A stretch of DNA of 33,274 nucleotides from Alphaproteobacteria bacterium (GTDB lineage Bacteria > Pseudomonadota > Alphaproteobacteria > Rs-D84): contig JAKSTF010000007.1 of NCBI GenBank assembly GCA_024402715.1, positions 1 to 33,274 on the forward strand, read 5' to 3'. Below, one piece after another: positions 1-33,274 of the stretch. The position numbers and the translations under genes are program-made. Under the pieces are notes generated by a model that saw only the letters and a program-made list of their open reading frames with translations, was not told the DNA's origin and did no database searches. Within the stretch, counting starts at the first letter, position 1; each line of letters begins with the position of its first letter.

Positions 1-165
1 CTTTGCTTTTTCCAAGGCTTCATAATAATTTTTCGTATGCAATGATTTTATAAAACACCGGCGTTTACCATCTTGATGTGGTAATTCAACCATATGATAA
101 AATACATTACCCCGTAAATACAGGTTGTCATTTGCTTGACAATTTGCTTTACACTTCTTAAACAT
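1..165 (-). CDS. Phage-type integrase (tyrosine recombinase), N-terminal fragment cut by window edge
   Basis: Fifty-five codons read from an ATG at 165 leftwards off the window. The peptide carries a 'LYLRGNVFYHMVELPH' stretch followed by 'RRCFIKSLHTKNYYEALEKAK'. This matches the N-terminal DUF6538-type domain of alphaproteobacterial phage integrases (a 'LYLR-G-YYFR..VP' strand pair and a 'SLHTKD..EA' helix). The catalytic R..HxxR..Y domain would lie outside the window. The gene starts 133 bases beyond the 3' end of tRNA-Gly and reads away from it, the usual layout for an element integrated into a tRNA 3' end. It was too short for ORF calling. The family call rests on a short N-terminal stretch, so it is probable rather than certain. 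Confidence 0.7.
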   Translation of the reverse strand, partial: MFKKCKANCQANDNLYLRGNVFYHMVELPHQDGKRRCFIKSLHTKNYYEALEKAK

Positions 166-249
166 AGGTTTTTGTCCTTTATTTTTCAGGTGTGCCAAAG
201 CAAAAAATGTTGAAAATTCAAAACATTATTCGCACCGGTAATTTGCGAT

Positions 250-283
250 ACAAAACAAAAAATCCGGTGCAAAAGCCCGGATT
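250..283 (-). terminator. Intrinsic terminator downstream of tRNA-Gly
   Basis: On the minus strand a 7-bp stem, AATCCGG / CCGGATT, closes a 9-base loop and is followed by TTTTTGTTTTG. It sits 15 bases beyond the CCA end of tRNA-Gly, so it probably ends that transcript. Because it lies on the integrase side of the tRNA, it either belongs to the mobile element or was duplicated at the junction. Confidence 0.65.
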
Positions 284-297
284 CCTAATAAAAACTC

Positions 298-374
298 TGG
301 TGCGAGCAAAGGGGCTCGAACCCTCGACCTCAACCTTGGCAAGGTTGCGCTCTAGCCAACTGAGCTACGCTCGC
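298..374 (-). tRNA. tRNA-Gly(GCC)
   Basis: The minus strand folds as a complete 77-nt cloverleaf with encoded CCA. The acceptor stem is GCGAGCG/TGCTCGC (one G-U). The D-arm is GCTC...GAGC. The anticodon stem is CAACC/GGTTG with loop TTGCCAA, giving anticodon GCC. The T-arm has loop TTCGAGC. The discriminator is A, whereas U73 is the usual bacterial glycine identity element. The gene is followed on its 3' side by a terminator and then by a divergently oriented integrase, so the tRNA 3' half is the probable attachment site. Confidence 0.95.
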
Positions 375-450
375 ACTACTTTGGCAAGTTTACATAAAAT
401 TTATCCGTAATGCAAGAAAAAAAATAAAATATTTACACCTACAAAATAAC

Positions 451-478
451 TTGACAAAAACATTTTTGTCCTTAAACT
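451..478 (+). promoter_or_regulatory. Sigma-70-like promoter with an internal perfect palindrome
   Basis: TTGACA (451-456) and TAAACT (473-478) are separated by 16 bases, 29 bases upstream of the ATG at 507. The spacer holds a perfect 8-bp inverted repeat, GACAAAAA-CA-TTTTTGTC (453-470), which overlaps the -35. This is an operator-like position for a dimeric repressor. The palindrome is seen directly; the regulatory role is inference. Confidence 0.55.
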
Positions 479-506
479 GTTTTTGCACAACAAAGATTAA
501 CCAAAA

Positions 507-1049
507 ATGAAAGTTTATTCAAAATATAATTTAACGAAACAGCAAATAAAATATTTTATTTTATCTGCCTTTGCATTGGTAAACACATCTTGCGAAGATT
601 TATTATCTGAAACTGTTAATTACCCAGATTTATACCTACAAATTCAATTTAAACCAACCGATTGGAAAAACAGTGCACTGTATTTGCAAAATATTGATAT
701 TAATGACGATCCAATTATATCAAAATGTGATTCTGTACTGGACTGTGCAATTAACGAACCTGACCCGGTAAAAAATCCACATGGCATTCATTTTTTGGCC
801 AAAGATTTTGATACCGCAACACCAATTGATTTGGTAAAAACACAAATTTATTTAAGTTATATTCGCAAACATATTGCCATAAAATATGGAACCCGTGTGC
901 CGTATGCCTTATCAAGAATAAACGGTACTTGGTCAATTGTTAATCCAACAATATCTGCGGACTCTATTGCAAAATCTGATTACGGATTTGATCCAACAGT
1001 AATCAGCCAGTTTGGATTCAGATATCGCCCAGGGCAAAAAACAAAATAA
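507..1049 (+). CDS. Hypothetical exported or lipid-anchored protein
   Basis: The protein has 180 residues and I do not recognise a family. After a polar start (residues 1-15) there is a hydrophobic stretch, 'YFILSAFALVNTSC' (residues 16-29), that ends in a cysteine. This resembles a lipoprotein signal, although the lipobox (V-N-T-S-C) is poor. The rest is polar with many Asp and Asn, a cysteine pair around 'SKCDSVLDC', and no obvious repeats. The ATG is 29 bases after a good promoter, and a strong bidirectional terminator follows immediately, so the gene is probably monocistronic. It lies between tRNA-Gly and the era-tgt cluster. Confidence 0.75.
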   Translation: MKVYSKYNLTKQQIKYFILSAFALVNTSCEDLLSETVNYPDLYLQIQFKPTDWKNSALYLQNIDINDDPIISKCDSVLDCAINEPDPVKNPHGIHFLAKDFDTATPIDLVKTQIYLSYIRKHIAIKYGTRVPYALSRINGTWSIVNPTISADSIAKSDYGFDPTVISQFGFRYRPGQKTK

Positions 1050-1083
1050 AAAAACAGGTTCCAAATGGAACCTATTTTTTTAT
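1050..1083. terminator. Bidirectional intrinsic terminator
   Basis: AGGTTCC-AAAT-GGAACCT (1056-1073) is flanked by A-runs on the left and T-runs on the right, so it works in both directions. It separates the converging hypothetical gene (ending 1049) and the coiled-coil membrane protein (ending 1080), whose stop codon lies in the T-run. Confidence 0.85.
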
Positions 1084-2066
1084 AACCATTTCCACGGTTG
1101 GAATATTTTCAATAAACTAACCGCCGTACGTTTATCTGCAAACGCATGACCACAACGTGGGCAAACAATAAACGCAGCCAACATCGCCTTAACCTTTTTA
1201 AATAACAACATCCACACCAAAAATCCAACGGCCCATGCGGCACCAACCAATCCCCATGCTACATATCCGAAATATGTATTAACCGTTCCTGTCAGGGCTT
1301 TAATTATATCAACATTTGATTTTTCTAAATCGTTATATATTTTTGTTGCAACAGGCCATGATGATGGACGCCATGGATACACATGCTTTATACCATAATT
1401 AGTCAACAATGTTGTTCCCAACCCACCGGTAGATTTATCCAACTGTTTTTTTACGGCTTCGTCTATCATTTTATCAAATTCTGCCTGTAATACAGACGTT
1501 AAATCCTTTTCGACTTTGTCTAATTTTTCATTAACCAACTTTGCGGTATCATCAACCTTTGCTATGGCTGAATCAGCCTTGGCAATATTATTATCAACCT
1601 TGTTCACTGCTTTGTCCACAGCACCGGTTTTTACGCCAAATTTACCAGCCAGACCAGTCAAAGTTTTAACACCACCAGTAGCATTTTTTGCATTATCTGT
1701 TACCTGTTTTGCTTGTGTTGTTTTATCTGTAACCTTTTCCACCGCCCCTTGTGCAATTTTAACTTTGTCTATGGCAACGGATACCGGTTTTTCCAAATTG
1801 ATTGAATTCTTGATACTGGCCAATAATTTTTCATACTGCGCAACCATATTACGTTGAACATCAAAAAACATAGAAATAACTATTGATTTTTTAATTGGCT
1901 GTGAATATGTATTTTTAACATATAATGGTGCCCACACAACAAAAGCAATCCAGGCAAACGTTACAAGTGCAAATATGCGCTTTACCCACGTAATGTACGC
2001 AGTCTTTTTTGCAACGGTTTTAGCCCCATCACGTTCAATAACATCTATTTCCTTTTTCTTGGACAT
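1080..2066 (-). CDS. Two-TM coiled-coil membrane protein with C-terminal half zinc ribbon, unknown function
   Basis: The protein has 328 residues in this order: a basic cytoplasmic head; a TM segment (about 29-50, 'IFALVTFAWIAFVVWAPLYV'); a long Ala/Lys/Val/Asp-rich helical region (about 80-210) with heptad-like 'DKAVNKVDNNIAKADSAIAKVD' character, likely coiled coil; a second TM (about 267-290); and a C-terminal tail with a CPRCGH motif near residue 302. A single C-x2-C would need a partner to bind zinc. A GGAGG ribosome site lies 8 bases before the ATG. It is the last gene of the minus-strand era-queA-tgt run, 69 bases after tgt. I do not recognise the family; a role in envelope scaffolding is possible but not shown. 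Confidence 0.8.
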   Translation of the reverse strand: MSKKKEIDVIERDGAKTVAKKTAYITWVKRIFALVTFAWIAFVVWAPLYVKNTYSQPIKKSIVISMFFDVQRNMVAQYEKLLASIKNSINLEKPVSVAIDKVKIAQGAVEKVTDKTTQAKQVTDNAKNATGGVKTLTGLAGKFGVKTGAVDKAVNKVDNNIAKADSAIAKVDDTAKLVNEKLDKVEKDLTSVLQAEFDKMIDEAVKKQLDKSTGGLGTTLLTNYGIKHVYPWRPSSWPVATKIYNDLEKSNVDIIKALTGTVNTYFGYVAWGLVGAAWAVGFLVWMLLFKKVKAMLAAFIVCPRCGHAFADKRTAVSLLKIFQPWKWL

Positions 2067-2135
2067 TTCTATACCTCCGTATTTATATATTCACAGTCTA
2101 AATCGCATTTACTACACATGCAAGTGATATCTATA

Positions 2136-3245
2136 CTATTGTCCAGTATATTTTTTAATAAAATCACGTTTAAATTCTGCAAAACGCCCCTGCTCTATGC
2201 TGGTACGAATATCACGCATTAAATCCTGATAGAACCACAAATTATGTTGTGTCAATAATGTTGCCCCCAACATTTCATTGCATTTAATTAAGTGATGAAT
2301 ATATGCACGTGACAATTTACAAGCCGGACATCCACATTTATCATCCAATGGTGCAGAATCATCACGGAATCGTGCATTTTTCATATTCATTGTCCCATTT
2401 CTGGTAAATGCCTGGGCGGTACGTCCGGCCCGTGTTGGCATAACACAATCAAACATATCGATACCGCGTTCAACCGCCCCCAATATATCCAATGGTGTTC
2501 CAACCCCCATTAAATATCGTGGTTTATCCGTCGGCAACAACGGCGTCACAGTTGCAATCATATCAAACATTACATCTTGTGATTCCCCAACAGCCAACCC
2601 ACCAACCGCATATCCATCAAAGCCAATTTCTGTCAACGCACGTGCAGATTTTTCACGTAAATCGTGATAATCTGCCCCCTGAACGATTCCAAAAATTCCA
2701 TATCCCGGTCGATCAACAAAGGCTTCTTTACTACGCCGTGCCCAACGCGTCACCATATCAACATTTTTTTCAACACGTGCACGTTCCGCCGGCAAATGTA
2801 AACATTCATCTAATACCATTGTAATATTAGAATCCAATTGATGCTGAATATGAACAGAATCTTCGGGACGTAAAAAATGCTTTACCCCCCCGTCTATGTG
2901 CGAAGTAAATTCAACCCCCATTTCGTTCATTTTTACCAAATTTGATAATGACATAACCTGAAAACCACCACTGTCTGTCAAAATTGGGCCATGCCACCCG
3001 CTAAAATTATGCAATCCCCCCATTTTTTCAACCAAATCCCCACCTGGACGCATCATCAAATGATACGTATTACCCAATATAACCTGTGTTCCGGTTGCTG
3101 CAACATGATCCATTGTTAACGCCTTAACCGTGGCCGCCGTTCCAACCGCCATAAATGCCGGCGTATCAAAGGTTCCATGTGCTGTTTCGACACGACCACG
3201 GCGTGCGTTTCCATCAGTTACAATTAAATCAAATTTCAGAGACAT
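2136..3245 (-). CDS. tgt: Queuine tRNA-ribosyltransferase (tRNA-guanine transglycosylase)
   Basis: It exchanges G34 of GUN-anticodon tRNAs (Asp, Asn, His, Tyr) for the queuosine precursor preQ1 in the cytoplasm. The 369 residues match the usual length. Visible marks are 'GNTYHL' (58-63), 'LTDSGGFQVMSL' (89-100) with the substrate-binding Asp, 'GGLAVGE' (215-221), 'RYLMGVGTP' (243-251), and 'GIDMFDCVMPTR' (261-272) with the catalytic aspartate. The zinc site is C304-x-C306-x2-C309 with H334. It lies 105 bases downstream of queA, the next enzyme of the same pathway, in one minus-strand cluster. No defect is seen. Confidence 0.97.
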   Translation of the reverse strand: MSLKFDLIVTDGNARRGRVETAHGTFDTPAFMAVGTAATVKALTMDHVAATGTQVILGNTYHLMMRPGGDLVEKMGGLHNFSGWHGPILTDSGGFQVMSLSNLVKMNEMGVEFTSHIDGGVKHFLRPEDSVHIQHQLDSNITMVLDECLHLPAERARVEKNVDMVTRWARRSKEAFVDRPGYGIFGIVQGADYHDLREKSARALTEIGFDGYAVGGLAVGESQDVMFDMIATVTPLLPTDKPRYLMGVGTPLDILGAVERGIDMFDCVMPTRAGRTAQAFTRNGTMNMKNARFRDDSAPLDDKCGCPACKLSRAYIHHLIKCNEMLGATLLTQHNLWFYQDLMRDIRTSIEQGRFAEFKRDFIKKYTGQ

Positions 3246-3350
3246 TTATTCTTATCCATTTATTTAAAACATTCCATCCAAACATTTTTTCCAAGTACCA
3301 TTTTTTCGTATTCAGAAATTAATATTTTTCCTGTTTATTTAACAATCCCT

Positions 3351-4367
3351 TTAATCCTTTTTAAACAACAAGCAACAATCACCATAACTAAAAAATCTGT
3401 ATTCATTATCAATCGCGTGTTTATATGCCAATTTCATTTCATCTATACCAGCAAATGCAGAAACCAACATAAATAATGTCGATTTCGGTAAATGAAAATT
3501 TGTTAATAACATATCAACCGCACGAAACTGATATCCCGGTGTAATAAATATATCCGTATTTGCACAAATTGGTGCAACACGATTTTTATCAACCGCCAAT
3601 TTCGCCGCCGATTCCAATGTACGCATTGACGTTGTTCCAACGGCAATCACACGTTTCGCATTATTAATAATATCTGCCTGCTGGGGTGTTATACAACACC
3701 ATTCGCTGTGCATTTTATGTTCTGATAAATTTTCTGTTTTGACCGGCATCCATGTTCCAGCCCCAACATGCAATGTAACCTTTACAATTTTAGCACCACG
3801 TTTTTCTATCTCTGTCATTAATTCTGGTGTAAAATGTAATCCAGCGGTGGGCGCTGCCATCGAACCCAATGGATCACTGTAAACGGTCTGATAACGTTCC
3901 CGATCTGAAAATTCCTCATCTCGTTTCATATATGGCGGTAACGGCATTTTGCCAACACGGTTCAAAACATCAAAAACATTGTCACAATTAAACTGTAATT
4001 TTAGGCCACTGTCGTCATCGTGTGCCAATACAGTCACCGTTGTGCCATCGTCCAAAACTAATTCCGAACCAACCGGAATTTTGTTGAACTTTTTACACAA
4101 CCCCCACCAAATTTTATCATTTTCCCCAGACGTATGTAACGTAATTTCAAAGCCAGATGCCATAAATCGTGCAGGTATCACACGTGAATTATTAAAAACA
4201 ACCACATCACCTGGATGTAAATAATCTAAAAAATCTAGAATATATTTATCAGATATATTATTTGGTTGCACAACCAACATACGCGACGCATCACGTCGCA
4301 CCAACGGACGCGACGCAATTAATTTTGACGGCAAATCAAAATCAAAATCAGATGTATGTAACACCAT
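3351..4367 (-). CDS. queA: S-adenosylmethionine:tRNA ribosyltransferase-isomerase (QueA)
   Basis: It transfers and isomerises the ribosyl group of SAM onto preQ1-tRNA to give epoxyqueuosine. The protein has 338 residues, the normal family length. Recognisable stretches are 'DFDFDLPSKLIASRPL' at the start, 'GDVVVFNNSRVIPAR', 'MPLPPYMKR', 'RYQTVYSDPLGSMAAPTAGLHFT' (the strongest family signature), 'VTLHVGAGTWMPVKTENLSEHKMHSE' and 'TNFHLPKSTLFMLVSAFAG'. It starts 11 bases after the small lipoprotein gene and precedes tgt, so all are likely co-transcribed. No preQ1 synthesis genes are in the window. Confidence 0.97.
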   Translation of the reverse strand: MVLHTSDFDFDLPSKLIASRPLVRRDASRMLVVQPNNISDKYILDFLDYLHPGDVVVFNNSRVIPARFMASGFEITLHTSGENDKIWWGLCKKFNKIPVGSELVLDDGTTVTVLAHDDDSGLKLQFNCDNVFDVLNRVGKMPLPPYMKRDEEFSDRERYQTVYSDPLGSMAAPTAGLHFTPELMTEIEKRGAKIVKVTLHVGAGTWMPVKTENLSEHKMHSEWCCITPQQADIINNAKRVIAVGTTSMRTLESAAKLAVDKNRVAPICANTDIFITPGYQFRAVDMLLTNFHLPKSTLFMLVSAFAGIDEMKLAYKHAIDNEYRFFSYGDCCLLFKKD

Positions 4368-4378
4368 TAATAAAACCG

Positions 4379-4735
4379 CTATCTTCTCTGTTTTGTCACT
4401 TGGTCAACCACCCGACCATTTACATGGCTTATAACATTGACATTTTTATTTCCCATGAAAACGGTATTATTCATTTTTTGACATAATCTAATAAACCATT
4501 TTCCACGAATAGTATCATTAACATTTATACTATTGTAACAATCCAAGCTGTTAGTATCATTTGCAAACTTTATTTCATGCCAATGATTTCCAATTCCTGT
4601 TTCTTTGATTTTAATCGTATTATTTCCTTTATTAGTTACAACATATTCTTGGGCCACATCAACACATCCGGCCGTCATAATTGCAGATGTAATTCCACCC
4701 AATATCACCACAACTTTCTTGTACGTTATTTTCAT
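4379..4735 (-). CDS. Small putative lipoprotein, unknown function
   Basis: The protein has 118 residues. The N-terminus is a short basic start, a hydrophobic core and 'TAGC' at about residues 21-24, a plausible lipobox. The mature part is a short, probably beta-rich domain with Asn/Lys-rich turns and a Cys pair. It lies between era (12 bases upstream) and queA (11 bases downstream), so it is in the same operon. Its function is not connected to either by anything visible. I do not recognise the family. Confidence 0.7.
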   Translation of the reverse strand: MKITYKKVVVILGGITSAIMTAGCVDVAQEYVVTNKGNNTIKIKETGIGNHWHEIKFANDTNSLDCYNSINVNDTIRGKWFIRLCQKMNNTVFMGNKNVNVISHVNGRVVDQVTKQRR

Positions 4736-4747
4736 TTTTACAATCTC

Positions 4748-5659
4748 TTACTTACTTCCATTAAATTCCAACCCCTGATCTTCGTAATTTTCTGCACGAT
4801 TTTCCCAATCTGCCTCGACCCGAACAAAAATATGTAAACGTGCATTTACCCCCCATTGATCCTGAATATCATGACGAGCCGCCGTACCGATTTGCTGTAA
4901 TTGTGTTCCACCGCGCCCAATTACAATTTTTTTATGTGCATCATTTTGCACAACGATTTTTTGATATATATCCAAAACCCCATCTTCATCCATTGTAACA
5001 CGTTCTGTAACAACATTAATATGATATGGCAATTCCTGATGAATATATTTATAAACCTTTTCACGCGTTAATTCCGCCAAATATAGGGTATCCGGCACAT
5101 CAGATGCATCAACCGCATCAAACATATATGGCCCCGCCGGCATAACATCCGCCAACGATTGCAACATAACATCAACACCAATACGCTTGGATGCAGAAAT
5201 CATAAATATTTCACGCCACTGTGCCATTTGTGATAACTGTGCTGCAATCGGCAATAAATCTTGCTTTCTAATTGCATCAACTTTGTTCAATGCAACAAAT
5301 AAATTTGTATGATTTGAAATCTTTTTAACTAAATCACATACTGTTTGCGTTATTCCCTTGGTCGCATCAATTACAACCAAAATCGCATCCGCATCGGAAA
5401 TTGCGTCCATCGCAGCACCAACCATTGCACGATCCAACAAACGTGACGGCCGAAAAATTCCAGGTGTATCGACAAATATTAATTGACGATTGCCAACCAT
5501 TTTCACAGCCCGCATACGTGTTCGGGTCGTTTGCACCTTATGCGAAACAATTGACACTTTGCGCCCTAAAATTTGATTAATCAAAGTACTTTTACCTGCA
5601 TTCGTCGGTCCGACAATTGCAATAAATCCAGAATAAGTTTCGTTCATACACACAAACAT
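4748..5659 (-). CDS. era: GTPase Era
   Basis: Era is an essential GTPase that binds the 3' end of 16S rRNA and helps mature the 30S subunit. Motifs (numbering from 5659): G1 GPTNAGKST (17-25), a conserved 'QTTR' switch I (43-46), G3 DTPG (64-67), G4 NKVD (125-128), and G5 'SAS' near 155. The C-terminal KH domain has the GRGG loop (248-251) within 'IVIGRGGTQLQQIGTAAR'. Two starts are possible: the ATG at 5659 and one four codons later at 5647 ('MNETYSGFIAIVG'), which aligns better with family N-termini. Neither has a clear Shine-Dalgarno. It is the first gene of the cluster leading to queA and tgt and is divergent from dcd. Confidence 0.96.
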   Translation of the reverse strand: MFVCMNETYSGFIAIVGPTNAGKSTLINQILGRKVSIVSHKVQTTRTRMRAVKMVGNRQLIFVDTPGIFRPSRLLDRAMVGAAMDAISDADAILVVIDATKGITQTVCDLVKKISNHTNLFVALNKVDAIRKQDLLPIAAQLSQMAQWREIFMISASKRIGVDVMLQSLADVMPAGPYMFDAVDASDVPDTLYLAELTREKVYKYIHQELPYHINVVTERVTMDEDGVLDIYQKIVVQNDAHKKIVIGRGGTQLQQIGTAARHDIQDQWGVNARLHIFVRVEADWENRAENYEDQGLEFNGSK

Positions 5660-5774
5660 ACCACAGTTAAATAAAAAGTGAATAAAAAATATTGCACAAA
5701 AATGACAATTTTAATACCATCAAAACAGAAACAGAGATAACATTTGGGGGGAAAATTAAAAAAAAGGATTTGTC

Positions 5775-6482
5775 ATGCAATTAACAGGACCAGAAATTTT
5801 ACGTCGTATGCAACAGCCCAACCCAAACAATCAAAACAATTCGCCTGATATAATTATAAAACCATTTGATTCAAAATGTTTGGGCAGCAACAGTTATGAT
5901 TTACATTTAGGAAACACATTGGGGGTTTATACAACCACTGTACCCTACGGAATGCGTCCGGCAATTAAATATATTCCAGGACGAAAATATGATATGCGTG
6001 ATTGGTTTTTAAACGAAGATTTCTATTTTGATTATTTAAAAAATCCACAAAAATATGATATTAGAAATCCACAATATTTATTGAATCCGTGCAATCAAAA
6101 ATCTAATGAAATCACGATGTTTAAAATACCAACTAAGGGTTTGATATTATCACCCAACATAGGATATTTAGGAACGACATTGGAATATACAGAAACACAC
6201 AATTTGTTCCCATACATTGATGGAAAATCATCCGTAGGGCGTAATTTTATATCAATACATGAAACCGCCGGTCGTGGAGATGATGGCTTTTGCGGTCAAT
6301 GGACATTAGAAATAACTGTAAAATATGCAACCGTTGTATATCCAAATATGCGTATCGGACAAATTTATTATGAAGAATTTACCGGTGAACGTAAACCATA
6401 TAATATTAACCCAAACAGTCATTACAGGGGACAATTCGGTCCAACCGCCGCAGCACCGATTCCGGTAGAACACATCAGATAA
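5775..6482 (+). CDS. dcd: dCTP deaminase family protein
   Basis: The family deaminates dCTP to dUTP for thymidylate synthesis; some members also cleave dUTP. Conserved marks are 'GSNSYDLHLG' (37-46), 'DGKSSVGR' (149-156; the Ser and Arg of the GRSSLAR triphosphate loop), 'IHETAGRGDDGFCGQWTLE' (161-179; equivalent to VTAHRIDPGWSGCIVLE, with the catalytic Glu at 179), and 'MRIGQIYYEEF' (192-202). At 235 residues it is about 40 longer than E. coli Dcd; the extra is an Asp/Tyr/Asn-rich insertion at about 50-115. An AAAGGA ribosome site precedes the ATG. It is followed by a bidirectional terminator. The family is secure; deaminase versus bifunctional or dUTPase activity is not. Confidence 0.85.
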   Translation: MQLTGPEILRRMQQPNPNNQNNSPDIIIKPFDSKCLGSNSYDLHLGNTLGVYTTTVPYGMRPAIKYIPGRKYDMRDWFLNEDFYFDYLKNPQKYDIRNPQYLLNPCNQKSNEITMFKIPTKGLILSPNIGYLGTTLEYTETHNLFPYIDGKSSVGRNFISIHETAGRGDDGFCGQWTLEITVKYATVVYPNMRIGQIYYEEFTGERKPYNINPNSHYRGQFGPTAAAPIPVEHIR

Positions 6483-6492
6483 AATATTAAAA

Positions 6493-6530
6493 CAAAAAAA
6501 ATGGCTGTAAATATTACAGCCATTTTTTAA
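6493..6530. terminator. Bidirectional intrinsic terminator
   Basis: AAAAAATGGCTGTAA / TTACAGCCATTTTTT forms a long stem centred near 6512, with A/T runs on both sides. It ends dcd from the left and the 133-residue paralogue gene from the right (whose stop is at 6527-6529). Confidence 0.9.
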
Positions 6531-6928
6531 CGTGTTTTTTGCACTAATTTCATAATATATCGCATAGCATCAGCCGAATGGACAATAAATCCAGGTTCGG
6601 AAACCAAACGCATAAAACGTGTTCTGCATGAACTTAGATGAACATTAATCGTACGAATACGTAAAACATTACCAATTGGTGATTTATAAAATTTAGGATG
6701 GATACCATTACGTTCAAACACCGATTTAGCCAAATCCAAAGCATTTGCCATATCCGGAACATAATAAACGTATTTCATACCATCATTTTCCCCCAAGATA
6801 TCATTTTGAACCCTGCCAATATAACGCAAGGTATTAATATCTTGACGAATCCTACAACATTTAGAGATATATTTTTGTTTATCAATAAATGCATTTTTTA
6901 CTTTATAAACCAATTTAAACTTTACCAT
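6527..6928 (-). CDS. Hypothetical protein, paralogue of the gene at 7007-7432
   Basis: The protein has 133 residues, is basic, and has no signal peptide or TM. Its centre, 'GMKYVYYVPDMANALDLAKSVFERNGI', aligns with 'GHRYFYYVADLKYLDHATRLFRRNDI' of the next gene upstream. Both continue into an 'LRIR'/'LRCRV' strand and a basic segment, so the two are tandem duplicates that have diverged. The shared core (YYV-D ... A ... F-RN-I ... LR-R) resembles a small alpha/beta nucleic-acid-binding fold, but I do not recognise a named family. A GGAAAAG ribosome site lies before the ATG. It has its own shared terminator. Confidence 0.7.
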   Translation of the reverse strand: MVKFKLVYKVKNAFIDKQKYISKCCRIRQDINTLRYIGRVQNDILGENDGMKYVYYVPDMANALDLAKSVFERNGIHPKFYKSPIGNVLRIRTINVHLSSCRTRFMRLVSEPGFIVHSADAMRYIMKLVQKTR

Positions 6929-6977
6929 TTCTTTTCCATTACGTGCGGCAGCATATACAATAATTTTAACAAATCAA

Positions 6978-7006
6978 ATAAAAAATCCCAAAACGGGATT
7001 TTTTAC
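6978..7006 (-). terminator. Intrinsic terminator between the two paralogues
   Basis: AAATCCC-AAAAC-GGGATTT (6983-7001) is flanked by A and T runs. On the minus strand it falls directly after the stop of the 141-residue gene (7007), so each paralogue seems to have its own terminator. Confidence 0.75.
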
Positions 7007-7432
7007 CTAACGCTTTTTTGAACCGGACTGAGCCAAAAATGCGTCTAAATCCTCTTTACTGATTTTTGTAAATTTACCTTCCACCAAAGAATCTGCAAAT
7101 TTAAAACGTTTTTTATCCTTGCACAAATAACGCACACGACAACGCAAAACAACCGTTGGCGAATAATCCATACGTGAATTATGTCTACAAACCTTTATAT
7201 CATTTCGCCTAAATAAACGTGTGGCATGATCAAGATATTTTAAATCCGCAACATAATAAAAATACCGATGTCCATCAGATGCAGATATATACTTCATCTC
7301 AGATGCCATACTATGCAACAATACTTTATCATTATCCGCATCAAGATTTACTTTGTCCGTTCCAGGCACAAAATAATCCACAATTTTATTAAAATAATCC
7401 TTTATAGAACAAACTGTTTCTTTAAACTGCAT
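7007..7432 (-). CDS. Hypothetical protein, paralogue of the gene at 6527-6928
   Basis: The protein has 141 residues when started at the ATG at 7432 (MQFKETVCSIK), which has AGGATTAG seven bases upstream. The longer frame to 7483 needs a TTG start and adds a spurious hydrophobic head. It shares the core 'YFYYV-DL...A..LFRRNDI...VLRCRVRYL' with its neighbour and adds a Lys/Ser-rich C-terminal tail ('SKEDLDAFLAQSGSKKR'). There is no signal peptide or TM. Function is unknown. Confidence 0.7.
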   Translation of the reverse strand: MQFKETVCSIKDYFNKIVDYFVPGTDKVNLDADNDKVLLHSMASEMKYISASDGHRYFYYVADLKYLDHATRLFRRNDIKVCRHNSRMDYSPTVVLRCRVRYLCKDKKRFKFADSLVEGKFTKISKEDLDAFLAQSGSKKR

Positions 7433-7529
7433 TTCTAATCCTAAATATTTAAACAAGAGTAAGAATAATATGACAACAGTCAATAATTGTCAAGCAAAAA
7501 AACACACACAAAGTAAAATTAGCAACTAA

Positions 7530-8093
7530 TTAATTGTTATAAACACATCTGAAACCATATTCACGCATTGTGGAACCTTCGGCTTCAATTCGATAATCAA
7601 AATATGGGGTTGGACGCATAACATCAAACGATGGCTGATCATAAACCATAACAATACTGTCTGCATTACGTCCACAAACGCGTTTCATTTCATAATCAGC
7701 AACCTTGGCCAATATTGTTCTGGCATCACCATCGACATCCATTCCGGTCGCACTTTGCATCAAACGCAGCCGCATTTCACGCAAATCTGTATTTCCCAAC
7801 AATATTTGTACCCGCACCATGGCACCACGATATTCCTGCCAATGCGTATCCATACGCGACGAGTTCCACCGATTATTTGATAATTCCTTTTCTTCTGCGG
7901 ATTTCGGTTTATACGAGTCAATATTGGCATATTGGTTATCCGCCTGCATAAAACCACTGGTTCGTTCGTTATACAACGGCGCATCAGCCCCACCCTGGGC
8001 AAAATCCGCCTGGTTATACGCGGTATTTGAACCAGACGAGCATCCAGCCAACGCAACCACCCCAAACAACAAAACCAATATATTTTTATTCAT
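7530..8093 (-). CDS. Putative lipoprotein, unknown function
   Basis: The protein has 187 residues from ATG 8093 (MNKNILVLLFGVVALAGC), with GAGAG about 9 bases upstream. A longer frame to 8144 would put 17 polar residues before the signal and is rejected. A classic type II signal is present (LAGC lipobox). The mature part is low-complexity at first (Ser/Gly/Asn/Gln) and then a folded region with 'HWQEYRGAMVRVQILLGNTDLREMRLRLMQSATGMD' and a Cys pair (in 'KRVCGRN' and 'FRCVYNN') that could form a disulfide. Divergent from the VirB11-like ATPase with 69 bases between. In this lineage it may be an envelope component of that ATPase's machine, but that is only a neighbourhood inference. Confidence 0.7.
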   Translation of the reverse strand: MNKNILVLLFGVVALAGCSSGSNTAYNQADFAQGGADAPLYNERTSGFMQADNQYANIDSYKPKSAEEKELSNNRWNSSRMDTHWQEYRGAMVRVQILLGNTDLREMRLRLMQSATGMDVDGDARTILAKVADYEMKRVCGRNADSIVMVYDQPSFDVMRPTPYFDYRIEAEGSTMREYGFRCVYNN

Positions 8094-8162
8094 ATCGAAA
8101 TCTCTCTTTTGTTCCATTTTATCAAATAAACCGTTTTGATTCAAGGCAAGATTTGTGGTAAA

Positions 8163-9131
8163 ATGCAGTTAATGTCAAACGTAGTATTAGAATCTTTGTT
8201 ACATCCATTAGCGGAATTTTACAAACCATCGTTTGTTGAAGAAATTGCCATTAACCACGCGGGTCAGGTGTGGTTGCGTTTACACGGTGCACGCGTTCCA
8301 TGGGTTGCGTATGATGCCCCCGCGTTAAGCAAACAATACTTAATTGATTTAATACATACCGTTGCGAACATATACGATCGGCCATTCAATCCACAACACG
8401 GAATACCGGTGGTATATGCAACATTACCAGGCAACCACCGTTTTACGGCAATTGCAGGTCCAAATGTTCAATACGATGAACACGATATCACAGGTGGTGT
8501 TGCATTAAACATTCGTGGCGGTGGTGCCGCCGACACCAGTTTTGAAAAATACCATTTACAGCACGGCAAAGAATTATTACGTGTAAAACCACGCGAAAAT
8601 ATCCGTCCAGACGATCCGTACGACCGATTAATGAGTGCAATTAATGACGGCAGTCCGATTTTAATTAGCGGCGCAACCGCAACTGGAAAAACGACATTCT
8701 TAAATCACATGTTAACATTAATCAATACCAACAGCCGAGTTATCACCGTTGAGGATGCACGTGAAATTCGTGTTCCACAAAAAAATCGTGTACATTTTGT
8801 TCTGTCCCGCACAGAACAATCGAACGATTTTAATTATGCCCGTCTGTTAGATTTGGTTGTTCGCATGACCCCTGATGTCATAATCGGTGGTGAAATATCA
8901 ACAGATAATGCAGCGGTTTTATGGGAAATGCTGGGAACCGGCCATGATCATTTTTACACAACAATTCATGCTGAAAGTGCCGAAGCCGCTTATGCTGCGT
9001 TTGCAGATCGCATATTACACACCCAACCCGCGTATAATCGCACAGACTTAATTACAGAAATGCATAAAAAAATACGCGTTGTTCAATTATCTCGTGACGG
9101 GGCATTGCGTGCCGTTACAGAGGTGTTATAA
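8163..9131 (+). CDS. VirB11/CpaF-family secretion ATPase
   Basis: These hexameric ATPases power type IV secretion or type IV/Tad pilus assembly at the inner membrane. Numbering from ATG 8163: N-terminal domain 'LLHPLAEFYKPSFVEEIAINHAGQVWLRL' (12-40), typical of VirB11; Walker A GATATGKTT (170-178); Asp box 'VITVEDAREI' (193-202); Walker B 'DVIIGGE' (238-244); and His box 'GTGHDHFYTTIHA' (258-270). The 322-residue length is VirB11-like; CpaF is usually longer. An ATG at 8172 is an alternative start; the frame to 8136 uses TTG. Neither ATG has a clear ribosome site. No other virB, virD4 or tad gene is in the window, so its machine is elsewhere or it is repurposed. Confidence 0.9.
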   Translation: MQLMSNVVLESLLHPLAEFYKPSFVEEIAINHAGQVWLRLHGARVPWVAYDAPALSKQYLIDLIHTVANIYDRPFNPQHGIPVVYATLPGNHRFTAIAGPNVQYDEHDITGGVALNIRGGGAADTSFEKYHLQHGKELLRVKPRENIRPDDPYDRLMSAINDGSPILISGATATGKTTFLNHMLTLINTNSRVITVEDAREIRVPQKNRVHFVLSRTEQSNDFNYARLLDLVVRMTPDVIIGGEISTDNAAVLWEMLGTGHDHFYTTIHAESAEAAYAAFADRILHTQPAYNRTDLITEMHKKIRVVQLSRDGALRAVTEVL

Positions 9132-9163
9132 TATTCAAAACAAAAAAACAAAGGAGAAAGCTG

Positions 9164-9373
9164 ATGATTTTACCTAATGAAATCGTAGTGTCCGTTCACG
9201 GGCAAAATTTAAACAAAGAAGAACAAGAAAAAATTCTGAAAGAAAACACCGAAGCAAAATTACGTCATGCAGCGCGTCGTGAACAGGAACGTCTTGAAAA
9301 ACCGACGAATTTTGTTGCAGAATTATTAATATCTTCTATGATATTAGTATTTTCGAACCACAAAAAACGTTAA
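9164..9373 (+). CDS. Small hypothetical protein
   Basis: The protein has 69 residues: a short N-terminal strand region, then a charged helix ('LNKEEQEKILKENTEAKLRHAARREQERLEKP') and a short hydrophobic C-terminal segment ('FVAELLISSMILVF') that may insert in the membrane. A strong AGGAGA ribosome site lies 7 bases before the ATG, 32 bases after the VirB11-like gene, which suggests co-transcription with it. I do not recognise it. Confidence 0.6.
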   Translation: MILPNEIVVSVHGQNLNKEEQEKILKENTEAKLRHAARREQERLEKPTNFVAELLISSMILVFSNHKKR

Positions 9374-9437
9374 AAAAATAAACATTGAAGCCACTGATTT
9401 AATTAAATATCATATATTCAACCAAAGGAGAATAAAC

Positions 9438-9767
9438 ATGAAAAAATTTTTATCATTGGCCGCAATTTTTGGGGCATTAACAATGACAGCATGCAACAGC
9501 AACGTCAGCGCACAAAATGGCGATACAGTTATTATAGATTTCGCAGGATATTTAGACGGTGTTCAATTTCCGGGTGGCACAGCCCAGGCATTTCCATTAA
9601 TATTGGGCAGTGGGCAATTTGTTCCAGGATTCGAAGAACAATTGATTGGTGCCACAAAAGGCGAAACGCGTGATGTAAACATAACATTTCCAACAAATTA
9701 TTACCCAGAATTGGCTGGTAAATCCGTTGTGTTTAAGGTAACCGTTCAGGATATTAAATCTAAATAA
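9438..9767 (+). CDS. FKBP-type peptidyl-prolyl isomerase, periplasmic lipoprotein
   Basis: The protein has 109 residues. A lipoprotein signal ends at 'LTMTAC' (Cys19). The rest is a minimal FKBP domain: 'GDTVIIDFAGYLDGVQF' (28-44), 'PLILGSGQFVPGFEEQLIGATKGETRDVNITFP' (53-85; the G-x-V-I-G-F-E active-site strand and loop), and 'YYPELAGKSVVFKVTVQDI'. It would catalyse prolyl cis-trans isomerisation of envelope proteins. An AAGGAG ribosome site precedes the ATG, and a bidirectional terminator follows. FKBPs of this small size are usual for single-domain members. Confidence 0.9.
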   Translation: MKKFLSLAAIFGALTMTACNSNVSAQNGDTVIIDFAGYLDGVQFPGGTAQAFPLILGSGQFVPGFEEQLIGATKGETRDVNITFPTNYYPELAGKSVVFKVTVQDIKSK

Positions 9768-9776
9768 TAATACAAT

Positions 9777-9807
9777 ATAAAAAATCCCCACAGAATGGGG
9801 ATTTTTC
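9777..9807. terminator. Bidirectional intrinsic terminator
   Basis: AAATCCCCA-CAGAA-TGGGGATTT (9782-9804) is followed by further T and preceded by A. It separates the converging FKBP gene and the solenoid-repeat gene. Confidence 0.9.
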
Positions 9808-9813
9808 ATTACA

Positions 9814-10434
9814 TTATCTACCTAGATTTTTTCCGAACACCATTTTGAACTCTTCGTCCCGAAGTTCTGACAATTTAACATATTTTTTTGGATTATCATA
9901 ATAAAAACCACAGGAACACGGTATGCCTTGCATAAAAGAATTCTTCGTCACTGAAAACGGACATTTTAGTGCCACAGCCTCTGTCCAACGTAATCTTTTA
10001 CAAGTCACACCCATAGGAACCACAACCCTATTTGTATAAGACAAATCCAATTCACCTGCATACAATCTTTCTGACCATTTAATTTTTTTTGCTGCATATA
10101 AAGACAATTTGTCACAACAAAGAACAGATGGCATGCGAACATTCTCTGTGTACGACATATCCAATACCAACACCTGTAAATTTTCTGGTAATTTGGCATT
10201 TTTCACCCCAGTTAACCACAAAATTTCAACATTAAAATCTTTTGGTAATTTAAAATTTTTCGCGTTCGTCAAATTTACAAATTTACATTTTGATCCAGGT
10301 GATATTTCTGCCCCATCTGTATCCGACAAATCCAAATATTCAACCTGTAAATTTTCTGGTAATTTAAAATTTTTACCCCCACGTAAAACTATTTTTTTGC
10401 GTTTTATGGTGTAACCCGTTTCATATTTAATCAT
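9814..10434 (-). CDS. Leucine-rich solenoid protein with seven 19-residue repeats
   Basis: The protein has 206 residues from ATG 10434, preceded by AGGGGAG. The longer frame to 10506 needs GTG. Residues 19-151 break cleanly into seven units of exactly 19 residues, for example 'NAKNFKLPKDFNVEILWLT', 'GVKNAKLPENLQVLVLDMS' and 'AAKKIKWSERLYAGELDLS'. The consensus is about x3-N-x-K-L-P-x-x-L-x-V-x-x-L-D-L-S. This is a short leucine-rich-repeat-like beta-solenoid, shorter than usual 20-24-residue LRRs. A Cys-containing C-terminal cap follows ('GIPCSCGFYYDNPKKYVKLSEL'). No signal peptide is seen, so it is probably cytoplasmic and a protein-protein adaptor. The repeats are also visible in DNA. Confidence 0.8.
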   Translation of the reverse strand: MIKYETGYTIKRKKIVLRGGKNFKLPENLQVEYLDLSDTDGAEISPGSKCKFVNLTNAKNFKLPKDFNVEILWLTGVKNAKLPENLQVLVLDMSYTENVRMPSVLCCDKLSLYAAKKIKWSERLYAGELDLSYTNRVVVPMGVTCKRLRWTEAVALKCPFSVTKNSFMQGIPCSCGFYYDNPKKYVKLSELRDEEFKMVFGKNLGR

Positions 10435-10491
10435 TAATGACTCCCCTGTATGACACACTAATAATAAAACAAAAAAATCTTTTGTCAATTT

Positions 10492-10522
10492 TTTTACAAA
10501 AAACACCGATTAATATCGGTGC
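10492..10522 (-). terminator. Intrinsic terminator of lpxI
   Basis: CACCGAT-TAAT-ATCGGTG (10504-10521) is followed on the minus strand by TTTTTTGTAAAAAAATT. It is placed 23 bases beyond the lpxI stop and before the solenoid gene. Confidence 0.75.
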
Positions 10523-10544
10523 AATCTTTTTAAACATATTCACG

Positions 10545-11366
10545 TTAATCAACGGCCATTATGAATATTCCACGTTTATTTGCGGTTTTAATAACATTTT
10601 CTTTATCAACAACAAAACATGTTTTGGAATTAACAACTATTCCACGTAAATGTGCATCAGCAACCGCATTTACTGTATCAACACCAATTGCCGGAATATC
10701 AATACGCAAATCCTGTCCCGGTTTGGTCATTTTGGCAAACACACCACTGGCACGTTTTTTGTTTTTACGCATTTCAACAACACGATCCAACATGCGTGCT
10801 GTCCCCTCGGCCGCCTCGACCGCGATAACCTGTTTATCAACAACGACCGATGCACCAATATCCGCCGCACCAATTGTGTGTGAAACATCAATTGCCCGCT
10901 CTATTTCTGCCATATCACGCGCCATGGGACGTGTTCTGGTTTTTATTCCCCCAGTTTCAAATGCCAATTCTGGTGCAACATCCTGTGCCGCAACAATTTC
11001 AAAACCACGCTTTTCCAACGCATTGTTTAATGCAACCGCCATTGAATCATACCCCCGTTGATTTTTCATAATACTAAATAACATACCAATTGACCATAAA
11101 TCTGGCCGAATGTCAGACAAATTGGGATGTCCCAACGCCCCAACAAACGTTAATTTGCGAATTCCACGCCGTCTAAATTGACGAATTGCGGGCCATGCCC
11201 CACCCAGGCGAACTGTAATATCTGGATTTAATTTTTCATTAACAAAATTTTTTAGTCCAACAATATACACATCCCACCCCGCACGACGTAATGCATCACG
11301 CGTAAAAAATGGCAAATCTAATGCCCCGGCAATCAAAGCAATTTTTTTATCTGTATCTTTTTTCAT
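10545..11366 (-). CDS. lpxI: UDP-2,3-diacylglucosamine pyrophosphatase LpxI
   Basis: It hydrolyses UDP-2,3-diacylglucosamine to lipid X in lipid A synthesis, replacing LpxH, and is characteristic of alphaproteobacteria. The protein has 273 residues from ATG 11366 (MKKDTDKKIALIAGALDLPFF); the frame to 11402 uses TTG. The N-terminal Rossmann-like part has 'IALIAGALDLP'. The family core is 'GFEIVAAQDVAPEL', 'AADIGASVVVDKQVIAVEAAEGTARML' and 'AKMTKPGQDLRIDIPAIGVDTV', and the C-terminus has 'LRGIVVNSKTCFVVDKENVI'. All match the DUF1009/LpxI signature. It starts back-to-back with the outer-membrane barrel gene at 11476. Other lpx genes are not in the window. Confidence 0.93.
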   Translation of the reverse strand: MKKDTDKKIALIAGALDLPFFTRDALRRAGWDVYIVGLKNFVNEKLNPDITVRLGGAWPAIRQFRRRGIRKLTFVGALGHPNLSDIRPDLWSIGMLFSIMKNQRGYDSMAVALNNALEKRGFEIVAAQDVAPELAFETGGIKTRTRPMARDMAEIERAIDVSHTIGAADIGASVVVDKQVIAVEAAEGTARMLDRVVEMRKNKKRASGVFAKMTKPGQDLRIDIPAIGVDTVNAVADAHLRGIVVNSKTCFVVDKENVIKTANKRGIFIMAVD

Positions 11367-11475
11367 GCATGTAATATTAACTGCAAAAACACACGGAATC
11401 AAGTTGCAATTTATATCAGATTATTTAATAATCAATCACAGGAATCATAAATCTGGATTTACGGAAAGGAAAAAA

Positions 11476-12252
11476 ATGAAACACATAACTCACTTATTTA
11501 CTGTTATGACATTGATGTTACCAACATTGTCATTTGCAGCCGTACGTTTTGACGCCAAACAATTTAGAAATGAAGTGTCCGAAGGATTGGATTTAATTGG
11601 CGCACGAAAAAATGTTATCGTAGTTCCAGATGATGCACCAGGCGAATTGGGACGCGATGTATATCAAAAACGTGGTGTTGTTGATACAACAAATTCGAAA
11701 ATATATATTCCAACATCAATGTATGTACGTATGGGGGGCGGAATTAATCTTAGTTTTGCAACCGAGTCCGCAAAATTTGGTGGTAAAAGATATGAAACTT
11801 CAGACAGTTGGACAACTATGATTGGACTGGGTTGGGATTTATCGTCATACGTTCGCAGTGAACTTGATCTGCAATCATCAACATTTCATTTTTCTGATTT
11901 AAATGACATGCAGGCAAAATATCACACCGCCAGTGCAATGTTGTACTTTGATTTTGCCCGCAGATATGTTTTAACCGGTGATGTTACACAACGTCGTTCA
12001 TTTGTTCCGTTTTTTGGTATCGGCGCCGGTATCGGTCAATATAAATTTGATGGAACAGACGGTGCAAACGGATTCACATTTGTTGCCCCATGTGCAACAT
12101 TTGGTGTAAACATCATGTTCACCGATTTAATTGGCATTGATATAATGTACCAAAATCAATTAATGGCCGGCAACGGTTTTGGATGGAACACCGCACGTGG
12201 TGGTGCAAACAATATTGGCAATTTAATGGCCACAATGCGTTTTAATTTCTAA
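11476..12252 (+). CDS. Outer-membrane beta-barrel protein (opacity/Msp-like)
   Basis: The protein has 258 residues from ATG 11476, with GGAAAGGA just before it. A longer upstream frame is rejected because the signal peptide would be internal. It has a signal peptide ending 'LSFA-A', then alternating amphipathic strands ('YVRMGGGINLSFA', 'WTTMIGLGWDLSSYVRSELDLQSS', 'FVPFFGIGAGIGQYKFDG', 'TFGVNIMFTDLIGIDIMYQNQLM'). It terminates in 'MRFNF' with a C-terminal Phe, the BAM recognition signature. It is the first of two adjacent barrels, likely co-transcribed with the next gene 17 bases away. Function beyond a structural or surface barrel is unknown. Confidence 0.85.
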   Translation: MKHITHLFTVMTLMLPTLSFAAVRFDAKQFRNEVSEGLDLIGARKNVIVVPDDAPGELGRDVYQKRGVVDTTNSKIYIPTSMYVRMGGGINLSFATESAKFGGKRYETSDSWTTMIGLGWDLSSYVRSELDLQSSTFHFSDLNDMQAKYHTASAMLYFDFARRYVLTGDVTQRRSFVPFFGIGAGIGQYKFDGTDGANGFTFVAPCATFGVNIMFTDLIGIDIMYQNQLMAGNGFGWNTARGGANNIGNLMATMRFNF

Positions 12253-12269
12253 TAACACAGGGGAAAAAT

Positions 12270-12917
12270 ATGAAAATAAAAACATTATTATTTGCATTAT
12301 GTATGTTGCCAATGACTGTAAACGCAGATATTTTATACCGCACAGAACAAATTGTATCCCCTGCCAAAAATTCGCCATACGGCCACGATGCCGAAGCATT
12401 TGCCCGTATGCGTCGTTTTTATATCGGGGCTGCATATAATTTTTCTATGTGGCAAGATACCAACATTGATGAAATACATTTAAGTGGGAAAAACACTTCA
12501 TCTTTTGAAATCATGGCAGGATGGCGTCCCTACGATATTTTCCGTTTAGATGCAAATTACATACGATCCATGGCAGAATGGGATGCATTTAAAATCACCG
12601 GTAATACAGCAATGCTCAATGCGATATTTGATGCCCGCATTGATAATATTTATCGTCCATTTCGTCGTCAACGCGTTGTACCATACGTTGGTTTTGGTGC
12701 CGGCGCCACGTGGAATTCATCAAATGATGTAACATTTGAAAATAAAATTTCACCTGTTGCATCCGCATTGGCCGGCATTGGCGTAGAAATGGGTGATCGC
12801 TTTGCATTAGATTTTGGTTATAGATACATGTATATGTTTTCACCAAAAATCCAAGATGCAACCGACATGTCCCCTGATGCACATCAGTTACGTGCCGGTT
12901 TCAGGGTAAATTTCTGA
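12270..12917 (+). CDS. Outer-membrane beta-barrel protein, second of a tandem pair
   Basis: The protein has 215 residues, with signal peptide 'MKIKTLLFALCMLPMTVNA'. An AGGGG site lies before the ATG. Strands include 'RRFYIGAAYNFSMWQD', 'SSFEIMAGWRPYDIFRLDANYIRSM', 'RVVPYVGFGAGATWN', 'ALAGIGVEMGDRFALDFGYRYMYMF' and a C-terminal 'LRAGFRVNF'. It is related in plan to its neighbour (central 'VPFFGIGAG' versus 'VPYVGFGAG'), so the two are probably an old duplication. Its TGA overlaps the ATG of the RNA methyltransferase by one base, so the two are translationally coupled. Confidence 0.85.
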   Translation: MKIKTLLFALCMLPMTVNADILYRTEQIVSPAKNSPYGHDAEAFARMRRFYIGAAYNFSMWQDTNIDEIHLSGKNTSSFEIMAGWRPYDIFRLDANYIRSMAEWDAFKITGNTAMLNAIFDARIDNIYRPFRRQRVVPYVGFGAGATWNSSNDVTFENKISPVASALAGIGVEMGDRFALDFGYRYMYMFSPKIQDATDMSPDAHQLRAGFRVNF

Positions 12918-13855
12918 TGACTGAACAACATAAAAAATGTCCCCTATTTAATTTATGTGGTGGTTGTAAATATGATTGGACCGCCAATGATTATCATGAA
13001 AAAAAATGTGGGACTTTACGTGACATTCCAACAACGGCCCCTGCAATTTGGATTGATGGCGGTACACGTCGTCGGGCAGACTTTTGTTTTGCCAACGGGC
13101 ATTTCGGTTTTTTTGGTGCACATTCTAAAGATGTAATTTCCGTTACTAATTGCCCAAATTTGGTTCCGGAAATAAATTCTATTTTACCGCAAATTGCAAG
13201 ACTGCCGTGGACGGGTGCTGGTTCTTGTTTAATAACAGCATGTGATAATGGAATTGATATCACAATCAATTCAACCGTTCCATACTACAACCAAGAATTT
13301 AAAAACGCGATTCAAAAATTAAATATCATACGGGCCACATGGAACAATCAAATTCTGGTTCAGAACAAAATACCCAACATATCATTTGAAAATACAACAG
13401 TAAATTATCCATCGGGGGCATTTTTACAACCAACCGTTCCCAGCGAAAACGTTATACGTAAAATGGTAACCGAAGCCGCCAAAGGCTATAATCATATTGC
13501 CGATTTATTTTGTGGTTTAGGAAATTTCACATATAATTTACATGCGGATGGATTTGATATTAATGGCATTGGTGTCAATCGAGACTTATTTGCGAATCCA
13601 TTAACTGTATCTATGTTAAACAAATACGATTGTGTTGTAATGGATCCACCACGTGCAGGCGCCGATGCCCAATGTCGTCAATTAAACAAATCAAATGTAT
13701 CACGAGTAATATATGTTTCATGTAATCCAATAACATTTAAACGTGATGTACAAATATTATCAAATGGTGGATATAAAATTATAAAATCCATACCCGTAGA
13801 TCAATTTGTTGGCAGCACACATTGGGAAATTTTTGCGGTATTGGACCACCAGTAA
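12917..13855 (+). CDS. Class I SAM-dependent RNA m5U methyltransferase, TrmA/RlmCD family, compact form
   Basis: This family methylates C5 of uridine in tRNA or 23S rRNA. Visible marks are a four-Cys iron-sulfur site (C8, C14, C17, C31; CX5CX2CX13C), 'SGAFLQPTVPSENV' (166-179), motif I 'ADLFCGLGNFT' (195-205), 'VVMDPPRAGAD' (240-250), catalytic 'VSCNP' (C269), and 'PVDQFVGSTHWEIFAVL'. It lacks a TRAM domain, as alphaproteobacterial members do. Between 'NGIGVN' (221) and 'RDLFANPLT' the usual strand-helix-strand after motif I, about 25-30 residues, is missing. It is translationally coupled to the barrel gene upstream and closed by a terminator. Target specificity cannot be told. Confidence 0.88.
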   Translation: MTEQHKKCPLFNLCGGCKYDWTANDYHEKKCGTLRDIPTTAPAIWIDGGTRRRADFCFANGHFGFFGAHSKDVISVTNCPNLVPEINSILPQIARLPWTGAGSCLITACDNGIDITINSTVPYYNQEFKNAIQKLNIIRATWNNQILVQNKIPNISFENTTVNYPSGAFLQPTVPSENVIRKMVTEAAKGYNHIADLFCGLGNFTYNLHADGFDINGIGVNRDLFANPLTVSMLNKYDCVVMDPPRAGADAQCRQLNKSNVSRVIYVSCNPITFKRDVQILSNGGYKIIKSIPVDQFVGSTHWEIFAVLDHQ

Positions 13856-13884
13856 AAAAACGACCACAATGGTCGTTTTTTATT
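13852..13884. terminator. Bidirectional intrinsic terminator
   Basis: The stem AACGACCA-CAA-TGGTCGTT is flanked by seven A and seven T. It ends the barrel-barrel-methyltransferase operon and may also serve the converging lipoprotein gene ending at 13912. Confidence 0.85.
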
Positions 13885-13911
13885 TTTTACAACACAATAA
13901 AAAATTTTTAC

Positions 13912-15126
13912 TTATTTTTTCGTTGCACCGAATGCCATATCTAATTGAATATTGGCATCATCAAATTTTACAGTCCCCGCAGTCTCGGTCGGGATTTTTG
14001 TGCTTGGATCCGCCGCATAATAATTGACCTGCATTCGCGCCCCATCAGATTTAAATATATCATTTTCTGGAACATCAGCAACATGCATATCATATTTGTT
14101 TTTATTATTCGCATAATTTTTGAAATTAATCGTCCCGTCAGTCTTTACATCTACATCATACCAATCAGAAAATGCAACGGATAAATTTTCCGTTCCGCCC
14201 TTATCCAAAGTCAATACAGCAGTACCTGCAATATCTAAGCGTTCAAGCACATCTTTTTTTTCAACAATCGCAACAGCCCGCCCTGTATATTTCATTTCCG
14301 TATCATCGGTTGGTAATTGAATATCGGCCTTGGCTATTTTTTGTGTATCATAACCACCAATAAATAAATTTTTTTCAACAGGCTGGGTTGTACCTGTTAT
14401 TATATCCTTTTTTTCAATTTGATATGTTCCAAAATCAGAATACCGCAACCCAACACTACGTCCGGCCGAATTATATTGCAATTGCGAAATAATGTCCCCA
14501 TCATTTTTTACAAAATTAGTACTGTCAGGCATTTTTACATACGCATTATCCGACAAATCTATCTTTGTTATTTCGCCAGTGGTGGCAACATATATTTTTA
14601 TTTTTTTATCTGTATCAACCGCATCAGATATAAGCGCCGTTGAAATATCAAATGGACGCACATTTTGATTCAGCATTGTTTTGGTCTGTGAAAATTTTTT
14701 ATCATTATTTTTTTTCCAATCGTCAAAACATACATTTGCATCTAAAGCAGATGAACATAAATTCCCCAAACCAGAATCAATAACCATAAAAGCATATTTT
14801 AATAAATCGTTATTTTCAAAATCAGATTCCACAGTTTTTTCATCGACCAAGGCCAATGCCAATTCGGCAATTTTACCATAATCATCAACATTTGCACCTG
14901 AATCTGTCCCCAATCTGTGTTTAATAAATTCTTCTATTTGTGCATCATTACGACTGTACATGCCGGTTATCTGAAAATTATGTGCCGCCACAATGTCTAT
15001 ATAAGAATCGGGTCTAATTGGATGTGTCGGGTTTTCTGGGCGATGAACGCTTGGTTTACTGTTATCAACACACGCCGCCAGGCCAAGTGTTAATATTAAT
15101 ACAAAAACAATGGAATTCTTTTTCAT
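13912..15126 (-). CDS. Large lipoprotein with C-terminal beta-barrel-like domain
   Basis: The protein has 404 residues with lipobox LAAC (Cys19). After a Pro-rich linker there is a helical domain (about 45-150) containing Cys residues in 'NLCSSALDANVCFDDWKK'. A beta-rich half follows with 'GRAVAIVEKK', 'IAGTAVLTLDKGGTENLSVAFSDWYDVDVKTDG' and a C-terminus 'AGTVKFDDANIQLDMAFGATKK'. The 'FGA-KK' ending and repeated G-x-A/T-V strands recall the TbpB-type or Slam-dependent lipoprotein barrel fold. That likeness is by eye and weak. It would be surface or periplasmic. No TonB receptor partner is nearby. It is divergent from lrgAB. Confidence 0.7.
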   Translation of the reverse strand: MKKNSIVFVLILTLGLAACVDNSKPSVHRPENPTHPIRPDSYIDIVAAHNFQITGMYSRNDAQIEEFIKHRLGTDSGANVDDYGKIAELALALVDEKTVESDFENNDLLKYAFMVIDSGLGNLCSSALDANVCFDDWKKNNDKKFSQTKTMLNQNVRPFDISTALISDAVDTDKKIKIYVATTGEITKIDLSDNAYVKMPDSTNFVKNDGDIISQLQYNSAGRSVGLRYSDFGTYQIEKKDIITGTTQPVEKNLFIGGYDTQKIAKADIQLPTDDTEMKYTGRAVAIVEKKDVLERLDIAGTAVLTLDKGGTENLSVAFSDWYDVDVKTDGTINFKNYANNKNKYDMHVADVPENDIFKSDGARMQVNYYAADPSTKIPTETAGTVKFDDANIQLDMAFGATKK

Positions 15127-15239
15127 GCCATATACATTACAACATTTTATAATTTTTATTCAACCAATTTTTATCACAGATTTTATTCTTATAATTAAAA
15201 ATTCTTTATTCTTGTATCATTCATAAAAATGGGGGATTT

Positions 15240-15611
15240 ATGAAATATTTATTCCAAATCTGTATAATCATGATTTTTGTATTTTTGGGTGAAATCATGG
15301 AATACTGCATTCCATTACCAATCGCCGGCAGTATTTATGGTCTGTGTCTAATGTTTTTTGCGTTAGCATTTGGTATTATTAAATTATCGTGGATTCAAGA
15401 TGTTGCCGATTGGTTACACAGTATTATGGGATTGTTTTTTGTTGCACCCGCGGTAGCGATAATTGATATTTGGAATGAAGTATCAAAAACATGGCCTTTG
15501 TTAATAATATTACTGACAATTACATATCTGGTATCAATGGCATCGACCGGATTGATCGCAGATGCAATGATTAATGATAAAAAACATCCACAGGAAACAA
15601 ACAATGATTGA
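15240..15611 (+). CDS. lrgA: LrgA/CidA-family membrane protein
   Basis: The protein has 123 residues and four hydrophobic segments. The signature 'IPLPIAGSIYGLCLMFFAL' (25-43) is the LrgA/CidA/holin-like hallmark, followed by 'LFFVAPAVAIIDIW'. In bacteria LrgA and LrgB form a membrane pair linked to murein hydrolase control, or to transport of small organic acids such as pyruvate or glycolate. GGGGGA lies before the ATG. The gene ends at 15611 and overlaps lrgB by 8 bases (ATGATTGA), so they are translationally coupled. Confidence 0.9.
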   Translation: MKYLFQICIIMIFVFLGEIMEYCIPLPIAGSIYGLCLMFFALAFGIIKLSWIQDVADWLHSIMGLFFVAPAVAIIDIWNEVSKTWPLLIILLTITYLVSMASTGLIADAMINDKKHPQETNND

Positions 15612-16302
15612 TTTTTTAAACATTTCTTCATATTTCAGTATATCTTTGACCATCGCAATGTTTATGGTGGCGGTCTTATTTAACCGGCGTTGGCCCTGTG
15701 CATTTACAACACCATTATTTTTGGCAACTATTTTTGTCGTTATCATACTAATATTATTAAAAATACCATACAACACATATGCAAACGGTGCAAAATACTT
15801 AACCTATTTTTTGGTTCCAACAACTGTATGTTTTGCAGTCCCAATGTATCGACAAATTCCATTATTAAAAAAACACGGCTTTGCAATACTAATTGCTATG
15901 TTGGTTGGGGTTTTGTGTTCGGTATTTTCTGTTGGGATAATTTGTATATTGTTTGGATTAGGCGATATTGTGGCCAGATCATTGGTTGCAATTTCCGTTA
16001 CAACTGCAATTGCAATCGGTATTACAGAAAAATTAGGTGGAATTGTTGCATTAACTGTATCATCCGTAATTGTTACCGGAATTTTAGGTGCATCTGTCAG
16101 TGATATTGTTTGTCGTATTTTCCATATTAAAAATCCAATTTCACGTGGATTGGCAATTGGCAATGCATCACACGCCGCAGGAACATCAAAGGCAATGCAA
16201 ATGGGCCACATAGAAGGTGCATTAAGCAGTTTGGCCATCGTAATATCTGGTTTAATGACCGCAGTCGCCGCACCATTTGCAATTCATGTTTTATTTGGGT
16301 AA
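15604..16302 (+). CDS. lrgB: LrgB-family membrane protein
   Basis: The protein has 232 residues from ATG 15604 (MIDFLNISS) with AGGAAA upstream; the earlier ATG of the same frame lies within lrgA and is not needed. It is a polytopic membrane protein with the family stretches 'ALVAISVTTAIAIGITEKLGG' (here 'SLVAISVTTAIAIG') and 'RGLAIGNASHAAGTSKAMQMG', the LrgB fingerprint. It partners lrgA by overlap. No LytSR-type two-component regulator lies in the window, so control is unknown. Confidence 0.92.
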   Translation: MIDFLNISSYFSISLTIAMFMVAVLFNRRWPCAFTTPLFLATIFVVIILILLKIPYNTYANGAKYLTYFLVPTTVCFAVPMYRQIPLLKKHGFAILIAMLVGVLCSVFSVGIICILFGLGDIVARSLVAISVTTAIAIGITEKLGGIVALTVSSVIVTGILGASVSDIVCRIFHIKNPISRGLAIGNASHAAGTSKAMQMGHIEGALSSLAIVISGLMTAVAAPFAIHVLFG

Positions 16303-16316
16303 TATAACCAACAACG

Positions 16317-17039
16317 ATGGAAATACTAATTGATGCACATTGCCATTTTTCTGTTTTCCCAATCAACCAAACCATGGGATATATTTGCAATTCTGTAACA
16401 GAATCTGATTGGATGCCGATTTTAGATTTAGCCAAACAAAATAAAAATATTTTTCCATGTATTGGGATTCACCCATGGCATATAGATACAAGGTCTGAAA
16501 ATTGGGATACAAAATTATGTAATTTATTAAATAATTTCCCCAATATAATGATTGGTGAATGCGGTATTGATAAAACCCACCCATCATTTGACGACCAAAT
16601 ACAAATTTTTGCCCGGCATATACAAATTGCATCACAATTTAATCGTCCAATACATATACATTGTATCCATGCATGGAACGAAATGTTTAATATATTAAAA
16701 AATATAAAAAATTTACCAACAATTGTATTGCATGGTTTTGGTGGTTCACCCGAAACACTTATGCAATTTGCAAAATTTACAAACGTATATTTTTCTTTTG
16801 GTCCAAGTATATTAGATTTAACCAGAACCAAAATTCAACACGCATTACAAATCGCCCCAAAAAATCGAATATTAATTGAAAGCGATGCAGAAATAAAAGA
16901 TTCACAAAATATATTAATGACAATATTTAATCAAATAATAAAATATATAGAAATTGATAAAACACAAATTTATAATAATGCAATGGGAATATTGAAAAAT
17001 GGACAGATTACACAGAATACGAATGCTGTTTGGGGATGA
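16317..17039 (+). CDS. TatD-family metal-dependent hydrolase
   Basis: The protein has 240 residues. TIM-barrel metal motifs are visible: 'DAHCHF' (7-12), 'GIHPWH', 'GECGID' with the bridging Glu, 'HIHCIHAW', 'LHGFGGS' and 'ESDAE' with the last metal Asp. These are the TatD hydrolase (3'-5' DNase/RNase-type) signatures. It is about 20 residues shorter than YcfH/TatD, and the C-terminal helix is divergent. It begins 14 bases after lrgB and its last 41 bases overlap tcdA. AT-richness and Ile/Asn/Lys content are higher than its neighbours. The substrate cannot be told. Confidence 0.85.
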   Translation: MEILIDAHCHFSVFPINQTMGYICNSVTESDWMPILDLAKQNKNIFPCIGIHPWHIDTRSENWDTKLCNLLNNFPNIMIGECGIDKTHPSFDDQIQIFARHIQIASQFNRPIHIHCIHAWNEMFNILKNIKNLPTIVLHGFGGSPETLMQFAKFTNVYFSFGPSILDLTRTKIQHALQIAPKNRILIESDAEIKDSQNILMTIFNQIIKYIEIDKTQIYNNAMGILKNGQITQNTNAVWG

Positions 17040-17703
17040 AAAAATCAACAAATTACAAAACACAACCATAATGGTTGTTGGTTGTGGTGCAGTCGGTTCA
17101 TTCGCGACCGAAGCATTGGCCCGCAGTGGCATTGGTAATATTATATTAATTGATTGTGATGTTATCGAAGAATCGAATATAAATCGGCAATTGTTTGCCC
17201 TGGATTCAACCATTGGTAAACCAAAGGTTGATGTGGCAGCAAAGCGCATTTTTGATATAAACCCAAAAATTAAAACAACACCTTTGAAAATATTTTTTGA
17301 CCCAAATACCCAATTGGATATCAAACCAGATTTTGTAATCGATGCAATTGATACAGCACGATCAAAATTGGCATTATATAAATGGTGTCAAAAAAATAAT
17401 ATACCAATAATATCCAGTATGGGGGCGGCCCGAAAAACAGATGTTACACAAATTCGCATTGGGCCACTGTCAAAAACCACTGTATGTCCATTGGCAGCCC
17501 ACATGCGTCGTATGGCACGTGATGCAGGGATCGCAGATATTAATGTTGTATATTCCACCCAATCACCAAACAATAATGTTAATGGCCATACATTTGGTTC
17601 AATAATTACCGTCACAGGAATATTTGGTTTAACCATGGCAAATTATGCAATTGATTATATTGTAAATACCAAAACACGTTCAACACCGGCCAAATCAGAT
17701 TGA
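16999..17703 (+). CDS. tcdA: tRNA threonylcarbamoyladenosine dehydratase (TcdA/CsdL)
   Basis: It is an E1-like enzyme that uses ATP to dehydrate t6A37 to the cyclic ct6A in ANN-decoding tRNAs. The protein has 234 residues. 'DRLHRIRMLFGDEKINKLQ' is the family start; nucleotide-binding 'VVGCGAVGSFATEALARSGIG' (27-47) follows, then 'LIDCDVIEESNINRQ', 'DAIDTARSKLALYKWC', 'SSMGAARKTDVTQI' and 'STQSP'. The start ATG at 16999 lies inside the TatD-like gene, and the 3' end overlaps prmC on the other strand by 49 bases. Confidence 0.93.
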   Translation: MDRLHRIRMLFGDEKINKLQNTTIMVVGCGAVGSFATEALARSGIGNIILIDCDVIEESNINRQLFALDSTIGKPKVDVAAKRIFDINPKIKTTPLKIFFDPNTQLDIKPDFVIDAIDTARSKLALYKWCQKNNIPIISSMGAARKTDVTQIRIGPLSKTTVCPLAAHMRRMARDAGIADINVVYSTQSPNNNVNGHTFGSIITVTGIFGLTMANYAIDYIVNTKTRSTPAKSD

Positions 17704-18425
17704 ATATCAACACATTTCCATCCGGCATTTTGAAATATTTTACAAACTGCATTTGTTTGTCCATCGCCAATTTCCAAGTATATCCGTCCCATTGGCTGCA
17801 ACCACGCACATGCATTTTTTGCAATCATTCTATACGCGAACAGACCATTTTCATGTGCATATAATGCCATTTTCGGATCATGCTTTGCACCATCATCAAT
17901 GCGTTCATCACCATATGCAATATACGGTGGATTTGATACAATAATATCAAATTTTTCATTAACTAATTTTGGATTTGCAAAATCCCCACGAATAATTTTT
18001 ATTCTGTTTTCAATTCCAAGATTTTTTACATTTCGTCGTGCAACGCGCCGTGCACCACGCGACAAATCGACACCAACACCGGTGGTTTCAATAACATTTT
18101 TAACAATTGCACAAATAATGCACCCAGTCCCGGTCCCCAAATCCAATATACGTCGTGGGCCATCAATCCGGCAATCAGAAATAACCGCCTGAACCAATGT
18201 TTCCGTATCCGGGCGCGGATCCAGTGTATGACGATTTGTATAAAATGCCAAACCATAAAACCATTTATTATGAACGATTTTTGCCACAGGATATCCTTGG
18301 CGCAATTTATGACACATCCACAACACACGTATACGCGAAATATCTGTTTGATTTTGGGTAATTATTCGTGCCGCCCGAATACCGCCGGCACGTTGTAACA
18401 GGTCGAATGCTTGATTTATTTTCAT
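17655..18425 (-). CDS. prmC: Release factor glutamine methyltransferase PrmC
   Basis: PrmC methylates the GGQ glutamine of RF1/RF2 to promote efficient termination. The protein has 256 residues (family about 280). 'DPRPDTETLV' (69-78) is the PrmC substrate-loop signature. SAM motif I is 'ILDLGTGTGC' (93-102), and 'VSNPPYIA' (163-170) is the catalytic NPPY. 'ALYAHENGLFAYRMI' and 'YLEIGDGQ' complete the pattern. The N-terminal helical domain is short. It converges on tcdA with a 49-base overlap and starts 21 bases from the divergent M23 gene, so both promoters must lie within each other's coding sequence or the tiny gap. prfA is not in the window. Confidence 0.94.
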   Translation of the reverse strand: MKINQAFDLLQRAGGIRAARIITQNQTDISRIRVLWMCHKLRQGYPVAKIVHNKWFYGLAFYTNRHTLDPRPDTETLVQAVISDCRIDGPRRILDLGTGTGCIICAIVKNVIETTGVGVDLSRGARRVARRNVKNLGIENRIKIIRGDFANPKLVNEKFDIIVSNPPYIAYGDERIDDGAKHDPKMALYAHENGLFAYRMIAKNACAWLQPMGRIYLEIGDGQTNAVCKIFQNAGWKCVDIQSDLAGVERVLVFTI

Positions 18426-18446
18426 AAAACAATTATAATCAATACC

Positions 18447-19706
18447 ATGAAAAAATCAAAAGATATTCTGAATATAAATAATCTGGCACGTACCGTTTGG
18501 ATTATTGCCGCATGTTTAACCATCACGGCCGTTTTGGTTGTTGCAACCCATCGTACAGTTGGCACAACATTTTTATCATCCAATGATGGTGTAAAATCTG
18601 TTGTTAATGTTTCATCGGGTGATTCATTATATAAATTGTTATTGGCCCAGGGTATGGGCCCCGGCGATATTGACACGGTTGCCAAATTATTGAAGTCGGA
18701 TGCATCAATTGCAACTTTACGAGCCGACAAGGACAGCATTGAATTTGTACGTCCAAATGCAGATTCACCAATATCAAAAATAGTTGTTGTTCCGTCCCCA
18801 TGGCGTCGTGTTGAATTGACGTGTGATGACGGGACATGGAAATGCAACACCATTGACATAAAACCAGACACACATGTTGTATATAAATCCGGTGAAATTT
18901 TAGATGGTGACAGTTTTTATTTAGCGGGCATGCGTGCAGGTATTCCGACCGGTATATTATCAGATGTTTATGACCTGTTGGCATTCGAAATGGATTTTGA
19001 ACGTGATATTCGTGCGGGCCAACATTTTTCAGTTTTATATGAAGAAAATTTTTGTGATGGAAAATTAATCGAATCAGGACGTGTTATTGCCGTTTATTTT
19101 GCTGCAATGCGTGGTGATGTAAAAATGTATCGTTTTAAAAAATCGGATGGTTCAACCGGATATTACGATTCCGATGGCGGTGGGGCTATAAAATCATTAA
19201 AACGCACCCCCATAAACAACGCAAAAATCACCAGCAGTTTTTCTGGTGGTCGTAAACACCCGGTATTAGGGTACACCCGTGCACACAAAGGTGTTGATTT
19301 CCGTGCCGCCATGGGTACACCAATTCCATCAGCCGGGGCAGGACGCATAACGGCACGTGGTTATAACAGTGGGCATGGCAATTTTATTCGTGTTCGTCAT
19401 AATGGATCATACGAAACACTGTATGCCCATATGTCTAAATTTGCCAAAGGTGTCGTTGTCGGCACCCCAGTTCGTCAGGGACAAATTATCGGATATGTTG
19501 GTTCAACGGGGTTGTCAACGGGGCCACATTTACATTATGAAATAATCAAAGACGGTCATCATGTAAATCCAATGACAGTTAAATTGCCGGCCATCGGTAA
19601 TTTAGGCAGTAACGACAAACAAAAATTTATTGAATACAGACAAATTTTGGACCAGGCAATTGAAAAAATGTCTAAAAATCCAAATATGTTTATCCAATTA
19701 CCGTAA
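18447..19706 (+). CDS. M23-family peptidoglycan endopeptidase (MepM-like)
   Basis: The protein has 419 residues from ATG 18447; the longer frame to 18411 uses TTG. An N-terminal membrane anchor (about 18-38) is followed by a periplasmic region. 'VNVSSGDSLYKLLLAQGMGPGDIDTVAKLL' is an OapA/LysM-like domain as in MepM, followed by an Csd3-type linker domain. The C-terminal LytM/M23 domain has the zinc ligands in 'GYTRAHKGVDFRAAMGTP' and 'LSTGPHLHYE', and 'GHGNFIRVRHNG...LYAHMSKF' between. All catalytic ligands appear present, so it is probably an active D,D-endopeptidase that cuts cross-links during wall growth. It is followed after 3 bases by yraN. Confidence 0.92.
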   Translation: MKKSKDILNINNLARTVWIIAACLTITAVLVVATHRTVGTTFLSSNDGVKSVVNVSSGDSLYKLLLAQGMGPGDIDTVAKLLKSDASIATLRADKDSIEFVRPNADSPISKIVVVPSPWRRVELTCDDGTWKCNTIDIKPDTHVVYKSGEILDGDSFYLAGMRAGIPTGILSDVYDLLAFEMDFERDIRAGQHFSVLYEENFCDGKLIESGRVIAVYFAAMRGDVKMYRFKKSDGSTGYYDSDGGGAIKSLKRTPINNAKITSSFSGGRKHPVLGYTRAHKGVDFRAAMGTPIPSAGAGRITARGYNSGHGNFIRVRHNGSYETLYAHMSKFAKGVVVGTPVRQGQIIGYVGSTGLSTGPHLHYEIIKDGHHVNPMTVKLPAIGNLGSNDKQKFIEYRQILDQAIEKMSKNPNMFIQLP

Positions 19707-19709
19707 CGA

Positions 19710-20051
19710 ATGAATACATATTATCGTGGGTTATTCGCCGAATGGTTATCACGTATGTATTTACGGATGCACGGTTTTCGTATTATCCATTCCAGATACA
19801 TAACCGGCCGAAATACAGGACGTGCTGAAATTGACATAATTGCCCGTCGTAAAACATTACTTGTTTTTATAGAGGTAAAAAATCATAAAACAATCAACAG
19901 TGCATGGTCAGCAATTACAGACAAACAAATCAAACGTCTGCGTCGCAGCGGTGAAACATACATATCACGTACACGGTGGCATGGTGATGCACGTTTTGAT
20001 GTAATTATTGTAAATGGTTGGCACATACATTGGATAAAAAACGCAATATAA
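19710..20051 (+). CDS. yraN: YraN/UPF0102 family protein
   Basis: The protein has 113 residues. The restriction-endonuclease-like core shows 'GRAEIDIIARRKTLLVFIEVKNHKT' (the E-x-D...E-V-K metal-site pattern of the family), then 'AITDKQIKRLRRSGETYISR' and 'ARFDVIIVNG'. The family is nearly universal; a nuclease-like or Holliday-junction-related role has been proposed but is not settled. It begins 3 bases after the M23 gene and ends in a strong bidirectional terminator. Confidence 0.9.
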   Translation: MNTYYRGLFAEWLSRMYLRMHGFRIIHSRYITGRNTGRAEIDIIARRKTLLVFIEVKNHKTINSAWSAITDKQIKRLRRSGETYISRTRWHGDARFDVIIVNGWHIHWIKNAI

Positions 20052-20080
20052 AATCCTAAGAATCTTTCTTAGGATTTTAT
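20049..20080. terminator. Bidirectional intrinsic terminator
   Basis: The 11-bp stem AAAATCCTAAG / CTTAGGATTTT has a 7-base loop (20050-20078). It ends yraN from the left and the restriction-modification-like operon from the right. Confidence 0.85.
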
Positions 20081-20102
20081 ATTTATTAATAAATAATTAT
20101 AA

Positions 20103-22682
20103 CTAATTAACTAATTTATTTATATTTTCAATCATATCTGACAATTTTATACCACGATATGCGAAACACGTTGGTCCCCGATGTTTCCAATCTTTTCCAT
20201 CGGATTTTGATAATATTTTTGCCAAATCTGCCAATGAATATGGATTTCCGTTATATAAAACGCTTTGTAAATCTGTGGCGATATAACATTTCTTATTTGG
20301 ATCACGTGTGAACACCAATTCTTCACCTGCTTTTAAGCCAATTTCATCAAATGAAAATTTATTTGATAAAATTAGTTTTGTCGGTACAACCTTTGGAACC
20401 CCAAATTCATCACGTAAAATTTGTTCCCAATCACGTGATACAAATTCTTCATTTTTAAACCTGGCAATGGCTTTATCCAAAACATCTGATTTAAAGAAAC
20501 TTTTTCCGTCTTTGTCCTTAAAATCATATAATTTTTTAAACTGTTCCACACCTATAAAACATATCTTATTAAACAAATCTGGTTCTTTGGTTGTTACAAT
20601 TTCATAAACATTAGATTCTTGGGCATCTGTAATATATATAAATATCGTTAAACTGGATATTAAAATATCCAATTTCGCTTTTCTGATATCGTATTTAGAT
20701 TCTTGTTTACGTTTTGGATCAACCGGCATTTTCTTGTCTAATTTCTTTTTTTTGTTTTCCCCTGGGGCTTTGGGTTCTTTGTTGGTACTTTTATTTTCCT
20801 TTTTGTAATATGGGATACTATCTATAATTTGTAAAATTTCGTTATCAGAATGTTCTAACAATTCGACTTTGATATTATTTGAACGTAAAAAGGCCTTTTT
20901 TAACCGTTCCGGGCTTACATCAAAGCTAACATATTGCATAATATCATCATATGATGTTGTAATCATATTCCCATCTATATACAAATGCGTTTCTATCAGG
21001 TTTTCTTCCACAACCTTACGCGGATCACGATTTTTAGAATTAGACCGTGCAAATGCTAACATATTATTGAAATAACGCTGTGGATTAAAATCGAATACAT
21101 AACAATCTGATTTATCCGGTGAACATGGACTTTGGCACCGGAATATAGATTGAAAGAAATCTTGTGCGGAATGTTTATCTTGTAACATAACAACAGAATC
21201 TAATGTTTTTATTGTAACACCGGTATTTAACATACCGCATGATAAACATATAATTTTATCCGTTTGTTGTTCTAATTCATGAAATTTATCCAACGAATTT
21301 TTACTTGAGCCCTCGCCTGCACCAGATGCATTTATAATTTTGTATTTATTAAAAAATTTATGATTATTTAACAATTTCTCCATTGCACATACAGATGCAA
21401 CATCTGGTAAAAACCATATTGATTTTTTGTTTTTATCAATCATTTCCTGAAAATAAGGCAATGTCACATCATAATCTTTGATATCCTTGTCTTCAGTTAA
21501 ATCAAATTGTTCACCACACATAAAATCAATCAGACGTTTTACAGAATCACAGTTTATAAATTCTGCTGTTTTATAATCTGTTTTTTTATTCACATCTTTT
21601 TGAACCTTTGTTTTAAACAACACATTTATATTAAATTCTGTATCAACAAAATCATTAACCAAATCACGTGCACCATCAAACGTGTAAATATGCATATCCG
21701 GCAAATCTTTATATGGATTTTGATTTTTATCCCCCTGCCATCCATATTTGGCCTTTTGCTCTTGTTGATAGGTCCAGTTATATATTTCATCATCGTGATA
21801 TTCTGCATCATCTATTATCTTGAAAGGTGTTCCCGACAATTCTAATTTTTTCTTATATTTGATTTTTTCTAAAATCTTTCTGGTATTTTTGGCACGTGTT
21901 CCATAATGCGCTTCATCAATTACCAATAAATCCCAATTTATATCTGCTATTTGCTTAATTTTATCTGTAAATATATTTATATTTGTATCTGTTATTTCCG
22001 CGTCATCTTCTGATTCCGAATCTTCGGCCGATGCATTGGCTAATAGTAATGGAACCGATAAAAATACAACATTTCTTTTTGCGTTATCAAACGTATCCAA
22101 TGTATCTTTGTTTATGAAATTTATCCCCTTAAAATCACGGTGAGACAACAAATCATTTTTCCACCCATCTTCGACCGCAACTTTCCATGTTAAAACCAAT
22201 ATATTGTTAAAATGTGCACGGTTCATTAATTGATAGGTAGTAAACGTTTTTCCAAAACGCATTTTACAGTTCCATAAAAATTTATCGCTGCCTGAATTAA
22301 AGGCATTCATGGTCGCCTGTACACATTCGTCCTGTTCGGCACGTGGTGCAAAATCTTGTGTCCGTAACAAATCCAATGGTTCATTATGTTTTAACGAAAC
22401 TATGATTGATTTTACCTTGTTTGCAAATTCTTTTTCACTTTCCCCGTCTGGAACAATATACCATTCATCACCATGCGATTTATCAACCGAATAATGCAAG
22501 TCATTTATTAAAACCTGCTTTATGTTATCGTCTGTTAAATCAACATTATATTCAATATGCCAAATTCGTGGGATAAAGCCACTGGTTTTATATGCTTTCT
22601 CGCGTTTAAGCCAATCATTGGTTTGTCCAACCTTTACCAGGCTACGGTTATCATTTGGATTCGAAATAACATAAATATTCAT
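20103..22682 (-). CDS. GIY-YIG (T5orf172-type) nuclease fused to SF2 helicase, restriction-type
   Basis: The protein has 859 residues. Residues 1-80 form a T5orf172-like GIY-YIG nuclease: 'IYVISNP', 'LVKVGQTN', Arg27 in the helix and Glu73 in 'DEWYIV'. A superfamily 2 helicase follows: 'CKMRFGKT' Walker A (139-146), DEAH (256-259), 'SGTPF' (283-287), and 'SCGMLNTGVTI' and 'QSIFRCQSP' in the second RecA domain. A Lys-rich linker (about 645-680) leads to a C-terminal domain with 'IGLKAGEELVFTRDP...YNGNPYSLADLAKIL', which resembles RAMA-type domains. It probably translocates on and cuts unmodified DNA. An AGGGGGAAC ribosome site lies 9 bases after the short methyltransferase gene. Activity and target are inferred. 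Confidence 0.85.
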   Translation of the reverse strand: MNIYVISNPNDNRSLVKVGQTNDWLKREKAYKTSGFIPRIWHIEYNVDLTDDNIKQVLINDLHYSVDKSHGDEWYIVPDGESEKEFANKVKSIIVSLKHNEPLDLLRTQDFAPRAEQDECVQATMNAFNSGSDKFLWNCKMRFGKTFTTYQLMNRAHFNNILVLTWKVAVEDGWKNDLLSHRDFKGINFINKDTLDTFDNAKRNVVFLSVPLLLANASAEDSESEDDAEITDTNINIFTDKIKQIADINWDLLVIDEAHYGTRAKNTRKILEKIKYKKKLELSGTPFKIIDDAEYHDDEIYNWTYQQEQKAKYGWQGDKNQNPYKDLPDMHIYTFDGARDLVNDFVDTEFNINVLFKTKVQKDVNKKTDYKTAEFINCDSVKRLIDFMCGEQFDLTEDKDIKDYDVTLPYFQEMIDKNKKSIWFLPDVASVCAMEKLLNNHKFFNKYKIINASGAGEGSSKNSLDKFHELEQQTDKIICLSCGMLNTGVTIKTLDSVVMLQDKHSAQDFFQSIFRCQSPCSPDKSDCYVFDFNPQRYFNNMLAFARSNSKNRDPRKVVEENLIETHLYIDGNMITTSYDDIMQYVSFDVSPERLKKAFLRSNNIKVELLEHSDNEILQIIDSIPYYKKENKSTNKEPKAPGENKKKKLDKKMPVDPKRKQESKYDIRKAKLDILISSLTIFIYITDAQESNVYEIVTTKEPDLFNKICFIGVEQFKKLYDFKDKDGKSFFKSDVLDKAIARFKNEEFVSRDWEQILRDEFGVPKVVPTKLILSNKFSFDEIGLKAGEELVFTRDPNKKCYIATDLQSVLYNGNPYSLADLAKILSKSDGKDWKHRGPTCFAYRGIKLSDMIENINKLVN

Positions 22683-22691
22683 CTGTTCCCC

Positions 22692-23219
22692 CTATAATGG
22701 TAATGTTTCTTGGGCGGGCCGATCCTGTATGCCCAACATATGTTTTAACGTTTCAAATTCGCCGGTTTTCCAATCTTTGAATTTTAAATCATCACCATTT
22801 GCGTCCAGCATGGTCAACGTATTGCCACAAATTATATTTGTATCCAGAATATGCATTACCTGTTCAATTTGTTCCCACATCAGACACATACATTCGCATT
22901 TTTGTATATGATGCAAAAACACATCCAACAATCTGCATTTACATTCGTTAATATTATCTGCCATAATATCAACACCATACAGTGATTGTATTGCAATAAT
23001 ACAATCATCAACCGTTTTACATTGCCGCAATTTACGGCTTAAAATTTCCGCCAAAAAATTTCCTGTTCCACATGATGGTTCCAAAAATGTGGAATCAATT
23101 TGCTGCCAAATTTTCTTTGGAATTAATTTACACATATCATGCACAATCTTTAGTGGGGTAAAAACTTCCCCCAAGTCCCGAACGCGTGTGCAAGATTTAA
23201 TTAAAGAACATTTATTCAT
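22692..23219 (-). CDS. Short N6-adenine methyltransferase-like protein lacking NPPY
   Basis: The protein has 175 residues. 'LGEVFTPLKIVHDM' (16-29) and SAM motif I 'FLEPSCGTGNFLAEIL' (45-60) are intact, as are a motif II-like 'LYGVDIMADNINECKCRLLDVFL' and 'NIICGNTL'. The catalytic (N/D)PPY motif and target-recognition region are absent; the protein simply ends. It overlaps the upstream methyltransferase by 8 bases (ATGAATAA) and is 9 bases from the helicase gene, so the three are one operon. Short EVFTP proteins of this size occur elsewhere in mobile DNA, so this may be a natural SAM-binding partner rather than a wreck. It is also Cys-rich. Confidence 0.8.
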   Translation of the reverse strand: MNKCSLIKSCTRVRDLGEVFTPLKIVHDMCKLIPKKIWQQIDSTFLEPSCGTGNFLAEILSRKLRQCKTVDDCIIAIQSLYGVDIMADNINECKCRLLDVFLHHIQKCECMCLMWEQIEQVMHILDTNIICGNTLTMLDANGDDLKFKDWKTGEFETLKHMLGIQDRPAQETLPL

Positions 23220-24759
23220 TGTCCGTATCTATATCTGTTGTAGTTTCATTATCCATCGGCAGAATCTGTTGTTCAATAAACTCTATTTCTTGTGGTGTAA
23301 GTTGATATTTGTTATATAATTCTTTGTCTGTCCAGCTTTTTGTAAAATCTGGTAATGGTATCAATAGAAATGAATCTTGTGATATATTTAATGAATGTCT
23401 ATTATAAAATAACAATGCTCGACAAAATTTTGTTTCTATATATTTTAAACAATTTTGTGCCTCTTTTTGTGTATTAAACGGTCCTATTTCTAAAAAGGTT
23501 TCTGTACATATTTCACTGGGTTTTCCTAAAATTATCTTAGGTGGCACAGTAGATGTTGCCATATATGCTTTTGAAAAGAACAATTTATATTTATCAAAGG
23601 ATTTTATATTTTTAATTATGAATTCTTTTTTTACGAAACAAGTTGTCCTTCTAGCACCACCTTTTTTGCCTTTTACACCATAAACTTTTAAAAGACCTGT
23701 TCCTTCATTTGTTATTTGTGGCACATTTGGGTATCTGTCAGGAAAATTAAAAAAATCTGCTCCAAGTCCATAGGGTTTTCTGGCAGACACAATTTGATTA
23801 AACTTATTTTCTTTTAAACTTGCCACTTTTTGAATAATAGATAATTGCCTGATGTCTCTTATCACAGTATCTGAAACATCTGTCTTTAAGTATCGTTCTG
23901 TTGTAAAAGTATCACCATCTAATGCTTTATATGTATACTGTAGTTTTTCGTTATGCTTAAAATCCCATAAAAAATAACAAACCCCTCCATCCAAATGAAT
24001 CAAAGTAAAACATTCAGAAGCATTAGCATAATCCACAATATGACTTATTCTGGTGTCATTAATCATTTCTTCCCTGAATGAATCTAACCCTTTGCCACCT
24101 TTCATCCAACGGCTTGGGACTATCATACATATAAATTGAGGCAATAACAATTTTGCTTGTTGAATAAACTTTTGATAGATTGGTCTAGCACTATCACCGG
24201 TCCCGCCACCATCATTTTCTTGATATGGCGGATTACCGATAATGACATCAAATCGCATGTCCTTTATCCCCTTGGTTTCAAAAAAATTGGAAATTTCTGC
24301 TTGATTTTCTATAAAATGAAAACACTGTTTTTCGGTCTCTATCCCGTCTTTGTCTTTTACATAACGACCGAGGCGTTCATCAAAAAATATATTGTCTATA
24401 TCGGCAAATTTATCGTTGCACGTATATAAACTGCGTTTTGTCACACGATATCCGCGGTATGATATTGCAATACCAAACATACGGTGTCGCAATATATGGT
24501 CAATAATTTCATCTTGGTGTTTGCGAAAAGCATTTGGACCCATTTGTTCGTATTTTTTACGTAAAATTCTTAGTGTTGCCTCGCGCAGAAAAATACCATC
24601 TTTGCACGCGGGACATAACACCGTTGCATTATCGTCCAACCAAACGCTTTCTGGAATTAAATCCAGCATATCATTTACAATTTTCGGTGGTGTGGGTGTT
24701 TCCGTATTCACCATACATTGTAAATATTCCAATATATCTTTTCTTGAATTTCCGGCCAT
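23212..24759 (-). CDS. Eco57I-like N6-adenine DNA methyltransferase of restriction-modification operon
   Basis: The protein has 515 residues from ATG 24759 (MAGNSRKDIL) with AAGGAAAC upstream. The longer frame to 24834 is rejected because it crosses a terminator hairpin. Motif I is 'VLCPACKDGIFLREA' (47-61), a variant in which KDG replaces GSG. 'FDVIIGNPPYQENDGGGTGDSARPIYQKF' (170-198) holds the catalytic NPPY (176-179). 'MIVPSRWMKGGKGLDSFREEM' and 'VDYANASECFTLIHLDGGVCYFLW' are typical of Eco57I-type enzymes. The C-terminal half (about 300-490) probably carries DNA-target recognition. It is the first gene of a three-gene operon and would mark self DNA for the downstream nuclease-helicase. 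Confidence 0.88.
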   Translation of the reverse strand: MAGNSRKDILEYLQCMVNTETPTPPKIVNDMLDLIPESVWLDDNATVLCPACKDGIFLREATLRILRKKYEQMGPNAFRKHQDEIIDHILRHRMFGIAISYRGYRVTKRSLYTCNDKFADIDNIFFDERLGRYVKDKDGIETEKQCFHFIENQAEISNFFETKGIKDMRFDVIIGNPPYQENDGGGTGDSARPIYQKFIQQAKLLLPQFICMIVPSRWMKGGKGLDSFREEMINDTRISHIVDYANASECFTLIHLDGGVCYFLWDFKHNEKLQYTYKALDGDTFTTERYLKTDVSDTVIRDIRQLSIIQKVASLKENKFNQIVSARKPYGLGADFFNFPDRYPNVPQITNEGTGLLKVYGVKGKKGGARRTTCFVKKEFIIKNIKSFDKYKLFFSKAYMATSTVPPKIILGKPSEICTETFLEIGPFNTQKEAQNCLKYIETKFCRALLFYNRHSLNISQDSFLLIPLPDFTKSWTDKELYNKYQLTPQEIEFIEQQILPMDNETTTDIDTDNE

Positions 24760-24788
24760 ATTTGTTTCCTTGGTATTGCCGGCATATA

Positions 24789-24822
24789 AAAAATCAAAAA
24801 ACCACCAATATATGTGGTGGTC
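24789..24822 (-). terminator. Intrinsic terminator ahead of the methyltransferase gene
   Basis: On the minus strand ACCACCA-CATATAT-TGGTGGT (24801-24821) is followed by TTTTTGATTTTTT. It lies only about 30 bases upstream of the methyltransferase ATG (24759) on the same strand. It either ends a separate small RNA or acts as an attenuator of the operon. Confidence 0.75.
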
Positions 24823-25065
24823 GGGTGAGTTCAAAAATCATACTATCAGTGATCCCACGGCTTTCCGTATAAAAATACGTATTATATAACCAATGGCCCC
24901 CCGACCATAAAAAATGTGTCAGGGATGTATAACGATGCAAAAAGCACCGAAAACATCAGATTACGATGCTTTCACACCGGATAGTAAGGGCTTTTGAAGA
25001 CCCCGAACCAAAATCCCTTTTGGCTCTTTTGATATCGTTTATATAAACGGCTATCGCCAATTATA
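24822..25065 (-). ncRNA. Candidate structured leader or small RNA upstream of the restriction-modification operon
   Basis: A stretch of about 250 bases without any reading frame. On the minus strand a TATAAT (25060-25065) has a weak -35, and transcription would start near 25052 and end at the terminator at 24789-24822. Several local hairpins are visible: CGTTTATATAAACG; CCAAAA-GGGA-TTTTGG with a GNRA loop; a 9-bp AAAGCATCG/CGGTGCTTT; CGTAT-TTTT-ATACG; and ACGG-AAAG-CCGT. It matches no tmRNA, RNase P, 4.5S or riboswitch pattern I can recognise. The -35 is poor and no conservation can be checked, so its existence as an RNA is inference. Confidence 0.45.
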
Positions 25066-25147
25066 ATAAATTGAAAACACGTTAATGTAAAGTCATATAT
25101 TTTTTACAAACACTTCAATTTACTATATACAACAATTAAACACTTTT

Positions 25148-25378
25148 TTAATGCTGGGGAAAACACTGTATAAAATCATCTATGGTTGCCCCGGTGGCCG
25201 ATAACATTTTGGCGATTGTCCCAAACGACAACCAACGCGGTTGTCCAAATTTTGAAAAACGTTTACTTTTATTAAACACAGTTGAATCCAACCCACATCT
25301 ACGTGCCAATCCAGAACAAGAATATCCACGTATTTCTGCAAATTTTTCAACTGCAATCCATACATCTGAATGATTCAT
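25148..25378 (-). CDS. HTH DNA-binding regulator (S24/LexA-repressor-like N-terminal domain only)
   Basis: The protein has 76 residues. 'YSCSGLARRCGLDSTVFNKSKR' is a helix-turn-helix, and 'RWLSFGTIAKMLSATGATIDDFIQ' follows. The whole protein matches the N-terminal domain of alphaproteobacterial phage-type S24 repressors ('GLARRAGLDPTTFNKSKR ... P.W.S...IAK.L.ATG'). The peptidase domain is absent. AAGGAAAA lies before the ATG. It precedes the methyltransferase operon on the same strand, a position like that of restriction-modification controller (C) proteins. The HTH is clear; control of this operon is inference. Confidence 0.8.
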   Translation of the reverse strand: MNHSDVWIAVEKFAEIRGYSCSGLARRCGLDSTVFNKSKRFSKFGQPRWLSFGTIAKMLSATGATIDDFIQCFPQH

Positions 25379-25455
25379 TTTATTTTCCTTTTGCTCACAT
25401 TGTGATATGTTAAATTTTATTCTGATTCAACCAATTTTCCAAATTGTTAATTTTC

Positions 25456-25487
25456 CTATGAAAAACGCCCATAACGGGCGTTAAAAC
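25456..25487 (-). terminator. Intrinsic terminator
   Basis: AACGCCC-ATAAC-GGGCGTT (25464-25482) has a T-run on the minus strand (TTTTTC). It follows the two-TM gene ending at 25501 and isolates it from the HTH gene. Confidence 0.75.
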
Positions 25488-25500
25488 TATATTATCATGA

Positions 25501-25977
25501 TTAATGCTTATTTTTTTCACGGTGCATTAAATCACTATTTTCATTTTCCATAAATTCATTATCAACATTATCATTTACAACCATTTGTTCAAATGCATTA
25601 CGAACCTGTGGATGTTTTTCTGCATATTTTCTGATACCAAATACCAACGCTGCCATCAATACCTTTTCCAAATCGACGGCGGATACATTTTGTGCAACAC
25701 GATCACGCAACATTATTGCAATATCTTTAATCATATATCGGGCACGTCCCAACACAGAATTTTTACGTCTGCGTTTTGCGATTAATTCGCGCCACCACAT
25801 TATGCCAATCAATACCAACAACGGAACAGCAATACAAATCACAAAATACTTAAACGGACTGTCGGCGCAAAAAACGTCCCCAAATACCACGTTACATGTT
25901 TTTGATACATGCATAAACGTCGCCGTAATAATTTCATATAAACACACCACAGTCAAAGCAGTCTTTAATTTTAACAT
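25501..25977 (-). CDS. Hypothetical two-TM membrane protein
   Basis: The protein has 158 residues. An N-terminal hydrophobic segment (about 5-23) is followed by a short Cys-containing loop ('TCNVVFGDVFCADSP') and a TM (about 43-62, 'YFVICIAVPLLVLIGIMWW'), then a basic 'AKRRRKNS' stop-transfer. The cytoplasmic tail is helical, ending in an Asn/Glu/His-rich segment. AAGGAAT lies upstream of the ATG. I do not recognise it. It stands alone between terminators. Confidence 0.7.
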   Translation of the reverse strand: MLKLKTALTVVCLYEIITATFMHVSKTCNVVFGDVFCADSPFKYFVICIAVPLLVLIGIMWWRELIAKRRRKNSVLGRARYMIKDIAIMLRDRVAQNVSAVDLEKVLMAALVFGIRKYAEKHPQVRNAFEQMVVNDNVDNEFMENENSDLMHREKNKH

Positions 25978-26046
25978 TTTATATTCCTTTTTTATTTACA
26001 GCAAAATTATATCATGCAAAATATAAAAAAACACCAGGAACATAAA

Positions 26047-26081
26047 CAAAAAAAATGGCATCACATATAATGCGATGCCAA
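26047..26081 (-). terminator. Intrinsic terminator of the cvpA operon
   Basis: GGCATCGCA...TGTGATGCC on the minus strand (26057-26079) is followed by TTTTTTTTG. It lies 25 bases beyond the cvpA stop. Confidence 0.8.
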
Positions 26082-26103
26082 CAAACACCAAAACCGTACA
26101 AAA

Positions 26104-26892
26104 TTACTGGTTCAAATCGTTCATCAGCTCACGCTGTTCGGCTGCACGTGCCGCCGTTTCAATTTGTAATAATTGATTTTCCAACGCCGTTCGCTCTGAC
26201 GATTTATACCCTGTTTCTGTCACAGACGCTTTTACATTATCGGCGGCTGTTTTATCAGATCTTGGCCCAGATTTTTTTTCATCTGTATTTTTTTTCATCT
26301 CTGCTGTTTTGTTCACAACCGCAGGATTTATTAAATTATTATAAATTTCCATTGCTTCTTTTGTGCCGATCATATCACGTTGTAATAATTTATTATCAAC
26401 CCCGGGGACAAACCATTGATCTAATTTTACAGCGGTCAATTGCATAACCGGTCGTGTTCGTGCCGTTTCCAACCAACGGGGCAAATGTGGTATATCAGAA
26501 TAATACCACAACGCAATCCAATAAATCGCCCCCATAACACAAACACCACGAACTATACCAAATATAACCCCCAAAGTATGATCGGTTACCCGCATCATAC
26601 TGGCCTGAATCATGTCACGCAATTTTTGATTGAAAAATCCGATAATCATCAACACCGCAAAAAACACAATAAAATATGACGCAACCAGTGTCCCGACCGT
26701 TGATTCTGATAAATCGAACCAATTTTGTAACAGCCCGTCCAACATTGGCGATAAAAATCGTGCAGTAACCGCGGCCGCCACCCATGAAAGTGTGGCAACC
26801 GTTTCATAAATTCCACCACGAATGGTCGCCCACACAGTGGATGCCAGAACAACTGTGACATAAATATAATCTAATGTCGTCAAATCAAACAT
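26104..26892 (-). CDS. cvpA: CvpA family membrane protein
   Basis: The protein has 262 residues. Four hydrophobic segments lie in the first 130 residues. The start 'LDYIYVTVVLASTVWATIRGGIYETVATLSWVAAAV' fits the CvpA pattern ('D..v..i...s...g..RG...E.l.l..w..a'), and 'DHTLGVIFGIVRGVCVMGAIYW' is its second signature. The C-terminal 120 residues are polar, charged and probably disordered or coiled. CvpA is linked to colicin V export and to envelope stress tolerance; its molecular activity is not settled. It lies 18 bases after the CPHC protein gene, so they are probably one operon. Confidence 0.88.
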   Translation of the reverse strand: MFDLTTLDYIYVTVVLASTVWATIRGGIYETVATLSWVAAAVTARFLSPMLDGLLQNWFDLSESTVGTLVASYFIVFFAVLMIIGFFNQKLRDMIQASMMRVTDHTLGVIFGIVRGVCVMGAIYWIALWYYSDIPHLPRWLETARTRPVMQLTAVKLDQWFVPGVDNKLLQRDMIGTKEAMEIYNNLINPAVVNKTAEMKKNTDEKKSGPRSDKTAADNVKASVTETGYKSSERTALENQLLQIETAARAAEQRELMNDLNQ

Positions 26893-26910
26893 TTATATGC
26901 CCCACACAAA

Positions 26911-27486
26911 TTATTTGTTTTTGCCCTTTTTACGACACACTGCAACTGCACATAATCCAGCCATAACTAACAATAAAAATCCATAAAAGTATGCTGTTGT
27001 GCCTTTATCATTTTTTTTTACACTGTTATCGTTTGCCGCGTCATATTCAACAATGGCACTGCCACGATCAGCGTGTGCATTTTTAAATGCATCTGCATCT
27101 TTCTCAATTTCACGTCTGTTATCGGCCGCAACCGCTTTTTCAGTATCTGACAAATCTGCTTCGATCGCATCACGCAATTCTTGCTGCATAAAATCCGCAT
27201 ATCCTTGGAAACATTTTTCACCAATCACCATAACAGGGACACCACCACTTTCATATTTACATTTCTGCAACGCATTTCTAAATGCATCCATTGCAGATTC
27301 CGTCATAACATTAACCTGGGTCACAGTTAAATTTGGATATTCATAAATCAACTGACTGGAAATAAAATCACGTGCATGATGACAATGTGGACATGTCGGT
27401 GAATAATAAATCGTTATATCGGCCGCAGATGCTGTTCCAACAAACAAACAACCCAATACAGCAAATAACATTGATAATCTTTTCAT
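26911..27486 (-). CDS. Membrane-anchored periplasmic thioredoxin-fold protein (CPHC)
   Basis: The protein has 191 residues from ATG 27486 with GGAGAAAA upstream; a longer frame would bury the signal peptide. It has a signal peptide ending 'ASA', then 'ITIYYSPTCPHCHHARDFI' with active-site CPHC (32-35), 'VTQVNVMTESAMDAFRNALQ', and 'GGVPVMVIGEKCFQGY' with the cis-Pro loop. A helical linker and a C-terminal TM (about 165-185) ending in 'CRKKGKNK' follow. CPHC is the DsbA-type dipeptide, so an oxidising or isomerase role is possible, but the small fold looks glutaredoxin-like. It is co-transcribed with cvpA. Confidence 0.85.
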   Translation of the reverse strand: MKRLSMLFAVLGCLFVGTASAADITIYYSPTCPHCHHARDFISSQLIYEYPNLTVTQVNVMTESAMDAFRNALQKCKYESGGVPVMVIGEKCFQGYADFMQQELRDAIEADLSDTEKAVAADNRREIEKDADAFKNAHADRGSAIVEYDAANDNSVKKNDKGTTAYFYGFLLLVMAGLCAVAVCRKKGKNK

Positions 27487-27511
27487 ATTTTCTCCTTTTT
27501 TTGATATGCAG

Positions 27512-27541
27512 ATTATAAAAAAATAGACTTTATAAACGCAA
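27512..27541 (-). promoter_or_regulatory. Predicted promoter of the CPHC protein-cvpA operon
   Basis: On the minus strand TTGCGT and TATAAT (plus 27512-27517) are 18 bases apart, and the -10 is 26 bases from the ATG at 27486. A perfect 14-bp palindrome, TTTTTTGCAAAAAA (27571-27584), lies about 30 bases upstream of the -35. Confidence 0.5.
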
Positions 27542-27606
27542 GTGCTTTTTAGTACACTGAACAAAATGTATTTTTTGCAAAAAACACATTATTAACATAC
27601 AAAAAA

Positions 27607-28992
27607 CTAATATTTGTCATAAATAACCGGTGTTTTATTTATTGTGTAAATTCGACCATCGTTTTTTATATTGTGATATATATACAGCACATTTGATATG
27701 TTTGAACCGTCTTTGTAATTCCACGGATTATAATTTCCAATAATTTGTCGTGTTGTATTATTGTTAAATACCGCATGAAATGTATTATCAAACACCCGAG
27801 TATATTCATCATTAAATGCAACATCCATCACCATATTCATAATAATAACCCCATCCGCTGCAATCCGGGATTTTATCCGTTGCATAAATTCCGCAGTAAT
27901 CAAACCTTCGGGGATTTGATATGAATTTGAATAAACATCCAACAAAATTAAATCATATTTTTCATCTGTGTGTTTTAAAAATTGACTGGCATCCTGAACA
28001 ATAAATTTTTTATTTTTTGTTAATTTACTATGTAAAAAATATCGTTCTGCGACATCTTGTAATGAACGTTCAATATCTACAAATGTATAACTATTAAATG
28101 TATCGTTTAACCCCGCTGTAAAACCACCTGCACCTAAAACCAAAATATTATACCGTCGATTATGTGGCATATTATAAATAAAATTTGTATTTATATAATC
28201 AATATATTCCGCGGGTCTGCCATATTCTAATACAGACATTGGCAATCCGTTCATATATAATGTTCGGACCGCCCCCGTATCATTAACATATATAGTTGAA
28301 TTTGCATTATTTACCAAAATACCATAACGTTTTTGCAAAAATGCATCACTGTTTATGTATCCGGTGCCCAATAATAACAATATCGCAAATCCAATATTAT
28401 ATATTCGCACCCGCATAATAAATGCCCCAATAATCCCCAAGGCAACAACAAATATTACAGTATTATTAACCCCAACAAATGGCATCAATATCAATGTAGT
28501 CGCCATTGATCCAATAACAGATCCTATTGTATCCCATGCCATTACCCCACCAGTATAATTTTTATTTTGATTGTTAATCAAACGCGATAATAATGTTGTA
28601 TTAAATCCAAACACAAATGGGCCAATTGATAAAAATATAATTGAATATAAAAATGTTTGTATGATACCAGCAGAAATACCCATCCGCCCCATCAACACCC
28701 AATACATATCAACCATAGGGAAACTGGTTGCAATTGCCGTAAACAGTGCTACTGTCATAAAACCTAAACATACCAACTGATTAATTTGATTATCGGCAAT
28801 CCGTTTAGACATACCAACAAAATATCCAAGTGCCATAAATCCCAAAAAACACCCCATTATAATACTGGTAATCACAGCAGATGATCCGACATAAAAAGAT
28901 AATTGGCGCATAACCAATAATTCCGATGATAAACTTACATATCCATTTAAAAATATCAAAAACATCAATGTAAAAATTGTTTTATTTTTCAT
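27607..28992 (-). CDS. Fused MFS-like transporter / spermidine-synthase-like protein
   Basis: The protein has 461 residues from ATG 28992 with GGGGGAAAA upstream. The first half is six to eight TM helices starting 'FLIFLNGYVSLSSELLVMRQLSFYVGSSAVITSIIMGCFLGFMALGYFVG', the fused-MFS/spermidine synthase signature ('sGfaaLiyEv.w.r.L....Gss..s...vla.fl.GlalG'). The second half is a Rossmann methyltransferase-like domain: 'ILVLGAGGFTAGL', 'SYTFVDIERSLQDVAERYF' and 'KYDLILLDVYSNSYQIPEGLITAEFMQRI'. The loop normally GGGDG reads GAGGF, so polyamine synthesis is uncertain. It stands alone on the minus strand. Confidence 0.82.
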   Translation of the reverse strand: MKNKTIFTLMFLIFLNGYVSLSSELLVMRQLSFYVGSSAVITSIIMGCFLGFMALGYFVGMSKRIADNQINQLVCLGFMTVALFTAIATSFPMVDMYWVLMGRMGISAGIIQTFLYSIIFLSIGPFVFGFNTTLLSRLINNQNKNYTGGVMAWDTIGSVIGSMATTLILMPFVGVNNTVIFVVALGIIGAFIMRVRIYNIGFAILLLLGTGYINSDAFLQKRYGILVNNANSTIYVNDTGAVRTLYMNGLPMSVLEYGRPAEYIDYINTNFIYNMPHNRRYNILVLGAGGFTAGLNDTFNSYTFVDIERSLQDVAERYFLHSKLTKNKKFIVQDASQFLKHTDEKYDLILLDVYSNSYQIPEGLITAEFMQRIKSRIAADGVIIMNMVMDVAFNDEYTRVFDNTFHAVFNNNTTRQIIGNYNPWNYKDGSNISNVLYIYHNIKNDGRIYTINKTPVIYDKY

Positions 28993-29080
28993 TATTTTCC
29001 CCCCATACAATTAAAAATTTTATATAAAACAACATCGACTGTAAAAAAATAACAAACCATAAAAAACAGAATAAATCTGA

Positions 29081-30064
29081 TTATTTATAAGATTCAACCA
29101 CACTTTCTGCAACATTTTTCAATTTTTGTAACGATGATTCATACGTTGCACAATCACGTGCAATTTCTGACCTGTATGCATCCCGCAAATTACTGGCCAT
29201 ATAATAACAACCACGCAAATGTTGTGAACAATATTCATGTCCGGTTGCAAACGCCTGCTGACCACGAACACGACTTTCGGTACTGGCCCAATCGATGTTT
29301 AACGCATCATCTATATTCGTCCATGAATTTGTACCGGAATATTTACCAACAGTATCCATCCAGTATTTATTCATTTCCACATCCGACCATTGACCATTTC
29401 CACGCAATTGCATAATTTGCAAAACCAAATTTTCAATTGCAGGTTTATACATTGAATCAATTTGCGCCAACTTGGCACTGCAATAGCAACGATTATATGC
29501 CATATTCTCACGTTGACAATAACCATTCATACATTCCGTGTAATCCGCCAAACACCGAACAGATGAAACATTATTCACTGCTGTTGTGGTTGCCGGTCCG
29601 GTCGATCTGTCCACCGTTACAGAATTATCAGAACGACTGCTGCGTGCAACCACACCACGCGTTTCAGCACGGGCGGTTGCAACACGGGCATTTTGTCCGA
29701 CATTTACACCACGTCTGGCCACGACACGACGTGTTGTATTTCCATTTGACACCCCAACCGCAGCCCGTGCATTTATCCCGTTTGTTCCACGACGTGCCAC
29801 AACCCGCCGTTCATTTGTTCCAGCCATTTGTTTTGTCCGGGTTAAAACATCAATCTGTGAAACCGCCTGACTGGGGCTGTCACCGGAATTCAGGGCAGTT
29901 CGCATTGAATTATTTAAATATGGATACATATTATTGTACGAATATGGACTGACATAATCTGCAACATTGGCAGATACGACATTCTGCATTGGTGTTGCCG
30001 CATCCAACTGTATTACCACAAACGAACAAACCAAAGCCGTAAAAAATCCACATTTTTTTATCAT
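29081..30064 (-). CDS. Secreted protein with RVVARRG repeats and Cys-rich C-terminal domain
   Basis: The protein has 327 residues from ATG 30064. The frame to 30121 uses TTG and is not supported. A signal peptide ends at about 'LDAA'. A middle Arg/Ala/Val-rich low-complexity zone has 'ERRVVARRGTNGINARAA' and 'TRRVVARRGVNVGQNARVA', plus a weaker 'TRGVVARSS' copy. The C-terminal domain has 'CLADYTECMNGYCQRENMAYNRCYCSAKLAQIDSMYKPAI' with six cysteines spaced for disulfides, and a later pair in 'YCSQHLRGCYYM'. The function is not known to me; the basic repeats suggest binding to acidic polymer, such as LPS, DNA or wall. It is next to tRNA-Pro, divergent. Confidence 0.8.
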   Translation of the reverse strand: MIKKCGFFTALVCSFVVIQLDAATPMQNVVSANVADYVSPYSYNNMYPYLNNSMRTALNSGDSPSQAVSQIDVLTRTKQMAGTNERRVVARRGTNGINARAAVGVSNGNTTRRVVARRGVNVGQNARVATARAETRGVVARSSRSDNSVTVDRSTGPATTTAVNNVSSVRCLADYTECMNGYCQRENMAYNRCYCSAKLAQIDSMYKPAIENLVLQIMQLRGNGQWSDVEMNKYWMDTVGKYSGTNSWTNIDDALNIDWASTESRVRGQQAFATGHEYCSQHLRGCYYMASNLRDAYRSEIARDCATYESSLQKLKNVAESVVESYK

Positions 30065-30131
30065 GACAGGCAAATAATACAAAAAATTACACAAATCAGA
30101 CAAGCATAAAATAAAATACAATAATATTTAT

Positions 30132-30159
30132 TTGCATTTATAAAAAATACTGTTATAAT
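30132..30159 (+). promoter_or_regulatory. Promoter of tRNA-Pro
   Basis: TTGCAT (30132-30137) and TATAAT (30154-30159) are separated by 16 bases, with a TG extension (TGTTATAAT). They end 11 bases upstream of the tRNA 5' end. Confidence 0.75.
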
Positions 30160-30170
30160 CAAAGACGTTT

Positions 30171-30247
30171 CGGGGTGTAGCTCAGTCTGGTAGAGTACTT
30201 GGTTTGGGACCAAGGTGTCGAAGGTTCGAATCCTTTCGCCCCGACCA
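30171..30247 (+). tRNA. tRNA-Pro(TGG)
   Basis: A full 77-nt cloverleaf with encoded CCA. The acceptor stem is CGGGGTG/CGCCCCG with discriminator A. The anticodon stem is CTTGG/CCAAG with loop TTTGGGA, giving anticodon TGG. The T-arm is AAGG-TTCGAAT-CCTT. The first pair C1-G72 is typical of bacterial tRNA-Pro. A terminator follows 12 bases later, and beyond it the sequence changes character. Confidence 0.96.
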
Positions 30248-30256
30248 GAATAATTC

Positions 30257-30285
30257 AAAGTCGCAGTATACTGCGGCTTTTTTTG
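30257..30285 (+). terminator. Intrinsic terminator of tRNA-Pro
   Basis: The stem AGTCGCAG-TATA-CTGCGGCT (30259-30278) is followed by TTTTTTTG. A second GC-rich hairpin, GCCCCGC-ACACA-GCGGGGC (30291-30309), with a short T-run, follows directly and may act as a back-up. Confidence 0.85.
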
Positions 30286-30309
30286 TGTCGGCCCCGCACA
30301 CAGCGGGGC

Positions 30310-30532
30310 TTTGTGGTTACCATTGACTATGGTATAGCCATATTTTTGCCATATATACGGGAAATCTACACATTTCTATACAATGCCCAAATTTCGATAG
30401 TCAATTGAAGGTTGATACAATGACATTTGAGCTCTCCATACTTATGTATAACAATATGATTATTGTGAAAAAAATCTTGCCATTTTCATTAGTATTCATC
30501 TATAATTGGGTTAATGTTTATAAGGATAAAAA
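30310..30532 (+). promoter_or_regulatory. AT-rich gap with promoter of the 178-residue gene
   Basis: No gene is seen here. TTGCCA (30477-30482) and TATAAT (30501-30506) with an 18-base spacer form a good sigma-70-type promoter 26 bases before the ATG at 30533. Just upstream lies a 6-bp inverted repeat ACAATA-TGAT-TATTGT (30451-30466), possibly an operator. AAGGA at about 30521 is the ribosome site. Confidence 0.5.
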
Positions 30533-31069
30533 ATGAGATTAGGTGAACTGAAAAATATTTTGGACGTTGTATTAAATGATGATAATAAAATCACGTTGGA
30601 TTATGAACAAATTTACGGCGGACAGGCGTTTCGTATAAATAATTATTCTGCTGTTATCAAGGCACTAATTGAATTAAAAAAACAGGAGTGGAATGATACA
30701 CCGTCTGGACAATTCGATAAACTTGTTGAAACCTACGGAACAAGTGCAAGCTCGGTTATACTGAATAATCAAGAATATAATGAATTAATGCAGTACATAA
30801 ACTCTATCAATTCTAAAATGCCTGTATTTTATGGGATTATTGATAGTATGGTAAAAAAACAAAATGAACACATGATAAATGTACGTCTGCCGGACAAAAG
30901 TGATATTTCCCTACAAGATTTATCTGATATTAACAACCGTTTGGATAAAATATTTAAAGAAATTAATATTGATGGGACATACGAATTCAAGGGTTTTGAT
31001 GTCGGTTCTAGTTGGTATGAAATACTTATTTTAGGGGCGGGTCATCGAAAAGCAAGAATCATTCATTAA
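30533..31069 (+). CDS. Orphan hypothetical protein, possibly 3'-truncated
   Basis: The protein has 178 residues. It begins 'MRLGELKNILDVVLNDDNKITLDYEQIYGGQAF' and contains 'TPSGQFDKLVETYGTSASSVIL' and 'INIDGTYEFKGFDVGSSWYEILILGAG', then stops after an eight-residue basic tail. There is no signal peptide. The ending, just as a hydrophobic segment begins, looks like the front of a longer protein whose C-terminus was lost or replaced. Codon use and wording resemble the downstream gltX more than the rest of the window, so both are probably foreign. I do not recognise the family. It has its own promoter and is 17 bases from gltX. Confidence 0.65.
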   Translation: MRLGELKNILDVVLNDDNKITLDYEQIYGGQAFRINNYSAVIKALIELKKQEWNDTPSGQFDKLVETYGTSASSVILNNQEYNELMQYINSINSKMPVFYGIIDSMVKKQNEHMINVRLPDKSDISLQDLSDINNRLDKIFKEINIDGTYEFKGFDVGSSWYEILILGAGHRKARIIH

Positions 31070-31086
31070 AGTAGAAAGGCTTATAC

Positions 31087-32544
31087 ATGAACAAAATAAG
31101 AAGTCGTTTTGCACCAAGTCCAACGGGATATATGCATATTGGTAATTTAAGAACTGCTTTGTATGAATATTTAATTGCGAAAAGTCAGAAAGGCGAATTT
31201 GTTTTACGTATTGAAGACACCGATCAAGAACGTTATATTGAAGGGGCTGTTGATATCATTTATAAGACAATGAAAGATGTCGGTTTTGTTCATGATGAAG
31301 GGCCTGACGTTGGTGGCGCATATGGCCCATATATTCAGTCAGAACGAAAGAGTATTTATAAGAGTTACGCTGATCAATTAGTTGATTTGGGTGGGGCACA
31401 CTACTGTTTTTGTTCTGCAGAAGAAATTGAAAAACAACGTCAATATGCCGAGCAAAATGGAAAACCCTTTAAATTTATTGATCCTTGCAAAAGTATTAGC
31501 GTTGACGAAGCGCGCGAACGCATTAAAAATGGGGAAAAATATACTGTTCGTCAAACCATTGACCCAGTTGGGAAAACAACTTTTATCGATGAAGTCTACG
31601 GAAAAATCACTGTTGACAATAGCGCATTGGATGAAGGTATTTTGTTAAAATCAGACGGTTTGCCAACTTATAACTTTGCCAATGTAATTGATGACCACGA
31701 GATGAAAATCAGTCACGTGGTTCGTGGTAATGAATATTTGTCATCTACCCCAAAATACAACTTAATTTATGAAGCATATGGTTGGGATATTCCAACGTAT
31801 GTCCACTTACCACCCATTATGAAAGATGAACATAATAAATTGAGTAAACGCAACGGCGATGCCTCTTTTCAAGATTTAGTCCAAAAAGGTTATTTGCCAG
31901 AAGCAATAATAAACTATATTGCTTTGTTAGGTTGGAGTCCAAAAACTGAACAAGAAATTTTTTCAATGGATGAATTAATTGAAAAATTTTCAATAAAAGG
32001 AATCAACAAGTCAGCCCCTATTTTTGACATCGAAAAGTTAAAGTGGATGAATGGCGTTTACATTCGTCGATTGTCGTTAGAAGATTTTCATGAGAAGACC
32101 TTGCCTTACTACCAACAGACGATAAAACGGGAAATTGACTTAAAAGAATTATCAAAAATTTTACAGTCCCGTATCAATACGTTCTCTGAAATTTCAGAGC
32201 TGATTGATTTTATTGAATCATTGCCAGATTATTCGTTAGATTTATTCATTCACAAAAAAATGAAAACTGATTTAAGTATTTCATTAAAAGTGTTGGAAGA
32301 AGCATTAACTGTGTTTGATAATCCTGATTGTTTTGGGTCAAGGGAGAAGCTGCATAATGAATTAATTGCGATGCTTGCCAAAATGGGAATGAAAAATGGT
32401 CAAGTGTTTTGGCCAATTCGAGTTGCTTTGACAGGCAAACAATTTACACCTGGTGGTGCAACAGAAGTTGCATTTCTACTCGGACAGAAAGAAAGTATTA
32501 AACGAATTAATATTGCTGTTAATAAAATAAAAAATGCACAATAA
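31087..32544 (+). CDS. gltX: Glutamate--tRNA ligase, Firmicutes-like
   Basis: It charges tRNA-Glu (or Glu/Gln) with glutamate. The protein has 485 residues. Class I signature HIGH appears as 'PSPTGYMHIGNLRTALY' (residues 11-27), with 'RIEDTDQERYIEGAVDIIY' next. A 'YCFCSAEEIE' insertion, 'VIDDHEMKISHVVRGNEYLSSTPKY', and KMSKS as 'KLSKRNGDASF' follow. A C-terminal anticodon-binding domain ends '...FTPGGATEVAFLLGQKESIKRI'. The 'DEGPDVGG-YGPYIQSERKSIYK' wording is typical of Clostridia-type enzymes and unlike alphaproteobacterial GltX. GAAAGG lies before the ATG. It is probably acquired horizontally, either replacing or duplicating the native enzyme. Confidence 0.95.
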   Translation: MNKIRSRFAPSPTGYMHIGNLRTALYEYLIAKSQKGEFVLRIEDTDQERYIEGAVDIIYKTMKDVGFVHDEGPDVGGAYGPYIQSERKSIYKSYADQLVDLGGAHYCFCSAEEIEKQRQYAEQNGKPFKFIDPCKSISVDEARERIKNGEKYTVRQTIDPVGKTTFIDEVYGKITVDNSALDEGILLKSDGLPTYNFANVIDDHEMKISHVVRGNEYLSSTPKYNLIYEAYGWDIPTYVHLPPIMKDEHNKLSKRNGDASFQDLVQKGYLPEAIINYIALLGWSPKTEQEIFSMDELIEKFSIKGINKSAPIFDIEKLKWMNGVYIRRLSLEDFHEKTLPYYQQTIKREIDLKELSKILQSRINTFSEISELIDFIESLPDYSLDLFIHKKMKTDLSISLKVLEEALTVFDNPDCFGSREKLHNELIAMLAKMGMKNGQVFWPIRVALTGKQFTPGGATEVAFLLGQKESIKRINIAVNKIKNAQ

Positions 32545-32926
32545 AGAACAATAAAATCAACAGTTTTTACTCTAAAAATTCTTTTTAATTATTGTATCTT
32601 TTAAACAAATGCTTTTTATGTTATTATTTGCTTTATTGGTCTTATTATTTGAAAAATAACAAGACTTGTTTTCTGCTCATCAATAAAACTTGCATTTACT
32701 ATTGAAAGTTTTATGATTCTTATTCAAAGGATTCACCTTAAAACACTTGATTCTATTGTTCCTTATTTTGAAAGTTGTCGTTGTATTTGCTAATGTAAAT
32801 AAAAATAACGGCGCATTCATTACTATGCAAACTCCGCTTGCAATTACTATCAAAAACATCTGATAACATTGCATCAACACTAAATGATATTCTTCTAATT
32901 AATTCATCTTTTGGGTTATCGCATTA
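32545..32926. other. AT-rich stretch without a recognisable gene
   Basis: No frame here has a convincing start, ribosome site or protein character. A weak imperfect hairpin CTTATTATT/AATAACAAG (about 32640-32665) follows gltX and may be its terminator. The sequence has the look of decayed or non-coding accessory DNA. Confidence 0.5.
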
Positions 32927-33011
32927 GTGCTTACTAATGGCCAGAAGTCCAGTCTTTTATGCAGAAACAAGCACTATTTTTTATTGTCTGTTATGGGGGT
33001 AAATGTGCGGA

Positions 33012-33178
33012 ATGATTCCCTGCAAATGCAAAAAAATTCCCTGCTAAAAAATGGCCATCTTTTCGTGATTGGGTATAGAAATGCCGGATTTCTGTGGGGT
33101 ATGCGGTACGTATACTTGAAAACATCCCAGGAACAACCGAAGAAAATCCCTGCAAATTCCCTGTATTTAGGGAATTTA
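33012..33178. repeat. Cluster of TTCCCTG(C) repeats with an inverted pair
   Basis: The motif (A)TTCCCTGCAAAT or close variants occurs at about 33015-33027, 33036-33045, 33144-33155 and 33156-33164. The last copy is paired with its inverse in AAATTCCCT-GTATTT-AGGGAATTT, a perfect 9-bp palindrome. The 100-residue frame that runs across this zone shows no protein family. The repeats are seen directly; a role as recombinase or protein binding sites is inference. Confidence 0.6.
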
Positions 33179-33224
33179 GGTATGGCAAATTGTGCAACTA
33201 AATACCCGCCGACCAGTATTAAAA

Positions 33225-33260
33225 AATAAAAACGGATACCTAAAAGTGTCCGTTTTTTCT
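33225..33260. terminator. Bidirectional intrinsic terminator
   Basis: AAAACGGATAC-CTAAAA-GTGTCCGTTTT (33229-33256; one G-U) is followed by TTCTTT and preceded by A-runs. It lies just after a CCGACCAG octamer that repeats the end of tRNA-Pro plus the next base, and it may end a transcript entering from the right of the window. Confidence 0.75.
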
Positions 33261-33274
33261 TTACCCTCTTAAAG

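What the first reader, a model, noticed from the sequence alone, without database searches (positions are those of the whole stretch)
20103..24759. Three-gene restriction-like operon with a GIY-YIG/SF2 helicase fusion and split methyltransferase functions
One protein joins a T5orf172-like GIY-YIG nuclease, a DEAH helicase with an unusual CKMRFGKT Walker A, and a RAMA-like C-terminal domain. It is encoded behind a complete Eco57I-like methyltransferase and a short methyltransferase-like protein. Overlaps of 8 bases and a 9-base gap make one operon. It fits neither the classic type I (HsdRMS), type III (Mod/Res) nor type IIG layout: there is no separate specificity subunit and no PD-(D/E)XK nuclease. 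Seen: domains and order. Inferred: anti-phage restriction.
Basis: partly seen in the sequence, partly recalled or inferred. Interest (0 to 1): 0.78.

Follow-up and report, generated by a model that had tools for sequence, protein, structure and literature searches.

The report
DrdVI-type split restriction operon, RNA-led
The three genes are a divergent, rearranged relative of a known but little-studied bacterial DNA-cutting defence system (DrdVI of Deinococcus), and they sit behind a conserved folded RNA leader that is not in the public RNA library and occurs throughout this group of bacteria.

Summary
The operon is real, at the stated coordinates, and all three proteins are homologous to the DrdVI system of Deinococcus wulumuqiensis (M2 35% E 3e-98, M1 37% E 2e-29, R 28% E 2e-75). 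DrdVI is a "split methylase" Type IIG system whose M1+M2 genes methylate GCAGCC (m6A) and whose R is a fused GIY-YIG nuclease/translocase. The CKMRFGKT Walker A is invariant in the family. The "RAMA" tail is not confirmed.

What is new is the variant. Gene order is M2-M1-R; 88 other complete loci all have M1 first. R carries a tail shared only with small GIY-YIG proteins. The R branch is very long, and the acidic residue at the presumed GIY-YIG metal position is Ile.

Across the family M2 has Lys for the SAM-binding Gly of motif I, while M1 keeps that Gly but lacks NPPY. M2 homologues without M1 mostly keep Gly. I infer one methyltransferase shared by two subunits.

Just upstream lies a 5' leader RNA of about 220 nt with strong covariation, found in 173 of 191 genomes of the order, absent from Rfam at gathering threshold, and preceding other R-M and accessory genes.

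The parts
24796..25026 (-). conserved structured 5' leader RNA (~220 nt) ending 37 nt before the M2 start codon
   Evidence: covariance model R1 190 bits; covariation and slid/shuffled controls; 173/191 genomes of the order; -10 box upstream of copies. The window copy is not among those with a strong -10 by eye
23212..24759 (-). M2: Eco57I-like m6A methyltransferase with target-recognition region, 515 aa; altered motif I (CPACKDGIF, residues 49-57), motif IV NPPY (176-179)
   Evidence: Pfam PF07669 E 3.7e-31; 35% to DrdVI M2, E 3e-98; alignment
22692..23219 (-). M1: SAM-binding lobe only, 175 aa; motif X-like GEVFTP, canonical motif I FLEPSCGTGNFL, no NPPY
   Evidence: 37% to DrdVI M1, E 1.5e-29; alignment
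20103..22682 (-). R: fused nuclease/translocase, 859 aa
   Evidence: 28% to DrdVI R, E 2e-75; domains
22443..22682 (-). R residues 1-80: T5orf172-type GIY-YIG domain (Y4, K17, R27, H63, E73; Ile at position 59 where the other 31 aligned relatives have Asp)
20883..22415 (-). R residues ~90-600: SF2 translocase core (Walker A CKMRFGKT 139-146, DEAH 256-259, motif VI QSIFRCQ 511-517)
20106..20402 (-). R residues ~761-859: C-terminal domain shared with PDC-S57 (T5orf172 + tail) proteins; RAMA-like but not shown to be RAMA
20045..20083 (-). perfect 18-bp inverted repeat followed by T-rich tail: likely terminator after R

Best explanation
A restriction-modification operon of the DrdVI type (REBASE 'split methylase' Type IIG). 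M1 and M2 together make one adenine methyltransferase: M2 carries the catalytic NPPY motif and the target-recognition region, and M1 carries the intact SAM-binding lobe. They methylate one adenine in a short asymmetric site and so mark self DNA. R, recruited through M2 at unmethylated sites, uses its SF2 motor to move along DNA and its N-terminal GIY-YIG domain to cut. Shown here: homology of all three proteins to DrdVI, gene linkage, motif distribution, and the domain folds in part. Shown by others for relatives: M1+M2 clones of DrdVI and MaeIV give m6A at GCAGCC and GCACY. Inferred: the shared active site, recruitment of R, cutting, and protection from phage. The window's copy is a divergent variant whose nuclease may be weakened, because the presumed metal-binding acid is Ile. 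Expression probably depends on the structured leader RNA upstream.
For: Pairwise homology of all three proteins to the genes of plasmid pDrdVI; publications on DrdVI and MaeIV; the same three genes linked in many phyla, plasmids and prophages; fused and partly fused versions, including in the same genus, that join the same parts in one protein; M1 never has NPPY (0 of 89) and keeps the motif I Gly (89 of 89), while M2 has NPPY (76 of 79) and Lys at that Gly (74 of 79); M2 with Lys goes with M1 in 56 sequence clusters against 3 without, and M2 with Gly goes without M1 in 5 clusters against 0 with; a DNA-level repeat between the M1 and M2 N-lobes; T5orf172 above cut-off for residues 1-89; SF2 translocase fold, with LlaBIII and SauUSI among the PDB matches.
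Against: The GIY-YIG metal-ligand position (Asp in all 31 other aligned relatives, Glu in ordinary T5orf172 proteins) is Ile, and the catalytic Arg sits one residue off in the alignment. R lies on a very long branch, outside the group of ordinary DrdVI-type R proteins, and its join to another long branch may be an artefact. The Lys/Gly-M1 association follows deep clades, so it may reflect few evolutionary events. No methylation or phage data exist for this organism.
Confidence: 0.8

Rival explanations
1. The operon descends from a DrdVI system but has lost restriction: it now only methylates, or R acts as a translocase or blocking factor without cutting DNA.
For: Ile at the presumed GIY-YIG metal position and other departures of R from family-invariant residues; long branch.
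Against: All three ORFs are intact; the Walker A, DEAH and motif VI residues, Y4, K17, H63 and E73 are kept; losing R usually leaves a truncated gene, not an 859-aa frame.
Confidence: 0.25
2. M2 is a fully working methyltransferase by itself and M1 is an accessory protein (activity or stability factor), not the SAM-binding half.
For: M2 has a complete fold region with motif X-like, motif I-like and motif IV segments and a TRD.
Against: The Gly of motif I is Lys in 74 of 79 M2 proteins, and the window M2 has also lost the motif I Asp; M1 is present in nearly every locus where M2 has Lys.
Confidence: 0.3
3. A Type I, Type III, Type ISP or BREX system that has been rearranged.
For: Shared parts: gamma-type m6A methyltransferase, SF2 motor, weak PglX and MTase_I profile hits.
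Against: No HsdS, no Mod/Res pair, no PD-(D/E)XK domain in the operon; full-length matches to DrdVI proteins are far stronger.
Confidence: 0.04

Closest known systems
DrdVI (M1-2.DrdVI / DrdVI, Deinococcus wulumuqiensis NEB 479, plasmid pDrdVI)
   Same: Three adjacent co-directional genes: M1 SAM-binding lobe, M2 Eco57I-like methyltransferase with TRD, R GIY-YIG/SF2 fusion; all three homologous.
   Different: Order M1-M2-R in DrdVI, M2-M1-R here; M1 is 212 aa against 175; the DrdVI R ends where the tail domain begins here; DrdVI R has Asp at the position of Ile59.
M1-M2.MaeIV of Methanococcus aeolicus (GCACY)
   Same: Described as the same split methylase/RM family as DrdVI.
   Different: Archaeal; its sequences were not compared here.
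Fused GIY-YIG/helicase/methyltransferase proteins on Lactococcus, Enterococcus and Paenisporosarcina plasmids, and in the same genus
   Same: Same parts, with a separate M1 gene upstream.
   Different: M2 is fused in whole or in part to R (about 1,300-1,470 aa).
Type ISP enzymes (LlaBIII, LlaGI)
   Same: SF2 motor plus gamma m6A methyltransferase with one TRD; PDB match of the R model to 4xqk.
   Different: One polypeptide with an Mrr-type PD-(D/E)XK nuclease (PMC4666363); here GIY-YIG and three chains.
OspHL35III-like Type IIG systems (PMC4752239)
   Same: Separate methyltransferase with TRD, translocase and GIY-YIG nuclease.
   Different: MmeI-like methyltransferase, and nuclease and translocase on separate chains; no M1.
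sRNA-Xcc1 (RF02221), for the leader RNA
   Same: Weak matches (27.9 and 30 bits, cut-off 53) to the 3' half of two leader copies; it lies upstream of symE in Xanthomonas integron cassettes.
   Different: 87 nt against about 220 nt; below the gathering score, so kinship is unproven.

Membership tests
DrdVI-type split Type IIG R-M | M1: stand-alone SAM-binding lobe homologous to M1.DrdVI | tested here: met
   37% identity, E 1.5e-29; no NPPY
DrdVI-type split Type IIG R-M | M2: Eco57I-like methyltransferase with TRD homologous to M2.DrdVI | tested here: met
   35% over 497 residues, E 3e-98
DrdVI-type split Type IIG R-M | R: GIY-YIG nuclease fused to an SF2 translocase | tested here: met
   28%, E 2e-75; T5orf172 above cut-off for residues 1-89; ResIII E 9e-16
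DrdVI-type split Type IIG R-M | three adjacent co-directional genes | tested here: met
DrdVI-type split Type IIG R-M | usual order M1 before M2 before R (a common trait, not part of any published definition) | tested here: not met
   88 loci with M1 first against the window with M2-M1-R; some loci overlap or are near-duplicates
DrdVI-type split Type IIG R-M | M1+M2 methylate adenine in an asymmetric site | not testable with these tools
   shown for DrdVI and MaeIV in papers
GIY-YIG nuclease (T5orf172) | fold and sequence profile | tested here: met
   PF10544 E 9e-5 above cut-off; secondary structure; Slx1/I-TevI matches weak, Z 4.2/2.7
GIY-YIG nuclease (T5orf172) | complete catalytic set, including the acidic metal ligand | tested here: inconclusive
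   Y4, K17, R27 and H63 present; Ile59 where relatives have Asp or Glu
RAMA domain (PF18755) | match to the curated profile | tested here: inconclusive
   no Pfam hit at E 10; RAMA model does not find it; hhalign p 0.013, probability 3%
Type I (HsdRMS) | HsdS specificity subunit | tested here: not met
   no S gene among the three operon genes
Type ISP | single polypeptide with Mrr-type PD-(D/E)XK nuclease | tested here: not met
   three chains, GIY-YIG N-terminus
Type III (Mod/Res) | Mod/Res pair with nuclease C-terminal to the Res helicase | tested here: not met
   nuclease is N-terminal GIY-YIG; Eco57I-class methyltransferase
BREX | PglZ, BrxC and other core genes | not tested
   the other genes of the window were not all scanned for them

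The most novel reading that the evidence does not exclude
The operon is switched by a previously undescribed class of structured 5' leader RNA (about 220 nt, six covarying helices, and an 8-bp alternative helix that would exclude two of them), which this order of Alphaproteobacteria-like bacteria places, with its own promoter, about 21-25 nt before the start codons of accessory genes, including several unrelated R-M systems.
Probability: 0.65. Interest if true: 0.78.

Novelty: new variant of a known kind. Interest (0 to 1): 0.5.

Why it matters
DrdVI-type systems are widespread on plasmids, prophages and gut bacterial chromosomes, yet appear in the literature I could search only in short methylome papers. 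The motif pattern gives a direct test of how their two methyltransferase chains divide one active site. The leader RNA would be a new RNA family that ties R-M and other accessory genes to a common post-transcriptional control, a question that is open for R-M regulation.

Tried and rejected
Whole-window Rfam scan: only tRNAs at gathering threshold. Viral-contig searches with the window proteins themselves found no relatives; the M2 family alignment found 67 loci. No close relative of the window's own variant was found in family, order or class searches. Foldseek on the GIY-YIG model gave no significant hit; the VIA-align second look put GIY-YIG folds on top but at Z about 4. The AlphaFold model of full R is of moderate confidence (pLDDT 64), so no geometry was read from it. 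RAMA membership: not supported. I looked for a remnant of M1 upstream of M2 as a trace of the order swap; none was found, but that search uncovered the leader RNA. An idea that the leader marks R-M genes only was rejected: many copies precede secreted or lipoprotein genes. The HTH ORF at 25148-25378 as an R-M control gene: homologues occur in two same-genus loci, but no firm link was found. Whole-genome download was not available.
Full report
What is there. M2 carries an Eco57I domain (E 3.7e-31), M1 an N6_Mtase fragment, and R a ResIII helicase (E 9e-16) and a T5orf172 GIY-YIG domain. The last is below Pfam's cut-off for the whole protein (E 0.003) but above it when residues 1-89 are scanned alone (E 9e-5). 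The modelled N-terminal domain has GIY-YIG order of strands and helices, and its best structural matches are Slx1 nucleases and I-TevI, at low Z. The tail of R (about residues 761-859) is not RAMA by Pfam. It matches the second half of PADLOC PDC-S57 (E 4.8e-18), a family of about 220-aa T5orf172 proteins that occur in the same genus. Profile alignment to RAMA is suggestive only.

What it is. A search of annotated plasmids led to pDrdVI of Deinococcus wulumuqiensis NEB 479, which carries the same three genes. Pairwise scores against those proteins are M2 35% E 3e-98, M1 37% E 2e-29 and R 28% E 2e-75.

The family. The same genes were found in Desulfovibrio, Faecalibacterium, Mollicutes, Spirochaetes, Actinobacteria and others, on plasmids and in phage and viral contigs. 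Three architectures occur: separate M1, M2 and R; M1 with R and M2 fused; and M1 with a short M2 C-part and an R that carries the M2 N-lobe. The window's own genome holds a second system of the last kind at a contig edge. In 88 loci with all parts (some overlapping or near-duplicate) M1 comes first; only the window has M2-M1-R. Of 129 helicase-bearing proteins only the window's has the tail. The Walker A WNxKMRFGKT is invariant in 32 aligned R proteins, so it is a family mark and not an oddity of this gene. In a maximum-likelihood tree the window R has a branch of 3.5 changes per column and lies outside the ordinary DrdVI clade; its join with another long branch may be an artefact.

How the methyltransferase is divided. 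M1 proteins (89 distinct) all keep the motif I Gly and none has NPPY. M2 proteins (79 distinct) have NPPY in 76 and Lys in place of that Gly in 74. The window M2 has even lost the motif I Asp (CPACKDGIF) but keeps the Lys. M1 is a paralogue of the N-lobe of M2 by sequence and leaves a DNA-level repeat in the window. Where M2 has Lys, M1 is present in 56 of 59 sequence clusters; where M2 has Gly, M1 is absent in all 5 (Fisher p 7e-6). The clusters are not independent, since the Gly forms are mostly phage orphans in other clades. I infer that M1 supplies the SAM site and M2 the catalytic motif and target recognition.

Does it still cut? In the GIY-YIG domain Y4, K17, H63 and E73 are kept and R27 is one residue away from the family Arg in the alignment. 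Position 59, Asp in the 31 other aligned relatives and Glu in ordinary T5orf172 proteins, is Ile. A single acidic side chain binds the metal in GIY-YIG restriction enzymes (PMC4081073). That position 59 is this ligand is inferred from alignment, so reduced or altered cleavage is a real possibility.

The leader RNA. While looking for a remnant of M1 upstream of M2, I found that 25026-24796 is similar to DNA upstream of the canonical DrdVI operon of a same-genus genome. Four more copies in the host genome precede a Type I HsdM gene, two EcoRI-type methylase genes and a GIY-YIG-domain gene. An alignment of 38 copies folds into six helices with 44 pairs. Of these, 23 have changes on both sides; 94.7% of cells pair, against 86.3% in shuffles and at most 51% in slid controls; there are 156 two-sided cells against 42.5 in shuffles. 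The long-range helix 2 alone has seven pairs, all with compensatory changes. An 8-bp alternative helix, compatible with 97.7% of cells but without covariation of its own, would exclude helices 4 and 6, as in an attenuator. Most copies have a TATAAT-like box 8-13 nt before the first base (38 of 63 in a 7-offset span, against 7 of 63 in a control span), and 49 of 75 end 18-26 nt before a start codon. A covariance model finds the element in 173 of 191 genomes of the order and 17 of 22 genera, often in ten or more copies. At the class level a BLAST search found it in only one genome outside the order. Rfam has no match at gathering score; two copies show weak hits to sRNA-Xcc1, an RNA that lies upstream of symE in Xanthomonas integron cassettes (PMC12444791). 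Downstream genes are not only R-M genes: many are secreted or lipoprotein genes, so the leader is a general device for accessory genes that this operon shares. The copies were seeded from the window's own, so the share of R-M genes among them should not be read as an enrichment.

Verdict. A divergent, rearranged member of the DrdVI family of split Type IIG systems, probably a working methyltransferase with an uncertain nuclease, under a leader RNA that I could not match to any described family. The R-M part alone is moderately interesting; the leader RNA and the divided methyltransferase are the parts worth follow-up.

Noticed in passing
window 24796-25026 (-) and up to about 12 copies per genome across the order (model R1): Undescribed structured 5' leader RNA family with strong covariation and its own -10 box, upstream of R-M, 5mC methylase, secreted-protein and lipoprotein genes; not in Rfam at gathering score.
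   Followed up: yes
L302:592-828 and 2010-2246: Two copies of the leader RNA about 1.4 kb apart, each followed by an ORF: possible tandem array of leader-plus-gene cassettes.
   Followed up: no
L002 / L082 (host contig C34, positions 1-3449): Second DrdVI-like system in the same genome: R fused to the M2 N-lobe, with the end of an M2-like C-part just upstream at the contig edge.
   Followed up: partly
L043, L045-L047, L049-L053: Small (175-240 aa) T5orf172 plus tail proteins (PADLOC PDC-S57) in many genomes of the family; one (L049) has a degenerate GIY-YIG part.
   Followed up: partly
L004:5102-6294, L006:5108-6291: Two adjacent M1 genes before M2 in two related loci.
   Followed up: no
L154, L156 (viral contigs): Stand-alone phage methyltransferases in which an M1-type lobe (canonical motif I) is fused to the M2 catalytic/TRD part, as if M1+M2 in one chain.
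   Followed up: partly
L147, L149, L157, L169: Large phage contigs with M1, M2 and R pieces in other orders (M2 part before M1), without a complete DrdVI operon.
   Followed up: no
window 24811-24906 (-) and L270:1606-1698, against RF02221: Weak sRNA-Xcc1 matches at the same part of the leader; sRNA-Xcc1 may be a distant relative of this leader.
   Followed up: partly
window 25148-25378 (-): Small Cro/C1-like HTH ORF upstream of the leader, with homologues near other DrdVI-type loci of the genus (L079, L080); role unknown.
   Followed up: partly
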